Below, one piece after another: positions 1 through 64,000 of a stretch of 64,000 nt of DNA (positions are counted from its first letter, which is position 1; each line of letters begins with the position of its first letter). Source of the DNA: Aurantimonas aggregata (GTDB taxonomy: Bacteria; Pseudomonadota; Alphaproteobacteria; Rhizobiales; Rhizobiaceae); NCBI RefSeq assembly GCF_010500835.1, contig NZ_JAAAMJ010000006.1, forward strand, positions 62,001 through 126,000. The letters run 5' to 3'. The notes below the pieces were generated by a model. The model saw only the letters and a program-made list of their open reading frames with translations, made no database searches and was not told the origin of the DNA. Made by a program: the position numbers and the translations under genes.

Positions 1-886
1 CTACGATGACCAGCGCCGCCAACAGCAGCACGACGTCCTGCATGACGACCAGGTCGCGCTGCTGCAGCGCCTGCAGGGCGAGGCGGCCGAGGCCGGGGAG
101 GCCGAAGACGTTCTCGACCAGCACCGCGCCGGCGATCAGGAAGGTGAATTGCAGGCCGACGACCGTCACCACCGGCAAGAGCGCGTTCGGCACCGCGTGA
201 CGCCAGAGGGCCGCGCGCTTCGTCAGGCCCTTGGCGCGCGCGGTCCGCACGAAATCCTCGTGCAGCACGTCGAGGACCGCCGACCGTGTGACGCGGGTCA
301 GCACGCCGGCCTGCGGAAGCGCCAATGCGATGGCAGGCAGCGCCAGGGCGGCAAGGGCCGGCGGGATGCCGGCATCCCAGCCCGGAAAACCACCGGACGG
401 CATGATCCCGAGGGTCGAGGCAAAGACCAGGATGAGCAGGATGCCGACCCAGAAATTCGGCATCGCGACGCCGATCTGGGCGACGCCGGTGGCCAATAGA
501 TCCCAGGCACTGCCGCGCCGCGACGCCGCGAGAATGCCGAGCGGCAGCGCCAGCGCGACCGACAGGACGATCGCCATCAGCGCCAGCGGCAGCGTTACCC
601 CCAACCGGTCGAGGATCAGGCCTGCCACCGGGCCGCCATAGGTGGTGGAGGTGCCGAGATCGCCTGTCAGCACGCCGCCAATCCAGGCGGCAAAGCGCAG
701 CGGCAGCGGCTGGTCGAGCCCGAGCTCGAGGCGCAGCGCCGCCAGCGTGTCGGGTCGTGCAGAGGTGCCGAGCATGATCGCTGCCGGATCGCCTGGCAGC
801 ACGTCCATGACCAGGAATATTACGACCGATACCGCCAGCAGCGTGACGACGAGGCCGGCGAGCCGCCAGGCGATCATCCGCAGCAT
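1..886 (-). CDS. ABC transporter permease, DppB type (partial)
   Basis: Inner-membrane permease of a family-5 (dipeptide/oligopeptide/nickel) ABC importer, forming half of the translocation channel. About 295 codons are visible from ATG 886; the C-terminus lies beyond the left edge. A first hydrophobic helix (residues about 4-25) leads into VLPGDPA, the usual DppB-type motif after TM1. More hydrophobic stretches follow, then the cytoplasmic loop ARAKGLTKRAALWRHAVPN, which matches the EAA-type motif that docks the ATPase. The start lies 7 bp after the stop of the upstream binding-protein gene, so the two are surely co-transcribed; a second permease and ATPases are expected off the edge. Substrate cannot be read from the sequence. 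Confidence 0.9.
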   Translation of the reverse strand, partial: MLRMIAWRLAGLVVTLLAVSVVIFLVMDVLPGDPAAIMLGTSARPDTLAALRLELGLDQPLPLRFAAWIGGVLTGDLGTSTTYGGPVAGLILDRLGVTLPLALMAIVLSVALALPLGILAASRRGSAWDLLATGVAQIGVAMPNFWVGILLILVFASTLGIMPSGGFPGWDAGIPPALAALALPAIALALPQAGVLTRVTRSAVLDVLHEDFVRTARAKGLTKRAALWRHAVPNALLPVVTVVGLQFTFLIAGAVLVENVFGLPGLGRLALQALQQRDLVVMQDVVLLLAALVIV

Positions 887-893
887 GGACGGG

Positions 894-2402
894 TCAGTCG
901 GTCCACGCGACGTCGGTCAGGTCGTTGGAAGGGATCGGCTCGTTCTCCCAGAGACCGGTGAGGGCGGCGTTCCAGACGCCGAGCTTCGGCATCACGAAGA
1001 GGTAGAGGGCCGGCACCTCGTCGGCGAGGATGCGCTGTGCCTCGCCGTAGCGGGCAATCCGCTCCGCCGGATCGGTGGCGGTCTCCGCCGCGACGATGGC
1101 GGCGTCGAAGGCCGGGTTGGCATAGCCGAAATAATAGTCCGGCCGCGCGTAGATCCCGATGTCGAGCGGCTCGGCATGGGCGACGATGGTCATGTCGAAA
1201 TCATGCCGGGTGAACACCTCGTCGACCCAGCGTGCCGGAAACTCGGTGGGGACGATCTGAAGCGTCACGCCGATATCGGCGAAGAAGGCCTGCAGTACCT
1301 CGGCGGAACGGCTCGCATAGGCCATTTGCGGCGCCTTGATCGTCAGCGCGAACCCGTCCGGATAGCCCGCCTCGGCGAGCAGTTGCCGCGCCGCCACCGG
1401 ATCGTAGGCGTAGGTGCCGGTAAGATCGACATAGCCCGGATCGTTCGGCGCGTAATGACTGCCGATCGGCTCGCCATAGCCGGCATAGACTCCCTGGATC
1501 AGCGTCTCGCGATCGACGGCCATCATCAGCGCCCGGCGGACCCGCGGATCGTCGAACGGTGGTTTGCGGCCGTTCATCCCGGCGACGACCTTCAGTTCTG
1601 TGCTGCCGACGACCGTGGCGAGATCGGCTTCGCCCTCCAGCGTCGCGTAAAGCTCCGGTGCGCCGAATTCCGGGAAGGCGTCGATGTCGCCGCTGCGGAT
1701 TGCCGCGGCCTGCGCCTGGGGGTCGGCGACGAAGCGGAACGTCGCGCCCGCCAGCGCCGGGACGTCATCGGCGTTCCAGTAGTCCTCGCGGCGTCTGAGC
1801 TCGATCCGATCGCCCTGCCGCCACTCGGCCAGCGCGAAAGGCCCTGTGCCGACCGGCCGGACATTGTTGGTTGCGGCGGAACCGGGCTCGACCATCACCG
1901 CCGCCGGCCAGGCGAGCCAGTAGAGCAGGTTGCCGGTCGGCTGCGACAGCGTCACGGTGAGCGTCTGCGGATCCGTCGCCTCGACCGTCTCGATCGTCGC
2001 GAAGAACTGCTTCTGCGGGTTGGTCGAGCTCTCGCCACGCGCCCGGTCTAGCGCGAACTTCGCCGTTTCGGCGGTGAAGGCCGCGCCGTTGGAGAAGCTG
2101 ACGTCCGGCTCGAGCGTGAAGACGTAGGTTAAACCGTCCTCGGAGATCGTCCACGCGCGCGCCAGCTGCGGCTGCACGTCGCCGTCGCGGTCGATCCGGG
2201 TCAGGCCCTCGTAGATGTTCTGCCAGGTCACCTGACCGATGGCGACGGGCGCCGCAGCGGTCGGGTCGAGGCCGGCGGGCTCGATCGCCATGCCGATGGT
2301 CGCCGTGTCGCGCGCCTGCGCCAGGGCGGCATCGGGCAACGCGGCGAGGGCCATCACGAGGGCGGCGAGAACCCGAAGGCCGGCGACGGGACGGATCGGC
2401 AT
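894..2402 (-). CDS. ABC transporter substrate-binding protein, family 5
   Basis: Periplasmic solute receptor of the same importer as the downstream permease; 502 aa, normal for the DppA/OppA/NikA family. I chose ATG 2402 rather than an upstream in-frame start because it begins a clean signal peptide (MPIRPVAGLRVLAALVMALA, then an AQA cleavage region). The mature part opens with the family pattern AGLDPTAAAPVAIGQVTWQN followed by IYEGLTRID, and holds the later elements YVFTLEPDVSFSNG and RRALMMAVDRE. Peptides are the default guess; glutathione, nickel or opine ligands cannot be excluded. The gene leads a minus-strand operon. Confidence 0.9.
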   Translation of the reverse strand: MPIRPVAGLRVLAALVMALAALPDAALAQARDTATIGMAIEPAGLDPTAAAPVAIGQVTWQNIYEGLTRIDRDGDVQPQLARAWTISEDGLTYVFTLEPDVSFSNGAAFTAETAKFALDRARGESSTNPQKQFFATIETVEATDPQTLTVTLSQPTGNLLYWLAWPAAVMVEPGSAATNNVRPVGTGPFALAEWRQGDRIELRRREDYWNADDVPALAGATFRFVADPQAQAAAIRSGDIDAFPEFGAPELYATLEGEADLATVVGSTELKVVAGMNGRKPPFDDPRVRRALMMAVDRETLIQGVYAGYGEPIGSHYAPNDPGYVDLTGTYAYDPVAARQLLAEAGYPDGFALTIKAPQMAYASRSAEVLQAFFADIGVTLQIVPTEFPARWVDEVFTRHDFDMTIVAHAEPLDIGIYARPDYYFGYANPAFDAAIVAAETATDPAERIARYGEAQRILADEVPALYLFVMPKLGVWNAALTGLWENEPIPSNDLTDVAWTD

Positions 2403-2527
2403 GGAGCGGCTCCGGAATGTGTGGAAGGACGAACGGGCAGGGCTGGCGGCCGGCGCGACTGCCCTGCGGCATTCGGACGGAAAACCCGCCCGGGTGCAAG
2501 ACACGACGCCAATTCTTGCGCGGCTCG

Positions 2528-3244
2528 TCAGACGGGAACGCGAAGCCAGTAGATCCGCAGCGGCTGGGTGAGAACCTTGCGGCCGGACGCGTCGGTCGTC
2601 GCGCGTGCGGCAAACAGCCGGGCCACCTCGTCGCGCTTTTCCTCGATGATGGCGGCGCGTGACGGGGCGATCGCCTCCAGCCGCTGGATGAAGGCCTCGG
2701 CATCCGCATAGGGCTGGTTGCGCCGGTAGACGACGTTGCCGCGCAGTTCCAGCAATTGCGACCGCACCGCGTCGGCGACGGCCCGCGCCGCGGCGTCCAG
2801 CACGGCCGTCTCGTCTTCCACCGGCCGCATCACCTCGTGTTGCGGCCCCTCGGCCAGCGGCTCGACGACGAAGATCGTCCCGCCGCGGCGGGTGACCCGG
2901 GCGGCTTCGCCGAGAGCCTTGGCCATCTGCTCGACAGGCACGTGATGCAGCGAGTTGACGAATACCGCCGCGTCGAAGCCGGCGTCCGCAAACGGAAGGG
3001 CCTCGGCACCGCCGATGTCGAACCGGGCGCCCCGAAAATCCGCCTTGGCGCGCTCGATCGCTTCGGCATTCGGGTCGATGCCGGTGACGGCAAAGCCGCC
3101 ATCGCTCAGCGCCCTGGCAAGACCACCGCTGCCGGCGCCGATGTCGAGCACCGTGCGCGCCTTCTCCTCGGCGAGCCCCGCCGCGATTACCGCCGCCGTG
3201 TCGCCGGCGGCGAAAGCCTTATCCAGAGTACCCGGTGTCAGCAC
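2528..3244 (-). CDS. class I SAM-dependent methyltransferase
   Basis: Predicted soluble 238-aa methyltransferase. The SAM-binding motif I is VLDIGAGSGGLARAL (residues about 32-46), followed by VTGIDPNAEAI (acidic residue for the SAM ribose) and the post-motif FVNSLHHVPVEQM, as in the Methyltransf_11 group. The start is a GTG at 3244 because GAGGAG sits 8 bp upstream and the protein begins directly with the catalytic fold; no ATG occurs in frame nearby. Substrate unknown; ubiquinone/menaquinone-like small-molecule methylases are the closest general class. It is divergent from the acyl-CoA synthetase/acetyltransferase gene. Confidence 0.85.
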   Translation of the reverse strand: MLTPGTLDKAFAAGDTAAVIAAGLAEEKARTVLDIGAGSGGLARALSDGGFAVTGIDPNAEAIERAKADFRGARFDIGGAEALPFADAGFDAAVFVNSLHHVPVEQMAKALGEAARVTRRGGTIFVVEPLAEGPQHEVMRPVEDETAVLDAAARAVADAVRSQLLELRGNVVYRRNQPYADAEAFIQRLEAIAPSRAAIIEEKRDEVARLFAARATTDASGRKVLTQPLRIYWLRVPV

Positions 3245-3326
3245 GATCGTTCTCCTCGCGAGGCCAGCCCCCTCGCGCCGACATAGGCGACGCGGCGCCA
3301 AAGAGCGAGGCCGAAGCGATTCCGGT

Positions 3327-3340
3327 TTGACCCTGATCAG
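3327..3340 (+). promoter_or_regulatory. FNR/FixK-like dyad (candidate)
   Basis: The sequence TTGAC-CCTG-ATCAG resembles the CRP/FNR-type consensus TTGAT-N4-ATCAA (8 of 10 positions), and its core CCCTGATCAGGG is a perfect palindrome. It lies 91 bp before the start of the Pat-type gene and 83 bp before the divergent methyltransferase. Oxygen-linked regulation of either gene is an inference. Confidence 0.35.
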
Positions 3341-3430
3341 GGCCATGCGACGCTGGCTGGCGCTAGCTTGGCCCCATCGTGCCTCGCGCCTCGCCGCACG
3401 ATCCGCAGACGCCCACACGACGGAGACCCG

Positions 3431-6124
3431 ATGAGCATCCGCAACTTCGACGCGATCTTCGCGCCGCGCGCCATCGCGCTGGTCGGCGCCAGCAACGAGC
3501 CGGGGACGGTCGGCCGGGTGCTGGCGGAGAACCTGCTGCGCGGCGGCTTCGCCGGACCGGTGATGACCGTCAATCCGCACGAATTCGCCATCCAGTCGAC
3601 GCTGAACTACCGCTCGATCGATGCCTTGCCGATTACCCCGGACCTCGCCGTGGTGGCGACGCCGGCAGCCTCGGTGCCGGGCGTCATCGGCGAGCTGGCG
3701 CGGCGCGGCTGCCGCGCGGCCGTGGTGATCAGCGCCGGGCTGGGGATCGACGAGCATGGCCACGACCTCAAGCGCGAGATGCTGGAGGCCGCCCGGCCGC
3801 ATCTGATGCGCATCGTCGGGCCGAACTGCATCGGCGTGATCTCGCCGGCCAAGGGGCTCAACGCCAGCTTCGCGCATCTGACGCCGCGATCCGGCGACAT
3901 CGCGCTGGTCAGCCAGTCCGGGGCGATCGTCACGTCGGTGCTGGACTGGGCCGACGAGCGCGGCATCGGCTTCTCGCACGTGATGTCGCTCGGCGACATG
4001 GGCGACGTCGATTTCGGCGACATGCTGGATTTCCTCGCCGGCGACCGGGCGACCCGGTCGATCCTGCTCTATGTCGAGAACGTCACCCACGCGAAGAAAT
4101 TCATGTCGGCGGCGCGCATCGCCGCGCGCGCCAAGCACGTCGTGGTGATCAAGGCCGGACGCAGCGCCGAGGGCGCCCGCGCCGCGCAGTCGCATACCGG
4201 GGCGCTAGCGGGGTCTGACGCCGTCTACGACGCAGCTTTCCGCCGCGCCGGTCTCCTGCGGGTCGGCCAGCTCGACGAGATGTTCGAGGCCGCCGCGACG
4301 CTGGCGACGCGGCTGCGCGTCGTCGACGACCGGCTGACCATCCTGACCAATGGCGGCGGCGCCGGGGTCCTCGCCGTGGATGCGCTGGAGGCCGAGGGCG
4401 GCCGGCTGGCACCGCTCAGCGATGCGGCGATCGCCCGGCTCGACGCGGTGATGCCGTCCACCTGGTCGCGCGGCAATCCGGTGGACATCATCGGCGATGC
4501 GGACGGCGCGCGCTACGCCGCGGCCCTCGACATTCTCGGCGAGGAGCAGGACAGCGACGCCATCCTGGTGATCAATTGCCCGACTGCCGTCGCCAGCCCG
4601 ATGCAGGGCGCGCAGGCGGTGGCCGACGCGGTGGTGCAGCGGCCGCAGCGACCGATCCTGACCACCTGGCTCGGCGGAACCGCCGCGGCGCCGGCCCGGG
4701 CGTTCTTCGCCGCCCGCAAGATTGCCACCTTCGACGGGCCGGACAAGGCGATCCGCGCCTTCATGCATCTCCATCGCTACCGACGGAACCAGGAGATGCT
4801 GATGGAGACGCCGGCAGCGGGCGTGGTGATCGGCCCCGACGACCTCGAGGCGGCGCGCGCGATGGTGCAGCAGGTCCTGGCGACGGGGCGCACGGTTCTC
4901 ACCGAGCCGGAGTCCAAGCAGCTCCTGTCCTTGTTCGGCATCCCGATCGTCCAGACGCTGCTGGCGGCGGACCCGGAGGAGGCCGGCCGACGCTTCGGCG
5001 AAGTCGGCGGACCGGCGGTGCTGAAGATCGTCTCGCCGGCGATCAGCCACAAATCCGACGTCGGCGGCGTCCGCCTGAACATCCGCTCGGCCGAGGAGAT
5101 GGAGGCGGCGGCGCGGACGATGCTGGAAACGATCCGGCAATCCCTGCCGGATGCGCCGCTGGAAGGCTTCTCGGTGCAGCCGATGGTGGTCCGCGCCGAT
5201 GCGCAGGAACTCATCGCCGGCATCGCGTCCGATCCGACCTTCGGGCCGGTGATCCTGTTCGGGCGCGGCGGCAAGGCGACGGAGGTGATCGGCGACCGGG
5301 CGATCGGCCTGCCGCCGCTCAGCTCGGTGCTGGCGCGCGAGATGATCGCCTCGACGCGGATCTCCAAGCTGCTGGCCGGCTTCCGCGACGTGCCGCCGGT
5401 GCCGCTCGACCGCATCGTCGACGTGCTCTTCCGCCTTTCCGAGTTGGCGGTGCTGCTGCCGGAAGTCGCCGAACTCGACATCAACCCGCTTCTGGCCAAT
5501 GCCGGCGGGGTGATCGCCCTCGACGCGCGCGTCAGCGTCCGGCCCGCCTCCGCGGCCCTGGTCGGCCCGGCAATCCGCCCCTATCCGCGCGAGTTCGAGC
5601 AGATGATCGAGATCGGCGACGGCACCTCGCTGCTCCTGCGGCCGATCCGCCCGGAGGACGAGGCGGCGCTGGCCGCAATGGTCGAGCGCTGTACGCCGCG
5701 CGATCTCCGGCTGCGCTTCATGGGACAGATGCGGGCATTCCCGCACCAGACGGCGGCGCGCTTTTCGCAGATCGACTACGACCGCGAGATGGCGCTGGTG
5801 GCGATGGGCGAGCCCGACGAAGCCGGTAGGCTCTCGATCCTTGGTGTCGTGCGGCTGGTCTCCGATCCCGAGAACGAGGCGGCGGAATTCGCCGTGCTCG
5901 TGCGCTCCGACATGAAGGGGCGCGGCCTCGGCTACCGGCTGATGACGGCGATCCTCGACTACGGCCGTCGGCGCGGCCTGCAGCGCGTCTATGGCGAGAT
6001 CCTGCGCGAGAACGCCACTATGCTGCGCATGGCGCGCGAGCTGGGCTTCGAAACGGAGGAGGGCGACCCGCAGGACGACACGGTCAAGGTCGTCGTGGCG
6101 TTCGACGCCCGGACGCCTGCATGA
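3431..6124 (+). CDS. Pat-type protein: NDP-forming acyl-CoA synthetase fused to GNAT acetyltransferase
   Basis: 897-aa protein with the domain order of YfiQ/Pat proteins, which acetylate lysines (for example of acetyl-CoA synthetase). Order: CoA-binding Rossmann domain (about 1-130, start AIALVGASNEPGTVGRVL), succinyl-CoA-ligase-like domain with SHTGALAGSD (His255, the position phosphorylated in active NDP-forming ligases), ATP-grasp domain (about 470-690), and a C-terminal GNAT domain (about 715-890, acetyl-CoA loop near DMKGRGLGYRLM). E. coli Pat is of similar length (886 aa). His255 is present, so real ligase activity cannot be ruled out. ATG 3431 is chosen because the conserved N-terminus begins there. 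It stands alone, divergent from the methyltransferase. Confidence 0.88.
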   Translation: MSIRNFDAIFAPRAIALVGASNEPGTVGRVLAENLLRGGFAGPVMTVNPHEFAIQSTLNYRSIDALPITPDLAVVATPAASVPGVIGELARRGCRAAVVISAGLGIDEHGHDLKREMLEAARPHLMRIVGPNCIGVISPAKGLNASFAHLTPRSGDIALVSQSGAIVTSVLDWADERGIGFSHVMSLGDMGDVDFGDMLDFLAGDRATRSILLYVENVTHAKKFMSAARIAARAKHVVVIKAGRSAEGARAAQSHTGALAGSDAVYDAAFRRAGLLRVGQLDEMFEAAATLATRLRVVDDRLTILTNGGGAGVLAVDALEAEGGRLAPLSDAAIARLDAVMPSTWSRGNPVDIIGDADGARYAAALDILGEEQDSDAILVINCPTAVASPMQGAQAVADAVVQRPQRPILTTWLGGTAAAPARAFFAARKIATFDGPDKAIRAFMHLHRYRRNQEMLMETPAAGVVIGPDDLEAARAMVQQVLATGRTVLTEPESKQLLSLFGIPIVQTLLAADPEEAGRRFGEVGGPAVLKIVSPAISHKSDVGGVRLNIRSAEEMEAAARTMLETIRQSLPDAPLEGFSVQPMVVRADAQELIAGIASDPTFGPVILFGRGGKATEVIGDRAIGLPPLSSVLAREMIASTRISKLLAGFRDVPPVPLDRIVDVLFRLSELAVLLPEVAELDINPLLANAGGVIALDARVSVRPASAALVGPAIRPYPREFEQMIEIGDGTSLLLRPIRPEDEAALAAMVERCTPRDLRLRFMGQMRAFPHQTAARFSQIDYDREMALVAMGEPDEAGRLSILGVVRLVSDPENEAAEFAVLVRSDMKGRGLGYRLMTAILDYGRRRGLQRVYGEILRENATMLRMARELGFETEEGDPQDDTVKVVVAFDARTPA

Positions 6125-6145
6125 CGCGGGGCCTGCCCGCCGAAC

Positions 6146-6457
6146 TCACGCGATGGCGGACCGGATCCAGGCGACGGCCTCGTTCAGTGAGGCGAAGGGC
6201 GGCAGCTTGGTTCCCGTCGGATCACACCGGCCAAACCCTGCCTCCAGGAACCAGTGCCCGTCATGGGAGCCGTAATGCTCGCCGCTTAGCTGGGTGAGCA
6301 CGGCCACCAGCACCCCGTCGACGAAGACGATCTGGCCATCCAGTTGCTCGGCCCCGCAGGCGATCGGCGCGGACTGACATGAGAGAACTTGTTCCACCGC
6401 CTGGAATCCCGTCGTCGATTGACTGGGACAATACGCCGCGCGGGCCCTCCGGTTCAC
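6146..6457 (-). CDS. hypothetical protein
   Basis: Predicted 103-aa soluble protein that I do not recognise. Its codon use matches the neighbours (strong third-position GC), and the C-terminal half looks globular (GQIVFVDGVLVAVLTQLSGE, then HWFLEAGFGRCDPTG). It has four cysteines. The start is uncertain: GTG 6457 is the first usual start, but the best Shine-Dalgarno (GAGGAG) lies about 15 bp upstream, nearer an in-frame ATT. It is tail-to-tail with the Pat-type gene (21 bp gap). Confidence 0.6.
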   Translation of the reverse strand: MNRRARAAYCPSQSTTGFQAVEQVLSCQSAPIACGAEQLDGQIVFVDGVLVAVLTQLSGEHYGSHDGHWFLEAGFGRCDPTGTKLPPFASLNEAVAWIRSAIA

Positions 6458-6609
6458 GAAATTGGTGAAAATCTCCTCAGCCGGGAAAGCATCTGCGGCT
6501 CTCGCAGCGCCGAGCGGTGGGCCGATGATGGCAACCCGTCGCGTGCCGAATGCGCGATGCTCGTCTCGGGAAATCGGCTAAGGGAGTGGCAGCAGCCAGG
6601 AGGCAAAGG

Positions 6610-7281
6610 ATGCGTTTCTTCGATTTCAGTTCGTGGCAGAGCGTGCTCACGACCATGCTCGGGATCGCCATATTCGCGCTGGTCGGCGTCGGCATTCGCG
6701 TCTTGATGATGCTCACGCTGCAGCAGCGCCAGCAGCGGATGAACCGGCAGATCAACGAGCGCCTCAAGACGCTGATCGCGGCGTATCGAACGCTGGGCGG
6801 CTCGTTTACCGGCGAGCTGACAGTCAGTCCGGGGCATCTGCGGGACCTTCGCGGCGGCGCCGAGGGCCAAACCACCGAGCCGGCAGACCTGCCGGCGGCT
6901 GCGCCCTCCGATCGTCCGCGCCGCATTCGCGATGCCGTCGAGGCGGCCTTGTCGGATATCCTGCTGCTGGGGACAGAAGAGCACGTGCGCCTCGCCGGAA
7001 AGGCGGCAAGCGACATGGCGGCCGGCCGGCCGATCCATACGGCGGAGCTGGTCATTTCGCTGCGCAACTACGTCCGCAAGGCGCTCGACCTCGATCCGAT
7101 CCCCGCGGCGGTGGCGATACCCCTGCAAGGCCCGACGAGACTGCAGGGCGGGCAGGGTCGCGGCGGCGGAAGGGGTGACGCAGGCAAGGGCGGCGGCGGC
7201 GCAGGCGGCGGCGGAATGGGCGGCGACGGTGGAATGGGGATGGGCGCGGGACAGAAGTCCGACCCAACGACCGGAAACTAG
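6610..7281 (+). CDS. membrane-anchored hypothetical protein with Gly-rich tail
   Basis: 223 aa, function unknown. A single hydrophobic segment at about residues 11-34 (VLTTMLGIAIFALVGVGIRV) would anchor it in the inner membrane. A charged helical part rich in Gln and Arg follows, then a globular region (about 70-180), and a C-terminal tail of Gly with few other residues. ATG 6610 is preceded by AGGAGG at a good distance, which decides the start over upstream in-frame codons. The Gly-rich end suggests a flexible or multivalent region. Confidence 0.72.
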   Translation: MRFFDFSSWQSVLTTMLGIAIFALVGVGIRVLMMLTLQQRQQRMNRQINERLKTLIAAYRTLGGSFTGELTVSPGHLRDLRGGAEGQTTEPADLPAAAPSDRPRRIRDAVEAALSDILLLGTEEHVRLAGKAASDMAAGRPIHTAELVISLRNYVRKALDLDPIPAAVAIPLQGPTRLQGGQGRGGGRGDAGKGGGGAGGGGMGGDGGMGMGAGQKSDPTTGN

Positions 7282-7302
7282 AGGACGGGCCGGATCAGGG
7301 TG

Positions 7303-7545
7303 CTACAGGGCCGGTGGGGCGGGCGCCGTCTGCTGCTGGGCAGGCGAGGTGCCGGGCGCTGCCTGCTGGGCAGGCAGATCGCCGGGCGCTGCCTGCTGCT
7401 GCACGCTGCTGTCGGCGGGGGCGCTGCTGCGCAGGTCGTAAAGGATCAGCGCGGCGACGCCGAGACCGACAATCGCCAGCACGACATAGCCCGCCGCCGA
7501 TCGGTCCGAAGCGGATCGGTCCTCGTAGTCGTGATCTTTCGGCAT
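7303..7545 (-). CDS. small single-pass membrane protein
   Basis: 80-aa protein of unknown function. A charged N-terminus (about 18 residues) precedes one hydrophobic helix (GYVVLAIVGLGVAALILYDL, residues about 19-38) and a tail of Gln, Ala and Pro with near-repeats of AAPG and PAQQ. It lies tail-to-tail with the 6610-7281 gene and, in the same orientation, below another small membrane protein. The repetitive tail could mimic coding, but the start, helix and orientation support a real gene. Confidence 0.6.
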   Translation of the reverse strand: MPKDHDYEDRSASDRSAAGYVVLAIVGLGVAALILYDLRSSAPADSSVQQQAAPGDLPAQQAAPGTSPAQQQTAPAPPAL

Positions 7546-7590
7546 CGTCTCTCCCTGAGCGGCTGCGAAACGGCATCAGAGTAACCGGCG

Positions 7591-7622
7591 AAAGCGTGCG
7601 CCACGAAGGTAGCGCACGCTTT
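7591..7622 (-). terminator. terminator-like hairpin
   Basis: Inverted repeat AAAGCGTGCGC ... GCGCACGCTTT (11-bp stem, 10-nt loop) just after the stop of the 67-aa gene at 7631 and before the next gene in the same direction. On the minus strand the 3' arm ends in TTT only, so it is a weak or imperfect intrinsic terminator. Confidence 0.5.
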
Positions 7623-7630
7623 GTGGGCCG

Positions 7631-7834
7631 TTATTCAGCCGGCGGGACGACCACGGGCGCTGTGCCCTCTTCGGTCACCATCGGCACGACCTCTGCCTCT
7701 TCCTCGTCGAAGGAGCCAAGGGCCCATGCCAGCAGGATCAGCGCGAGGATCACGGCAATGGCGATGCCGATCCATTTGCCGACGCTGCTCTTGTTCTCGG
7801 TCGTGGTTACTTTCGGGTCACGGTAATTGCTCAC
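7631..7834 (-). CDS. small single-pass membrane protein
   Basis: 67-aa protein of unknown function. A polar N-terminus (about 20 residues) is followed by one strong transmembrane helix (WIGIAIAVILALILLAWALG, about 21-40), then an acidic segment (SFDEEEAEVV) and a Pro/Val-rich end. The arrangement resembles the 80-aa neighbour, suggesting a pair of related small membrane proteins. A stem-loop follows the stop codon. Confidence 0.65.
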   Translation of the reverse strand: MSNYRDPKVTTTENKSSVGKWIGIAIAVILALILLAWALGSFDEEEAEVVPMVTEEGTAPVVVPPAE

Positions 7835-7873
7835 GGGATAATTCCTTGATTGAATTTCTGGATCAGAACGGGA

Positions 7874-8347
7874 TCAGTTGTCGCTCAGCGACGAGCCGCG
7901 ACGGTAGGACCGCACGTCGGAGCCGGTGTAGGCGGGGTCCCGCTCGGCGCGCAGCGCCGGGTCGACGGTCCGGGTCGTGTCGCTGGGTGCGAGGAAATCG
8001 TAGTCGCGGAATTCCTCGTCGCGCGCGTCGAGATTGTGAGCTTCGGCTTCCGGGCGGCGCATGATGGCCTGGATGCGCTCGATCCGATCGTCGCCGGCAT
8101 TGACCGAGACGACGTAGTCGCCGTTCCGGATGCTCGCCTGGTACGTCCGGGCGTCCGCGTCCGGCAGATGCAGGTCATGGATCGCGTCGTTGTAGCGCGT
8201 GTGGTCAGTGTCGGTGGCGTCGACGCGGCGGTCGTGATCCGGGATCACGTGGATGTGGCCGCTCGAAACGCCCTCCGCTTCGAGTTCCTGGCGAACCAGT
8301 TCGGCGACAGCGTGGGTGCGGTAAATGGCGGTTACGTTGCGGTTCAT
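7874..8347 (-). CDS. stress-like protein resembling the general stress protein 17M domain
   Basis: 157 aa. The N-terminus (NVTAIYRTHAVAELVRQELE, then GVSSGHIHVIPD) has the ferredoxin-like 'flip the helix, predict a value' pattern seen in GSP17M/YflT-type stress proteins, in which a short strand precedes an Ala/Glu-rich helix. The middle has DYVVSVNAG and the rest is Arg/Asp-rich and probably disordered. ATG 8347 has a good AGGAGG-type site upstream. Family assignment is tentative. It belongs to the cluster of small stress or membrane proteins here. Confidence 0.6.
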   Translation of the reverse strand: MNRNVTAIYRTHAVAELVRQELEAEGVSSGHIHVIPDHDRRVDATDTDHTRYNDAIHDLHLPDADARTYQASIRNGDYVVSVNAGDDRIERIQAIMRRPEAEAHNLDARDEEFRDYDFLAPSDTTRTVDPALRAERDPAYTGSDVRSYRRGSSLSDN

Positions 8348-8560
8348 GTTTTGCCTCCTGAAACATTATCGTTGTGAGGCTAATCCAGCCGGCCCTTTGG
8401 AGTTCCATAGGCAATCGAGCACCCGTGCCGAACTCGGACGGCGCCGCTTCACAGTCCAGTTGCTGGAATGTCTGCAGTGAGCGTCAGGAGGCATTCGAGA
8501 CTATCGGGCCCGGAGCGGTTTCGGCACTCACGCGATACTTCGCGGTGACAGACGAATTCT

Positions 8561-9937
8561 CTAGGGCGTCCTCGAGGCCAGATTAGCGGGCGCTAATGAT
8601 GGCGCCCGCGAATGCGGTGGGCTTGCTGCGGGAGGCGCGGAAACGCCATCTCTCGACGGGATGAGGTCGGTGTCCCCCGATCCATGCAGAACGACGCGAT
8701 TTCTCCCGGCCAACTTGGCCTGATAGAGGGCCGCGTCCGCCTGGTTCTGCAGTTTTTCCGGTGAGATATCGGCGCCAGGCACCTTGACCGCCAGTCCGAT
8801 GCTCACTGTCACGAAGGGCGACGTCTGGGATGTAGGATTGGGCAGTGCCGCAGCTTCGACGGCCAGGCGGATCCGTTTGGCCGCCGCGAGGGCACCCCGC
8901 TCACCGGCTCCGGGAAGGACCACCAGGAACTCTTCGCCGCCATAGCGCGCCAGATGATCGTTTCCCCGGCGCAGGCAGCCCTGGATGATGGCCGAGACCG
9001 CCACGAGACAGCGGTCGCCTTCGGCATGGCCGAGGTGGTCGTTGAGGTTCTTGAAATCGTCGAGGTCGCACATCAGCAAAGCGACGGCTGCAGGGGCCGA
9101 CTCATGACCGACCCAGATGTCGTCGAGGATTTCCTTCATCCAGCGCCGGTTCGCTGCCCCCGTCAGCGGATCCGTCCGTGCCAGCTGCTCCAGCCGGTCA
9201 TTGGCTTCGGCAAGGTCTTCGACGCGCTTGCGGTCGCGGAGCTCCAGCAGAAATGCCTTCTGAGCCAGGAGCGTCATCGTCCGTCGAGCGACGACCGTGG
9301 CAATGATGCCGCTGGCGAAGAACAGCGCGCCGTCCACTGCACTCGAAAGGGCGATGCCGGGATTCTGGAACTGGAAGAAGACATAGATCCCCATGGCGAT
9401 CGCCGCGATCGTCACGGTCCAGGCAAGGGGCACGCTGAAGATGATGATGCCGGTGATCGCCACGAACAGCATGATGTTCAGATGGCGCTCGTAGAACTCG
9501 CCGCCCGCACTGACGCCGGCGAGGGCGATTGAAAGGAGGATGAGTGCCATCCCGCCGACGAGGGAGAGTTGCTGCAGCCAGAGGGCACGCGGCTGCCGCC
9601 AGAGGAGCAGGACGGCGATGGCTACCGGCGGGAGGATGGTGGCCGGGAGTATCATCGACGCAGAGATGGCTTCGGGAAGCGTCAGCAGGCTGAGCACCAG
9701 GGTCAGCATGGCGAGGATCGCGACCCATTTCATCCATGAGCGGATGATCGTCGCCGTCTGCGGCCAGGAACGCTCGCGAAACAGCCGGTGGATTTCGCCG
9801 GTCAAGCGCACACTGCGCGTGCGTCCAGCCAAAAGCCGCTCGACCTCGGCCATGACGGCGGGATTCGGCACGGCCAGGGGCGGACGAGCATGTCCGTGCG
9901 TCGGGGTCGCGAGCGCCGTGTGCTTCTGAATGGTCAT
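8561..9937 (-). CDS. membrane diguanylate cyclase (GGDEF)
   Basis: 458-aa inner-membrane protein that should make cyclic di-GMP from two GTP. Residues about 60-205 hold roughly six hydrophobic helices (no recognised sensor fold), followed by a short coiled linker and a GGDEF domain. The active-site motif is GGEEF at 333-337, and the product-inhibition I-site RxxD is present as RGND at 324-327, exactly five residues upstream. The substrate loop includes DPLTGAANRRWM. These residues predict an active, feedback-inhibited cyclase. I chose ATG 9937 over an upstream TTG at 9946 because no better ribosome site favours the TTG. The signal sensed is unknown. Confidence 0.9.
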   Translation of the reverse strand: MTIQKHTALATPTHGHARPPLAVPNPAVMAEVERLLAGRTRSVRLTGEIHRLFRERSWPQTATIIRSWMKWVAILAMLTLVLSLLTLPEAISASMILPATILPPVAIAVLLLWRQPRALWLQQLSLVGGMALILLSIALAGVSAGGEFYERHLNIMLFVAITGIIIFSVPLAWTVTIAAIAMGIYVFFQFQNPGIALSSAVDGALFFASGIIATVVARRTMTLLAQKAFLLELRDRKRVEDLAEANDRLEQLARTDPLTGAANRRWMKEILDDIWVGHESAPAAVALLMCDLDDFKNLNDHLGHAEGDRCLVAVSAIIQGCLRRGNDHLARYGGEEFLVVLPGAGERGALAAAKRIRLAVEAAALPNPTSQTSPFVTVSIGLAVKVPGADISPEKLQNQADAALYQAKLAGRNRVVLHGSGDTDLIPSRDGVSAPPAASPPHSRAPSLAPANLASRTP

Positions 9938-10271
9938 GGAAGCCAACTTTCGGAAACTTGCCGTGTCGATCTCGGCTAGTCCCGGGATGTCGAACCGTGA
10001 TCGCCGCGTCCAGCGCAGATCCGATCATGAAAGACATAGGGCGGAGGCGAGCGAAAGCTATCGCCATCCGCCGTCGATTCTGCTGCGGCGACCATTATGG
10101 CGCGACAGGCAGGCATGGTCGGGTTCACCGTTGAAGGGTATCAGGCGACGCGCGCTTGGCCGACGCCGGTTCGGCTGGATAGCTCCGTCTACGAGACCGC
10201 CGAGGTCGCGTCCCCAATGAAAGACACTCCTTCAGTGGATCGCCGTATTCGATTTTTGGGAAGAAGTCGGA
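9938..10271. other. intergenic region without a gene
   Basis: About 330 bp between the diguanylate cyclase start and tRNA-Val. I see no convincing coding frame. It should hold the cyclase promoter (minus strand) and the 3' trailer of the tRNA, where a weak stem CACT ... AGTG is followed by a short T-rich stretch on the minus strand. Confidence 0.5.
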
Positions 10272-10346
10272 TGGTGGGCGTGACAGGGATTGAACCTGTG
10301 ACCCCTTCGATGTCAACGAAGTGCTCTCCCGCTGAGCTACACGCCC
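10272..10346 (-). tRNA. tRNA-Val (GAC)
   Basis: The minus strand folds as a complete cloverleaf: acceptor GGGCGTG paired with CACGCCC, D arm GCTC/GAGC, anticodon stem CTTCG/CGAAG with loop TTGACAT (anticodon GAC, valine), and T arm ACAGG-TTCAATC-CCTGT. The body is 72 nt (10275-10346) plus an encoded CCA at 10272-10274. Confidence 0.95.
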
Positions 10347-10434
10347 ATCCGACGGAGCGGCATAGATCACAGGACCAAAGCCGCCGTCAATAGTCTTCCG
10401 CCACGGGACGAAAACGCGCCCCGTGTGGCGGGTT

Positions 10435-10800
10435 TCAGGCAGCGTCGGCCAGCATCTTCGCCACTTCGTCCACCAGTTCGCGCAAGTGGAACGGCTTCGA
10501 CAGGATCTTGGCGTCCTTGGGAGCCTTCGAATCGGGGTGCAGTGCGACGGCGGCGAAGCCGGTGATGAACATGACCTTCAAATCGGGATCGAGTTCGGTG
10601 GCGCGACGCGCCAACTCGATCCCGTCCATCTCCGGCATGACGATGTCGGTCAGGAGCAGCGAGAACGGCTCCTCGCGCAAGCGCTCGTAGGCGCTGCCGC
10701 CATTGTCGTAGGTGACCACCTCGTAGCCGGCGCGTTCCAGCGCCTTGGCGAGGAAGCGGCGCATGTCGTTGTCATCTTCGGCAAGTAGGATCTTTGACAT
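10435..10800 (-). CDS. cpdR: response regulator CpdR
   Basis: 121-aa stand-alone receiver domain. In Caulobacter and Sinorhizobium, unphosphorylated CpdR recruits the ClpXP protease to the pole and primes degradation of cell-cycle proteins, with CckA-ChpT as the phosphate source. Key residues are present: acidic pocket D9/D10, phospho-acceptor D52 (LLLTDIVMPEMDG), T80 and K102 (SKPFH). There is no output domain. The N-terminus MSKILLAEDDNDMRRFLAKA is typical of CpdR. It is divergent from the N-formylglutamate amidohydrolase gene. Confidence 0.92.
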   Translation of the reverse strand: MSKILLAEDDNDMRRFLAKALERAGYEVVTYDNGGSAYERLREEPFSLLLTDIVMPEMDGIELARRATELDPDLKVMFITGFAAVALHPDSKAPKDAKILSKPFHLRELVDEVAKMLADAA

Positions 10801-10954
10801 TCACGTTATCCGCATGCGCCGTGGCAACGATCCCGGCGGCTGGTTCGTTCATAAGCCAATCCCATAGCAGAATGCCCGAACATTTTCTAAAAGGAATGGC
10901 CGGCGTGGGCCCGGTTTGTAAAATTTTGCAGGGCAGTCACCGAAAGGGGCGAGA

Positions 10955-11860
10955 TTGGGGAACGTGCCAACAGTCAGGACCGCCAGCGGCGACGTCCCGG
11001 CCTATGAACTCATCGAGCCCGCCGAAGCACGCATTCCCTTCGTCTTCTGCTCCCCCCATTCCGGCAGCGATTATCCGCTGGAGCTGATCGCCGCCACGCG
11101 ACTCACCGACCAGACCGTCCGCCGCTCGGAGGACCTCTTCGTCGACCGCCTGTTCGACTTCGTGCCGGGCATGGGCGCGCCGCTGCTCGCCGCCCGCTTT
11201 CCGCGCGCCTATCTCGACGTCAACCGCGAGCCCTACGAGCTCGATCCGGGGATGTTCTCCGAGGAGCTGCCCGATTACGCCAATGTCGCTTCGGTCCGGG
11301 TCGCGGGGGGGTTGGGTACGATCCCGCGGATCGTCGCCGAAAACGAGGAAATCTACCGGACGGCCTTGCCGCTGTCCGAGGGGCTGCAGCGGATCGAGAC
11401 CGTCTACAAGCCGTTTCACCGCACGCTGGAGGAAGCCCTCGGCCGGGTGCGGGACCGCTTCGGCATCGCGGTCCTCGTCGACTGCCATTCGATGCCGTCC
11501 AGCGTTCGGGCGCTGCCGGGCGGCAGGCGTCCGGACATGGTGATCGGCGACCGATTCGGCACCAGTGCGGCGGGGCGCCTGGTGACCATCGCGACGTCAC
11601 GGCTCGCGGCCCAGGGCTACGACGTCGCCCGCAATAAGCCCTATGCCGGCGGCTTCATCACCGAACGCTACGGGCGCCCGCCGGTGGGGTTTCATGCCAT
11701 CCAGATCGAGATCAACCGCGCGCTCTACGCCGACGAGCGGACCTATCTGCCGCATGAGGGATTCGCCGTCCTGCGGGACCGGCTGGCAGCCTTCGTGGCG
11801 GGCTTTGCCGCGGACGTCGATGCCGAATACCTGCAACCTTCCGCCGCCGCGGCCGAGTAG
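10955..11860 (+). CDS. N-formylglutamate amidohydrolase family protein
   Basis: 301 aa. Family members are zinc-type amidases hydrolysing N-formyl-L-glutamate (HutG route of histidine breakdown) or similar N-formyl or N-acyl amino acids. The signature region is VFCSPHSGSDYP near the N-terminus, followed by the conserved tyrosine/arginine block FPRAYLDVNREPYELD, VLVDCHSMPS (about 178-187) and IQIEINRALY. The start is TTG 10955, with AAAGGGG 5 bp before it; a GTG at 10964 is an alternative. No hut genes are adjacent, so the exact substrate is open. Confidence 0.88.
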   Translation: MGNVPTVRTASGDVPAYELIEPAEARIPFVFCSPHSGSDYPLELIAATRLTDQTVRRSEDLFVDRLFDFVPGMGAPLLAARFPRAYLDVNREPYELDPGMFSEELPDYANVASVRVAGGLGTIPRIVAENEEIYRTALPLSEGLQRIETVYKPFHRTLEEALGRVRDRFGIAVLVDCHSMPSSVRALPGGRRPDMVIGDRFGTSAAGRLVTIATSRLAAQGYDVARNKPYAGGFITERYGRPPVGFHAIQIEINRALYADERTYLPHEGFAVLRDRLAAFVAGFAADVDAEYLQPSAAAAE

Positions 11861-11885
11861 AATCGGACCTGGGGAGCCCAAGGCC

Positions 11886-11967
11886 AAAAAGAACCGCACT
11901 GCGGTGAGACAGTGCGGTCTAGTCTAGGGAGGAAACGCCCGTAAGGGCAACGGCACGCCAATGCCGC
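11886..11967 (-). ncRNA. mmgR: MmgR/suhB-family (alpha-r8) small RNA
   Basis: Trans-acting sRNA candidate of about 82 nt, read from the minus strand. Two 5' hairpins (CGGCA/TGCCG with loop TTGGCG; GCCC/GGGC with loop TTAC) are followed by a single-stranded stretch TTTCCTCCCTAGACTAG containing an anti-Shine-Dalgarno CCTCCC, then an intrinsic terminator (ACCGCACTG ... CAGTGCGGT + TCTTTTT). Its position, upstream of and divergent to an inositol monophosphatase family gene, is that of the suhB/MmgR RNAs of Hyphomicrobiales. In S. meliloti, MmgR limits polyhydroxybutyrate granules and responds to nitrogen supply. Assignment rests on structure, the CCTCCC motif and context, not on a search. Confidence 0.8.
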
Positions 11968-11973
11968 ACTGCA

Positions 11974-12002
11974 AAACTACGACTCCCGCCAGAGGGTGTC
12001 AA
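11974..12002 (-). promoter_or_regulatory. promoter of the MmgR-like sRNA
   Basis: On the minus strand a perfect -35 TTGACA (11997-12002) is separated by exactly 17 bp from a -10-like TAGTTT (11974-11979). The predicted start is near 11967, which is just where the first stem of the sRNA begins. Confidence 0.7.
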
Positions 12003-12010
12003 GATGATTC

Positions 12011-12027
12011 TGCACCATATCCGTGCA
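12011..12027. promoter_or_regulatory. NtrC-like inverted repeat
   Basis: TGCACCATATCCGTGCA is a 17-bp dyad that differs at one position from the NtrC consensus TGCACC-N5-GGTGCA. Its centre is about 52 bp upstream of the predicted sRNA start. A second, weaker 17-bp dyad (TTGC ... GCAA) lies at 12050-12066, 39 bp further. Binding by NtrC is an inference. Confidence 0.5.
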
Positions 12028-12065
12028 GATTCGAAACCGCCGTTTCTTTTTGCACATGCTGCGCA

Positions 12066-12863
12066 ATGACTGAGCCCGATCGGATTCCCATGCCCTCTCC
12101 GGATATCGACTTCCTGCTGGCGCTCGCCGACGTCGCCGACGCCGAGACGCTGCCGCGCTTCCGGAATGGTGCTGGCGTCGACAACAAGCTGGTCGCGGCC
12201 TTCGATCCGGTCACGGAAGCGGACCGCGCGGCCGAACTTGCGATCGTGTCTGCCATAAGGGGCCGGTACCCGGAGCACGCCGTCCTCGGCGAGGAATATG
12301 GCCTCACCGGCGAGGGCGACCGGCTCTGGGTGATCGATCCGATCGACGGGACGCGTGCCTTCATCGCAGGCGTACCGGTCTGGGGCACGCTGGTCGGGTA
12401 TTGCGAGGCGGGCATCGCCCGTCTCGGCCTGATGTCGCAACCCTTCACCGGCGAACGCTTCATCGCCGACACCGATGCCGCCTGGCTCGAGCATGGCGGC
12501 CGGCGACAGCGCCTCGCCGTGCGCCGGACGGAGGAACTCGCGGCAGCGACGCTCTTCACCACCACGCCGCGGCTGTTCACGGGCGAGGCGCTGCGTCGCT
12601 TCGAGGCGCTGGAGAGCCAGGCACGCCTGACGCGCTTCGGCGTCGACTGCTACGCCTTCTGCATGCTCGCCGCGGGCCATGCCGACCTGGTCGTGGAAAC
12701 GGGCCTTAAGCCCTACGACATCGTCGCGCTGGTGCCGATCATCGAGCGGGCCGGCGGGGTGATCACCAATTTCGCCGGTGATCGGCCGGAGGCCGGCGGC
12801 GACATCGTCGCCTCAGCCACGCCCGTCCTGCACCGCCAGGCCCTCGATATCCTGAACGGCTGA
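12066..12863 (+). CDS. hisN: histidinol-phosphatase, inositol monophosphatase family
   Basis: 265 aa. In Hyphomicrobiales this IMPase-type protein is usually the histidinol-phosphatase of histidine biosynthesis; activity on inositol phosphate or other sugar phosphates is the alternative. The metal-binding residues are all visible: E76/E77 (GEEYG), D91, D94 (WVIDPIDGTRAF) and the C-terminal metal aspartate in YDIVALVPIIERAGG. ATG 12066 is the first start that leads straight into the fold; ATG 12090 is also possible, and neither has a strong ribosome site. The last 51 bp overlap, tail to tail, the 3' end of the alpha/beta hydrolase gene. Confidence 0.85.
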   Translation: MTEPDRIPMPSPDIDFLLALADVADAETLPRFRNGAGVDNKLVAAFDPVTEADRAAELAIVSAIRGRYPEHAVLGEEYGLTGEGDRLWVIDPIDGTRAFIAGVPVWGTLVGYCEAGIARLGLMSQPFTGERFIADTDAAWLEHGGRRQRLAVRRTEELAAATLFTTTPRLFTGEALRRFEALESQARLTRFGVDCYAFCMLAAGHADLVVETGLKPYDIVALVPIIERAGGVITNFAGDRPEAGGDIVASATPVLHRQALDILNG

Positions 12864-13910
12864 TTCGTCGTCCACGATCGCGAGATCTGCGGCATCGATC
12901 GACAGATCATCGGGCGCCTCCGGCTTGGTGCCGGCGTTCTCCGGCAGCGGCAGAGCGGTTGCCGTGAACGCCTCGAAGGCTTCCAGCAGCGGCTCGCGAT
13001 AGTGGTCCGCTTCCTGGAGCAGTTCGTGGCGGGCAAGCGGTATCGTCAGGCTGGAGCCGCTGCGCATCCGCCAGGCCAGCCGTTCCGCCGAGGCGGTGCC
13101 GACCACCGCGTCGCCGCCGGCACAGATCATCAGCGTCGGAACCGCCAACCGGGCGATCTCGTCGGAATCGTCCAGCCGGATCATGGCCCCGGTGACGGCC
13201 GCCAGCCACGACACGGTCGGCTTGCCGAGGAACAGCTGCGGTGCCGCGGCGACGAGGTCGCGGTTACGCGCGAACCGGCGCGGATCGCTGGTGAGGACGT
13301 TGTTTGCGACGGTCATGTCGCGGGCGGGGACGAACCGCATCGGCACCGCCATGCGGCCGAGCCCGACGAGCCGGGCCGCCTTGGCGAGGCGGTGGATCGC
13401 CCGTGTGCCCATCCGGCGCCGCTTGAAGGCGATCAGCGGCGCGCAGAGCACCATGCGCTCGACGATGTTGGTCAGCCGCGCCGAGGCGCGCAACGCCACC
13501 AGCGCCCCCATCGAATGGGCGAGAATGGCATAGGGGCCGCGGCAGTCCGGCAGCACGATATCCTGGATGACGCATTCGAGGTCGCCGACATACTGGCCGA
13601 CATGCCGGACATGGCCGAGATTGCTGCCGCGCAGCAGCCGGCCCGACCCGCCCTGGCCGCGCCAGTCGAAGGTCACCACGATGTAGCCGCGGCGGTTGAG
13701 GTCGCTGATCGTCTCGAAATATTTCTCGATCGCCTCGTTGCGGCCCTGTAGCAGGATGACGGTGCCGCGGGTTGCGTCGAGCTGGCTGGGCGAGACGGCG
13801 CAGCGCAGCCGCGTCCCGTCGAGCGTCCGCACGGTCTGCACGACGATGCCCGCCGGGGGCGGATTGCCCTCCACGATGACCAGTTCGTTCGCTTGGTTGG
13901 TGGCGTCCAT
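12813..13910 (-). CDS. alpha/beta hydrolase, lysophospholipase-like
   Basis: 365-aa soluble serine hydrolase of the monoacylglycerol lipase/lysophospholipase (Hydrolase_4) group. The nucleophile elbow is AHSMG at 141-145 (Ser143), with the oxyanion region LLQGRNEAIEKY and the usual FDWRGQGGSGR strand-turn. Later VPTLMICAGGDAVVGTASAE carries the likely catalytic Asp, and ARHELLQEAD the likely His. The C-terminal tail (after about residue 330) is extra and acidic; this part overlaps hisN on the other strand. Substrate not predictable. Confidence 0.85.
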   Translation of the reverse strand: MDATNQANELVIVEGNPPPAGIVVQTVRTLDGTRLRCAVSPSQLDATRGTVILLQGRNEAIEKYFETISDLNRRGYIVVTFDWRGQGGSGRLLRGSNLGHVRHVGQYVGDLECVIQDIVLPDCRGPYAILAHSMGALVALRASARLTNIVERMVLCAPLIAFKRRRMGTRAIHRLAKAARLVGLGRMAVPMRFVPARDMTVANNVLTSDPRRFARNRDLVAAAPQLFLGKPTVSWLAAVTGAMIRLDDSDEIARLAVPTLMICAGGDAVVGTASAERLAWRMRSGSSLTIPLARHELLQEADHYREPLLEAFEAFTATALPLPENAGTKPEAPDDLSIDAADLAIVDDESAVQDIEGLAVQDGRG

Positions 13911-13993
13911 CGATCCGGGCTCGGCGCAACGCCCGCTCCGGCCGGTCCGGAAGGGTGCACGACGACCGGCTTTTAGGCGGCCTGCCGCGACCG

Positions 13994-14220
13994 GTCAAAG
14001 CTTCTGTCGTTCGCCCACCCTCGAGAGCAGGCCCAGCGGACAGATAGGAGGGGAGGGTAAGGAGGCCGGGAACCTCTTTCGGAGGCTCCCGGCCGGAGCG
14101 GCCGCAACGGAAGGGACGGGACGTTGCGACCGTTTGACGGCCCGCCTTCGTGCGGCGGGCAAACGGTGGGTCGCCTGGCTCGTCTGTTCCCCTCGAGGCG
14201 GGGAAGTGAACCGGTTGACC
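13994..14220. other. GC-rich structured intergenic region, possible RNA gene
   Basis: No believable gene lies between 13911 and 14357. The 227-bp core begins with GGTCAA and ends with TTGACC, complementary ends. Inside are two strong stem-loops: GGCCGGGA ... TCCCGGCC with inner arms near 14063-14094, and GCCCGCC/GGCGGGC extended by CGTTT/AAACG and GCGAC/GTCGC (14125-14173). The pattern suits a structured RNA or a long leader, but high GC alone gives stems, and none of the RNase P, SRP, tmRNA or 6S signatures I know is present. Strand undetermined. Confidence 0.3.
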
Positions 14221-14357
14221 ATGACGGCCAATATGCCGGGGCCGAGGTGAACGCTGTCGGACGGGCGCGTTCATCCGCGGTTCACGCAAGCTGCCCGCTG
14301 CGCACGACGCCGAGGAAAGGCGCCATTTCTCCGCGTAATCGCGTGACGAAAAAAACT

Positions 14358-14386
14358 CTTGAACCCGAAAATGCGGCCCCCCATTT
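14358..14386 (+). promoter_or_regulatory. sigma-32 (RpoH) promoter of hsp20
   Basis: CTTGAA at 14358-14363 and CCCCATTT at 14379-14386, 15 bp apart, match the heat-shock consensus CTTGAA(A) / CCCCAT(N)T. Transcription should start near 14393. Confidence 0.85.
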
Positions 14387-14392
14387 TTGTCC

Positions 14393-14491
14393 TGCGGTCG
14401 CCAGAACGGGGCCGCTGGCCGGAGGTGTCGCCCATTGCGGGATGCCGTGCCGTGTCAATCGAACGCCAACGTTGCTCTTAAGGAGAACACC
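14393..14491 (+). promoter_or_regulatory. ROSE-like RNA thermometer in the hsp20 leader
   Basis: The roughly 100-nt leader ends with GTTGCTCTTAAGGAGAAC just before the ATG, in which TTGCT-CTT faces the Shine-Dalgarno AAGGAG, the arrangement of the terminal ROSE hairpin. CCGGAGGTGTCG near 14420-14431 also resembles the conserved middle part of rhizobial ROSE elements. ROSE hairpins mask the ribosome site at low temperature and open with heat. Confidence 0.65.
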
Positions 14492-14959
14492 ATGCGTCAC
14501 ATCGACTTTGCCCCCCTCTATCGCTCCACCGTCGGCTTCGACCGGCTCTTCTCGATGCTCGACGGCGTCTCCCAGCCGGAGAACGGGCAGACCTATCCGC
14601 CCTACAATATTGAGCGGACGGGCGAGAACGCCTATCGCATCACCATGGCGGTCGCGGGCTTCGGCGAAACCGAACTCTCGATCGAGTCGCGCGAGAACGT
14701 GCTGACGGTAACGGGCGAGAAGTCCGAGAAGACGGAAGAGGCCGCCGAGACGCTCTATCGCGGCATTGCCGGCCGTGCCTTCGAGCGCCGCTTCCAGCTC
14801 GCCGAATATGTCGAGGTGAAGGGAGCCAGCCTGAAGAACGGGCTGCTGCACATCGATCTCGTGCGAGTCATCCCCGAGGCGATGAAGCCGCGCAAGATCG
14901 ACATCACCACCGCCGCCGGGAACGAGAACGCCCGGCAAATCGAGGCGAACGCCGCCTGA
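14492..14959 (+). CDS. small heat shock protein, Hsp20/alpha-crystallin
   Basis: 155-aa ATP-independent holdase of the IbpA/HspA class. The N-terminus DFAPLYRSTVGFDRLFSMLD is the typical class A motif of rhizobial small Hsps. The alpha-crystallin domain spans about 38-130 (start YNIERTGENAYRITMAVAGF), including the usual AFERRFQLAEYVEVKGASLK and the LxIDL strand; the I-x-I-like end is IDITTAA. ATG 14492 follows AAGGAG by 7 bp. Sigma-32 promoter and ROSE-type leader precede it; two hairpins follow. Confidence 0.95.
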   Translation: MRHIDFAPLYRSTVGFDRLFSMLDGVSQPENGQTYPPYNIERTGENAYRITMAVAGFGETELSIESRENVLTVTGEKSEKTEEAAETLYRGIAGRAFERRFQLAEYVEVKGASLKNGLLHIDLVRVIPEAMKPRKIDITTAAGNENARQIEANAA

Positions 14960-14980
14960 CACGACGACCGTCGAAACGAA

Positions 14981-15004
14981 AACGGCGCCCTCTCGGGCGC
15001 CGTT
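14981..15004 (+). terminator. hairpin after hsp20
   Basis: ACGGCGCCC-TCTC-GGGCGCCGT forms a 9-bp GC-rich stem starting about 20 bp after the hsp20 stop. The following TGCATTTGG is only weakly T-rich, so it may be a first, incomplete terminator. Confidence 0.55.
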
Positions 15005-15019
15005 GCATTTGGTCGAAGC

Positions 15020-15047
15020 AGTCGCGCGGCATGCCGCGCGACTTTTT
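15020..15047 (+). terminator. intrinsic terminator between hsp20 and the rmf-like gene
   Basis: AGTCGCGCGGCA/TGCCGCGCGACT is a perfect 24-bp palindrome followed by TTTTT on the plus strand. It ends just before the convergent stop codon of the RMF-like gene. Confidence 0.75.
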
Positions 15048-15048
15048 G

Positions 15049-15270
15049 TCAGGACTCGTGGACGTCCGGCTGCCCGACGCGGGCGGCGCGCTTGGCGTCC
15101 GCCATCATGCCGGGACGGTCACCGCCGCCCGCCGGCGTAGCGTTGCGGGCTTCCGTCCAACCATCCATCCAAGCCTGTCGAAGCGACGACCCTTTCGGGT
15201 AGTCGCAGGAAGACATCGGGTGATTGTGCTGGAAGGCGAGTTTGCCTTGCTCGTACGCATCTGTGGACAT
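15049..15270 (-). CDS. ribosome modulation factor-like protein
   Basis: 73-aa small protein. It carries the Rmf/CrpP-type spacing: AYEQGKLAF, then SSCDYP, then RQAWMDGWTEA, matching the Gly-x2/Cys-Pro-Tyr/R-x-W-x2-GW-x-EA pattern of ribosome modulation factor. RMF binds 70S ribosomes in stationary phase and drives 100S dimers; whether this alphaproteobacterial version does so is not known from sequence. GGAGG lies 5 bp before ATG 15270. The C-terminal part (after about 45) is Gly/Arg/Ala-rich and probably disordered. Confidence 0.72.
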   Translation of the reverse strand: MSTDAYEQGKLAFQHNHPMSSCDYPKGSSLRQAWMDGWTEARNATPAGGGDRPGMMADAKRAARVGQPDVHES

Positions 15271-15344
15271 GACAGCCTCCTTTGCGTTTAGGAAGCAATT
15301 CTACCCCGCGCCGTTGGTTCCGTCACGTTGCGATCGTGATCGCC

Positions 15345-16394
15345 TCAGGCCAGCAGCTGGCTGAAGCGATCGACCTCGGCTTCCTCGGTCGACCAACTGG
15401 TGACCAAACGGACCAGCGTCTCGTTCTCGCCGATCAGCGTGTGCAGGGCATGCGGTGGGTTCCAGTCGTAGAACACCGCGCCTTCCGCCCGCAGACGCTC
15501 CGCCGTGGGCTTCTCCAAGATGGCGAAGCTCTCGTTGGTGTGTGTCTCCCAGGCCTGGCGGGCATGCGGGCTGGCGTCGATGCCGGCGCGCAGCCGGTCG
15601 GCCATGGCGTTGGCATGGGTGGCCATCTCCAGCCACAGCCCGTCCCCGAAATATGCCATGAACTGGGCCGCGACGAAGCGGGTCTTGGAGAACAGCTGGG
15701 CGCCGCGCTTGCGGATATAGGGGAACTGCCGGGCGCGCTCGGGCTCGAAGAACACCACCGCCTCGGCGCACCAGCAGCCGTTCTTCGTCGCCCCGAAGGA
15801 CAGGATGTCGACGCCGCGCTTCCAGGTCATCTCGGCCGGCGACAGGCCCGATGCGATCAGCCCGTTGGCAAAGCGCGCGCCGTCCATGTGCAGCGCCAGG
15901 TCGCGGCCATGGGCGATCCCGGCGATGACCTGGATTTCCTCGGCCGAATAGAGCGTTCCGGCCTCGCCGGGCTGGCTGATCGAGACCGCCATCGGCTGGC
16001 CGGCATGGACGAAGTCCGGCTTGAAGCGGCTGAGTTCGCGCTGCAGGTTGACCGGATCGATGCGGCCGCCGTCCCCGTCGATCGGCGCCATGCGCGCGCC
16101 GTGGGTGAAGAACTCGGGCGCGCCGCACTCGTCCTCGATGACATGCGCCTCGCGATGACAAAGAACGACGCCGCCCGGCCGGTTCACCGCGGCGAAGGCC
16201 AGCGAATTGGCCGCCGTGCCGGTGCCGACGAAGAACACCGCCACCTCACGCTCGAAGATTTCGTTGAAGCGCTGTTCGACCGCACGGTCGAGGGTGCTGG
16301 CGCCGTAGGCGGCGGCCATGCCCCCGCTTTCTGCGGCGATGGCGGCATTGACAGCGGGGTGGGCGCCGGACCAGTTGTCGGAAGCAAATATCAT
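15345..16394 (-). CDS. ltaE: low-specificity L-threonine aldolase
   Basis: 349-aa PLP enzyme that cleaves L-threonine or allo-threonine to glycine and acetaldehyde. PLP contacts are visible: Schiff-base lysine K204 in SFGATKNGC, the ring-stacking block REAHVIEDECGA, D171 in LHMDGARFAN, and the N-terminal GTGTAANSLA phosphate loop. The length equals that of LtaE-type enzymes, and ATG 16394 begins with MIFASDNWSGAHPAV, the usual N-terminus. Monocistronic; it sits between the RMF-like gene and the CsoR-type regulator. Confidence 0.92.
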   Translation of the reverse strand: MIFASDNWSGAHPAVNAAIAAESGGMAAAYGASTLDRAVEQRFNEIFEREVAVFFVGTGTAANSLAFAAVNRPGGVVLCHREAHVIEDECGAPEFFTHGARMAPIDGDGGRIDPVNLQRELSRFKPDFVHAGQPMAVSISQPGEAGTLYSAEEIQVIAGIAHGRDLALHMDGARFANGLIASGLSPAEMTWKRGVDILSFGATKNGCWCAEAVVFFEPERARQFPYIRKRGAQLFSKTRFVAAQFMAYFGDGLWLEMATHANAMADRLRAGIDASPHARQAWETHTNESFAILEKPTAERLRAEGAVFYDWNPPHALHTLIGENETLVRLVTSWSTEEAEVDRFSQLLA

Positions 16395-16462
16395 GGCGCC
16401 GACCTATAATGCAGCGCGGTAAAGGGCAAGCGCCGCCCGCGGGCGGACCGGCGGACGCACCG

Positions 16463-16789
16463 TCAGTCGCGCTCACGCATCGCGGCCCGCAGCACGCGCA
16501 TCACGTCGTCGACGGCGATCTCCACGGTCTTTTCGGATTCGCCACGGTGGGATGCGAAACGAATGCCCTCGGTGACGTGCTGGCCGATGACGATCAGCGA
16601 AAGTTCGCGCAAGGCCGCGGTGATGGCGTTCACCTGCTGGATCTCGTCCAGGCAGTACCGGTCCTCGGCGATCATCGCCTTCAGACCGCGGACCTGGCCT
16701 TCGATGCGGTTCAGGCGCTGCAGGAGAGGCTTCTTTTCCTCGTCGCTCCGCCTGAGCTCGATGTGACTGTCTACAACCGTACTTTCGAT
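16463..16789 (-). CDS. CsoR/FrmR-type metal-sensitive regulator, start codon unusual
   Basis: About 108-aa all-helical DNA-binding repressor of the CsoR/RcnR/FrmR family. The core reads LLQRLNRIEGQVRGLKAMIA and EDRYCLDEIQQVNAITAALR, then IGQHVTEGI. Cys (in RYCLDEI) and His (in GQHVTEG) of the sensor site are kept, but the third ligand position of copper-sensing CsoR is not Cys, so copper sensing is doubtful. No ATG, GTG or TTG occurs in frame between the upstream stop and the conserved core. GGAG at the right distance points to ATC at 16789, a rare start; a CTG further in or a sequencing error is possible. The next in-frame ATG (16675) would cut off the first helix. Targets are unknown; the Mn-catalase gene lies just upstream. 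Confidence 0.75.
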   Translation of the reverse strand: MESTVVDSHIELRRSDEEKKPLLQRLNRIEGQVRGLKAMIAEDRYCLDEIQQVNAITAALRELSLIVIGQHVTEGIRFASHRGESEKTVEIAVDDVMRVLRAAMRERD

Positions 16790-16922
16790 GTCCGTGCTCC
16801 TTCACGCCTTCCCGATCAAGGGAATAGCCGGAAAGGCCGGAGCAGGTGAAGGGCTCTTCACCTGCTCGTGCACAACCTGAAGGGCCCCGCGTGACAGGCG
16901 GGACCCTTCCCTCGACAGATTG

Positions 16923-17777
16923 TTACATCTGCTCCTTCTGGGCGCTGCTGTCCGGACGTGCCGGCCCGAGATCCGGGACGTCGCCGAGCGGCTGGTTCTG
17001 GAACACGGTGAACTCGCCCTTGCCGTCGAGCGAGGGTCCTTCGGTCCAGCGTCCGGCCGGCGGCGGGGAACCGTCTGCCGCGGTGGCGAAGAAGTCGTAA
17101 TTGTGCTCCTGGTTTTCCTTCTCCTGCGGGAAGCTGTTCGGAATAGGCAGGGCGCCGGCGTGACCGCCAAGTTCCTCGATGACCGCGAGCCACTGCTGCT
17201 GATGCATGGTGTCGCGAGCAATCATGAAGTGGAGCATGTCCTTCATGCCGTCGTCATGTGCCGCATTGTAGATGCGGGTCGCCAGCACCCGGCCCGTCGC
17301 CTCGGCCGCGACGTTGCAGTACATGTCGGCCGCGAGGTTGCCGCTGGCGTAGATGTGCGACATGTCGAACGGCACGCCGTCGGCATTGGCCGGATAGGCC
17401 GACATGCCGGTCGACAGGATGTGCCGCTGCAGCATGCCCTCGATGACGTGGCGCGGATTCTCGCCGCCCATCACGGCGCCGACGATATTGTCGGCCGCCC
17501 CGGCTTCCTGCAGGCTGGCAGGGGCTTTCTCGAGGTTCAGCGCGACGGCGGTCGCCAGCATCTCGATATGCCCCATTTCCTCGGTCGCGGTATGCAGGAG
17601 CATGTCGCGGTATTTGGGGTTCCGGCCGCGGGCGCCCCATGCCTGGAAGAAATACTGCATGGCGACGCGGATTTCGCCTTCGACGCCGCCGATGGCCTGC
17701 TGGAGCATGCGGGCAAAGGCGGGGTCTGGCGTTGTGACCTTGACGGGGTACTGCAGACGCTTGTCATGATAGAGCAT
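16923..17777 (-). CDS. manganese catalase
   Basis: 284-aa di-manganese (non-heme) catalase of the ferritin-like superfamily, removing hydrogen peroxide. The metal-ligand helices are visible: EGE (33-35) in GVEGEIRVAMQYFFQ, EEMGH (66-70) in HTATEEMGHIEML, and the distal helix with IARDTMHQQQWLAVIEEL. The Pro-rich tail after about residue 230 is common in this family. Start ATG 17777 is chosen because LYHDKRLQYPVKV is the conserved N-terminus and GGGA lies upstream. It points toward the CsoR-type regulator. Confidence 0.9.
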   Translation of the reverse strand: MLYHDKRLQYPVKVTTPDPAFARMLQQAIGGVEGEIRVAMQYFFQAWGARGRNPKYRDMLLHTATEEMGHIEMLATAVALNLEKAPASLQEAGAADNIVGAVMGGENPRHVIEGMLQRHILSTGMSAYPANADGVPFDMSHIYASGNLAADMYCNVAAEATGRVLATRIYNAAHDDGMKDMLHFMIARDTMHQQQWLAVIEELGGHAGALPIPNSFPQEKENQEHNYDFFATAADGSPPPAGRWTEGPSLDGKGEFTVFQNQPLGDVPDLGPARPDSSAQKEQM

Positions 17778-18259
17778 AGCTGGTGTCCCTTTGTTCATCA
17801 GGAGCCTGCCGCCGTCCTTGAGACGCGGCTTCCACGATACTCTGGGCGAGTATGTTCTCCTGCTGGCCGAACGGCTCACGAGCGGTGTAGGTTCAGGGCC
17901 GATGGATCGAATTTCGTGACCCGGCTATCGGATGCGGCCAAGCCTGGCTGCCAAAGCCTCAGAAACCAGCGCATTACCCGCGGTCTTGTTCCGCGACCGC
18001 AGTTCTGTCATATTGCCGAGGATAGGACAGTAGCACTGCCATAAAATGGGCAGCACAGGCGGATCGGCGCAGGGCATCGCCGAAAAGACGCGGCCGGGTT
18101 CTATCCTTGACACGGACGGCCATGCGAAAAGGCCGATAATATGGCGAACGATGTTCGGCAGCCTGAGCGCGGCCCCGGGACGATGCGTCCCGAGCCGCCG
18201 CTGGTGCCGGACGCAACCGCGCGGCCGGTTCTGGCTGCGCGACGACGGGAGACGACGCG
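17778..18259. other. 480-bp intergenic region upstream of gltB
   Basis: No convincing gene. It carries the divergent promoters of Mn-catalase (minus) and gltB (plus). TTGACA at 18107-18112 has a GATAAT-like box 22 bp away, too far for a normal promoter, so the gltB promoter is not identified. Confidence 0.4.
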
Positions 18260-22984
<4,725 letters not shown>

Positions 22985-23074
22985 CGGCCGACGTTTGCCT
23001 TCTGCCCCCGGGTCCAGGATCGTTCGCCCGGGACGGGGGCGGGAGACTGCATTGATTGGCGGGGAGGTGGCTCG

Positions 23075-23344
23075 ATGGCGACCAGGCAAGAGATGGAGAA
23101 GGAAGTCAGCGTCTTTCGGGACGGAGGGCGTCAGGCTGTCCGGATACCGGAGGAGTTCGAGATCGCTTCTGATCGCGTGATGGTGTCCCGGCAGGCTGAC
23201 GGATCGCTGCTGCTTCGTCCCACCCACAGTCGGATGTCGCTCGTCGAGGCGCTGGACTGGATGAAAGAGCAGGGCCCGCTCGAGGACTTTCCGGGCGATC
23301 CGGGCGACGAGGGAATGCTGGCGCTGGATGACGTCAAGCTTTGA
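23075..23344 (+). CDS. vapB: VapB-type antitoxin
   Basis: 89 aa. The N-terminal half fits an AbrB/MazE-like swapped-hairpin DNA-binding domain (FRDGGRQAVRIPEEFEI), as in VapB antitoxins, followed by a toxin-binding C-terminal tail (LDWMKEQGPLEDFPGD). GGGGAGG lies 6-7 bp before ATG 23075. Its stop TGA overlaps the toxin's TTG start by 4 bp, the classic arrangement for translational coupling and autoregulation by the pair. Confidence 0.88.
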   Translation: MATRQEMEKEVSVFRDGGRQAVRIPEEFEIASDRVMVSRQADGSLLLRPTHSRMSLVEALDWMKEQGPLEDFPGDPGDEGMLALDDVKL

Positions 23345-23742
23345 CGCGGTTCCTGCTGGATACGAACATCATCTCCGATGTCTTCCGCAACCCAGGAGGC
23401 CGGGTTGATAATGCGCTGCGGGAACGTCAGAACGCGGGGATAGGGACCAGCCTGATCGTGGTGGGAGAAATTCTGTACGGGCTGAAGAAGAACCAGAACA
23501 TGCGTGGCCTGCAGCGGTTCGAAGTGTTCATGCGGTCCATTTCGGTATGGGCGCTGGAGCCGCCGGTCGCGACGATCTACGGGGAAGTCAGGAATGCCTG
23601 CGAACGTATGGGCAAGAGCGTGGGGCCAAACGATCTGTGGATCGCCGCGCACGCTGTCGCCCTCGACGCGACCCTGGTCACCGACGACAGAGCCTTCGAG
23701 CACATCTCGGCTCTGACTGTTGAAAATTGGTTGCGCGCCTAG
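23341..23742 (+). CDS. vapC: VapC-type PIN-domain toxin
   Basis: 133-aa Mg2+-dependent endoribonuclease of the PIN family. All four conserved acidic residues are present: D7 (LLDTNIISD), E43 (VVGEILYGL), D98 (NDLWIAA) and D116 (VTDDRAF), so it should be active. VapC toxins usually cut tRNA or rRNA. The start is TTG 23341, inside the antitoxin stop. The pair lies between gltB and gltD in the same direction. Confidence 0.9.
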   Translation: MTRFLLDTNIISDVFRNPGGRVDNALRERQNAGIGTSLIVVGEILYGLKKNQNMRGLQRFEVFMRSISVWALEPPVATIYGEVRNACERMGKSVGPNDLWIAAHAVALDATLVTDDRAFEHISALTVENWLRA

Positions 23743-23765
23743 GCGCCCGAAAAATTGAGAAGAAT

Positions 23766-25220
23766 ATGGGTAAGGTAACCGGATTTCTCGAGATCGACCG
23801 GCAGACGCACAAGTACCAGCCGGCGTCCGACCGCATCCGGCATTTTCGCGAGTTCACGCTGCCGATGTCCGACGAGGAAGTCGGCAAGCAGTCGGCGCGG
23901 TGCATGGATTGCGGCATTCCCTATTGTCATGGGCCGACCGGCTGTCCGGTCCACAACCAGATCCCGGACTGGAACGATCTCGTCTATTCCGGCGACTGGG
24001 AGGGCGCGGCACGCAACCTGCACTCGACCAACAACTTCCCCGAATTCACCGGCCGCATCTGCCCGGCGCCGTGCGAGGAAGCCTGCACGCTGAATCTCGA
24101 GGACGCGCCGGTGGCGATCAAGACGATCGAGCAGGCGATTGCCGACAAGGCCTACCAGCTCGGCCTGATCAAGCCGCAGCCGCCGAAGCAGAAGACCGGC
24201 AAGCGCGTCGCCGTCATCGGCTCGGGTCCCGCCGGCATGGCGGCGGCCCAGCAGCTCGGCCGCGCCGGCCACGACGTCCATCTGTTCGAGCGGGAGTCGC
24301 GCCCGGGCGGCCTGATGCGCTACGGCATTCCCGACTTCAAGATGGAGAAGCACTGGATCGACAAGCGCGTCGAGCAGATGCAGGGCGAGGGCGTGACGTT
24401 CTTCTGCGGCGTCAATGTCGGCGTCGACCGCAAGCTCACCGACATCGCGGCCGAATACGACGCCGTGCTCTATTGCGGCGGCTCCGAGCAGCCGCGCGAG
24501 GCGGGTATCCCGCGCAACGGCCTCGGCGGCATCTACGACGCCATGCCCTATCTCGTGCAGCAGAACCGCCGGGTCGGCCGCGAGCCGATCGGCAGCGTCG
24601 GCTGGCCGTCTGAGGAGATATGGGCCGGCGGCAAGCATGTCGTGGTCGTGGGCGGCGGCGACACCGCTTCGGACTGCGTCGGCACCGCCTTCCGGCAGGG
24701 CGCCGTCAAGGTCACCCAGCTCGACATCCGGCCGCAGCCGCCGAAGACCGAGAACAAGCTGGAAGTCTGGCCCTACTGGGCGACCAAGATGCGAACGTCG
24801 TCGAGCCAGGCCGAAGGCGCCATCCGGGAATTCCAGATCGCCACGCTGGAGTTCGTCGGTGAAGACGGGGTGCTGACCGGCGTTCGCTGCGCCGAGGTCG
24901 ACGAGGCCCGCAAGCCGATCCCGGGCACGGACTTCATCATCAAGGCCGATCTCGCCTTCATCGCCATCGGCTTTGCCGGGCCGATCGCCGACGGTTTCCT
25001 CAAGGATGCCGGCGAAGCGCTCGCGACGAAGACCGATCGGCGCGGCAATGTCTCGATTGCCGCCGACGACCAGACCTATCTCACCTCGGTCGAGAAGCTC
25101 TACACGGCAGGCGACGTCCGCCGCGGCCAGTCGCTGGTGGTCTGGGCGATCCGCGAAGGGCGCCAGGCGGCGCGGGCGATCGATCTCGACCTGATGGGCA
25201 CCACGACACTGCCGCGCTGA
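23766..25220 (+). CDS. gltD: glutamate synthase small subunit
   Basis: 484-aa beta subunit of NADPH-GOGAT; it passes electrons from NADPH to GltB. The N-terminal 4Fe-4S cysteines are C46, C49, C54 and C60 ([15 protein letters not shown]), followed by [12 protein letters not shown]. The FAD-binding [13 protein letters not shown] (about 158) and the NADPH-binding GGGDTASDC motif complete the fold. ATG 23766 is chosen for the conserved [13 protein letters not shown]. It starts 23 bp after the VapC stop, so translation may depend on read-through from the TA pair. Confidence 0.97.
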
Positions 25221-25238
25221 CGATCGCGCCCGGTCGGC

Positions 25239-26621
25239 CTATTCCGGCCGGGCCGCGTCGTTCTGGCGGCTCCAGTCCTCGATGATCGCATCGAGGATCG
25301 TCGGCATTTCGTCGGGCGGCACTATGCCTTCCGATTCCCGCACGCTCTGCAGGCTGACCGACCCGCGCGAGACGATGGGCGGCCCGCTGGGCGTCACGGC
25401 CGCGCTCTTCTCGCTCCAGGCGAAATCGTCGGCGCGGCCTTCGGTGCCGCCGGTGCCGCCGCCATTGATCACCAGCCGCTCGCGCGGCGACGGCTCCAGC
25501 GAGAAGCCGCTGGCTGATCCGGTCCCGAGCAGCGTGTCGGGACCGTCGAGGGAGGGGTCGTCGATCGAGACCGGCGCCGCCTGCAGGGCATTTGCGGCAT
25601 TGCCGATCGGCGGCAGCTGGATCGTCGGCAACTGGTCGGGGCCGAGCGTGAACGCACCCGTCGCCGCGAGCGTCGTCCCGAGCAGCCGGTTGATCGCCCG
25701 TTCGGCGAAGAAGGCGAGCTTGTCCTCGCCGGCATTGCTCATCGTGATGCCGTCGGAGTTGCGCAGCTGCGTCGTCTGGCCGTTGACGCCGGGACCGGAA
25801 TAGACGAACGCACCATTGGCGTCGACGAACCCGTCCCAGATGTCGACATACTCGCCGGAGACGCTCGATGCGGCCTTGCGGTAGAGGTCGTTGAGGAAGA
25901 CCATGTCCTCGCTCATCCGGTCGAACTTGAAGGCCGGCATGCCCACCCAGACCAGCGGAATGCCGCGGCTCTTGGTCGCCTCGGTGATCTCGCCGATGCG
26001 TTGCTCGTAGTTCTTCACCCATTCCTCGGAGCGCGAGGGAAAGGACTGCGAGCCGACGGCCATCGGCTGGCGGTCGTTGGAGCCGAGCATCATCACCAGG
26101 ACGGCAGGCTTGGCCTCGTCGAGGATCGGGCCGAGCTTTTCCGTCCAGTCATAGTGATCTTCGCGGACGAGGCCGGACGAGCCGTCCGTCCGGGCCTCGA
26201 TCACGATCATCTCGTTGTCGGCGTAGAGATTGGAGAGCCCGTCCGCCAGTGATGCGGCGAGGAAATCGCCGGCGACGAGGACCGTCTTGGCATCCTCGTT
26301 CTTGGACGTCGGCGCCACGGCGGCCGCGGCGGCGCTCTGCTGCTGGCCGGATGGCTTCGGCCGGGCCGCCTGGGTGCGCTGCTTCTTCTGCCGGGCCGGC
26401 CTCGTCGCCCGGACCTTCTTCTTGCGTACCACCGGCTTGCGGACGGCAGGCCGTTGCGGCGCGGCCTGCTGCCCGCCGCCGAAGAGCATCTCGAGCACCG
26501 TACGGGGCCGCTGCTGCGCCTCGGCGGTGAAGCCCGTCACAAGGACGGCGAAGGCGGCCAGCAGAGCGACGAGGGCCGTCCGAATGGGCCGGGCACTTGC
26601 GCTGCGTTCTGCTGCCGCCAT
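25239..26621 (-). CDS. DUF459 SGNH-type hydrolase, periplasmic
   Basis: 460 aa. A signal-like N-terminal helix (about 14-34) is followed by a Lys/Arg/Ala-rich linker, then an SGNH (GDSL-like) domain: [14 protein letters not shown] (block I, with D in place of the usual GDS), [11 protein letters not shown] (block III) and [13 protein letters not shown] (C-terminal block). Such proteins act on acyl or acetyl groups of cell-wall or surface polymers. The tail after about 330 is Pro/Gly-rich. Same direction as the lytic transglycosylase gene upstream, with a 21-bp gap. Confidence 0.8.
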
Positions 26622-26642
26622 CCGATGATGTCTCCGTTCCGC

Positions 26643-27872
26643 TTAGTTCCGTCGCAGGAAGTCGAGAAGCGCCTTCGACGCGTTGCCGTCCTGTGCGAGG
26701 CCGGCATTACCCTGCAGTGCCATGATGGCGGTTTTCGAGCCATCGCCGATCTTACCATCGATCTTGCCGTCATACAGCCCGCGCGAGGCGAGGTGCTTCT
26801 GGAGCTCGTAGCGCTCCTGCGTCGACAGCGGCGTGTAGCCGCGCGGCCAGTCGCGCTGTGGGCCGCCATAGCCGGCGATCCGGTCGGCGAGCAGGCCGAC
26901 GCCCAGGGCGTACGTGTCGGCATTGTTGTAGTTCTTCAGCACGAAGAAGTTCTTGGTCATCAGGAAGGCCGGGCCGTTGTCGCCGGCAAGCCGGACCAGG
27001 TTGGCGCGGTCCGACGGATAGGCAAAGCCCGATCCGCTCGGCCGCTGGAAGCCGAGGCCCTGCCACTGCGCCAGGCTGCGGTTGTCCCGCTCGAGCTTCC
27101 CACGGTACTGTGCCGGCACATTGACCTCGTAGCCCCAGGTCTTGCCGCTCTCCCATCCGTTCTTGCGCAGGAGGTTGGCGGCCGTCGCCAGCGCGTCCGG
27201 CACCGATTCCCAGATATTGGCGTGGCCGTCGCCGTCCATGTCGGCGGCATAGGCCTGGTAGCTGGTCGGGATGAACTGCGTGTGGCCCATCGCGCCGGCC
27301 CATGAGCTGGTCAGCTTGTTCGGCGCGACATGGCCTGCCTGGGCGATCTTCAGGGCTGCGATCAGCTGCTGGCGGGCAAACTTCGCCCGGCGTCCGTCCT
27401 GATAGGCAAGCGTCGCCAGCGACCGCGGCAGGCTCTTCATCACGCCCTCGCGGCTGAGGGCTGCACCGTAATTGGTCTCCATCGACCAGATCGCCAGAAG
27501 GATGTGGCGGTCGACGCCGAAGCGCTTCTCGATGCGGTCGAGCCAGCTGGCGTATTTCACCGCCATGGCGCGCCCCTCGGCGACGGACTCGTCGTTGACG
27601 CGGTTGTCGATATAGTCCCAGACCTTGGCCTTGAACTCCGGCTGGTAGGCGGCCTTCTGCAGGACCTCGGGGTCAGGGCTGGTGACGCCCGCAAAGGCTG
27701 CGCGGTAGACGTTGCGGCTGACGCCGTTGCTCGCCGCCACGCCCTCGAACTGCTGGATCCAGCGCTGGAAGCCGGCGTCGGCCGCGGCGGGCAGGGCGAA
27801 GGAGGTCGCGATGATCATCGCGACGAGAGCCGAGCCGAGACGGGTCATCCGGGATGCGGTCGATCGTTGCAT
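26643..27872 (-). CDS. lytic murein transglycosylase, MltB type with peptidoglycan-binding domain
   Basis: 409-aa periplasmic enzyme cleaving the glycan strand to 1,6-anhydro-muramyl products. N-terminal signal peptide (SALVAMIIATSFALPAAADA), SLT family-2 domain (about 38-330) with MTNYG-type METNYGAALSREGVM (catalytic Glu) and GAMGHTQFIPTSYQAYA, then a PG_binding_1 domain (about 350-409). ATG 27872 is chosen because GAGGAG lies about 10 bp upstream; earlier in-frame ATGs at 27881 and 27899 exist. A near-CtrA box sits upstream (27930-27944). Confidence 0.88.
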   Translation of the reverse strand: MQRSTASRMTRLGSALVAMIIATSFALPAAADAGFQRWIQQFEGVAASNGVSRNVYRAAFAGVTSPDPEVLQKAAYQPEFKAKVWDYIDNRVNDESVAEGRAMAVKYASWLDRIEKRFGVDRHILLAIWSMETNYGAALSREGVMKSLPRSLATLAYQDGRRAKFARQQLIAALKIAQAGHVAPNKLTSSWAGAMGHTQFIPTSYQAYAADMDGDGHANIWESVPDALATAANLLRKNGWESGKTWGYEVNVPAQYRGKLERDNRSLAQWQGLGFQRPSGSGFAYPSDRANLVRLAGDNGPAFLMTKNFFVLKNYNNADTYALGVGLLADRIAGYGGPQRDWPRGYTPLSTQERYELQKHLASRGLYDGKIDGKIGDGSKTAIMALQGNAGLAQDGNASKALLDFLRRN

Positions 27873-28089
27873 GGCAGGCATTCTCCTCGATAAGTCCATG
27901 GAAAGACCGGAACGCTACAGGTCGCGTGGTTAAGAAGCCGTTTACCAATCCCTGTGCACCGAGCGGGGACGAGGGCTGGCATTCCTTCAATGTTTCGCTA
28001 TTTCACGGCGAAAGCACGGCGCCGGGAAGTCTCGGCGCAGCCGCGGCGTGTTATCGCCTGCGTTTGAGGGGAAACATCCGAGGATGGTG

Positions 28090-28983
28090 ATGAAGAAAGT
28101 CAGAAAGGCCGTATTCCCGGTAGCCGGGCTCGGCACGCGGTTTTTGCCGGCCACCAAGGCGATTCCAAAGGAGATGCTGACGGTCGTCGACCGTCCGGTG
28201 ATCCAGTACGTGGTCGACGAGGCATGGGAAGCCGGCATCGAACATCTGATCTTCGTCACGGGTCGTAACAAGGCTGTTATCGAGGACTATTTCGACATCC
28301 AGGTCGAATTGTCGGCGACGCTCGCCGAGCGCGGCAAGAAGATGGAGCTGCAGCTTCTCGACGATCTGCAGCCGAAACCCGGCACCTCCAGCTTCACCCG
28401 CCAGCAGGCGCCGCTGGGTCTCGGCCACGCCGTCTGGTGCGCTCGCGAACTGGTCGGCAACGAGCCTTTTGCCCTGCTCCTGCCGGACATGATCATGCAG
28501 GCCGAGAAGGGCTGCCTGTCGGAGATGGTCGAACTCTACGAGGCCACCGGCGGCAACGTCATCTCGGTCGAGCAGTGCGATCCGCAGGAAACGCACAAAT
28601 ACGGCATCGTCGGCAGGGGCGACGACGTCGGCACGGGCTTCCGGGTCACCGGCATGGTCGAGAAGCCGAAGCCGGAGGAAGCCCCGTCGAACTATTCGAT
28701 TTCCGGCCGCTACATCCTCCAGCCGGAGATCTTCGACATCCTGTCGACGCAGGAGCGCGGTGCCGGCAACGAGATCCAGCTGACCGACGCGATGCTCAAG
28801 CTCGCCGACCAGCAGGATTTTTCCGCCTACCACTTCACCGGGCGGACCTTCGACTGCGGCTCCAAGGAAGGCTTCATCGAGGCGAACGTCGCCTTCGCGC
28901 TCTGGCGCCCGGATATCCGCGAGAAGGTCATCGGCAATATCGGCCGCCTGCTGCGGACGGTGGAACCGGCCGATTTCGACTAG
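28090..28983 (+). CDS. galU: UTP--glucose-1-phosphate uridylyltransferase
   Basis: 297 aa (GalU/ExoN). It makes UDP-glucose from glucose-1-phosphate and UTP for exopolysaccharide, LPS and cyclic glucans. The nucleotide-binding N-terminus [19 protein letters not shown] is complete, and LPLGHAV-like [13 protein letters not shown] and [14 protein letters not shown] follow. ATG 28090 is set by the GAGG 6-9 bp before it; ATG 28084 two codons upstream is the alternative. Divergent from the lytic transglycosylase, convergent with the beta-barrel gene. Confidence 0.95.
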
Positions 28984-29001
28984 GGTTTGACGCGGCGCGG
29001 C

Positions 29002-30720
29002 TCAGCGCTGCAGCTTGACGCCGAGGCGGATGGTGTCTGCCCGGTAGTCGGCGCCGGCGACCTCCGAATAGAGCTCGCGGTGGCTGTAGATGCCGGTCAG
29101 CGCGAGGCTTCTTGTCAGCCAGTAATTGAACCCCGCCTCGCCGATCCACTCGATCTCGTCGCTGCTGGGCAGCGATGAGTCGGCGAGGGTGGCGGTGATC
29201 GCGGCGGTCAGGTCGGTTCGAGCGGTGAGGATGTGCGTCACCCCGAGCGATCCCTCGTAGGAAACCGTGGTCGACTGGCCGGAACTCTCCGGCTCGAACG
29301 TCGTGCGAGCGGCGAGCGTGACGTCGGTGCCGCGGCGCGGCGACCATTGCAGGGAAGCGTCCAGCGTCGGCGCGGCGGTCGTCTCCGCCCGGTCGTCCTC
29401 GGGCTGGTTCCACGCATAGCCGGCCGCGATTTCGCCGCTCAGCTTCTCCGAAAGATCGATCCCGACGCCGGCGCGCAACGCGGGGATCAGCGAGTCCCGC
29501 CCGACGTCGCCGGTATCCGTCTCGTCGAACAGGCGCTGGCCGAGACTGCCTTCGAGGAAGGGCTGCAAGGCCGGTGACAGCCGGTAGCCGGCCCGCAATG
29601 CGCCGGTCAGCGTGGTGTAGCTCTGATCGGAGAAGCCCTCGGGTAGGCCCGAGTAATCCTCCCGCGCCACCGTGCCGGTCCCACCCAGCACCAGCCGGCC
29701 GAACTCGCGCTGCAACTGCGCCGAGGCGGAGCCGCTGAGCACGTCCGGGCGCTCGGCGCCGGCCAGCGCCACGTCGATCTCGACGGGGTCCTCGCGCCGA
29801 TATTCCAGCGCGCCGCGAAACGTTGCGGTGGTCACCCGATCGATGTCGAGCCGCAGGCGGCCATCGACGGCGGCGCGCGGATCCTCCGGCACCTCGCCGG
29901 CGAAGTTCCGACGATAGGTCAGCCGCGTGTTGAATTCCGCTTCGTGCATCGACCAGTCCGACAGGAGGCGGGCGGAGACCGTCGTCTCGCTGAAGACCCC
30001 GCCTTCGCCGCCCGGTTCCTCGTCGAGATTGGTCGAGGCACCGATATCCTGGATCAGCTCGGGAAACAGGATGAAGCTGCCGGCGCGGATGCCGATCGGC
30101 GCGAACGGGTCGTCGGCTGGCCGGCGGACGATGCGCTGCAGCGCCAGCGCCGGGCGGTTGCCGCGCAGCTGGTCGAACGAGCCGGGCGTCTCGCCGGCGA
30201 CGCCGGCTGACAGCGGCGGGTTGCTGGCCGTCGGTAAGGCGGGTGTGGCCGCTGACTGCCGGAATGCCGGATCCTCGAAATCGTCCTCCTGATCGGAGCG
30301 CAAGGCCGCGCCGGGAATCGGCCGCACCGGCCGGGAGCGGCCGGATAGGCCGGCCTGTCCGGCAGGGCGGGGCGGGGCTGCCTCGAACAGGTCGAAGCTC
30401 GGCGCGACGGGCGGCTCCTCCTCGTCGATCTCCTCCGCCAGCGGCTCGTATCTCTCGTCCGGTGGTAGCGCCTGGTCGGACGACCGCCCGGACCGAAGAT
30501 CCTGCGAATTTGTGTCGAGCGCCTCGCCTGTCCCGACCCTCGGCTTGTCGGCCTGGCGCCGTATCCCGTCCAGTGCCTCGCCGCCCATCAGGTCCGAGCC
30601 GGTGCGCAGTTCCGGCATGACCAGGGTCTGGGCGGCGGCATGATCGGGCGACGCGGTCGTCAGCGCGCCGAGGGCGGCTGCAACGAGCAGGGTCGAAAGA
30701 CGGGGGAAAAGCGGGGTCAT
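29002..30720 (-). CDS. outer membrane beta-barrel protein (putative porin, BBP2 type)
   Basis: 572 aa. Signal peptide from ATG 30720 (FPRLSTLLVAAALGALTTAS), then a long Pro/Asp/Ala-rich region (about 35-170) and a C-terminal region of alternating hydrophobic and polar residues that ends in Q-R. Strand patterns such as SWMHEAEFNTRLTYRRNF-like stretches and GAL.Y repeats indicate a barrel from about 190. The last strand is YRADTIRLGVKLQR, an outer-membrane-type end with Arg instead of Phe. The role (export of polysaccharide or general porin) is not set. Confidence 0.75.
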   Translation of the reverse strand: MTPLFPRLSTLLVAAALGALTTASPDHAAAQTLVMPELRTGSDLMGGEALDGIRRQADKPRVGTGEALDTNSQDLRSGRSSDQALPPDERYEPLAEEIDEEEPPVAPSFDLFEAAPPRPAGQAGLSGRSRPVRPIPGAALRSDQEDDFEDPAFRQSAATPALPTASNPPLSAGVAGETPGSFDQLRGNRPALALQRIVRRPADDPFAPIGIRAGSFILFPELIQDIGASTNLDEEPGGEGGVFSETTVSARLLSDWSMHEAEFNTRLTYRRNFAGEVPEDPRAAVDGRLRLDIDRVTTATFRGALEYRREDPVEIDVALAGAERPDVLSGSASAQLQREFGRLVLGGTGTVAREDYSGLPEGFSDQSYTTLTGALRAGYRLSPALQPFLEGSLGQRLFDETDTGDVGRDSLIPALRAGVGIDLSEKLSGEIAAGYAWNQPEDDRAETTAAPTLDASLQWSPRRGTDVTLAARTTFEPESSGQSTTVSYEGSLGVTHILTARTDLTAAITATLADSSLPSSDEIEWIGEAGFNYWLTRSLALTGIYSHRELYSEVAGADYRADTIRLGVKLQR

Positions 30721-30790
30721 CGCGTGTATTCGGGCACCTTGATCGATTGTCCGCGGACCGCCGGGCTTGCCGAAACGTAAATTTTCTTGG

Positions 30791-30806
30791 TTAAGGATTG
30801 GTTGAC
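30791..30806. promoter_or_regulatory. CtrA-like box (one mismatch)
   Basis: TTAA-GGATTGG-TTGAC matches TTAA-N7-TTAAC except for one base. It lies between the divergent beta-barrel and kdsD genes. Such near matches can occur by chance. Confidence 0.3.
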
Positions 30807-30922
30807 GAGATTGTCCGAATCCTGCGTCGCCGACGCCCTGTCGCTGCGTCATGATTTGGCCCGACGCGCCTGATCAGTTGCGCGCCATGCCGGCCGAAGG
30901 GCCGTACCGGAGAAGCCAGACA

Positions 30923-31915
30923 GTGATCCCCCAAACGCTTGCCGCACCCGAGAGCCTTGGCTCCGCATCGGCCGTCCACACGATCGAGACCGAGGCCGAA
31001 GGGCTGCGGGTCCTCGCCGGCCTGCTGCGGGGCGAGATGGCGGCGCCCTTCGAGCGCGTGCTGGAGCTGATCTCGCGGGTCACCGGGCGCATCATCGTCA
31101 CCGGCGTCGGCAAGAGCGGCCATATCGGCGCGAAGATCGCCGCGACCTTCGCGTCCACCGGCACGCCGGCCTTCTTCGTCCACCCGTCGGAAGCCAATCA
31201 CGGCGATCTCGGCATGATCGGCCGCGACGACGCGATTCTTGCAATGTCATGGTCGGGCGAAAGCGCCGAGCTGAAGGGTATCGTCGCCTATTCGCGCCGA
31301 TTCCGCATCCCGCTCGTCGCGCTCACCTCGCGGCGCGAATCGACGCTGGGCCGCGAGGCCGACGAGGCGCTGATCCTGCCCCGCGCGGCGGAAGCCTGCC
31401 CGCATGGTCTGGCGCCCACGACGTCGACGACGCTGCAGGTGGCGCTGGGCGATGCGCTCGCCGTGGCGCTGCTGGAGCGCCGCGGCTTCACGCCGAGCGA
31501 CTTCCGCGTGTTCCACCCCGGCGGCCAGCTCGGCGCGAGCCTGACCCATGTCGGCGACATCATGCATGTCGGCGAGTCGCTGCCGCTGGTGCCGGAAGGC
31601 ATGCTGATGTCGGAAGCGATCCTGATCATGTCGCGCAAGGGGTTCGGCTGCGTCGCCGTCGTCGACGGCGAGGGGCTGCTGCGCGGCCTTGTCACCGACG
31701 GCGATCTGCGGCGGCATCTGGCCGGGGACCTGCTCAGCAAGCAGGTCGATGCGGTGATGACCCGCAACCCGAAGACGATCGAGCCGGAGACGATGGCGGC
31801 CAAGGCCCTCGACATCGTCAACAGCCTCAACATCACGGCGCTGATGGTGGTCAGGCAGGGTCGTCCGGTGGGCATCGTCCACCTCCACGACCTCCTGCGG
31901 ATCGGCGCCGCCTGA
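30923..31915 (+). CDS. kdsD: D-arabinose-5-phosphate isomerase, KpsF/GutQ family
   Basis: 330-aa isomerase turning ribulose-5-phosphate into arabinose-5-phosphate for Kdo of LPS. SIS domain (about 25-170): VTGVGKSGHIGAKIAATFAS and AMSWSGESAELKGIV, then two CBS motifs (about 200-330) separated by VVDGEGLLRGLVTDGD. GTG 30923 is favoured because GGAG stands 8 bp before it and the length fits (E. coli KdsD 328 aa); earlier in-frame ATGs would add a weakly related N-terminus. Convergent with the NfeD gene. Confidence 0.9.
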   Translation: MIPQTLAAPESLGSASAVHTIETEAEGLRVLAGLLRGEMAAPFERVLELISRVTGRIIVTGVGKSGHIGAKIAATFASTGTPAFFVHPSEANHGDLGMIGRDDAILAMSWSGESAELKGIVAYSRRFRIPLVALTSRRESTLGREADEALILPRAAEACPHGLAPTTSTTLQVALGDALAVALLERRGFTPSDFRVFHPGGQLGASLTHVGDIMHVGESLPLVPEGMLMSEAILIMSRKGFGCVAVVDGEGLLRGLVTDGDLRRHLAGDLLSKQVDAVMTRNPKTIEPETMAAKALDIVNSLNITALMVVRQGRPVGIVHLHDLLRIGAA

Positions 31916-31924
31916 GGCGAGGGA

Positions 31925-32392
31925 TCAGCCCGCCGGAGACGTTGCAGGCTCGACCCTGAGCACGCTGCCGTCGGCGCCGACGACCCGCACCCGCGCGCCC
32001 GCCGGCAGGTCGGGTCCCTCGACGCTCCACCAGCTGTCTTCCAGCCCGACGCGTCCGCGTCCGTTGACGATGTCGTCGCTGAGCACAGCCTCGCGGCCGA
32101 TGAGCCGCTGCGTGCGCTTGTTGAGCGTGTCGGATTGCGGGGTCTCGCTCTTCGCCCCGTACCATTTCCGGCCGAGAAACACCGCGACGGCCGATACGAC
32201 GACATAAGCGAGGACCTGCTGCTGCCAGCCGAACCACTCGCCGCCGATCAGGAGCACGTTCATGCCGACGACCAGCGCCGCAATCCCGAAGAACAACAGA
32301 TAGACCCCCGGCAGCACCGTTTCGAGCATCAGCAGCAGGAGGCCCAGAATCCACCAGCCGTAGTCGGACAGGGCGCCGGTCCAGTCCGTCAC
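31925..32392 (-). CDS. NfeD-family membrane protein
   Basis: 155 aa, short NfeD (NfeD1b type). Three or four hydrophobic helices (about 12-90) lead to a C-terminal OB-fold-like region (IGREAVLSDDIVNGRGRVGL, then EDSWWSVEG). It pairs with the upstream SPFH gene, overlapping it by 4 bp; in this family NfeD and stomatin-like proteins act together at the membrane, and the serine-protease domain of long NfeD is absent here. Confidence 0.88.
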   Translation of the reverse strand: MTDWTGALSDYGWWILGLLLLMLETVLPGVYLLFFGIAALVVGMNVLLIGGEWFGWQQQVLAYVVVSAVAVFLGRKWYGAKSETPQSDTLNKRTQRLIGREAVLSDDIVNGRGRVGLEDSWWSVEGPDLPAGARVRVVGADGSVLRVEPATSPAG

Positions 32393-33405
32393 GTGTCGCT
32401 CCCGCCGCCCGGGAAGGTCGGTACCGCGCTGCGCCGCCCGGTGCCACCCTTGCGCGGCGTCGTGGGCGTGCCGGGGGCGTTCGGCTCGGGATCGTTGAAC
32501 GTCGCGCGGGCGATCTCGGCGATGCCGGCGATCGAACCGATGAGCGACGATGCCTCGAGCGGCATCAGGATGACGCGCTGGTTCGGGGCGGAAGCAATCT
32601 TGCCGAGTGCCTCGGTGTATTTCTGCGCCACGAAGTAGTTGATCGCCTGGACGTCGCCGGCGGCGATCGCCTCGGAGACCAGCCGGGTCGCTGTGGCTTC
32701 CGCCTCGGCCAGCCGCTCGCGGCCCTCGGCCTCGCGATAGGCGGCGTCGCGCCGGCCCTCGGCCTGCAGGATCTGCGACTGCTTCTCGCCCTCGGCCCGC
32801 AGGATCGACGCGTTGCGCGAGCCTTCCGCCTCGAGGATCTCCGCCCGCTTCTCGCGCTCGGCCATCATCTGCCGCGCCATCGAGTCCACGAGGTTCTTCG
32901 GCGGATTGATGTCCTTGATCTCGATGCGGGTGATCTTGATTCCCCAGCCACTGGCCGCCTGGTCGACGACCCGCAGGATCTTCTCCGAGATTGCGTCGCG
33001 ATTGGACAGGAGGTCGTCGAGATCCATCGAGCCCATGACCGAGCGCAGATTGGTCATCACCAGGTTGAGGATGGCGTTCTCCAGACCCGAGACTTCGTAG
33101 GCGGCCGCCGCCGCGTCCAGAATCTGATAAAAGGCGACGCCATCGGCCGCGACGGAGGCGTTGTCGCGGGTGATCACCTCCTGGGTCGGCACGTCCAGCA
33201 CCTGCTCCATCATGTTGAGCTTGCGGCCGACGCGCTCGATGAAGGGCATGATGACGTTGAGGCCGGGGGTCAGGGTGCGGGTATAGCGGCCGAAATTCTC
33301 GACCGTGTAGTGATAGCCTTGCGGCACGATCTTGATCGTCGAGAACAGGACGACGATCGCGAAGAACAGGACGACCAGGACCAGGATACCGGTAGCGGTG
33401 AGCAT
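32389..33405 (-). CDS. SPFH/Band 7 domain protein (stomatin/QmcA type)
   Basis: 338-aa membrane-anchored scaffold. One N-terminal transmembrane helix (GILVLVVLFFAIVVLFSTIK), the SPFH domain (about 25-200, VPQGYHYTVENFGRYTRTL), a long helical coiled-coil region rich in AEG repeats (about 190-260), and a Pro/Gly tail. ATG 33405 is chosen over TTG 33423 for its CGGAGA site. Such proteins oligomerise into rings and gather membrane microdomains with NfeD. Followed by nfeD with a 4-bp overlap. Confidence 0.9.
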   Translation of the reverse strand: MLTATGILVLVVLFFAIVVLFSTIKIVPQGYHYTVENFGRYTRTLTPGLNVIMPFIERVGRKLNMMEQVLDVPTQEVITRDNASVAADGVAFYQILDAAAAAYEVSGLENAILNLVMTNLRSVMGSMDLDDLLSNRDAISEKILRVVDQAASGWGIKITRIEIKDINPPKNLVDSMARQMMAEREKRAEILEAEGSRNASILRAEGEKQSQILQAEGRRDAAYREAEGRERLAEAEATATRLVSEAIAAGDVQAINYFVAQKYTEALGKIASAPNQRVILMPLEASSLIGSIAGIAEIARATFNDPEPNAPGTPTTPRKGGTGRRSAVPTFPGGGSDT

Positions 33406-33505
33406 GTTGTGGTCTCCGTTCAACGCGACTGGCTGCGGTCTCGAGGCACCGCAGCGGGATTGACTATCGGTGCCCGACCGGGCCGCGGCAAGCCGTGTCC
33501 GTTTG

Positions 33506-34567
33506 TCAGTCGACCCAGCCGCGCAGCTCGCGCCGCACCATCGCTTCGATGACGTCCATGCCGGGCTCGGAATCGTTCAGGCACGGGATGTGGGCGAAGT
33601 GCTCGCCGCCCGCCTCGTGGAAGATCTCGCCCGCCTCGCCGGCGATTTCCTCGAGCGTCTCCAGGCAATCGGAGACGAAACCCGGATTGAACACCGCAAT
33701 CCGCTTGATGCCCTCTTTCGCCAGGGCCTCGACGGTCTTGTCGGTGTAGGGCTGCAGCCACTCTTCCGGGCCGAAGCGCGACTGGAAGCAGGTCATCAGC
33801 CGGCCCTTCGGCCAGCCGAGCCGCTCTTCCAGCAGCCGCGAGGTCTTCTGGCAGTGGCAGTGATACGGATCGCCCTTGCGGAAATAGCTCTGCGGAATGC
33901 CGTGATAGGAGGCGATCACCCGCTCCGGCTCGAAGTCGAGCGTCGCCAGATGCGTCTCGATCGAGCGGGCGAGCGCGTCGATGTAGATGGGCTCGTCGTG
34001 ATAGGGCGGCACGGTCCGGACCGCCGGCATCCAGCGCTTGCTCATCATGTGCTCGAAGAACTTGTCGTTCACCGTCGCCGTCGTTGCCGCCGCATATTGC
34101 GGATAGAGCGGGTAGACGAGGATCCGGTCGCAGCCCTGCTCGAGCAGGTAGTCGGTCCGCGCCGCGATCGACGGATTGCCGTAGCGCATCGCCCAGTCGA
34201 CGACGATCTCGCCCCGTCCCGCGAGCCGCAGCGCCAGCTTCTCGCCCTGCGCCCGGGTGAAGGTTCGAAGCGGCGACTCGTTGCGCTCGTGGTTCCAGAT
34301 CTCGGCATAGGCAGCGCCCGACTTCTTAGGCCGGGTGTTGAGCACGATGCCGTAGAGGATCGGGTACCAGGCGGCCCGGGGCCATTCGATGACCCGCTTG
34401 TCGGAGAGGAACTCCTTCAGGTAGCGGCGCATCGGCTTGAAGTCGGTCCCGTCCGGGGTCCCGAGATTGACCAGCAGGACGCCGACCTTCGGCTGCTTCA
34501 CCGTCGGATGACCGGCAGGCAGCGGGCCCGTCGCCCGCTCCGCGATGGTCTTGGTCAGGGCGTTCAT
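33506..34567 (-). CDS. hemH: ferrochelatase
   Basis: 353-aa enzyme that inserts Fe2+ into protoporphyrin IX, the last step of heme synthesis. The conserved catalytic His is H222 in IASYHGIPQSYF, the N-terminus is GVLLVNLGTPDGT, and the C-terminal PGFVSDCLETLEEI motif carries the conserved acidic residues. ATG 34567 follows GAGGATG by a suitable distance. The omp10-like gene just upstream is the usual Hyphomicrobiales neighbour. Confidence 0.95.
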   Translation of the reverse strand: MNALTKTIAERATGPLPAGHPTVKQPKVGVLLVNLGTPDGTDFKPMRRYLKEFLSDKRVIEWPRAAWYPILYGIVLNTRPKKSGAAYAEIWNHERNESPLRTFTRAQGEKLALRLAGRGEIVVDWAMRYGNPSIAARTDYLLEQGCDRILVYPLYPQYAAATTATVNDKFFEHMMSKRWMPAVRTVPPYHDEPIYIDALARSIETHLATLDFEPERVIASYHGIPQSYFRKGDPYHCHCQKTSRLLEERLGWPKGRLMTCFQSRFGPEEWLQPYTDKTVEALAKEGIKRIAVFNPGFVSDCLETLEEIAGEAGEIFHEAGGEHFAHIPCLNDSEPGMDVIEAMVRRELRGWVD

Positions 34568-34730
34568 GGTCGCATCCTCAAGCAGTTTCGGCACTCCGCT
34601 TCCCGCGGCACGGCCATGTCGACCGGCCCACTGGTGTCCGTGCCCCCATGCGCCGTCTCTGACAGGCGATATAGGCGCGTTTACCGCCAGGCGAAACGCG
34701 ACGGACCGTCTTGCCGGTGCGACGAATTGC

Positions 34731-35108
34731 TCAGCCGCGCGCCAGGCTGAAGCTCGAACCGTCGGCCGCGGTGCAGGTCATCTGCCCGGCGGCGTGGTTG
34801 CAGTTGGCGGCCAGCTGCTGGTTTCGCTGCAGCGAACGGTAGTTGATCTGGATCTGGCCGGCGCCCGTTGTCGTGTAGGTGCCTTCGGCGAGCAGGCCGT
34901 TGGTGGCGCTTTCGGCCGAGGTGAAACGGCCGTTCTGGAACCGGGCATTATAGGGAACAGGCCCGCCGACATTGCGCCAGCTGCCTTCGACACCGAGCGG
35001 CATCTGCTGCTGCGGCGGCAGGGATGGCGCGAGCGAAGCCTGGCGTTCCGACTGGCAGGCCGCAAGAGTGAGGGTCAGCAGGGCAAGGCACAAGGCAGAA
35101 CGGCGCAT
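34731..35108 (-). CDS. outer membrane lipoprotein, Omp10 type
   Basis: 125-aa lipoprotein. From ATG 35108 the signal sequence MRRSALCLALLTLTLAACQS ends in lipobox LAAC (Cys18). The body has EGSWRNVGG near the start and LAEGTYTTTG, GQIQINYRS, MTCTAADGSSFSLARG, which I recognise as the Omp10 pattern of Brucella and relatives (Inh/Omp19-like beta barrel). Its neighbour hemH is as in Brucella. Function is structural/antigenic and unclear. Confidence 0.85.
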   Translation of the reverse strand: MRRSALCLALLTLTLAACQSERQASLAPSLPPQQQMPLGVEGSWRNVGGPVPYNARFQNGRFTSAESATNGLLAEGTYTTTGAGQIQINYRSLQRNQQLAANCNHAAGQMTCTAADGSSFSLARG

Positions 35109-35254
35109 GCAAAAGTCCTTCGACTGCGCTGCCAACGGCTCGCGCGGAACACAACATTACGAGCGGCAATCAGGCACGCGGCATGATTCCAGGGTCGCTG
35201 ATGCCAAGGTTAACCCATTCCCGCAACACTGTCATCGCGCCGCGACGGTGCGGA

Positions 35255-35698
35255 TCAGACAGTTTCGGGCCGCCGCAGGGCCAGGACGGAATGGATCGAG
35301 CCGATCGTCTCGATCGAGCGGATCCGGCCGTCGGTGGTGAAGGCGAACCAGTACATCGTCGTGCCGGTGATCAGGGTTCCGGTCTGCTCGTCCCGGCGCG
35401 TCCAGTCGCAGCGGCTGGCGGCTTCGTCGAGCTCGCAGACGATGCCGCGGGGCTCGTAGGAGATGTAGTTGGTCCGCTTCATCAATTCCTGGAGGAAGGC
35501 GGTCGCCTCCTCCTCGCCCTGCAGGCGGAACTCGCCTTCCATTCGCCCGAACCAGGGGGCATCGGCCATCGCGTCGTTGCTGCGCTGGGAGAATACCGCG
35601 CCGGGCGCGAAATGGCGCGCAATGTTGCCGGGCGTGCCCGACATCACCGCGTCCATTACAGCCTCGACCACCTGGCGCCGGGCATCGTTGTCGGTCAT
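35255..35698 (-). CDS. SnoaL/NTF2-like protein
   Basis: 147-aa protein with a probable NTF2-like cone fold: an N-terminal helix (RRQVVEAVMDAVMSG, then NIARHFAPGAVFSQR), and strands with TNYISYEPRGIVCELDE, CDWTRRDEQTGTL and DGRIRSIETIGSIHSVLA. The pattern GTTMYWFAFTTDGRI matches the usual SnoaL edge. ATG 35698 has GGAG 8 bp upstream; ATG 35710 is earlier in frame. Enzymatic or binding role unknown. It lies between omp10 and homospermidine synthase, all in the same direction. Confidence 0.75.
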   Translation of the reverse strand: MTDNDARRQVVEAVMDAVMSGTPGNIARHFAPGAVFSQRSNDAMADAPWFGRMEGEFRLQGEEEATAFLQELMKRTNYISYEPRGIVCELDEAASRCDWTRRDEQTGTLITGTTMYWFAFTTDGRIRSIETIGSIHSVLALRRPETV

Positions 35699-35793
35699 CA
35701 CATGCTCCATTGCGGTGGTACATTTGTAGCCACCTAATGGTAAAGCGCACGCTTTACCAGCCCGACCAAGATGATCGGGCCGGAGCAAAACGA

Positions 35794-37239
35794 TCACCTG
35801 ACGAGGATGTTCCTGAACTGCCACGGATCCTTGTCGTCGAGGTCTTCCGGGAACAATCCCGGGCGGTCCTTCAACGGCGTCCAGTCGGTATAGTAGCCCT
35901 TGACCGGGCCGAGATACGGTTGCTGCACTTCCAGGCAGCGCCGGTAATCCATCTCGTCGGTCTCGACGATCCCCGCTTCGGGGTTCTCCAGCGCCCACAC
36001 CATGCCGGCGAGCACCGCAGAGCTCACCTGCAGGCCGGTGGCACTCTGGTAGGGCGCCAGCTTGCGCGCCTCTTCGAGCGACAATTGCGAGCCATACCAG
36101 TAGGCGTTCTTCTCGTGGCCGTAGAGCAGCACGCCCAGCTCGTCGACGCCGTCGAGAAGTTCGCTCTCGTCGAGCACGTGATGCTCGGGCTGGATCTTGC
36201 CGGCCGCGCCGAACAGTTCGTCCAGCGACAGCACCGCGTCGTTGCACGGGTGATATGCGTAGTGGCAGGTCGGCCGGTACGTCACCTCGTCGTCGCGGTT
36301 GCGATGGCTGAAATAGTCGGCGATCGAGATCGACTCGTTGTGGGTGACGAGGAAGCCGTATTGCGGCCCTGGCGTCGGGCACCAGGATCGGACCCGCGTG
36401 TTGGCGCCGGGCTGTTCGAGGAAGATCCCCGACTGGTGGCCCTTCTTGTGCATGCGGGCGTTCTTCGGCATCCACTTCTCATGGGTGCCCCAGCCTAGCT
36501 CCGCCGGCTGCATGCCTTCCGACAGGAAGCCTTCCACCGACCAGGTGTTCCAGAACACGTTGAGCGGCTTCGGCGCCTTGGCGCGCTGGGTGTCGCGCTC
36601 GGCGATGTGGATGCCCTTGACCCCGACGCGCTTCATCAACTTCGCCCAGCCCTCGCGATCGTCCGCGGTCGGCTCGGTGGATTCGAGGCCGATCTCGCGC
36701 GACACGTCGATCAGCGCCTGCTTGACGAACCATGAGACCATGCCCGGATTGGCGCCGCAGCAGGAGACGGCCGTGGTGCCGCCCGGATGCTTGCGCTTCT
36801 CCTTGCGCACCGTTTCGCGCAGCGCATAGTTCGTGCGATCGGCGTTGGACAGCGACTCGTTGAAGTAGAAGCCGAGCCACGGCTCGACGACCGTGTCGAT
36901 GTAGAGAACGCCGAGCTTGCGGCAGAGCTTCATCAGGTCGAGCGAGCCGGTATCGACCGACAGGTTGACGCAGAAGCCCTGGCCCTTGCCTTCGGTCAGC
37001 AGCGGCGTCAGCAGTTCCTCGTAATTCTTCTTGGTCACCGCCTCGTTGACGAAGCGGATGCCGCGCTCGTCGAGGAGCGCCTTGTCGGCATCGTTCGGAT
37101 CGATGACGGTGAAGCGCGACTTGTCGTAGTCGAAATGCCGCTCGATCAGTGGCAGGGTTCCCTTGCCGATCGAACCAAAGCCGATCATCACGATGGGCCC
37201 TGAAATCTTTGCGTGTATCGGGTGCTTGTCACGTTTCAC
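35794..37239 (-). CDS. homospermidine synthase
   Basis: 481-aa NAD-dependent enzyme that joins putrescine and an aminobutyl group to make homospermidine, the typical long polyamine of rhizobia. N-terminal Rossmann motif MIGFGSIGKG (about 18-27), then the saccharopine-dehydrogenase-like catalytic region (TAVSCCGANPGMVSWFVKQA) and WNTWSVEGFLSEGMQPAELG. The start is GTG 37239, with AGGAGG 6-7 bp before it; longer versions would add unrelated residues. About 200 bp of leader without a gene precede it. Confidence 0.92.
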   Translation of the reverse strand: MKRDKHPIHAKISGPIVMIGFGSIGKGTLPLIERHFDYDKSRFTVIDPNDADKALLDERGIRFVNEAVTKKNYEELLTPLLTEGKGQGFCVNLSVDTGSLDLMKLCRKLGVLYIDTVVEPWLGFYFNESLSNADRTNYALRETVRKEKRKHPGGTTAVSCCGANPGMVSWFVKQALIDVSREIGLESTEPTADDREGWAKLMKRVGVKGIHIAERDTQRAKAPKPLNVFWNTWSVEGFLSEGMQPAELGWGTHEKWMPKNARMHKKGHQSGIFLEQPGANTRVRSWCPTPGPQYGFLVTHNESISIADYFSHRNRDDEVTYRPTCHYAYHPCNDAVLSLDELFGAAGKIQPEHHVLDESELLDGVDELGVLLYGHEKNAYWYGSQLSLEEARKLAPYQSATGLQVSSAVLAGMVWALENPEAGIVETDEMDYRRCLEVQQPYLGPVKGYYTDWTPLKDRPGLFPEDLDDKDPWQFRNILVR

Positions 37240-37445
37240 GGACAGCCCTCCTGGTAGTTGAATTGTGCCGAGGGGTTTCGGCGAAGGCGCTAGTACAGAT
37301 TTAAGACACGGGCTAGGACAGTTAGGTGACAAATGAAAGGGCGAGGGCCCTGACCGGCGCTCCGACGTCAGTGTCGCCCTGCGTCTCAGGGCGGTCAGAT
37401 ATCCCTCGCTCATCTCCCTCCGAGACCGCAACGACCGAGACCTGA

Positions 37446-38420
37446 ATGCAGCTTCCCCCGGCCTTGCGGCTTGCCCTCGACGCTCATCTAGACGACCGGC
37501 CCCTCGCCGGTCTGCGCACCGAAGGCGCACGACTGTCGCAACGCTACCGTGCCGAGACGCGCGACGGCAAACGCCATCTGGACGGCGAGGCGGCGGTGCT
37601 GGCCTATCTGGCGGCCCGAATGCCGGCAACCTTCGCCGCGGTGAGGGCGAGCCTTGCCGCAGTCGCCCGGCGTCAGCCGGATTTTACCCCGCGAACGCTG
37701 CTCGACGTCGGGGCAGGGCCGGGCACCGCGCTCTGGGCCGCCCTCGACGCGTTCGACAGCCTTGTCGCGGCGACATTGGTCGAGGCCAGCCCACCGGCCA
37801 TGGCAGTCGGCCAGGCGCTCTGCGATGCGGGCCTGTCGGACTCTGTCGTCGATGTCGAATGGGTCGCGGGCGATGCCCTGTCCGGCCTTTCGGCCCGCGA
37901 GCCGGCCGACCTCGTCTCGCTCGCCTATGTCCTCGACGAACTGCCGCCGGCCGCCATCCCCCGCCTCGTTGCCGACCTCTGGCGCCTGACGCGCCACGTG
38001 CTGGTGATCGTCGAGCCCGGCACCACGGCGGGCTGGCGCCGCATCCTCGCAGCACGCGACCAGCTGCTGGCCGAAGGCGGCGCGATCCTGGCGCCGTGCC
38101 CGCATGCCGCCGCCTGTCCGCTGACGCCGCCCGACTGGTGCCATTTCGCCGAACGGGTCGAGCGCTCGCGCACCCATCGCCTGACCAAGGGCGGCACCGT
38201 GCCCTACGAGGACGAGAAGTTCATCTATCTCGCCGTCGCCCGCGAGCCCGCCGCCCCGCCTGCAGCGCGGGTACTGGCGCCGCCGCGCAGCGGCAGCGGC
38301 AAGGTCCAGCTGAAGCTCTGCACCGCCGGCGGCACGCTGCAGGAGCGACTGGTGACCAAGCGCGAAGGCGAGACCTTCCGCTCGGCGCGGCGGCTGGAAT
38401 GGGGTGATGAATGGGGATGA
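37446..38420 (+). CDS. Rsm22-family small ribosomal subunit methyltransferase
   Basis: 324-aa SAM-dependent methyltransferase-like protein. The SAM loop is LLDVGAGPGTALWAA (about 83-97), and the family zinc-like motif APCPHAAACPLTPPDWCHF (about 218-236) with RSRTHRLTKGGTVPYEDEKF is typical of Rsm22/mitochondrial METTL17 proteins. These are linked to small-subunit assembly; methyltransferase activity is not certain. Convergent with the M3 peptidase. Confidence 0.85.
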   Translation: MQLPPALRLALDAHLDDRPLAGLRTEGARLSQRYRAETRDGKRHLDGEAAVLAYLAARMPATFAAVRASLAAVARRQPDFTPRTLLDVGAGPGTALWAALDAFDSLVAATLVEASPPAMAVGQALCDAGLSDSVVDVEWVAGDALSGLSAREPADLVSLAYVLDELPPAAIPRLVADLWRLTRHVLVIVEPGTTAGWRRILAARDQLLAEGGAILAPCPHAAACPLTPPDWCHFAERVERSRTHRLTKGGTVPYEDEKFIYLAVAREPAAPPAARVLAPPRSGSGKVQLKLCTAGGTLQERLVTKREGETFRSARRLEWGDEWG

Positions 38421-38429
38421 TCTGGAGGT

Positions 38430-40259
38430 TCAATCCTCCATCGCTTCCAGCTCGTCGATGAAGCCGGAGATCATCGCCAGGCCGCGCGACCAGAAGGCCG
38501 GGTCGGAGGCGTCGAGGCCGAAGGGCTTCAGGAGTTCGGAGTGATGCTTGGTGCCGCCGGCCTTCAGCATCGCGAAATACTTCTCCTGGAAGCCGGATTC
38601 GGAGTTCTCGTAGACCGCGTACAGCGAGTTCACCAGGCAGTCGCCGAAGGCGTAGGCGTAGACGTAGAACGGCGAATGGATGAAGTGCGGCACGTAGGTC
38701 CAGTAGGTCTCGTAGCCGTCGCCGAGCCGCAGCGACGGGCCGAGGCTCCTGGCCTGGACGTCCATCCAGATCTCGCCGATCCGCTCCGTCGTCAGCTCGC
38801 CCTGCCGGCGCTCCTCGTGCAGCGCCCGCTCGAACTGGTAGAAGGCGATCTGGCGCACCACCGTATTGATCATGTCCTCGACCTTGGAGGCGAGCAGCGT
38901 CTTGCGCTCAGCCTTGGTCCTGGTCTGGTCCAGCAGCGAGCGGAAGGTCAGCATCTCGCCGAAAACCGAGGCAGTTTCGGCCAGCGTCAGCGGCGTCGCC
39001 GCCATCAGCGCGCCCTGGCGCCCGGCCAGCACCTGGTGGACGCCATGGCCGAGTTCGTGCGCTAGCGTCATCACGTCGCGCGGCTTGCCCATATAGTTGA
39101 GCAGCACATAGGGATGGACGCTCGGCACCGTCGGGTGGGCGAAGGCACCCGGCGACTTGCCGGGCCGGATCGCCGCGTCGATCCAGCCATTGCTGAAGAA
39201 CGGCTCGGCGATCGCGGCCATCTCCGGCGAGAAGCCGGAATAGGCCGACAGCACCGTCTCGCGGGCCTCGTCCCAGGAAATGTCGCGGCGGCGGGCGTCC
39301 GGCAGCGGCGCGTTGCGATCCCAGAAGTCGAGGACCTCGAGCCCCAGCCACTTCGCCTTCATGGCGTAATAGCGGTGCGAGATCGACGGATAGGCATCCG
39401 ACACCGCCTTCTCCAGCGCGTCGACCACCTCCCGCTCGACCCGGTTGGCGAGGTGGCGCGAATCGGCGACGTCCTCGAAACCGCGCCAGCGATCGGAGAT
39501 TTCCTTGTCCTTCGACAGCGTGTTGGTGATCAGCGTAAAAGTTCGCAGATTGTCGCTGAAGACGTTGGCCAGCGCGCTCGCCGCCTTGCGGCGCTTCTCG
39601 CCATCCGGGTCCTGCAGGAGGTTGAGGGTCGCCTCCAGCGCCAGGTCGTCGCCGTCGACGGTGAAGCGCAGCGAGGTCAGCGTCTCGTCGAACAGCCGAT
39701 TCCAGGCGCCCCGGCCGGTGATCGCCTTTTCGTGGAAAAGCTCCTCGACCCGGTCCTCCAGCTGGAACGGCTTGTCCTGGCGAAGGTCGACCAGCCACGG
39801 CCGGTAGTGGGCGAGCGCCGGGTCCCGATCCATCGCCGCATCGACCACCGCATCGTCGATCCGGTTGAGCTCCAGCGGGAAGAACAAGAGACGCGACGAG
39901 ATGTCGGTTACCGCCGACTGGATGTCGCCGTAGAACTTGGCGCGCGTCGGATCGGACGTGTCGCCGGAATAGATCAGGCCGGCATAGGAGATGATCCGAC
40001 CGAGCAGTTCCTCAAGCGCCTCGAAGGCGACGACCGCTTCGGCAAGGCTCGGCTCCCCGGTCGTCGCCGCCTCGGTCAGCGTTCCGCGCCAGCGCGCCTG
40101 GAAGGCCTCGGCGAGGCGGCGCGCCTCGGCCAGATCGTCGGCGAGCTCCTGGCTGTCCATCGACGGATAGAGGTCGGCGAGGTTCCACTCCGGCAGCGCG
40201 GCGGTGCCGTCGCCGGCAGCCTCGAGGGCGGAGAAGATCGGACGGAAGGGCAGGTTCAT
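38430..40259 (-). CDS. pepF: M3-family oligoendopeptidase (PepF type)
   Basis: 609-aa zinc metallopeptidase for short peptides, cytoplasmic. The zinc site is HELGH at 401-405 (MTLAHELGHGVHQ), with a downstream Glu-containing helix (LTLAETASVFGEML) as the third ligand. The N-terminal helical domain (EWNLADLYPSMDSQ) is the usual oligoendopeptidase F start. The ribosome site before ATG 40259 is weak. It is 9 bp from the Rsm22 gene (tail to tail) and divergent from the response regulator gene. Confidence 0.92.
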   Translation of the reverse strand: MNLPFRPIFSALEAAGDGTAALPEWNLADLYPSMDSQELADDLAEARRLAEAFQARWRGTLTEAATTGEPSLAEAVVAFEALEELLGRIISYAGLIYSGDTSDPTRAKFYGDIQSAVTDISSRLLFFPLELNRIDDAVVDAAMDRDPALAHYRPWLVDLRQDKPFQLEDRVEELFHEKAITGRGAWNRLFDETLTSLRFTVDGDDLALEATLNLLQDPDGEKRRKAASALANVFSDNLRTFTLITNTLSKDKEISDRWRGFEDVADSRHLANRVEREVVDALEKAVSDAYPSISHRYYAMKAKWLGLEVLDFWDRNAPLPDARRRDISWDEARETVLSAYSGFSPEMAAIAEPFFSNGWIDAAIRPGKSPGAFAHPTVPSVHPYVLLNYMGKPRDVMTLAHELGHGVHQVLAGRQGALMAATPLTLAETASVFGEMLTFRSLLDQTRTKAERKTLLASKVEDMINTVVRQIAFYQFERALHEERRQGELTTERIGEIWMDVQARSLGPSLRLGDGYETYWTYVPHFIHSPFYVYAYAFGDCLVNSLYAVYENSESGFQEKYFAMLKAGGTKHHSELLKPFGLDASDPAFWSRGLAMISGFIDELEAMED

Positions 40260-40417
40260 CGCGTCATGCTCGTTCTGGAGGGCAGGCGGCCATCAGCCGA
40301 ATCGTTCGAATTGTCGCCAAATCGGATCGCGGTCGTTGATCACGTCCGTTCAGCCGAATTTCAGTCGGTCGTGCCAAATTGGGTCATCCTCGCGCCGTGA
40401 CGAGGTCGGAGGCTGAC

Positions 40418-41878
40418 GTGTCGCGAACTGTACTCATTGTCGACGACGATCCTATACAACGCCGATTGCTCGACGCCCAAGTCGCGCGCATGGGCTACAC
40501 CCCGATTTGCTGCGCCGGCGGCCGCACCGCGCTGGACGCGCTCGACGGCAAGCATCGCGGGTCGATCCTGGCCGTCGTCCTGGACCTGATGATGCCCGAT
40601 TCCGGCGGCCTCGATGTTCTGGCTGAGATGCGCCGCCAGGAAATAGAGATTCCCGTCGTCGTCCAGACTGCAAAGGGCTCGATCGAGACGGTCGTCGAGG
40701 CGATGCGGGCGGGGGCGTTCGACTTTCTCGTGAAGCCGTTCTCCCCGGAGAAGCTGCGCGACGTGCTGGGCAGCGCCGCCCGCATGCAGGCCGCGCCACG
40801 TCGGCCGGTTTCGGCGGCGAGGACACGAAAGCTGCTGGCAGAGACCAACGCGTCCCCAGCGCTCCGCCCGGTTCTGCTGGCGGCGGCGAAGGCGGCCCGC
40901 TCGGCCATCCCGGTGCTGATCGAGGGCGAGACCGGTGCCGGCAAGGAATGGCTGGCCGCTGCGATCCAGGCTGAAGGCGACCGCGCCGAGCGCCCTTTCG
41001 TGACGCTTAACTGCGGCGCCATCCCCGCCGACCTCGCCGAAAGCATCCTCTTCGGACACGAGAAAGGTGCCTTCACCGACGCCGGACGGCGCCATGACGG
41101 CAAGTTCCTGCAGGCCGAGGGTGGCACGCTCTTCCTCGACGAGGTGGGCGAACTGTCCATGGCCGCTCAGGTCAAGCTGCTCCGCGTGTTGCAGACGGGC
41201 GAAGTCGATCTCGTCGGGGGCTCGGCCAGGCGCCGCGTCGACGTGCGGATCATCTCGGCAACCAATCGCAGCCTTGCGGCCGCCGTGGCGACGGGCCGAT
41301 TCCGCGAGGATCTCTACTACCGGCTGAACGCCTTCGAGATCCACGTCCCGCCGTTGCGCGAGCGTCGGGACGAAATTTCCCACCTCGCAAGCGGCTGTCT
41401 GGAGCGCTTCGGGCGGGTCGAGCGGCAGGCACCCGGGCGCCGCCTGTCGCGCGGCGCGCTCGACCTGCTGCAGCGATACGACTGGCCGGGCAATATCCGC
41501 CAGCTGGAGAATGCGGTCTACCGCGCCCTGGTGCTCAGCGAGTCGGAAATCCTCGAAGCGGCGGGTTTCGCCCATGTCGCCGCGCTGGTCTCGGCGACGT
41601 CGCGGCCGGCGGCAGTGGTATCCGGCAGCGCGCCCGATGACGCAAGCGAGCCGAATGCGGTGCCGAGCCCGACGAGCCTGGAGACTGACGTTGCGCCGAC
41701 GGCATTTCCCCTGCGCGACGAGGCGGGACAGATCCGCCGCATCGACGATATCGAGGCGGATGTCATCCGTGTGGCGCTCTGCCAGTATGGCGGGCAGATG
41801 AGCGAGATCGCCCGCCGGCTGGGCATCGGGCGATCGACGCTCTACCGCAAGATGCGCGAATACAATATCGGCGCCTGA
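40418..41878 (+). CDS. NtrC-type response regulator with GAFTDA loop
   Basis: 486-aa transcription regulator: receiver (about 1-120; acidic D9/D10, phospho-Asp D56, K106), AAA+ domain (about 140-380; Walker A GETGAGKE 170-177, Walker B GGTLFLDEVG 235-244), and Fis-type HTH (about 455-480). The sigma-54 contact loop reads GAFTDA (217-222) instead of GAFTGA, the fifth residue changed from Gly to Asp, and Walker A has GETGAGKE in place of GESGTGKE. Loss of the GAFTGA glycine usually weakens or abolishes sigma-54 activation, so this protein may act without sigma-54. GTG 40418 is chosen (GGAGG 5 bp upstream). No kinase gene is nearby. Confidence 0.87.
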   Translation: MSRTVLIVDDDPIQRRLLDAQVARMGYTPICCAGGRTALDALDGKHRGSILAVVLDLMMPDSGGLDVLAEMRRQEIEIPVVVQTAKGSIETVVEAMRAGAFDFLVKPFSPEKLRDVLGSAARMQAAPRRPVSAARTRKLLAETNASPALRPVLLAAAKAARSAIPVLIEGETGAGKEWLAAAIQAEGDRAERPFVTLNCGAIPADLAESILFGHEKGAFTDAGRRHDGKFLQAEGGTLFLDEVGELSMAAQVKLLRVLQTGEVDLVGGSARRRVDVRIISATNRSLAAAVATGRFREDLYYRLNAFEIHVPPLRERRDEISHLASGCLERFGRVERQAPGRRLSRGALDLLQRYDWPGNIRQLENAVYRALVLSESEILEAAGFAHVAALVSATSRPAAVVSGSAPDDASEPNAVPSPTSLETDVAPTAFPLRDEAGQIRRIDDIEADVIRVALCQYGGQMSEIARRLGIGRSTLYRKMREYNIGA

Positions 41879-41943
41879 CGTTCCGACCGGCGAATCTAAC
41901 GCGGCGATGCGCCGAGCAGTAGCCAAGTCCCGGGCAAATAACC

Positions 41944-41959
41944 TTAATTGGAGCTTAAC
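41944..41959 (+). promoter_or_regulatory. CtrA-type binding box
   Basis: TTAA-TTGGAGC-TTAAC matches the CtrA consensus TTAA-N7-TTAAC exactly. It lies about 154 bp upstream of the DUF882 gene, so cell-cycle control of this peptidase is plausible. Not tested. Confidence 0.6.
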
Positions 41960-42112
41960 GCTTTCGGAGCAAAATCCGCAGGAAGTTTGGCGACTGTCAT
42001 CTTGATGCCGCAGTTTTGGAAAAACTGGACGTGTGGGGTGACAGTTCCTATGACAGCAGTGCCCCGGGGGACAGGCGCGGGGCCTGCAGCGGTTTTTGAG
42101 GGGAAACACCGA

Positions 42113-43810
42113 ATGCTCGGACACACCGCCCGCGCGGGCCGCTTGGCCAAGCGCATCGCGATGCTCGCCGCTCTCGTCATGTTCGGATTGGGGGCTACGA
42201 CGGCGGCCAAGGCCGAGACAAGGGTCATCAAGCTCTACAACGTTCACAACAAAGAGCAGGGCTCCTTCGCCTACAAGCGCAATGGCCGCTACGTCGCGGC
42301 CGAGATGAAGAAGATCAACTGGTTCCTGCGCGACTGGCGCCGCAACGAGCCGACCACGATCGATCCCCGCCTCATCGATCTCGTCTGGGAAGCCTACCGC
42401 CAGACAGGCTCGCGCAACGCCATCAACGTCGTCAGCTCCTACCGCTCCTCCGCTACCAACAACATGCTGCGTTCGCGCAGTTCCGGCGTCGCCAAGACCA
42501 GCCAGCACACGGCCGGCAAGGCGATGGACTTCTTCATCCCGGGCGTGCCGATCAAGAAGATGCGCGACATCGGCCTGAAGATGCAGGTCGGCGGCGTCGG
42601 CTATTATCCGAAATCCGGCTCGCCCTTCGTGCACTTCGACGTCGGCAATGCCCGCCACTGGCCGCGCATGAGCCGCAAGGAACTCGTTGCCGTCTTCCCG
42701 AAGGGGAATACCGTGCACGTTCCGTCAGACGGCAAGCCGCTGCCCGGCTACCAGCAGGCGCTCGCCTCCTACAAGCAGCGCAAGGGCGCCTCGGACATCC
42801 AGGTTGCCAACGCCAGTTCGTCGGGCGGTGGGGGCAAGACGCTTCTCGCCATGCTGTTCGGCGGCGGAGCAGACGAGGCCGACGACGAGGCGGAGGTCGC
42901 GGCGCCAGCCCGTGCCGCCCCGGCAGCCCGTACGCCGCGCCAGGCGGCGCCTGAAGTCGTCGTCGCCGCCGTGACGCCGCAGTCCCGCCCGAACCAGACC
43001 CAGCCGAATGCCGTCGCCGTGCCCGTCGGCGACCGCTTCGACGTGAGCTCGCCAGCCCGTGCGAGTGCCCCGGCCACCGAGACCGAGGTCGCGTCGTTGG
43101 AGTCTGCCAAGATCCCGGTCCCGACCTGGGCGCCATCGCGCGCCATGGCTGAAGCCATCGCGGAAGTGCCCGCCGCAGCCGAGCCCGACGCCGTTTCATC
43201 CCTGGTCGCAGCCCTCGAGACCCAGGCCGCCGAGACGGTTGCCATGGGTGAGATGGCCTATGCCGTGCCGACACCGCGTGACCGGCCGCAATTCGACGCC
43301 GTACTGAACGAGCCGGCTGTGGTTGCCGCCGCGCCGGCACCGGCCCCTGCCGCCGCGCCCGCTAGCGCTCCGGCCGCGCCGACGGTCGTCGCGGCCGCCC
43401 CGGTTCCGGCTGCCTCGCCGCGGCCGCTGGTCAAGCCGGAAGCCACCCAGGTCGCCTCCCTGATCACCGCCGCATCCAGCCGGCCAACTCCGCTGGTGCA
43501 GCCGGCGCGGGCGCCGCTGGTCGAAGGCAAGGGCGGACGTGTGCTGAAGGAAGCGACCCTTCCGCCGGCCAAGGCCATCACCGTCGACCCCCAGGAAGCC
43601 ATCGCTTCGCGCATCGCCGTCGCCGCTTTGGTCGCCGATCCTGCCCAGCGCGCCCGCGAGCCGCAGCAGATGCCGGACGGGAAGAGTCTGGTCAGCGACA
43701 TCCCGTCATCGGTGTTCGCCGCAGGCTTCGCGCCCGCAACCGCTGCGCAGAAGACCGGTCGCTTCTCGGGTTCGGCGGTGACCTTCCTGCCGCTCGTCAA
43801 GCTGCAGTAG
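42113..43810 (+). CDS. DUF882/YcbK-type peptidase with long Ala/Pro-rich tail
   Basis: 565 aa, exported. From ATG 42113 a signal peptide (about residues 15-36) leads to a DUF882 domain (about 45-210), the M15/LAS-type metallopeptidase fold with SSYRSSATNNMLRSRSSG, SQHTAGKAMDFFIPG (zinc ligands) and GSPFVHFDVGNARHWPRM, which suggests peptidoglycan peptide cleavage. The remaining 340 residues are Ala/Pro/Val-rich low complexity, probably a wall-spanning linker. A CtrA box lies upstream; a long stem-loop follows. Confidence 0.85.
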   Translation: MLGHTARAGRLAKRIAMLAALVMFGLGATTAAKAETRVIKLYNVHNKEQGSFAYKRNGRYVAAEMKKINWFLRDWRRNEPTTIDPRLIDLVWEAYRQTGSRNAINVVSSYRSSATNNMLRSRSSGVAKTSQHTAGKAMDFFIPGVPIKKMRDIGLKMQVGGVGYYPKSGSPFVHFDVGNARHWPRMSRKELVAVFPKGNTVHVPSDGKPLPGYQQALASYKQRKGASDIQVANASSSGGGGKTLLAMLFGGGADEADDEAEVAAPARAAPAARTPRQAAPEVVVAAVTPQSRPNQTQPNAVAVPVGDRFDVSSPARASAPATETEVASLESAKIPVPTWAPSRAMAEAIAEVPAAAEPDAVSSLVAALETQAAETVAMGEMAYAVPTPRDRPQFDAVLNEPAVVAAAPAPAPAAAPASAPAAPTVVAAAPVPAASPRPLVKPEATQVASLITAASSRPTPLVQPARAPLVEGKGGRVLKEATLPPAKAITVDPQEAIASRIAVAALVADPAQRAREPQQMPDGKSLVSDIPSSVFAAGFAPATAAQKTGRFSGSAVTFLPLVKLQ

Positions 43811-44541
43811 CAGCGCAGCCGACTGTTCTTGCGCGACAGGTCGCCGCAGAACACGTCTGGAAGCATCCATCGGGGGCAAGCAGCGGCAACCGGCCCGCTG
43901 CTTGCTCCCGATGCGTTCGGCATCAGGTGAGTGGGCGTCATGCGCTTTGGCGGCCAACGGCTTCCCTCGGCCTTTGCCGCAACAGCGAACGCCAAGGTCT
44001 TCCACGCCGTGATATGCGGCGGAACCCTTGGCAAACTCGCGCATTTTCAAAATACCGCAGAGCTATAGGCCGCGCCGCTGTCGCCGGAATCGTCGGTAGT
44101 TCCGAAATAGGTGTTCCGGCGCGAGCAAAACGTGCGGATGCGGTACGCCTGCAACTCACTGGCGAAATCAATTCGGCCTGAAAATATTGGGATCGTCGCT
44201 GAACCGCGGGCGGAAAACTTCGCCTGAAGGAATTGAATTGTGACAGCGTAGGTCAGCGTGGAAATGATGGGCTCTGTGAATTCTTGCCGGCGCGTGATGA
44301 TCACGTCGCCGTAGTCCGGCTATGCTCGCGATTGAATGATCCCATGACCACTCGGAAATGAAAAACCTTGGGATTGTAAAGCCTTCGCTTGACACTAAGT
44401 ATAGAACTATGAATACGGATCTCTAAGGTCGTTGTATGACGCATCGTACCGCCGAATCGCACGTAACATGTACGCTGCCGCGGAGATCACCACTGCGGAC
44501 CAGCTAGTCCGCCTCCCTCTTCGCACACGATTGGAAAAAAC
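43811..44541. other. 730-bp intergenic region upstream of mucR
   Basis: No convincing gene on either strand. At 43871-43910 is a strong stem-loop (CGGGGGCAAGCAGCGG with its complement, 16 bp) that likely ends DUF882 transcription, though no T run follows. Lower GC around 44060-44420 suggests a regulatory region; TTGACA at 44389-44394 has only a poor -10 17 bp later. Long regions before mucR are common because MucR represses itself. Confidence 0.5.
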
Positions 44542-44973
44542 ATGGATCAGATCGAAAACGTCGACAACAACGAGATGCTGATGGAACTGACGGCCGAAGT
44601 GGTCGCCGCCTATGTCAGCAACAATTCTCTGCCTGTGTCTGAGCTTCCGGGACTTATCTCGGACGTCTATGGCGCCCTCGGACGCACCACCATCGCGCCG
44701 CAGGCGCCTCTGGCCGAGAAGCCGAAGCCGGCCGTGCCGGTGAAGAAGTCGGTCACCGATGACTTCATCATCTGTCTCGAGGACGGCAAGAAGTTCAAGT
44801 CGCTGAAGCGCCATTTGATGACCCACTACAGCCTGACGCCCGAGGACTACCGCGAGAAGTGGGATCTGCCTTCGGACTACCCGATGGTCGCCCCGAACTA
44901 CGCGGCGGCGCGTTCGCGTCTCGCCAAGCAGATGGGCCTCGGCCACAAGCGGCGCCGTGCCGCAGCCCGGTAA
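44542..44973 (+). CDS. mucR: MucR/Ros-family transcriptional regulator
   Basis: 143-aa nucleoid-type regulator controlling exopolysaccharide, motility and symbiosis or virulence genes in Hyphomicrobiales. The single zinc-finger-like domain is about 75-130 and reads [19 protein letters not shown]: Cys78, His91 and His95 are kept, but the second zinc Cys is Asp81, as in several MucR proteins. The C-terminal YREKWDLP and [15 protein letters not shown] complete the domain. A T-rich terminator follows. Confidence 0.93.
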
Positions 44974-45006
44974 TTGATCCGGCGGCAGCCTGCTGCCGTC
45001 GCCATG

Positions 45007-45046
45007 AAAAAAGGCCCGCCGGCTTTCGCCCGCGGGCCTTTTTCTT
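45007..45046. terminator. bidirectional intrinsic terminator
   Basis: AAAAAGGCCCGC ... GCGGGCCTTTTT: 12-bp stem with T tracts on both sides. It serves mucR (plus) and the convergent gapR (minus). Confidence 0.85.
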
Positions 45047-45059
45047 GTCGATCGGGAAG

Positions 45060-45323
45060 TCAGTCCTTGGCGAGATCGGCAGCCATGCCGAGTGCCTGCA
45101 GATAGAGGTCGAGGATCGCCTCCTGCTCCTGGCGCTCGTTCTGGTCCTGCTTGCGCAGCGAAATCACCCGCCGCAGCACCTTGGTGTCGAAGCCGTTGCC
45201 CTTGGCTTCCGCATAGACGTCCTTGATGTCGTCCGCGATGGTCTTCTTCTCTTCCTCGAGTCGTTCGATCCGCTCGACGAAGGAGCGTAGTTGATCCTGA
45301 GCGACATCATGCACGTCGGACAT
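45060..45323 (-). CDS. gapR: GapR-type DNA-binding protein (DUF2312)
   Basis: 87-aa coiled-coil protein. GapR of Caulobacter binds over-twisted and AT-rich DNA and assists topoisomerases. The sequence is highly helical with the family core [20 protein letters not shown] and [21 protein letters not shown] 45323 is the canonical start ([12 protein letters not shown]); an earlier in-frame start adds 11 residues. DUF1244 and DUF1036 genes follow upstream in the usual rhizobial order. Confidence 0.9.
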
Positions 45324-45426
45324 GTCGGGTCTCCGTATGGCGCCGTCATGCGGCATTCGCGCAGCGGCCTAGCAGACGCGGGCGATTCGTTGAATGGGCC
45401 GGCGCGAAGGCCGGGCGTATCTCTCG

Positions 45427-45732
45427 TCAGTCGTGCGGGCGCGACGTCTCGAAGCGCGCCTGGGAATCGGGGGCGGCTTCCGTCTGGTAGGTCTCGCGCC
45501 ACACCTCGTAGGGCATCCCGTAGACGATTTCCCGCGCCTCGTCCTTCGAGATTTCCTGCCCGTCCGCAGCGGCCGCGTCGCGAAACCAGTTGGACAGGCA
45601 GTTGCGGCAGAAGCCGGCGAGATTCATCATGTCGATGTTCTGCACATCGGTGCGGGCGCGCAGGTGATCGCGCAGCCGCCGGAATGCGGCGGCTTCGTAT
45701 TCGAGGCGCTGCCTGTCGCTGATCTCGTCCAT
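45427..45732 (-). CDS. DUF1244 protein
   Basis: 101-aa protein of the conserved alphaproteobacterial DUF1244 family, small and helical: LEYEAAAFRRLRDHLRARTD and NLAGFCRNCLSNWFRDAAAA with two conserved cysteines, then EAREIVYGMPYEVWRETYQ. ATG 45732 precedes the conserved part; an earlier in-frame start adds 21 less likely residues. Function unknown. It lies in the same direction as gapR, forming a likely operon. Confidence 0.88.
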   Translation of the reverse strand: MDEISDRQRLEYEAAAFRRLRDHLRARTDVQNIDMMNLAGFCRNCLSNWFRDAAAADGQEISKDEAREIVYGMPYEVWRETYQTEAAPDSQARFETSRPHD

Positions 45733-46056
45733 GCTTGCGGCTCCTTGTGCGGCTCTGCTGGTCCCAAGCCCCGCATATCGCCCCCGCCGCGACACGGATC
45801 AAGCCCGGGGGCGGTGATGGCCGGGCTCGCCTATTGCGGCGCGATAGGCTAGGTGCGGAGCAGGTCGTGCGCGTTGGGGGCCGGCAATGCTTCGCCGCCG
45901 GTGCGATCGGCGGCACTCGGCAGCTTCAGCGCGGGGCCGCCCCGGTGGCCGGAAGCTGCGCCAGGGCAGCCTCACGCAAGTCATCGCGTTGACAGCATTG
46001 GCCGCTATGCGAAGAAGAGGCATTCTGCGACCCGATCCGCAAGCGAGGATAGCGTG

Positions 46057-46527
46057 ATGAAATCTGACTCCCTGCGCTGGCTTTGGAACGGCGCGGCAGC
46101 CTGCGTGACGGCCATCGGCCTCACCATCCTGTCGGCGCCGCTCACGGCCGACGCCGCAAAGGCCGATTTCCGCGTCTGCAACGGCACGCAGTCGCTGGTC
46201 GGCGTCGCCATCGGCTATCGCGCCGAGGCAGGCTGGACCACCGAAGGCTGGTGGCGCATCCCGGCGACGACCTGCAAGTCGATCATCGAGGGGCCGCTGT
46301 CGTCCCGCTATTACTACCTCTACGCCGAGGATGCCGACGGAAACGGCCGCTGGGCTGGCTCCGTCAGCCTCTGCATCGCCGAGAACGAGTTCAAGATCGC
46401 CGGCGTCAAGGACTGCTTCCAGCGCGGATACCAGAAGATGGGCTTCCGCGAATACGACACAGGCGAGCAGGCCAGCTGGATGGTCCAGCTGACCGAGGCG
46501 CCGCGCGAAGGTACGGATACACAATGA
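46057..46527 (+). CDS. DUF1036 exported protein
   Basis: 156 aa, secreted or periplasmic. Signal peptide (about 10-35: AACVTAIGLTILSAPLTADA) and a DUF1036 domain with FRVCNGTQSLVGVAIGYRAE and GWWRIPATTCKSI, with conserved cysteines that may form disulfides. The stop overlaps the pyk start by 4 bp (ATGA), so the two are translationally coupled. GAGG lies before ATG 46057. Function unknown. Confidence 0.87.
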   Translation: MKSDSLRWLWNGAAACVTAIGLTILSAPLTADAAKADFRVCNGTQSLVGVAIGYRAEAGWTTEGWWRIPATTCKSIIEGPLSSRYYYLYAEDADGNGRWAGSVSLCIAENEFKIAGVKDCFQRGYQKMGFREYDTGEQASWMVQLTEAPREGTDTQ

Positions 46528-47960
46528 GACGCAATCGCAGGGTCAAGATTCTCGCCACGCTCGGACCCGCTTCGTCGTCGGAGGAGATGATCCGCAAGCT
46601 GCACGAGGCAGGTGCCGACGTCTTCCGGATCAACATGAGCCATGCCGATCACGACACGATGCGGGAGCTGGTCAAGCGGATCCGCCGGGTCGAGGAAGCG
46701 GTCGGGCGGCCGATCGGCATCCTCGCCGACCTCCAGGGACCGAAGCTGCGGGTCGGCCCCTTCGAGGACGGCAAGGTCACCCTCGCCGTCGGCCAGGAAT
46801 TCACCCTCGACGACGACCCGACGCCCGGCAACCCGACGCGGGTCTACCTGCCGCATCCCGAGATCCTCGTGGCGGTGCAGGAGGGTCATAGGCTGCTGAT
46901 CGACGACGGCCGGCTGCAGCTCGTCTGCATCTCTACCGACCAGCACCACATCAAGTGCCGCGTCGTCGCCGGCGACAAGATCTCCGATCGCAAGGGCGTC
47001 AGCCTTCCCGACACGACGCTCGCCACTGGCGCGCTGACCGACAAGGACCGCCGCGATCTCGACGCGGTGCTGGCCGAGAATGTCGACTGGGTGGCTTTGT
47101 CATTCATCCAGCGCCCCGACGATCTGGCCGAGGCCCGCAAGATCGCCCGCGGCCGCGCCTTCATCCTGTCGAAGATCGAGAAGCCGCAGGCGGTCGAGCG
47201 CCTCGACGAGATCATCGAGCTGTCGGACGCGATCATGGTCGCCCGCGGCGATCTCGGCGTCGAGCTGCCGCTCGAGACCGTCCCCGGCATCCAGAAGCGC
47301 ATCACCCGTGCCGCCCGCAAGGCCGGCAAGCCGGTGGTCGTCGCGACGCAGATGCTGGAATCGATGATTTCCGCGCCGGTGCCGACGCGCGCCGAGGTCT
47401 CGGACGTTTCCACCGCCGTCTACGAGGGCGCCGACGCGGTCATGCTGTCGGCGGAATCGGCCGCCGGCGACTATCCGGTCGAGGCGGTCGCGACGATGGA
47501 CCGCATCGCCGTGCAGGTCGAAAAGGATCCGCTCTATCCCGGCATCATCTTCGCCCAGCGTCCGGCGCCCGAGCCGACCGGCGCCGACGCCGTCTCGCTC
47601 GCCGCACGGCAGATGGCCGAGACCCTCGGCGTCGCGGTGATCGTGACCTATACGGCGACCGGCACCACCGGCCTGCGCACGGCCCGCGAGCGGCCGCAGA
47701 TCCCGATCCTGGCGCTGTCGCCGGTGGTCGAGACGGCCCGCCGCCTGTCGCTTGTCTGGGGCCTGCATTGCGTCGTCACCGAGGACGCGCAGGATCTCGA
47801 CGACATGGTCGATCGCGCCTGCCGCATTTCGGTCGAGCAGGGCTATGCCCGATCGGGCGAACGGCTGATCGTCACGGCCGGCGTGCCGCTGCGCACCCCC
47901 GGCGCGACCAACATGCTGCGCATCGCCTATATCGGTTCGGATGGCCTCTCCGCCGTCTGA
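46524..47960 (+). CDS. pyk: pyruvate kinase
   Basis: 478-aa glycolytic enzyme producing pyruvate and ATP from phosphoenolpyruvate. TIM barrel with ILATLGPAS, substrate contacts FRINMSHAD, catalytic Lys217 (SKIEKPQ), metal-binding DAIMVARGDLGVELP, then the B and C domains. It starts inside the stop codon of the DUF1036 gene (ATGA overlap). A hairpin follows the gene (47985-48014). Confidence 0.95.
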   Translation: MRRNRRVKILATLGPASSSEEMIRKLHEAGADVFRINMSHADHDTMRELVKRIRRVEEAVGRPIGILADLQGPKLRVGPFEDGKVTLAVGQEFTLDDDPTPGNPTRVYLPHPEILVAVQEGHRLLIDDGRLQLVCISTDQHHIKCRVVAGDKISDRKGVSLPDTTLATGALTDKDRRDLDAVLAENVDWVALSFIQRPDDLAEARKIARGRAFILSKIEKPQAVERLDEIIELSDAIMVARGDLGVELPLETVPGIQKRITRAARKAGKPVVVATQMLESMISAPVPTRAEVSDVSTAVYEGADAVMLSAESAAGDYPVEAVATMDRIAVQVEKDPLYPGIIFAQRPAPEPTGADAVSLAARQMAETLGVAVIVTYTATGTTGLRTARERPQIPILALSPVVETARRLSLVWGLHCVVTEDAQDLDDMVDRACRISVEQGYARSGERLIVTAGVPLRTPGATNMLRIAYIGSDGLSAV

Positions 47961-47984
47961 CGCTGCTGCAAGCCTCGATGAGAT

Positions 47985-48014
47985 CCGCTCGCGACATTTG
48001 TTATGCGCGAGCGG
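47985..48014 (+). terminator. terminator-like hairpin after pyk
   Basis: CCGCTCGCG ... CGCGAGCGG, 9-bp stem with a 12-nt AT-rich loop. The following CTCTCTTC is weakly T-rich, so termination may be partial. Confidence 0.5.
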
Positions 48015-48031
48015 CTCTCTTCAGCGCTGCT

Positions 48032-48259
48032 TCAATTGCGATATTTTGAGAAGACAGCGCTTACCGCCGCATCCGTGGCTATCTCGCCGCGCCGGACTTC
48101 GGCCTCGGCCTCGATGAGATCGGCTTCTTCCCCCGGTGACAGTTGATAGACGGCGTCGTCGTCGCCAGTCAGGCGCAGAAGGATGCGCGCGTACTCATCC
48201 TGCAGTTCAGCAGGCAGGGTCCGGACTCGCTCCAGGGCTTGTTCCAGCAATGCTGTCAT
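48032..48259 (-). CDS. orphan antitoxin-like protein
   Basis: 75-aa acidic protein resembling type II antitoxins that pair with RelE/ParE toxins: an N-terminal helix (MTALLEQALERVRTLPAELQ) and the acidic end (LSPGEEADLIEAEAEVRRGE). I found no toxin in the 71 bp between it and pyk, nor on the other side, so it is alone. A palindrome CTGT-GATTT-ACAG at 48273-48285 upstream may be its operator. The family is inferred only from pattern. Confidence 0.55.
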   Translation of the reverse strand: MTALLEQALERVRTLPAELQDEYARILLRLTGDDDAVYQLSPGEEADLIEAEAEVRRGEIATDAAVSAVFSKYRN

Positions 48260-48272
48260 GACGCCGTTATCC

Positions 48273-48285
48273 CTGTGATTTACAG
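48273..48285. promoter_or_regulatory. palindromic operator candidate
   Basis: CTGTGATTTACAG is a 13-bp inverted repeat with a 5-bp spacer, 14 bp upstream of the antitoxin-like start. Type II antitoxins often bind such sites, but this one is short. Confidence 0.3.
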
Positions 48286-48317
48286 CAAATAAAGTGCTCG
48301 CTCGCCTGCCGCCGAGC

Positions 48318-49061
48318 TCAGAGCAGCGGGCCGACCAGTTCATCGGACAACCGCCCGGCGGCGTCCTGCGCCGATTTGAGCGACGGATAGACGCTGAGCA
48401 CCTGCATGTAGGCCTCGAGCGCCTTGTCCTTGTGGCCGGTCCGCTCGAGGATCGTGGCAAGGCCCATGAGGGCGCCCCAGTGGCGCGGCTCGCGGAGCAG
48501 CGTCTGCTCGATGTCGGCGAGCGACTTGCCCCAGTCATCGGTGGTGAAGCTCAGCGTCGCGCGGCGATTCCATGCCTCGGCATAATCGGGCGCGAGCACC
48601 AGCGCCTGGTCGAGCAGGTCGCGCGCCGCGGCACTGTCTTCCTCGGACATCGCCTTGGCGGCACGCAGCATCAGGAGATCGATCGTGGCGCTGCCGCTGC
48701 GTCGCCATTGCCGCTCGATCCGCGAGGCGATCAGGCGCGCCTTGCCCTCGTCGGGTTCCTTGCGCAGTTCGGCGAACAGCCCGTCGATGGTCCGCTCCGG
48801 CGTCGCCGGGTCGTCGTCGGTCACGGCGGCTTCCTGCGCGTCCCCGTCGGGAAGCGGCTCGCTGCCGAAGGCGTCGGGTGATTCTTCGAGGTCCTCGTCC
48901 GGTGCCGGCAGGACCATCGGCGGGTCCTCGGGGCCCGGCGCCATATCCGGCGACGCCTCGGGCAAGGCCGCCGGCGGCTCGACGCCCTGCGCGAGGGCAG
49001 GGGAGACTGCCGAAGACGCGAGGATGAGGCTGAGGGCGGTAGAAATCAGAACGGCGCGCAT
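48318..49061 (-). CDS. TPR-repeat periplasmic protein
   Basis: 247 aa. N-terminal signal sequence (STALSLILASSAVSPALAQG), a Pro/Glu/Asp-rich linker (about 27-75), then tetratricopeptide-like repeats (about 85-240: DLLDQALVLAPDYAEAWNRR, LADIEQTLLREPRHWGALMG, KALEAYMQVLSVYPSLKSAQ). Scaffold for periplasmic protein assembly is the likely general role. Its stop lies near the start of the antitoxin-like gene; no operon partner is clear. Confidence 0.82.
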   Translation of the reverse strand: MRAVLISTALSLILASSAVSPALAQGVEPPAALPEASPDMAPGPEDPPMVLPAPDEDLEESPDAFGSEPLPDGDAQEAAVTDDDPATPERTIDGLFAELRKEPDEGKARLIASRIERQWRRSGSATIDLLMLRAAKAMSEEDSAAARDLLDQALVLAPDYAEAWNRRATLSFTTDDWGKSLADIEQTLLREPRHWGALMGLATILERTGHKDKALEAYMQVLSVYPSLKSAQDAAGRLSDELVGPLL

Positions 49062-49141
49062 GGGAAGAACCTACGTCTCCCGTGCGCGCCGTCAAACTGA
49101 AATATCGGTGAGCGGCCTGCCCGAAGGCGGCCGGCTCGGGA

Positions 49142-49267
49142 TCAGCCCTGGCGGGCCTTGAAGCGCGGGGCTTCCTTGTTGATGATATAGACGCGGCCCT
49201 TGCGGCGAACCAAGCGGTTGGCGCGGTGGCGGGTCTTCAGTGCCTTGAGCGAATTCTTGATCTTCAT
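49142..49267 (-). CDS. rpmJ: 50S ribosomal protein L36, zinc-free type
   Basis: 41-aa protein [20 protein letters not shown] continuing [21 protein letters not shown]. This is the longer (YkgO-like) L36 without the four zinc ligands, the normal form in Hyphomicrobiales. It is too short for most gene calls but the start and stop are clear. It follows purK in direction with a 177-bp gap. Confidence 0.95.
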
Positions 49268-49444
49268 GACATCACCGGATCGTCTGAAGCGACGATCGGA
49301 TCCTTTCCGTTCCGCCGCATAGGGAAGGGGCGCGCTGGCCGAGGCCTGCTACGCAAGTGCTGCGGAGATAGCTTTGCCCGCCGGCATTGTCAACGAGTCG
49401 TGGCCGAGCCGGGCGATTGTGTCGGCCGCCGCGACCATCGCCAT

Positions 49445-50521
49445 CTATCGGCGCGCCAGACGGGTGAAATGGCCCATCTTGCGGCCCGGCCGGGCCGCCG
49501 CCTTGCCGTAGAGATGCACCACGGTCTCCGGCTCGGCGAGCAGTTCGGCGACGCGGCCGATCTCGTCGCCGATGAGATTTTCCATGACGCAGTCCGAGTG
49601 CCGGACGGGATCGCCGAGCGGCAGGCCGGCAATGGCCCGGACATGCTGGTCGAACTGCGACACGGCGCAGGCGGCTTCAGTCCAGTGGCCGGAATTGTGG
49701 ACGCGCGGCGCGATCTCGTTGACCCGCAGGCTGTCGTCGGCCAGCACGAAGAACTCGACACCGATGACGCCGACATAGCCGAGCCGCTCGGCAATGCGGG
49801 CGGCGATCGCCTTGGCGGCTTCGGCCACGCCCGGGCTCACCCGCCCCGGCACGGTCGAGCGCCGCAGGATGCCGAGACTGTGGACGTTCTCTGCCGGATC
49901 ATAGGCGATGACGGCGCCATCCGTGCCGCGCGCCGCGATCACCGAGCATTCGTAGGCAAAGGGGACCTTCTTTTCCAGGATCGACGGCACGCTGCCGAGG
50001 CTCTCGAAGGCGTCGGCATAGGGGCCGTTCGGCCGGATGATCGCCTGGCCCTTGCCGTCATAGCCGAAGCGGCGGGTCTTCAGGATGCAGTCGCCGCCGA
50101 GATCGAGCAGCGCATGGCCAAGTTCCTCGATCGAATCGACGGCCCGCCATTCGGCGGTCTCGACGTCGATGCCGTTGAGAAACGCCTTTTCCACCACGCG
50201 GTCCTGCGCGACTTCGAGCGCCTCGGCAGGCGGATAGAGCAGCGCCACGCCGATCGCCGCGCGCACCGGCTCGACGGGGACGTTCTCGAATTCGTAGGTG
50301 ACGACATCGCAGCTTTTGGCGAGCCGGCCGAGTGCGCCGACATCGTCATAGGAAGCGACAATGATCTCGCTTGCCACCTGCGCCGCCGGACAACCGGCGT
50401 CCGGGTCGAGGACGGTGAGGCGATAGCCGAGGCGAGCCGCGGCCATGGCCAGCATGCGGCCGAGCTGGCCGCCGCCGATGATGCCGATCATGCTGCCGGC
50501 GGGCAAAGGCGCGCCGTTCAT
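49445..50521 (-). CDS. purK: 5-(carboxyamino)imidazole ribonucleotide synthase
   Basis: 358-aa ATP-grasp enzyme of purine synthesis: it carboxylates AIR to N5-CAIR with ATP and bicarbonate. N-terminal [33 protein letters not shown]-grasp elements [16 protein letters not shown] and [20 protein letters not shown]-terminal [18 protein letters not shown]. Its first codons overlap the purE stop by 4 bp (ATGA), the usual purEK coupling. Confidence 0.96.
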
Positions 50522-51015
50522 GCCTCGTCCCGCGGCTCGGACGCGACGGCGTCCGTCTGGGCCTGCCGCCAGGCATCGAGCCGGGCGGCGAGGGCATCGT
50601 CGGAGAGCGCCAGCACGGCGGCGGCGAGCAGGGCGGCGTTGACCGCGCCGGCCCGGCCGATCGCCAACGTCCCGACCGGAATGCCGGCCGGCATCTGCAC
50701 GATCGACAGCAGGCTGTCCTTGCCGGACAGCGCCCGGCTTTCGACCGGCACGCCGAAGACCGGCAGTGGGGTGAGGGCGGCGGTCATGCCCGGCAGATGC
50801 GCCGCGCCGCCGGCGCCGGCGATGATGACCTTGAAGCCCGCGTCGCGTGCGCCGCGGGCGAATTCGTAGAGCCGTTCCGGTGTGCGGTGCGCCGAGACGA
50901 TCCGCGCGTCGAACGCCACGCCGAGCGCGTCCAGCGTGTCGGCGGCGTTCTTCATCACGCTCCAGTCCGACTGGCTGCCCATGATGATGGCGACGGGGGT
51001 GGCGGCCTGGCTCAT
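50518..51015 (-). CDS. purE: N5-CAIR mutase
   Basis: 165 aa, typical class I PurE converting N5-CAIR to CAIR. Signature [20 protein letters not shown], then [14 protein letters not shown] (catalytic His and Arg) and [16 protein letters not shown]. It overlaps purK (4 bp) at its 3' end and the upstream YdcH-like gene (4 bp) at its 5' end, so all three are one translationally coupled unit. Confidence 0.96.
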
Positions 51016-51215
51016 GCGCTGATGTCCGGGATGATCTGGTCCTCGAGGTCCTGCAGGCGGTCCTTGATCGCGAGCTTCTTCTTCTTCATGCGCTGCACCT
51101 GAAGCCTGTCGCAGCCCATTGCCTCCATCGCATTCACGGCGGCGTCGAAATCCGCATGTTCCTGCCGCAGGCGCGCGACCTGGAGCCTCAGGCCCGCCTG
51201 TTCCTGATCCGCCAT
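51012..51215 (-). CDS. YdcH/DUF465 family small protein
   Basis: 67 aa, helical; DUF465 proteins are short coiled-coil pairs. Sequence [20 protein letters not shown], then a Lys-rich stretch ([13 protein letters not shown]), fits the family. ATG 51215 is preferred (AAGG 6 bp upstream); three ATGs in a row (51221, 51218, 51215) are possible. First gene of the purE-purK unit, with a 4-bp overlap into purE. Confidence 0.82.
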
Positions 51216-51425
51216 CATCATCCTTTCGGAACGTCTGCTCGCCGTCGAATCGTGCCCCGGCATTGCCATTGTGCGGGCTCGGCGATGATTAACAAATGCC
51301 GCATTGAGGCGATAGCAATGGACCTGTCAGCCGTTCGACAGTGCTACCGAATTATGACACCTTCGAACGGTCGACGTCGCGGTCCCGCAGTCGGGGCCGC
51401 GGCCTCACTCACGAAGGGAGAAGCC

Positions 51426-51602
51426 ATGTCCTTGGATACCCATCTCGCGACGCTCGAACAACGCCACACGGCGCTGGATGACGAGATTTCGAGCGCCCTG
51501 GTTTTGAAGCCGGCCATGACCGACGCGGAACTTGCGGAGATGAAGCGGCGGAAGCTGAAGCTGAAGGACGAGATCGAACGTCTCCGCCAGCCCAGGAACT
51601 GA
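51426..51602 (+). CDS. YdcH/DUF465 family small protein
   Basis: 58 aa, helical, DUF465 pattern (LATLEQRHTALDDEISSALV and EMKRRKLKLKDEIERLRQ). A good AAGGGAGAAG site lies before ATG 51426. It is divergent from the other YdcH-like gene, with a 210-bp promoter region between them, and convergent with the acyl-CoA synthetase. Confidence 0.85.
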   Translation: MSLDTHLATLEQRHTALDDEISSALVLKPAMTDAELAEMKRRKLKLKDEIERLRQPRN

Positions 51603-51648
51603 GCCTTTCGCCGGGTGCGGGAACGCCCCGCGCCCGGTCGCCGACCCT

Positions 51649-53280
51649 TTATTCGAGCATCTTTCGCAGCACGTATTTCTGGATCTTGCCGGTGGATGTT
51701 CGTGGCACCTCGGCGAAGCGGATTTCCTTCGGGCACTTGAACCGCGCCAGATGCGCCCGGCAGTGTTCCATGAGCGCCTCGGCGGTCACGCTGCGGCCGG
51801 GCTTCAGTTCGACGAAGGCCAGCGGCGTCTCGCCCCATTTCTCGTCGGGCCTTGCCACCACCGCCACCGTCGCCACGTCCGGATGGAGGTACAGCGCGTT
51901 CTCCACCTCGATCGACGAGATGTTTTCGCCGCCCGAGATGATGATGTCCTTCGCCCGGTCCTTGAGCTCGACATAGCCGTCCTCGTGCATCACGCCGAGA
52001 TCGCCCGAGTGGAACCAGCCGCCGCGGAACGCCTCCGCCGAGGCGTCCGGGTTCTTCAGGTAGCCGCGCATGACAATATTGCCGCGGAACATCACCTCGC
52101 CGATCGTCTCGCCGTCGGCGGCAACCGGCGCCATCGTCGCCGGATCCATCACGGCAAGGTCTTCGAGCGCCGGATAGCGCACGCCCTGCCGCGCCGTCTG
52201 CGCGGCGCGGGCCGGTCCCTCGAGACCGTCCCATTCCGGTTTCCATTCATTGACCACCGCCGGCCCGTAGGTCTCGGTCAGCCCGTAGAGATGCGTCACC
52301 TCGAAACCGGCGTCGCGCATCCCGGCCAGCACCGCCTGCGGCGGCGGCGCGGCCGCGGTGTTGAAGGCGACGCCCTGCGCAAAGGCCCGCTTCTCGCTGT
52401 CGTCGGCGTTGATCAGCATCGACATGACGATCGGCGCGCCGCAGAGATGGGTGACGCCGTGCTCGGCGATCGCCGCGTACATCGCCTTCGCCCGCACCCA
52501 GCGCAGGCAGACATGCGTGCCGGCCTGCACCGCCAGCGTCCAGGGGAAGCACCAGCCGTTGCAGTGGAACATCGGCAGCGTCCACAGATAGACGGGGTAT
52601 CGCCCGAGCCCGGCGGCGATGACGTTGGCATAGCCCATCAGCGCCGCGCCGCGGTGGTGGTAGACGACGCCCTTCGGGTTGCCGGTCGTCCCGGACGTGT
52701 AGTTGAGCGAGATCGCATCCCATTCGTCGCCCGGCATCTGCCAGTCGTAGGCGGGGTCGCCCTCCGCCAGCAGCGCCTCGTATTCGAGACTGCCGATGAG
52801 GTCGCCCTTCTGAGCCGGGGCGTCGGCGGGAAACTCCGGATCGTCGTAGTCGATCACCAGCGGCCGGCACGCGGCCATTGCCAGCGCCTCGCGCATCACC
52901 GCGGAGAACTCCCGGTCGACGATCACTACTGTCGCCTCGGCATGGTCGAGCTGGAAGGCGACGATCGCGGCGTCCATCCGCGTGTTGATCGACAAAAGCA
53001 CGGCACCCGCCATCGGCACGCCGTGATGGGCCTCGAGCATCGCCGGCGTGTTCGAGAGCATCACCGCGACCGTCTCGCAGCGCTTGACGCCGCGGCGCTC
53101 CAGCGCCGAGGCGAGCTGCCGCGAACGGCGGTAGAAGTCCGCATAGGTCCGGCGGAGCGAACCGTGGATGATCGCGACCCGGTCTGGGTGCACCTGTGCC
53201 GCGCGCGACAGGAAGGTGAGCGGCGTCAGCGGCTGGTGGTTCGCCGGGTTGCGGTCGAGATTGTCGTCGTAAATGCCCAT
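51649..53280 (-). CDS. AMP-forming acyl-CoA synthetase (DmdB/AlkK-like)
   Basis: 543-aa adenylating enzyme joining a carboxylic acid to CoA through acyl-AMP. AMP-binding motif YTSGTTGNPKG (194-204), the second motif DGYVELKDRAKDIIISGGEN and the C-terminal catalytic lysine in STGKIQKYVLRK (K532). The overall length and PMFHCNGWCFPW suit the medium/short-chain group that includes methylmercaptopropionate-CoA ligase (DmdB). The substrate cannot be set. Single gene, downstream of the TauE/SafE gene with a 63-bp gap. Confidence 0.88.
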   Translation of the reverse strand: MGIYDDNLDRNPANHQPLTPLTFLSRAAQVHPDRVAIIHGSLRRTYADFYRRSRQLASALERRGVKRCETVAVMLSNTPAMLEAHHGVPMAGAVLLSINTRMDAAIVAFQLDHAEATVVIVDREFSAVMREALAMAACRPLVIDYDDPEFPADAPAQKGDLIGSLEYEALLAEGDPAYDWQMPGDEWDAISLNYTSGTTGNPKGVVYHHRGAALMGYANVIAAGLGRYPVYLWTLPMFHCNGWCFPWTLAVQAGTHVCLRWVRAKAMYAAIAEHGVTHLCGAPIVMSMLINADDSEKRAFAQGVAFNTAAAPPPQAVLAGMRDAGFEVTHLYGLTETYGPAVVNEWKPEWDGLEGPARAAQTARQGVRYPALEDLAVMDPATMAPVAADGETIGEVMFRGNIVMRGYLKNPDASAEAFRGGWFHSGDLGVMHEDGYVELKDRAKDIIISGGENISSIEVENALYLHPDVATVAVVARPDEKWGETPLAFVELKPGRSVTAEALMEHCRAHLARFKCPKEIRFAEVPRTSTGKIQKYVLRKMLE

Positions 53281-53343
53281 GGTTCCCCCCGATCGGCGTT
53301 CCGCCGTTGCGGGAAACCATAGAAGACCGCGAAGCGTCCGTCA

Positions 53344-54135
53344 TCACGACGCCAGGCCGACCACTCCGTCATAGACGAGCTTCGCCCCGACCGGGATCAG
53401 GACGCCATAGGTGACCCAGTAGAACGACGCCGGATCGATACGCCGCACGATCCAGACGCCGGCAAGCGTGGTCACGAGGGCGACGGGCAGCAGGACCGCC
53501 GATGTGGCAAGGTTCTCGGCGGAAAACTGCCCGAGCAGGAAATAGGCCGGCAGCTTGGCGGCGTTGACGGCGGCGAAGAACACCACCGAGGTGCTGGCAT
53601 AGACCGGCGGCGTCAGTCGCAGCGGCAGGACGTAGACCTGGTAGGGCGGCCCGCCGGCATGGCTGACGAAGCTCGCAAAGCCCGACATCGCGCCCCAGAA
53701 GCCGGCCCGCAGCCGGTTCGGCGCCCGCGCGTGCTCGTGATGGCGCGACGACAGGAACCACTGGAGGGCGAACCACAGCGACAACAGCCCGAGCAGCACG
53801 CGGAAACCGTCCGCCGGGATCAGCGCCGCGGCGAAATAGCCGAACGCGATGCCGCCGAACGCCGCCGGGAGCATCGACAGGAGCACCTTGCGGTCGAACT
53901 CGCGGCGCCAGGCGACGAGGCCGATCAGGTCGGTCGCGACGAGGATCGGCAGGAGGATGCCGGCGGCCGCGACCGGGTCGATGACGAAGGCCATGAGCGG
54001 CACGCCGAGCAGCGTGATCGAACCGCCGAAGCCGCCTTTCGACAGGCCGACGAGGATGACCGCGGGAACGGCGAAGACGTAGAAGAGCGGGTCGGTGATC
54101 AAGCGCTGGCCGGTCCGGTGACGATCGGTCGCCAT
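53344..54135 (-). CDS. TauE/SafE-family permease (TSUP)
   Basis: 263-aa inner-membrane protein with about eight hydrophobic helices and the internal repeat of TSUP transporters: the first half has VGLSKGGFGGSITLLGVPLM, the second SGFASFVSHAGGPPYQVYVL. Such proteins move sulfite, sulfoacetate or other organosulfonates, direction uncertain. ATG 54135 is chosen for the short polar N-terminus before TM1. Divergent from the ThiE-like gene. Confidence 0.87.
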   Translation of the reverse strand: MATDRHRTGQRLITDPLFYVFAVPAVILVGLSKGGFGGSITLLGVPLMAFVIDPVAAAGILLPILVATDLIGLVAWRREFDRKVLLSMLPAAFGGIAFGYFAAALIPADGFRVLLGLLSLWFALQWFLSSRHHEHARAPNRLRAGFWGAMSGFASFVSHAGGPPYQVYVLPLRLTPPVYASTSVVFFAAVNAAKLPAYFLLGQFSAENLATSAVLLPVALVTTLAGVWIVRRIDPASFYWVTYGVLIPVGAKLVYDGVVGLAS

Positions 54136-54305
54136 CCTTACGGTCGGCGCCGGGCCCCCGCAACCATGGCCGGCAGCGTGGCCGCCGTTCGCGCGCTTGT
54201 GTGCACGGCCGGTTTCGCAAGCCGCGCGGGATTTGCTAAAACCCCCGCGGGCGTCCAAGTGTCGCCACGAACCAGCCAGAACTCCCGCGAGAACGCCGTC
54301 CGCCG

Positions 54306-54959
54306 ATGAATGAAGACCTGATCCGTCCGAGGCTCGTCCTCATCACCACGCCGCTTTCCGACGCCGATGCGGAGACTGCGATGCGCGCGGCGCTCGCCGG
54401 CGGCGACGTCGCCTCCGTCATCATCGACCCCGCCGGGCGCGACGACGCTGCGTTCCAGCGCCTCGCCGAGCTGCTGGTGCCGATGATCCAGGAGGCGGGC
54501 GCCGCGGCGATCATCGTCGACGACACCCGCTGCGCCGGCCGGGTCGGCGCGGACGGCATCCACGTGACCGGCGGCGACATCGCCGCCCTGGCCGAGACGA
54601 TCGAGCGTTTCGCGCCGAAGTTGATCGTCGGCGGGTCCGGCTTCGAGACCCGCCACGAGGCGCTGGAGGCCGGCGAGAAGCTCCCCGACTATCTGTTCTT
54701 CGGCCGCCTCGGCGCCGATCTGGCCGACGAGGCGCACGAGAAGAACCTCGAGATGGCCGAATGGTGGGCCGATATCGTCGAGCTCCCCTGCATCGTGATG
54801 GCCGGCCGCAGCATCGAGAGCGTTGCCGAGGCGGCGTTGACGGGCGCGGAGTTTGTCGCGGTGTCGACGGCGGTCTTTGCCGACCCGCAGGCCGCCGGAG
54901 CCGCGGTCGCCCGCGCCAATGCCCTGTTCGACGAATATATGGAAAGCGAGGCGGCGTGA
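54306..54959 (+). CDS. ThiE-like thiamine phosphate synthase family protein
   Basis: 217-aa TIM-barrel. ThiE joins HMP-PP and THZ-P; this version belongs to the Hyphomicrobiales group lacking some classical motifs. Visible are RLVLITTP at the start, AAAIIVDDTRCAGRVGADGI then HVTGG (the usual Asp/His substrate block), KLIVGGSGFETRHEALEAGE and PCIVMAGRSIESVAEAALTG, then GAEFVAVSTAVF. Whether it truly makes thiamine phosphate is uncertain. Its stop overlaps the next gene by 1 bp (TGATG). Confidence 0.8.
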   Translation: MNEDLIRPRLVLITTPLSDADAETAMRAALAGGDVASVIIDPAGRDDAAFQRLAELLVPMIQEAGAAAIIVDDTRCAGRVGADGIHVTGGDIAALAETIERFAPKLIVGGSGFETRHEALEAGEKLPDYLFFGRLGADLADEAHEKNLEMAEWWADIVELPCIVMAGRSIESVAEAALTGAEFVAVSTAVFADPQAAGAAVARANALFDEYMESEAA

Positions 54960-55978
54960 TGCGTCTTCGCCTGCTTCGGGTGCTCGCGCCGCTGCTGGGC
55001 GGGTTGGCCGCGCTCGCCGCGGTCCCGGCGGCGGCGCAGGAGGACGACGGCAAGGTGACGATCGACGAGATGCTGCGCGGCTCGCAGGGCGAGGATCTGC
55101 CGACGCCGTCCGCGGTGCCGGAACAGGCAGCGCCCGCTGCCGCAGCGCCGGCAAGAGCCGATCTCGCCTACGGCGCCTTCCAGCGCGGCTTCTACCTCTC
55201 CGCCCTGAAGATCGCCGAGCCGCTGGCCAATCTCGGCGACCCGGCGGCGCAGACGCTGCTCGGCGAAATCTATTCGCGCGGCCTCGGCGTGCCCCAGGAT
55301 CTTGCCGCGGCAGCCAAATGGTATGAGGCCGCCGCAAATTCGGGCAGCGCCGAGGGGCAGTTCCGCTACGCGATGATGCTGCTCGACGGCACGGCCGGCA
55401 AGGAAGACCTCGCCCAGTCGCGCGACCTGATGAAGGCGGCGGCCGACCAGGGCCTGCCGCTGGCGCAGTACAATTATGCGCAGATGCTGATCGAGGCCGC
55501 GCCCACCGCCGGGTTCGACGAGGCCCGGCCGCTGTTCGAGAAAGCTGCCAATGCCGGCGTTCCGGACGCGCAATATGCGATGTCGCAGCTCTATGCCTAT
55601 GGCCGGGGCGTTGCCGCCGACGCGGCCCGTGCCCGCACATGGCTGCGGGCGGCGGCGATCAACGGCCAGGACACCGCCCAGGTCGAGTACGGGATCTGGC
55701 TGATCAACGGCAAGGGCGGGGAGGCCCGGCCGGAGGAGGGGTTCCGCTTCCTCAGACGCGCCGCCGACCTCGGCAACCCGATCGCCATCAACCGCGTCGC
55801 GCATCTCTACAAGGACGGCATCGGCACCGAGCCGGACACGGTGGAGGCTGCGAAATGGGCGGTGCTGGCCAAGCGCCTCGCCAACACCGATCCGGTCCTC
55901 GACGATTTCTTCCGCGGCCTCGACGCCGAAGCGCAGAAGTCCGCGCTTGAAGCTGCCAACCGCCTCGGCTCGGGCTGA
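54959..55978 (+). CDS. Sel1-repeat exported protein
   Basis: 339 aa. Signal peptide (LRVLAPLLGGLAALAAVPAA, cleavage after AQ) and about six Sel1-like repeats of roughly 36 residues (for example YSRGLGVPQDLAAAAKWYEA, FRYAMMLLDGTAGKEDLAQS, MSQLYAYGRGVAADAARART). Sel1 proteins act as scaffolds for protein interactions. ATG 54959 starts at the thiE stop, so coupling is likely. Periplasmic location is inferred. Confidence 0.87.
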   Translation: MRLRLLRVLAPLLGGLAALAAVPAAAQEDDGKVTIDEMLRGSQGEDLPTPSAVPEQAAPAAAAPARADLAYGAFQRGFYLSALKIAEPLANLGDPAAQTLLGEIYSRGLGVPQDLAAAAKWYEAAANSGSAEGQFRYAMMLLDGTAGKEDLAQSRDLMKAAADQGLPLAQYNYAQMLIEAAPTAGFDEARPLFEKAANAGVPDAQYAMSQLYAYGRGVAADAARARTWLRAAAINGQDTAQVEYGIWLINGKGGEARPEEGFRFLRRAADLGNPIAINRVAHLYKDGIGTEPDTVEAAKWAVLAKRLANTDPVLDDFFRGLDAEAQKSALEAANRLGSG

Positions 55979-56178
55979 GCCACGCTGCCAAGACTTGAAA
56001 GAAACGCGCGATTGTGGTCTTGAGCCGCGATCGGTGAGCTTCGCGCGCGATCTCGGCGCGCCTCGCGCAAGGCCAGCAGCAGTGCCCGGCGCCCGATTGA
56101 AGATGCCCGACGTTACGCCCAACCGATGATGCCGCGCGACCGCGACAAGGGTCGCGGCCGAACCCTTCGAGAGCTTTC

Positions 56179-56742
56179 ATGAAGATCAACGGAAACGAAA
56201 TCCGCCCCGGCAATGTGATCGAGCACAATGGCGGCCTGTGGGCTGCCATCAAGACCGCCCACGTCAAGCCGGGCAAGGGCGGCGCCTTCGCTCAAGTCGA
56301 GCTGAAGAACCTGATCGACGGCACCAAGCTCAACGAGCGGTTCCGGGCGTCGGAGACGGTCGAGCGGGTTCGCCTCGAGCAGAACGACTACCAGTTCCTC
56401 TACGCCGAGGGCGAGATGCTGGTGTTCATGGACACCGGCACCTACGAGCAGCTGGAACTCCAGAAGGATTTCGTCGGCGACCGCGCCGCCTTCCTGCAGG
56501 ACGGCATGATGGTCACCGTGGAAAGCCACGAGGAGAAGCCGATCGGCATCAAGCTGCCCGACCAGGTCGTGCTGACCATCGTCGAGGCCGATCCGGTGGT
56601 GAAGGGGCAGACCGCCGCCTCGTCCTACAAGCCGGCGGTGATGGACAACGGCATCCGGGTGATGGTCCCGCCCTTCATCGAGGCGGGCGAGAAGATCCTC
56701 GTCGATACCAACGAGATCACCTATCTGCGGCGCGCCGACTGA
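56179..56742 (+). CDS. efp: translation elongation factor P
   Basis: 187-aa factor that rescues ribosomes stalled on polyproline. The three beta-barrel domains are intact; the modified lysine of domain I is K33 in [10 protein letters not shown]. The N-terminus [20 protein letters not shown] and C-terminal [11 protein letters not shown] are canonical. A 7-bp stem-loop (CCGCGAC-AAGG-GTCGCGG, 56140-56157) ends 21 bp before the ATG. The suhB gene follows. Confidence 0.96.
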
Positions 56743-56811
56743 TCGGTCGCCGCCCGACATTCGCTTCTTCTTCCCGGGCCCCGGCCCAAACTTCCTTTCT
56801 GAAAGCATGCA

Positions 56812-57675
56812 ATGGCTCGTTCTGCCCTTCTCAACGTCATGGTCCAGGCCGCCATGAAGGCCGGCCGCGGGCTGATCCGCGACTTCGGCGAGGTTGAGAA
56901 CCTGCAGGTCTCGATGAAGGGGCCGGCCGACTTCGTCTCGAACGCCGACCGGCGTGCCGAAGAGGTGATCTTCCAGGAACTCTCCCGCGCCCGGCCGGAC
57001 TGGGGCTTCCTGATGGAGGAGCGCGGCACCGTCGAGGGCCGCGATCCGCAGCACCGCTGGATCGTCGACCCGCTCGACGGCACGACCAACTTCCTGCACG
57101 GCCTGCCGATGTTCGCGATCTCGATCGCGCTGGAACGCGACGGCCAGCTGGTCGCCGGCGTCATCCTGAACCCCGCGATGGACGAACTCTTCACGGCCGA
57201 AAAGGGCGGCGGCGCCTTCCTCAACGATCGCCGTCTGCGGGTCGCTGCGCGCAAGAGCCTGCCGGAATCGCTGTTTGCCACCGGCATCCCGTTCCTCGGG
57301 CAGGGCGACCATGCCGCCGCGCTCTACGAGATGCGCCAGATCATGGGCGAGACCTCCGGCATCCGCCGCATGGGCGCCGCCGCGCTCGACCTTGCCTATG
57401 TCGCGGCCGGCCGCTTCGACGGCTACTGGGAGCGGGCGCTGCGGCCATGGGACGTCGCGGCCGGCGCGGTGCTGATCCGCGAGGCCGGCGGCTTCCTTTC
57501 CGGCATGGACGGCGAGAAGTTCGACCACATGCAGGGCGACGTCGCCTGCGGCAATGAATTCATGCACAAGTCGCTGGTCGAACAACTGCAGCAGGCGACG
57601 TTGCGGCGGAAGGCGGCAAGCGCAACCCTGAGCGCCTTGCCGCGCCGGAATTCGGGAAACTTAACGCGAATTTAA
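56812..57675 (+). CDS. suhB: inositol monophosphatase (SuhB)
   Basis: 287-aa Mg2+-dependent phosphatase; in bacteria SuhB is also tied to rRNA transcription antitermination. Metal residues E70 (MEERG), D86 and D89 (WIVDPLDGTTNFLHG) and the C-terminal WDVAAGAVLIREAGG are all present. The C-terminus ends in NLTRI, whose codons form part of a CtrA-like box. It follows efp by 69 bp. A second, distinct IMPase (hisN) is at 12066. Confidence 0.93.
   Translation: MARSALLNVMVQAAMKAGRGLIRDFGEVENLQVSMKGPADFVSNADRRAEEVIFQELSRARPDWGFLMEERGTVEGRDPQHRWIVDPLDGTTNFLHGLPMFAISIALERDGQLVAGVILNPAMDELFTAEKGGGAFLNDRRLRVAARKSLPESLFATGIPFLGQGDHAAALYEMRQIMGETSGIRRMGAAALDLAYVAAGRFDGYWERALRPWDVAAGAVLIREAGGFLSGMDGEKFDHMQGDVACGNEFMHKSLVEQLQQATLRRKAASATLSALPRRNSGNLTRI
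57661..57675 (+). promoter_or_regulatory. CtrA-like box
   Basis: TTAA-CGCGAAT-TTAA matches the CtrA consensus spacing. It overlaps the suhB stop and lies about 172 bp before the MotA-like gene. It may drive that gene pair; not tested. Confidence 0.5.
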
Positions 57676-57846
57676 GCCAAATGCTGCTGCGTTGCAGCGA
57701 CGAACGTTTAAATGCGCCGCATTGTTGCCTATCCTCGGTTCGGAATTCGAGTACAAGCGGCGTGGGAGACGACATGCCGGATGTGCGTTCGCGCGGATAG
57801 TCGCCGTCTGCGGCACCGGATCCCCCACGGGAGTTGATGGAACGCG

Positions 57847-58878
57847 ATGCAGGTCTTCAGTACGCCAGCCAAGTCCGGGAGACCGGACGATTTCGACCCG
57901 ATCCGGCTTTCCAGCCCCCTCGTGTTCCTCTGGTCGATGCTGGTGTTCCTGGCGCTCGTCGGCTTCGTCGCGGCGATCCTCGGTCGCCAGGTCGCCTCGG
58001 CCTTCGTTACCAATCCGGGGCTGAACGGCCTGATCATCGGCGTTCTCTGCGTCGGCATCTTCCTGGCCATGCTGCAGGTCTTGCGGCTGCAGCGCGAGGT
58101 CCGCTGGGTCAACGCCTATCGCGACGGCGCCGACGATTTCGACCAGATGAAGGATCCGGTGCTGCTGGCGCCGATGCGCGCCATGATCGGCCGGCGCCGC
58201 TCGCTGTCGCTGTCGACCCAGTCGATGCGCTCGATCCTCGACTCGATCGCGACGCGCCTCGACGAGACCCGCGACATCGCCCGCTATCTCATCGGCCTGC
58301 TGGTTTTCCTCGGCCTGCTCGGCACGTTCTGGGGCTTGCTTCGCACCATCGGCTCGATCGGCGCGACCATCCAGGGCCTCGACCCCTCGATCGGCGACAC
58401 CAACGCCATCCTCGATTCCCTCAAGGCGGGCCTTGCGGCACCGCTGTCGGGCATGGGCACGGCCTTCTCGTCCTCGCTGTTCGGCCTCTCCGGCTCGCTC
58501 GTCCTCGGCTTTCTGGACCTGCAGATCGGCCGTGCGCAGAACCGCTTCTACACCGAGCTGGAAAACTGGCTGTCATCGGTCACCGATGTCGGCTCCGACA
58601 TGGTTCTGGCACCCGGCGCGGCCGGCGAGGCGAGCGGCGACCTGCGCCTGCTCTCCGAGCGTCTCGGCAAGCTGGTGCAGGACCAGGGCGCCAATCCGCG
58701 CACCAGCGCGGCCATGGCGAATCTCGCGGAAAGCATTCAGGGACTGGTCCAGCACATGCGCGGCGAGCAGCAGATCCTGCGCGATTTCGTCGAGGCGCAG
58801 GCCGGCGAGCAGCGCGAGCTCCGCAAGGTGCTGGAACGCCTCTCCACCCAACTCGGCAGCGGCGACAAGGGGCGCTGA
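57847..58878 (+). CDS. MotA/ExbB-like proton channel protein
   Basis: 343 aa, inner membrane. Two N-terminal helices (about 24-46 and 58-80), then a cytoplasmic part and two more helices, the second pair starting with LIGLLVFLGLLGTFWGLLRT (about 146-165) and ending near residue 220, as in MotA/TolQ/ExbB. The C-terminal part is a soluble helical tail (about 225-343). It overlaps no neighbour and is followed 3 bp later by the MotB-like gene, forming a stator-type pair. A flagellar or envelope role is inferred; it is shorter than MotA-type ZorA proteins. Confidence 0.8.
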   Translation: MQVFSTPAKSGRPDDFDPIRLSSPLVFLWSMLVFLALVGFVAAILGRQVASAFVTNPGLNGLIIGVLCVGIFLAMLQVLRLQREVRWVNAYRDGADDFDQMKDPVLLAPMRAMIGRRRSLSLSTQSMRSILDSIATRLDETRDIARYLIGLLVFLGLLGTFWGLLRTIGSIGATIQGLDPSIGDTNAILDSLKAGLAAPLSGMGTAFSSSLFGLSGSLVLGFLDLQIGRAQNRFYTELENWLSSVTDVGSDMVLAPGAAGEASGDLRLLSERLGKLVQDQGANPRTSAAMANLAESIQGLVQHMRGEQQILRDFVEAQAGEQRELRKVLERLSTQLGSGDKGR

Positions 58879-58881
58879 TCG

Positions 58882-59910
58882 ATGGCGATCTCGAGAAACC
58901 GGCGGAGCGAACGCAACATCGATTACTGGCCGGGCTTCGTCGACGCCCTGTCGACGCTGCTCCTGGCGATCATGTTCCTCCTGTCGGTGTTCGTGCTGGC
59001 GCAGTTCATCCTGTCCCGCGAGATCTCCGGCCAGGACGAGGCGCTGGACCGGCTGAACAGCCAGATCAACGAACTGACCCAGCTTCTCGCGCTCGAACGC
59101 TCGTCCGGCCAGGATTTCGAGGACCAGATCGCCTCGCTCGAGGCCTCGCTCGCCTCCGCCGACGCCGAGCGCAGCCGCCTGCAGCAGGCGCTGGATTCCG
59201 GCTCCGGTTCGGCCGCGATCGCCGGGGCGCAGGTTGGCCAGCTGGAGAGCGCGCTGGACGAGGAGCGCTCGCTGTCGCAGCGCGCCCGCAGCCAGGTCGA
59301 GCTGCTCAACCAGCAGCTCTCGGCGCTCCGCCAGCAGATCGCCGCCCTCGAAAACGCGCTCGAAGTCTCCGAAGTGCGCGATGCCGAAAGCCGCACCCGC
59401 ATCGCCGATCTCGGCCGCCGGCTCAACGTCGCCCTGGCACAGCGCGTGCAGGAGCTGTCGCGCTACCGCTCCGACTTCTTTGGCCGGCTGCGCGAGATCC
59501 TGTCGGACCGCGACAACATCCGCATCGTCGGCGATCGCTTCGTCTTCCAGTCGGAAGTGCTGTTCCCGTCCGGATCGGACGTCTTGCAGCCAGCCGGCGC
59601 CGAGGAGATGGCCAAGCTCGCCAGCGCCATCGTCGAGCTCAACCGCGAGATCCCCTCGGACATCAACTGGATCATCCGCGTCGACGGCCATACCGACAAC
59701 GTGCCGATCTCGGGCGGGCGGTTCGAGGACAATTGGGAACTCTCGACCGAGCGCGCGGGCGCCGTCGTCAAATACCTGATCAGCCAGGGCGTGCCGCCCG
59801 AGCGCCTGGCGGCGACCGGCTTCGGCGAGTTCCAGCCGATCGAGCCGGGCGACAGCCCCGAGGCCCGCGATCGCAACCGCCGGATCGAGTTCAAGCTCAC
59901 CGAGCGCTGA
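58882..59910 (+). CDS. MotB/OmpA-like peptidoglycan-binding protein
   Basis: 342 aa, inner-membrane anchored. One helix (about 22-45) starts at FVDALSTLL, with Asp21 in the position of the MotB proton-binding Asp. A long coiled coil (about 50-190) spans the periplasm and an OmpA-like domain (about 215-342; VDGHTDNVPISGGRFEDNWE and LSTERAGAVV) binds peptidoglycan. Together with the MotA-like protein it could form a proton-driven, wall-anchored complex. Function beyond that is unknown. Confidence 0.85.
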   Translation: MAISRNRRSERNIDYWPGFVDALSTLLLAIMFLLSVFVLAQFILSREISGQDEALDRLNSQINELTQLLALERSSGQDFEDQIASLEASLASADAERSRLQQALDSGSGSAAIAGAQVGQLESALDEERSLSQRARSQVELLNQQLSALRQQIAALENALEVSEVRDAESRTRIADLGRRLNVALAQRVQELSRYRSDFFGRLREILSDRDNIRIVGDRFVFQSEVLFPSGSDVLQPAGAEEMAKLASAIVELNREIPSDINWIIRVDGHTDNVPISGGRFEDNWELSTERAGAVVKYLISQGVPPERLAATGFGEFQPIEPGDSPEARDRNRRIEFKLTER

Positions 59911-60055
59911 TCCCCCTTGCAACCGCTACCATCCATGCGGCGATTGGCTGCGCGGCGCGGATGATTGACGGCCGCGCCGGAGCCCTGCCAGCATTCCTTC
60001 CGTAGGGGCGAAGCCCCTGTAAAAGACCGTGTAGCAAGCACGGCAGGGAGGAAAC

Positions 60056-61312
60056 ATGATTAGAATGCTGATGAGCACGGTGGCCCTTGCCGGCCTCGTG
60101 GCGGCGACGAACGCGTTCGCCCAGGGCGACGACAACATGACGAAGCTGCGGGGGATGCAGTCGACCGGCACGTCGATGGACTTCCGCACGATCGAGCAGA
60201 CCGGCGACTATGCCGACCAGCTGCGGTCCAATCTCGAGAACGTCAAACTTCCATCCGGTTTCAAGATCGAACTCTACGCCGTGGTGCCAGACGCCAGGCA
60301 CATCGCGATCGGACCGCAGGGCGTGGTGACTTTCGTCGGCACCCGCAAGCAGGACGTCTGGGCGGTCACCGACCGCGACAAGAACCGCGTCGCCGACGAG
60401 GTCAAGCAGTTCGCCCCGTCAATCGACTTCGCGATCCCGAACGGTGTCTGCTTCTCCGATGACGGGTTTCTCTATCTCGCCGAGCAGAACCGCGTCCTGG
60501 TCCTGCCGGCGGCGGAGTTCTTCTACGAGAGCCCCGATGTCGCGGTCGACGAGATCGTGCCGAAGGGCGAACTGGTCCCCACCTCGGAGGAATCCTTCAA
60601 CCACACCGCCCGCGTCTGCCGGATCGGGCCGGACGACAAGCTGTATGTCTCGCTGGGCCAGCCGTTCAACGTGCCACCAACGGAAAAAGCCGGTCTCTAC
60701 GAGCGGACCGGCATCGGCGGCATCATCCGGATGAACCGCGACGGCTCCGGCCGCGAGGTCTTCGCCCGCGGCGTGCGCAACTCCGTCGGCATGCAGTTCA
60801 ACCCGGCCAATGGCGACCTCTGGTTCACCGACAACCAGGTCGACGGCATGGGCGACGACATCCCGCCGGGCGAACTCAACCGCGCCACCGAAGCCGGCCA
60901 GAATTTCGGCTTCCCCTGGTATGGCGGCGGCACCGTCCGCACCAACGAGTACAAGGATGCCGAGGTGCCGGCCGACGTGGTGCAGCCGGAGGTCGAGATG
61001 GCGGCGCACGCCGCCGATCTCGGCATGGACTTCTACACCGGCACCAGCTTCCCGCAGAAATATCGCGGCGGCATCTTCTCGGCCCAGCACGGTTCCTGGA
61101 ACCGCACCCAGCCGGTCGGCGCACGGGTGATGTTCACCCCGGTGAACGAGGACGGCACCGCCGGCGAGACCGAGGCCTTTGCCGAAGGCTGGCTGACCGA
61201 CAGCGGCGAATATATCGGCCGGCCGGTCGATGTCGCGGTGATGAAGGACGGCTCGCTGCTGGTCTCCGACGACCTTGCCGGCGCGATCTACCGGATCTCG
61301 TACGACGACTGA
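60056..61312 (+). CDS. PQQ-type sugar dehydrogenase family, soluble beta-propeller
   Basis: 418-aa periplasmic protein. Signal peptide (MLMSTVALAGLVAATNAFAQ), then a beta-propeller of the L-sorbosone/aldose dehydrogenase group (GSDH-like): IGPQGVVTFVGTRKQDVWAV, NHTARVCRIGPDDKLYVSLG, FARGVRNSVGMQFNPANGDL, WFTDNQVDGMGDDIPPGELN. Cofactor PQQ is inferred. AGGGAGG lies before ATG 60056. The next gene encodes the cytochrome c that could accept electrons from it. Confidence 0.85.
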   Translation: MIRMLMSTVALAGLVAATNAFAQGDDNMTKLRGMQSTGTSMDFRTIEQTGDYADQLRSNLENVKLPSGFKIELYAVVPDARHIAIGPQGVVTFVGTRKQDVWAVTDRDKNRVADEVKQFAPSIDFAIPNGVCFSDDGFLYLAEQNRVLVLPAAEFFYESPDVAVDEIVPKGELVPTSEESFNHTARVCRIGPDDKLYVSLGQPFNVPPTEKAGLYERTGIGGIIRMNRDGSGREVFARGVRNSVGMQFNPANGDLWFTDNQVDGMGDDIPPGELNRATEAGQNFGFPWYGGGTVRTNEYKDAEVPADVVQPEVEMAAHAADLGMDFYTGTSFPQKYRGGIFSAQHGSWNRTQPVGARVMFTPVNEDGTAGETEAFAEGWLTDSGEYIGRPVDVAVMKDGSLLVSDDLAGAIYRISYDD

Positions 61313-61430
61313 TCCCGCCTTCGTCGAGGCGCCTGCGCCCGTTTCGGGCGCGGGAGCTGCGCTTCCGGCCGCCGCCGCCGCAAGCCGCCCGGCAGGCGTC
61401 CGTTTGATCCCCATCCAGGAAACAGACCAG

Positions 61431-61766
61431 ATGACCCGTCTTTCGCTGCTCGCCGCAGCTCTTCTCGCCATGCCCTTCGTCGCCGGTCCGGGGCTTGCCG
61501 CCGATATCGCCGCCGGCAAGCAGAAGGCGCAGATGTGTGCGACCTGCCATGGCCGCGACGGCATCGCCACGGCGCCGGACGCGCCCAACCTTGCCGGCGA
61601 CAGCGACATCTATCTCGCCGAACAGCTGCGGGCGTTTCGCGACGGTCGCCGCCGGCACCAGCAGATGTCGATCATCGCGCAGGGCCTCAGCGACGAGGAC
61701 ATCGCCGATCTGTCGGCCTGGTTCGCCGCGATCGAGGTGACCGCTACTTTGCCGGCGGTGGACTGA
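61431..61766 (+). CDS. c-type cytochrome, class I
   Basis: 111 aa, exported. Signal peptide (LSLLAAALLAMPFVAGPGLA), heme motif CATCH (C36, C39, H40) and a likely axial Met in RRHQQMSIIAQG. Similar to cytochromes c4/c553. Downstream of the dehydrogenase (118-bp gap) and convergent with the ABC exporter; the pair likely forms a small oxidation chain. Confidence 0.88.
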   Translation: MTRLSLLAAALLAMPFVAGPGLAADIAAGKQKAQMCATCHGRDGIATAPDAPNLAGDSDIYLAEQLRAFRDGRRRHQQMSIIAQGLSDEDIADLSAWFAAIEVTATLPAVD

Positions 61767-61784
61767 CCAGTCGGGCAGGACGCC

Positions 61785-63593
61785 CTATTCGGCCGCCTGG
61801 CGCTCGCCGGCGCCGTCGTTGAACTGCAGCCGGGCGAGCCTTGCATAGAGGCCGTCACGGGCGACCAGCGCCTGGTGCGTGCCTTCCTCGACGACCCGGC
61901 CCTGGTCCAGCACGAGAATGCGGTCGGCCTTCAGCACCGTCGCCAGGCGATGCGCGATGACCAGCGTCGTGCGGCCTTCCATCAGCTTCTCCAGCGCGAT
62001 CTGCACCAGCTTCTCGCTCTCGGCGTCGAGCGCCGACGTCGCTTCGTCGAGCAGCAGGATCGGCGCGTCGCGCAGGATGGCTCGGGCGATCGCGATGCGC
62101 TGGCGCTGCCCGCCCGACAGGGTGATGCCACGCTCGCCGATGATCGTGTCGTAGCCCTTGTCCAGCGCCTCGATGAAGCCGTCGGCAAGCGCCGAGCGGG
62201 CGGCCGAGCGGATCCGCGAATCGTCCGGGTCGATCTCGCCGAAGCCGATATTCTCCGACGCGTTGGCGGCGAAGATCGAGACGTCCTGCGGCACCAGTGC
62301 GATGCGGCTGCGCAGCGCGTGGAGGTCGGCCTGCCTTATGTCCACGCCGTCGACGAGGATGCGGCCGGCATCCGGATCATAGAAGCGCTCGATCAGCGAG
62401 AAGATCGTCGACTTGCCGGCACCGGACGGCCCGACGATCGCCACGGTCTCACCGGGGCGGATCGCGAAGGACAGCTGGTGCACCGTCGGCAGGTCCGGGC
62501 GCGTCGGATAGGCGAAGCTGACATCCTCGAACACCACGGCGCCCTGCGCCGGCATCGGCATAGGCATCGGATGGGCCGCCTCCCGCACGCCGGATTCCTC
62601 GCCGAGCAGCTCGCTGAGGCGCTCCGTCGCGCCGGCGGCCTGGGCGAGTTCGCCCCAGACCTCGGACAGCTGCCCGAGCGCACCGGCTGCGAACACCGCG
62701 TAAAGCAGGAACTGGCCGAGCGTGCCCGGGGTCATCGTGCCGGCCGTCACCTGCTGCGCCCCGATCCACAGCACGGCGATGATCGAGCCGAAGATCAGGA
62801 AGATCGCGAAGGCCGTGAGAAAGGCCCGGGCGGTGATCGACGAGCGTGCCGCGCCGAAGGCGAGCTCCACCGCGCGGGAGAACCGTCCGGATGCCGCCGC
62901 TTCGCCGGTGAAGGCCTGCACCGTGCGCATCGCGCCGATGGCCTCGCTGGCATAGGCGGTGGCGTCGGCCAGCGTGTCCTGTGCCAGGCGCGAGCGACGG
63001 CGCACCGAGCGGCCGAAGGCGACGAGCGGCAGGACGATGATCGGGATCGCACCGATGACGATCAGCGACAAGCCGGGGCTGGTGACCACCATCATCGTCA
63101 CCGCACCGAGGAAGAGGATGGCATTGCGCAGGGCGAGCGAGGCGGTGGCGCCGACGGCGGACTTCACCTGTGTCGTGTCGGCGCTCAGCCGCGAGATGAT
63201 CTCGCCCGACATCGACCGGTCGAAGAATCCCGGCGATAGCCGCGTGACATGGGCGAAGACGTCCTTGCGCAGATCCGCCACAACCCGCTCGCCGAGCGTG
63301 ATGACGAAGAAATACCGTCCCGCGCTGGCGACGGCGAGGACGAGCGCCAGCAGGATCAGCGTCGCGAAATAAAGGTCGATGAAGCCGGTGTCGGACGTCG
63401 CGAAGCCGTGGTCGACCACCCGCCGGACGGCGAGCGGCAGCGACAGCGTGGTGATGGCGGCGAGAGACAGGCAGACGACCGCACCTGTCATCAGCCCCTT
63501 GTAGCGGAACATGTAGGGCGCCAGCCGGGCCAGCGGCCTCAGATTGCGCCGGCTGGCAGCGCTCTTCTGTTCCGCCATGATGATATCGGACAC
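61785..63593 (-). CDS. ABC exporter, fused permease-ATPase (ABCB type)
   Basis: 602-aa half transporter, MsbA/LmrA type. Six helices in the N-terminal domain (about 25-330), then an ATPase: Walker A GPSGAGKS 388-395, signature [17 protein letters not shown], Walker [13 protein letters not shown]. It probably works as a homodimer; lipids or drugs are possible substrates. GTG 63593 is chosen because GGGAG lies 7 bp before it. Divergent from rpmE, with a normal rhizobial arrangement. Confidence 0.92.
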
Positions 63594-63780
63594 ACGTGTC
63601 TCCCGGCTATTGGGCGCCGGGGCGGCTCTTGTGCCCCGACCGGCCCTGATGTATAGGCTCGACCCTGATTTTGGAAGCGAAGCGCGCTCCGTGATCCCCG
63701 CGACATCGAGACCGTCGGGCGGCTTTGCCGCAGTGGCTCAAGCGTGCCGGGGGGGCCGGCAGGACCAAGGACCGAAGGCG

Positions 63781-64000
63781 ATGAAGAAAGACATCCACCC
63801 GAACTACCACAACATCACCATCGTGATGACCAACGGCACCGAGTACGAGACCCGGTCGACCTGGGGTTCGGAAGGCGACAAGATGAACCTCGACATCGAC
63901 CCGACCAGCCATCCGGCATGGACCGGCGGCAACCAGCATCTGCTCGACCGCGGTGGCCGCGTGTCGCGCTTCAAGAAGCGGTACGAAGGTCTCAAGATCT
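63781..64000 (+). CDS. rpmE: 50S ribosomal protein L31, partial at right edge
   Basis: 73 complete codons visible from ATG 63781; the C-terminus lies beyond the window. The start [20 protein letters not shown] is L31. The CxxC zinc pair of classical L31 is missing ([16 protein letters not shown]), so this is the zinc-free form, like L36 in this window. A GAAGG site precedes the ATG. Confidence 0.95.

Follow-up and report, generated by a model that had tools for sequence, protein, structure and literature searches.

The window (the whole stretch of 64,000 nucleotides analysed here) carries the single MmgR (αr8) gene of an Aurantimonas-type bacterium; the small RNA (sRNA) is of a known type and its operator is relocated. 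As judged by comparison, the best-supported control element of this gene is a predicted PhaR (AniA) operator over the start site, which the earlier note on this DNA had overlooked and which points first to the status of the carbon store (PHB). We consider it probable that this single αr8 gene is transcribed by sigma-70 polymerase and repressed by PhaR through this operator, that PHB releases mmgR together with the phasin genes, that MmgR restrains its targets, and that an inverted repeat upstream of the -35 box (dyad 1) serves as a second input. What we computed, as set out below, is membership of the family, the fold, the match to the operator, its conservation and co-occurrence with PhaR across the class, and the sites on the phasin genes.

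The MmgR gene, its promoter and its neighbours

The features of the locus are listed by position in the window.

10955-11860, plus strand: N-formylglutamate amidohydrolase (FGase) gene (PF05013, 251.8 bits)
11879-11967, minus strand: MmgR/suhB/αr8 sRNA gene (RF00519 match at 11955-11879; promoter-based predicted start near 11967)
11892-11919, minus strand: intrinsic terminator stem-loop with CTTTTT tail (terminator scan)
11926-11935, minus strand: conserved anti-Shine-Dalgarno 10-mer UUUCCUCCCU (eight of ten bases unpaired in the best fold)
11965-11973, minus strand: TGCAGTGCG, core of a predicted PhaR (AniA) operator that overlies the start site (position O2; the extended site spans 21 bp, 11959-11979)
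11974-11979, minus strand: -10 box TAGTTT (by sequence; identical in congeners L018 and L024)
11997-12002, minus strand: -35 box TTGACA (by sequence; identical in congeners L018 and L024)
12009-12029, no strand: dyad 1, TGCACCATATCCGTGCA (12011-12027) within TCTGCAC-N7-GTGCAGA; possible weak NtrC site
12050-12066, no strand: dyad 2, TTGCACATGCTGCGCAA, TTGC...GCAA; touches the first possible HisN start codon
12066-12863, plus strand: hisN-type histidinol-phosphatase gene (start at 12066 or 12090; TIGR02067 over its cut-off; PF00459)

The earlier note had proposed a minus-strand sRNA of the MmgR/suhB type and suggested a covariance-model search as a check. This search with RF00519 (suhB/mmgR, αr8) confirmed the assignment: the match at 11955-11879 (minus strand) scored 61.0 bits against a curated gathering score of 41 (E = 4.2e-10), spanned the whole model (1-77), and was the single match in the 4.86-Mb genome at an E threshold of 0.001. 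RF00519, which Rfam names 'Makes More Granules Regulator' (mmgR), is presented in PMC1273637 as a probable non-coding RNA encoded on the other strand from suhB.

Folding of the RNA (11967-11882, minus strand) yielded -37.1 kcal/mol (z = -3.65), an energy equalled by none of 200 shuffles, with two 5' hairpins followed by the unpaired GUUUCCUCC and the terminator stem. The two hairpins and the intrinsic terminator (stem 11919-11892 with its CTTTTT tail) had thus been correctly recognised before. The CCTCCC that had been described as a single-stranded anti-Shine-Dalgarno stretch is indeed mostly unpaired, but in the best fold the last C of CCUCCC and the next U join the U-tail to form part of a weak outer helix. 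UUUCCUCCCU, with eight of ten bases unpaired, comes after a short 5' helix and is followed by the intrinsic terminator, as in the RF00519-type layout.

The promoter reads TTGACA-N17-TAGTTT (12002-11997 and 11979-11974), as had been noted, and the predicted start near 11967 was placed from these boxes. A generic consensus promoter scan over 11840-12120 listed no promoter because the -10 box TAGTTT is a poor match. The sRNA gene is flanked by the FGase gene and by the divergent HisN gene; the latter (PF00459 and TIGR02067) is the inositol-phosphatase (IMPase) family gene to which the earlier reading had placed the sRNA divergently. FGase linkage, reported as the rule for the αr8 family (PMC12559287), is found in the window as well; by tblastn, FGase matches occurred in 144 of 190 sRNA loci, making it the usual neighbour, and HisN matches in 86 of 190. 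A gene for a cpdR-type cell-cycle response regulator (10435-10800, minus strand; NF046022 over its cut-off) lies beyond the FGase gene as seen from the sRNA.

A predicted PhaR operator over the start site

TGCAGTGCG, which has the YGCRNYGCR core, stands directly after the -10 box, between it and the inferred start. We scored the window with a matrix of ten S. meliloti PhaR sites, the mmgR site omitted, which were picked by us from part of the published table, the EMSA result being seen for not all ten. The mmgR site TAGTTTTGCAGTGCGGCATTG ranked first among 63,980 window positions with a score of 12.9 (next, 11.5). The S. meliloti mmgR site itself scores 16.8 with this matrix, and the PhaR-type sites of the phasin genes in this genome score 23.5 and 21.2, as against 12.9 for O2 at mmgR.

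The genome encodes PhaR (PF07879, 104.1 bits, cut-off 25), and both phasin-family genes found in it carry a PhaR-type site (ATATTGTGCAGCGCAATATAT and TTATGTTGCAGTGCACAATGG). Among 15 phasin-family loci of the genus, an A/T-flanked core lies upstream in 12 and only GC-rich matches were seen in three (L147, L148 and L150), the site scan having covered 22 of 23 phasin loci. At mmgR, O2 is the only site in the window, L018 and L024; L030, L031 and L033 have a site in the -35/-10 spacer; L032 and L034 combine a spacer site with a second site one base off the core.

We also considered pairing of phasin leaders with the CCUCCC seed. The two leaders of this genome gave -16.7 and -15.4 kcal/mol, and a set of 12 leaders ranged from -8.0 to -16.9 kcal/mol. 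These energies lack a gene-wide control and the start codons were guessed differently among orthologues, and the pairing was given zero weight as support.

The operator across the class

We collected 205 sRNA loci at the levels of genus, family, order and class, mostly best-scoring ones at one or a few per genus and not a random draw, of which 190 yielded 213 promoters. The other 15 yielded none, either with the core not within two mismatches or with the contig end too near; the operator was seen in two of them (L016 and L099), a core-like stretch without operator in six (L037, L041, L049, L286, L290 and L291), and seven gave nothing. YGCRNYGCR was present in 154 of the first 197 αr8 promoters against 19.6 in shuffled sequences, with 7, 28, 9 and 18 for the gap controls N0, N2, N3 and N4. 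The untranscribed part alone contained it in 105 of 213 promoters (11.7 shuffled), and here the controls N0, N2, N3, N4 and N5 gave 6, 24, 8, 6 and 26 against about 10-12 expected for each, N2 and N5 being raised too, far less than the true core.

Two positions were preferred, counted from the first -10 base: O1, in the spacer, with 69 sites centred at -9/-8, and O2, over the start, with 78 sites centred at +10 to +12. They lie about 20 bp from each other and flank the -10 box. By class, 53 of the 213 promoters have a site at the -10/start only, 38 in the spacer only and 49 in both; 44 have no site, and 15 showed no recognisable promoter; a site upstream of -35 was seen in 14, nine of which have a spacer site too. 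The operator accompanies 127 of 160 FGase-linked and 37 of 53 other sRNA copies, a difference that is not significant.

Presence of the operator followed presence of the PhaR gene. Among the sampled genomes it was found in 148 of 176 with PhaR and in 2 of 11 without (p = 8e-6, such p-values being optimistic because the genomes are related); an earlier, narrower interval, widened after it missed near-start sites (L027), had given 146 of 176 and 2 of 11. Counted by promoter, the core was absent from 40 of 200 in PhaR-bearing genomes and present in 4 of 13 in genomes lacking PhaR, and both of the operator-bearing genomes without PhaR are less complete assemblies (82% and 91%). Contrasts within families between members with and without PhaR agreed in three (f1, f16 and f34, the operator being missing from some PhaR-bearing members of f1), showed the operator in neither kind of member in four (f23, f164, f171 and f81) and in both in two (f30 and f146); for the PhaR-lacking genomes of f77 and f175 the sample included no PhaR-bearing partner. 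In a set of 289 genomes from the class, 137 had both the sRNA and PhaR, 22 the sRNA alone, 31 PhaR alone, and 99 neither.

These counts bear on whether the YGCRNYGCR at the start site might be a mere feature of the RNA rather than an operator. Its right half is transcribed and paired in the fold, within the 5' hairpin GCGGCAU...GUGCCGU, so that some of the conservation of O2 may be RNA structure. Its left half (TGCA) is untranscribed, however, an equal element stands in the -35/-10 spacer of relatives, congeners L030-L034 included but not L024, at the frequency given above for the untranscribed part, and the element tracks the PhaR gene. O1 is free of the RNA-structure problem, but the window has no O1 core. 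We regard a purely RNA role as very improbable.

The open-licence papers that we consulted do not describe an operator with two positions throughout the class, nor that it goes together with PhaR; prior notice of the conservation is likely. We tentatively suggest, at slightly less than an even chance, that across most PhaR-bearing Alphaproteobacteria the αr8 sRNA is an arm of a PHB-sensing PhaR circuit, with two interchangeable operators that flank the -10 box, roughly one double turn of DNA from each other, and of which lineages keep either or both, and with NtrC-type boxes repeatedly added at plain sigma-70 promoters.

Apart from these promoters, six loci of the window's family (L037, L040, L041, L045, L046 and L049) have a best RF00519 score over the cut-off and no GTTTCCTCCCTA core within two mismatches; in L037, L041 and L049, variants of CCUCCC stand in other contexts and the PhaR operator is absent. 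These six may be a diverged paralogue group.

The upstream dyads and NtrC

Nitrogen control had been the centre of the earlier reading, which placed two NtrC-like dyads, 39 bp apart, upstream of the -35 box. Both inverted repeats are present, with starts 39 bp apart, and they fared differently. Dyad 1 has the NtrC geometry: it differs from TGCACC-N5-GGTGCA at one of 12 bases and is the sole window position with one mismatch or fewer, although its score is borderline. Dyad 2 was rejected as an NtrC site; its geometry is wrong, its best consensus match leaves 5 mismatches of 12, and L018 has an altered left arm.

Dyad 1 is a perfect 7-bp repeat that ends about 7 bp upstream of the -35 box (centre about -52). 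The exact form TGCAC-N7-GTGCA is found at only four places in the genome, making dyad 1 unlikely by chance here. The other three places (L059, L060 and L062) and the one-mismatch place L070 are next to no canonical nitrogen gene, as judged by eye. L070 (G000:C1:426425) has TGCACAAATTATGCGCA between divergent genes, one of them IclR-type regulator-like by eye, and this repeat is possibly the operator of that IclR-type regulator rather than an NtrC site. In the genus, dyad 1 occurs in five of eight members (window included), about 7 bp from the -35 box, and is absent from L030, L031 and L033. Its gap is 6 bp in L018 and L024 and 7 bp, the NtrC gap, in the remaining three bearers; one arm base is changed in L032 and L034.

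The genome contains NtrC, which keeps the GAFTGA loop, and two P-II genes. The genus's two P-II genes, which from their first residues we take to be glnB and glnK, carry boxes of which TGCCTAAGTATTAGGCA is an example. Scanning located a sigma-54 promoter in each of the six glnB loci, and the TGGCACG...TTGA/TTGT form was recognised by eye in the six glnK loci. The genus has 12 P-II loci, and we built NtrC matrices from the boxes of 7; the remaining loci had no clear TGC-N11-GCA box or only one of another kind. With the seven-box matrix, dyad 1 scored 7.6 (second best in the window) against 15.9-23.6 for the seven P-II boxes when each was left out in turn; the same matrix gave 10.0 for L032, 11.6 for L034 and values below zero for L018 and L024.

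Family-wide, we counted TGC-N11-GCA upstream of -35 in 201 of the 213 promoters, close copies removed and PhaR sites masked, and found it in 35 against 9.2 in shuffled sequences. Control spacings N8-N10 and N12-N16 gave 9-16 of 201, near background, and N6 (27) and N7 (26) were raised, meaning that not all upstream repeats are NtrC-like. A first count over the whole promoter (46 of 197; controls N9 41 and N12 38) was muddied by PhaR sites and was therefore replaced by this one. The ten-box Aurantimonas P-II matrix reached at least 10 in 25 of 201 promoters (mean 1.5, maximum 13, over 60 column-permuted matrices) and at least 8 in 33 of 201 (4.1, maximum 24); the window reaches 8.4. The enriched boxes support the NtrC idea for the family, and the score of 8.4 leaves the window dyad borderline. 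In L006, L091, L096 and L182, all of one family, the -35 box of αr8 copies is directly bordered upstream by a short repeat, for example CTGCATTAAATGCAG. Another regulator may act upstream of these copies, the N6 and N7 spacings being raised family-wide.

The scan detected no sigma-54 promoter in the sRNA promoter of the window, and only 2 of 213 promoters family-wide, below the gap controls (4-11). NtrC, should it act at this locus, would be working on a sigma-70 promoter despite its GAFTGA loop, as at S. meliloti NfeR1. The glutamate synthase genes gltB (18260-22984, plus strand; large subunit) and gltD (23727-25220, plus strand; small subunit) also lie in the window, where the lineage NtrC consensus TGCMTAANNNTTAKGCA has no match with three or fewer mismatches, and hence none at gltBD.

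Taken as the main regulator, NtrC would switch MmgR on under nitrogen limitation through dyad 1 (and dyad 2). The near-consensus match of dyad 1, the enrichment of TGC-N11-GCA and of P-II matrix hits family-wide, the presence of NtrC and two P-II genes, and the reported NtrC activation of S. meliloti mmgR (PMC7143759, PMC8401924) all favour such a role. Several findings given above argue against it: only three of the five genus members with the dyad have the NtrC gap, L018 and L024 being one base shorter; the window score is far under those of the genus's own P-II boxes; the N6 and N7 spacings are enriched too; sigma-54 promoters are missing or rare; and dyad 2 fails. Moreover, the dyad-1 form of the congeners, TGCACGAT-N4/5-TGCAG, occurs in the eight genus genomes at mmgR (four places) and at two other places, neither of which is beside a nitrogen gene by eye. 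On balance we find it unlikely that NtrC is the main regulator. The same pattern, held by mmgR in four genus members and by so few other places, is what an Aurantimonas-specific factor contacting polymerase just upstream of -35 might leave, and so are the perfect 7-bp arms in the window and the near-constant distance of about 7 bp from -35 in all five bearers, with a gap of 6 or 7. The window's own variant falls outside that pattern, however, the factor comes without a candidate protein, and the arms fit NtrC half-sites as well. We consider dyad 1 as the operator of such a factor a possibility, somewhat ahead of NtrC as main regulator and still doubtful.

A proposed PHB-responsive circuit

In the explanation that we prefer, sigma-70 polymerase would transcribe mmgR from TTGACA-N17-TAGTTT, beginning at the predicted start, and PhaR would bind O2 between the -10 box and the start site and thereby repress the gene. 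When PHB granules form, PhaR would be drawn away, and the phasin genes (same operator) and mmgR would be released together. MmgR would then pair UUUCCUCCCU with ribosome-binding sites and restrain its predicted mRNA targets, phasins probably among them, and PhaR, phasins and MmgR would form an incoherent feed-forward loop. A second, genus-limited input, possibly weak NtrC binding, would come from dyad 1, which immediately precedes the -35 box.

The focus thereby moves from nitrogen alone to PhaR, the regulator tied to the carbon store. If the class-wide proposal is true, one sRNA would weigh stored carbon against nitrogen supply, with NtrC acting outside its sigma-54 role.

Comparison with known systems

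The UUUCCUCCCU 10-mer is the pairing site used by SisA in Caulobacter (PMC12559287). SisA-D (αR8) of Caulobacter crescentus belong to the same family and share the 10-mer core, and it is this core that, with Hfq, base-pairs with the CrfA sponge; they are reported as four copies with unrelated promoters and no common upstream motif (PMC12559287), whereas the genome studied here has one match. S. meliloti NfeR1 (αr14), of another sRNA family, is described with a TGC-N11-GCA NtrC box and without a sigma-54 signature in its promoter; NtrC represses it and LsrB activates it (PMC10746234).

The closest counterpart is S. meliloti MmgR (αr8, RF00519), which is of the same RNA family and has, as in the window, a PhaR operator in the core promoter. 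PhaR (AniA) of S. meliloti shifts the mmgR promoter in EMSA, with the motif core YGCRNYGCR; PhaR acts as a repressor of phasin genes, and PHB granules titrate it away (PMC12542648); and MmgR lowers phasin protein, directly or indirectly (PMC8401924). The statement in the earlier note that S. meliloti MmgR is nitrogen-responsive holds in the literature, with NtrC reported as its activator (PMC7143759, PMC8401924) and nitrogen control published by Ceizel Borella 2018, as cited in PMC7143759, PMC8401924 and PMC10746234. A table lists this sRNA with both RpoD and RpoN (PMC7143759), the latter speaking for a sigma-54 link there. Both the PhaR and the NtrC inputs to mmgR are therefore already published for S. 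meliloti (PMC7143759, PMC8401924, PMC12542648). The two systems differ in that the S. meliloti PhaR site ends 13 bp before the start, approximately at the O1 position (PMC12542648), whereas the window has O2 only and no O1 core, and in that dyad 1 is found only in the window's genus. Our comparison suggests that the S. meliloti case may be an instance of a class-wide rule with two operator positions, of relevance to many PHB-making bacteria.
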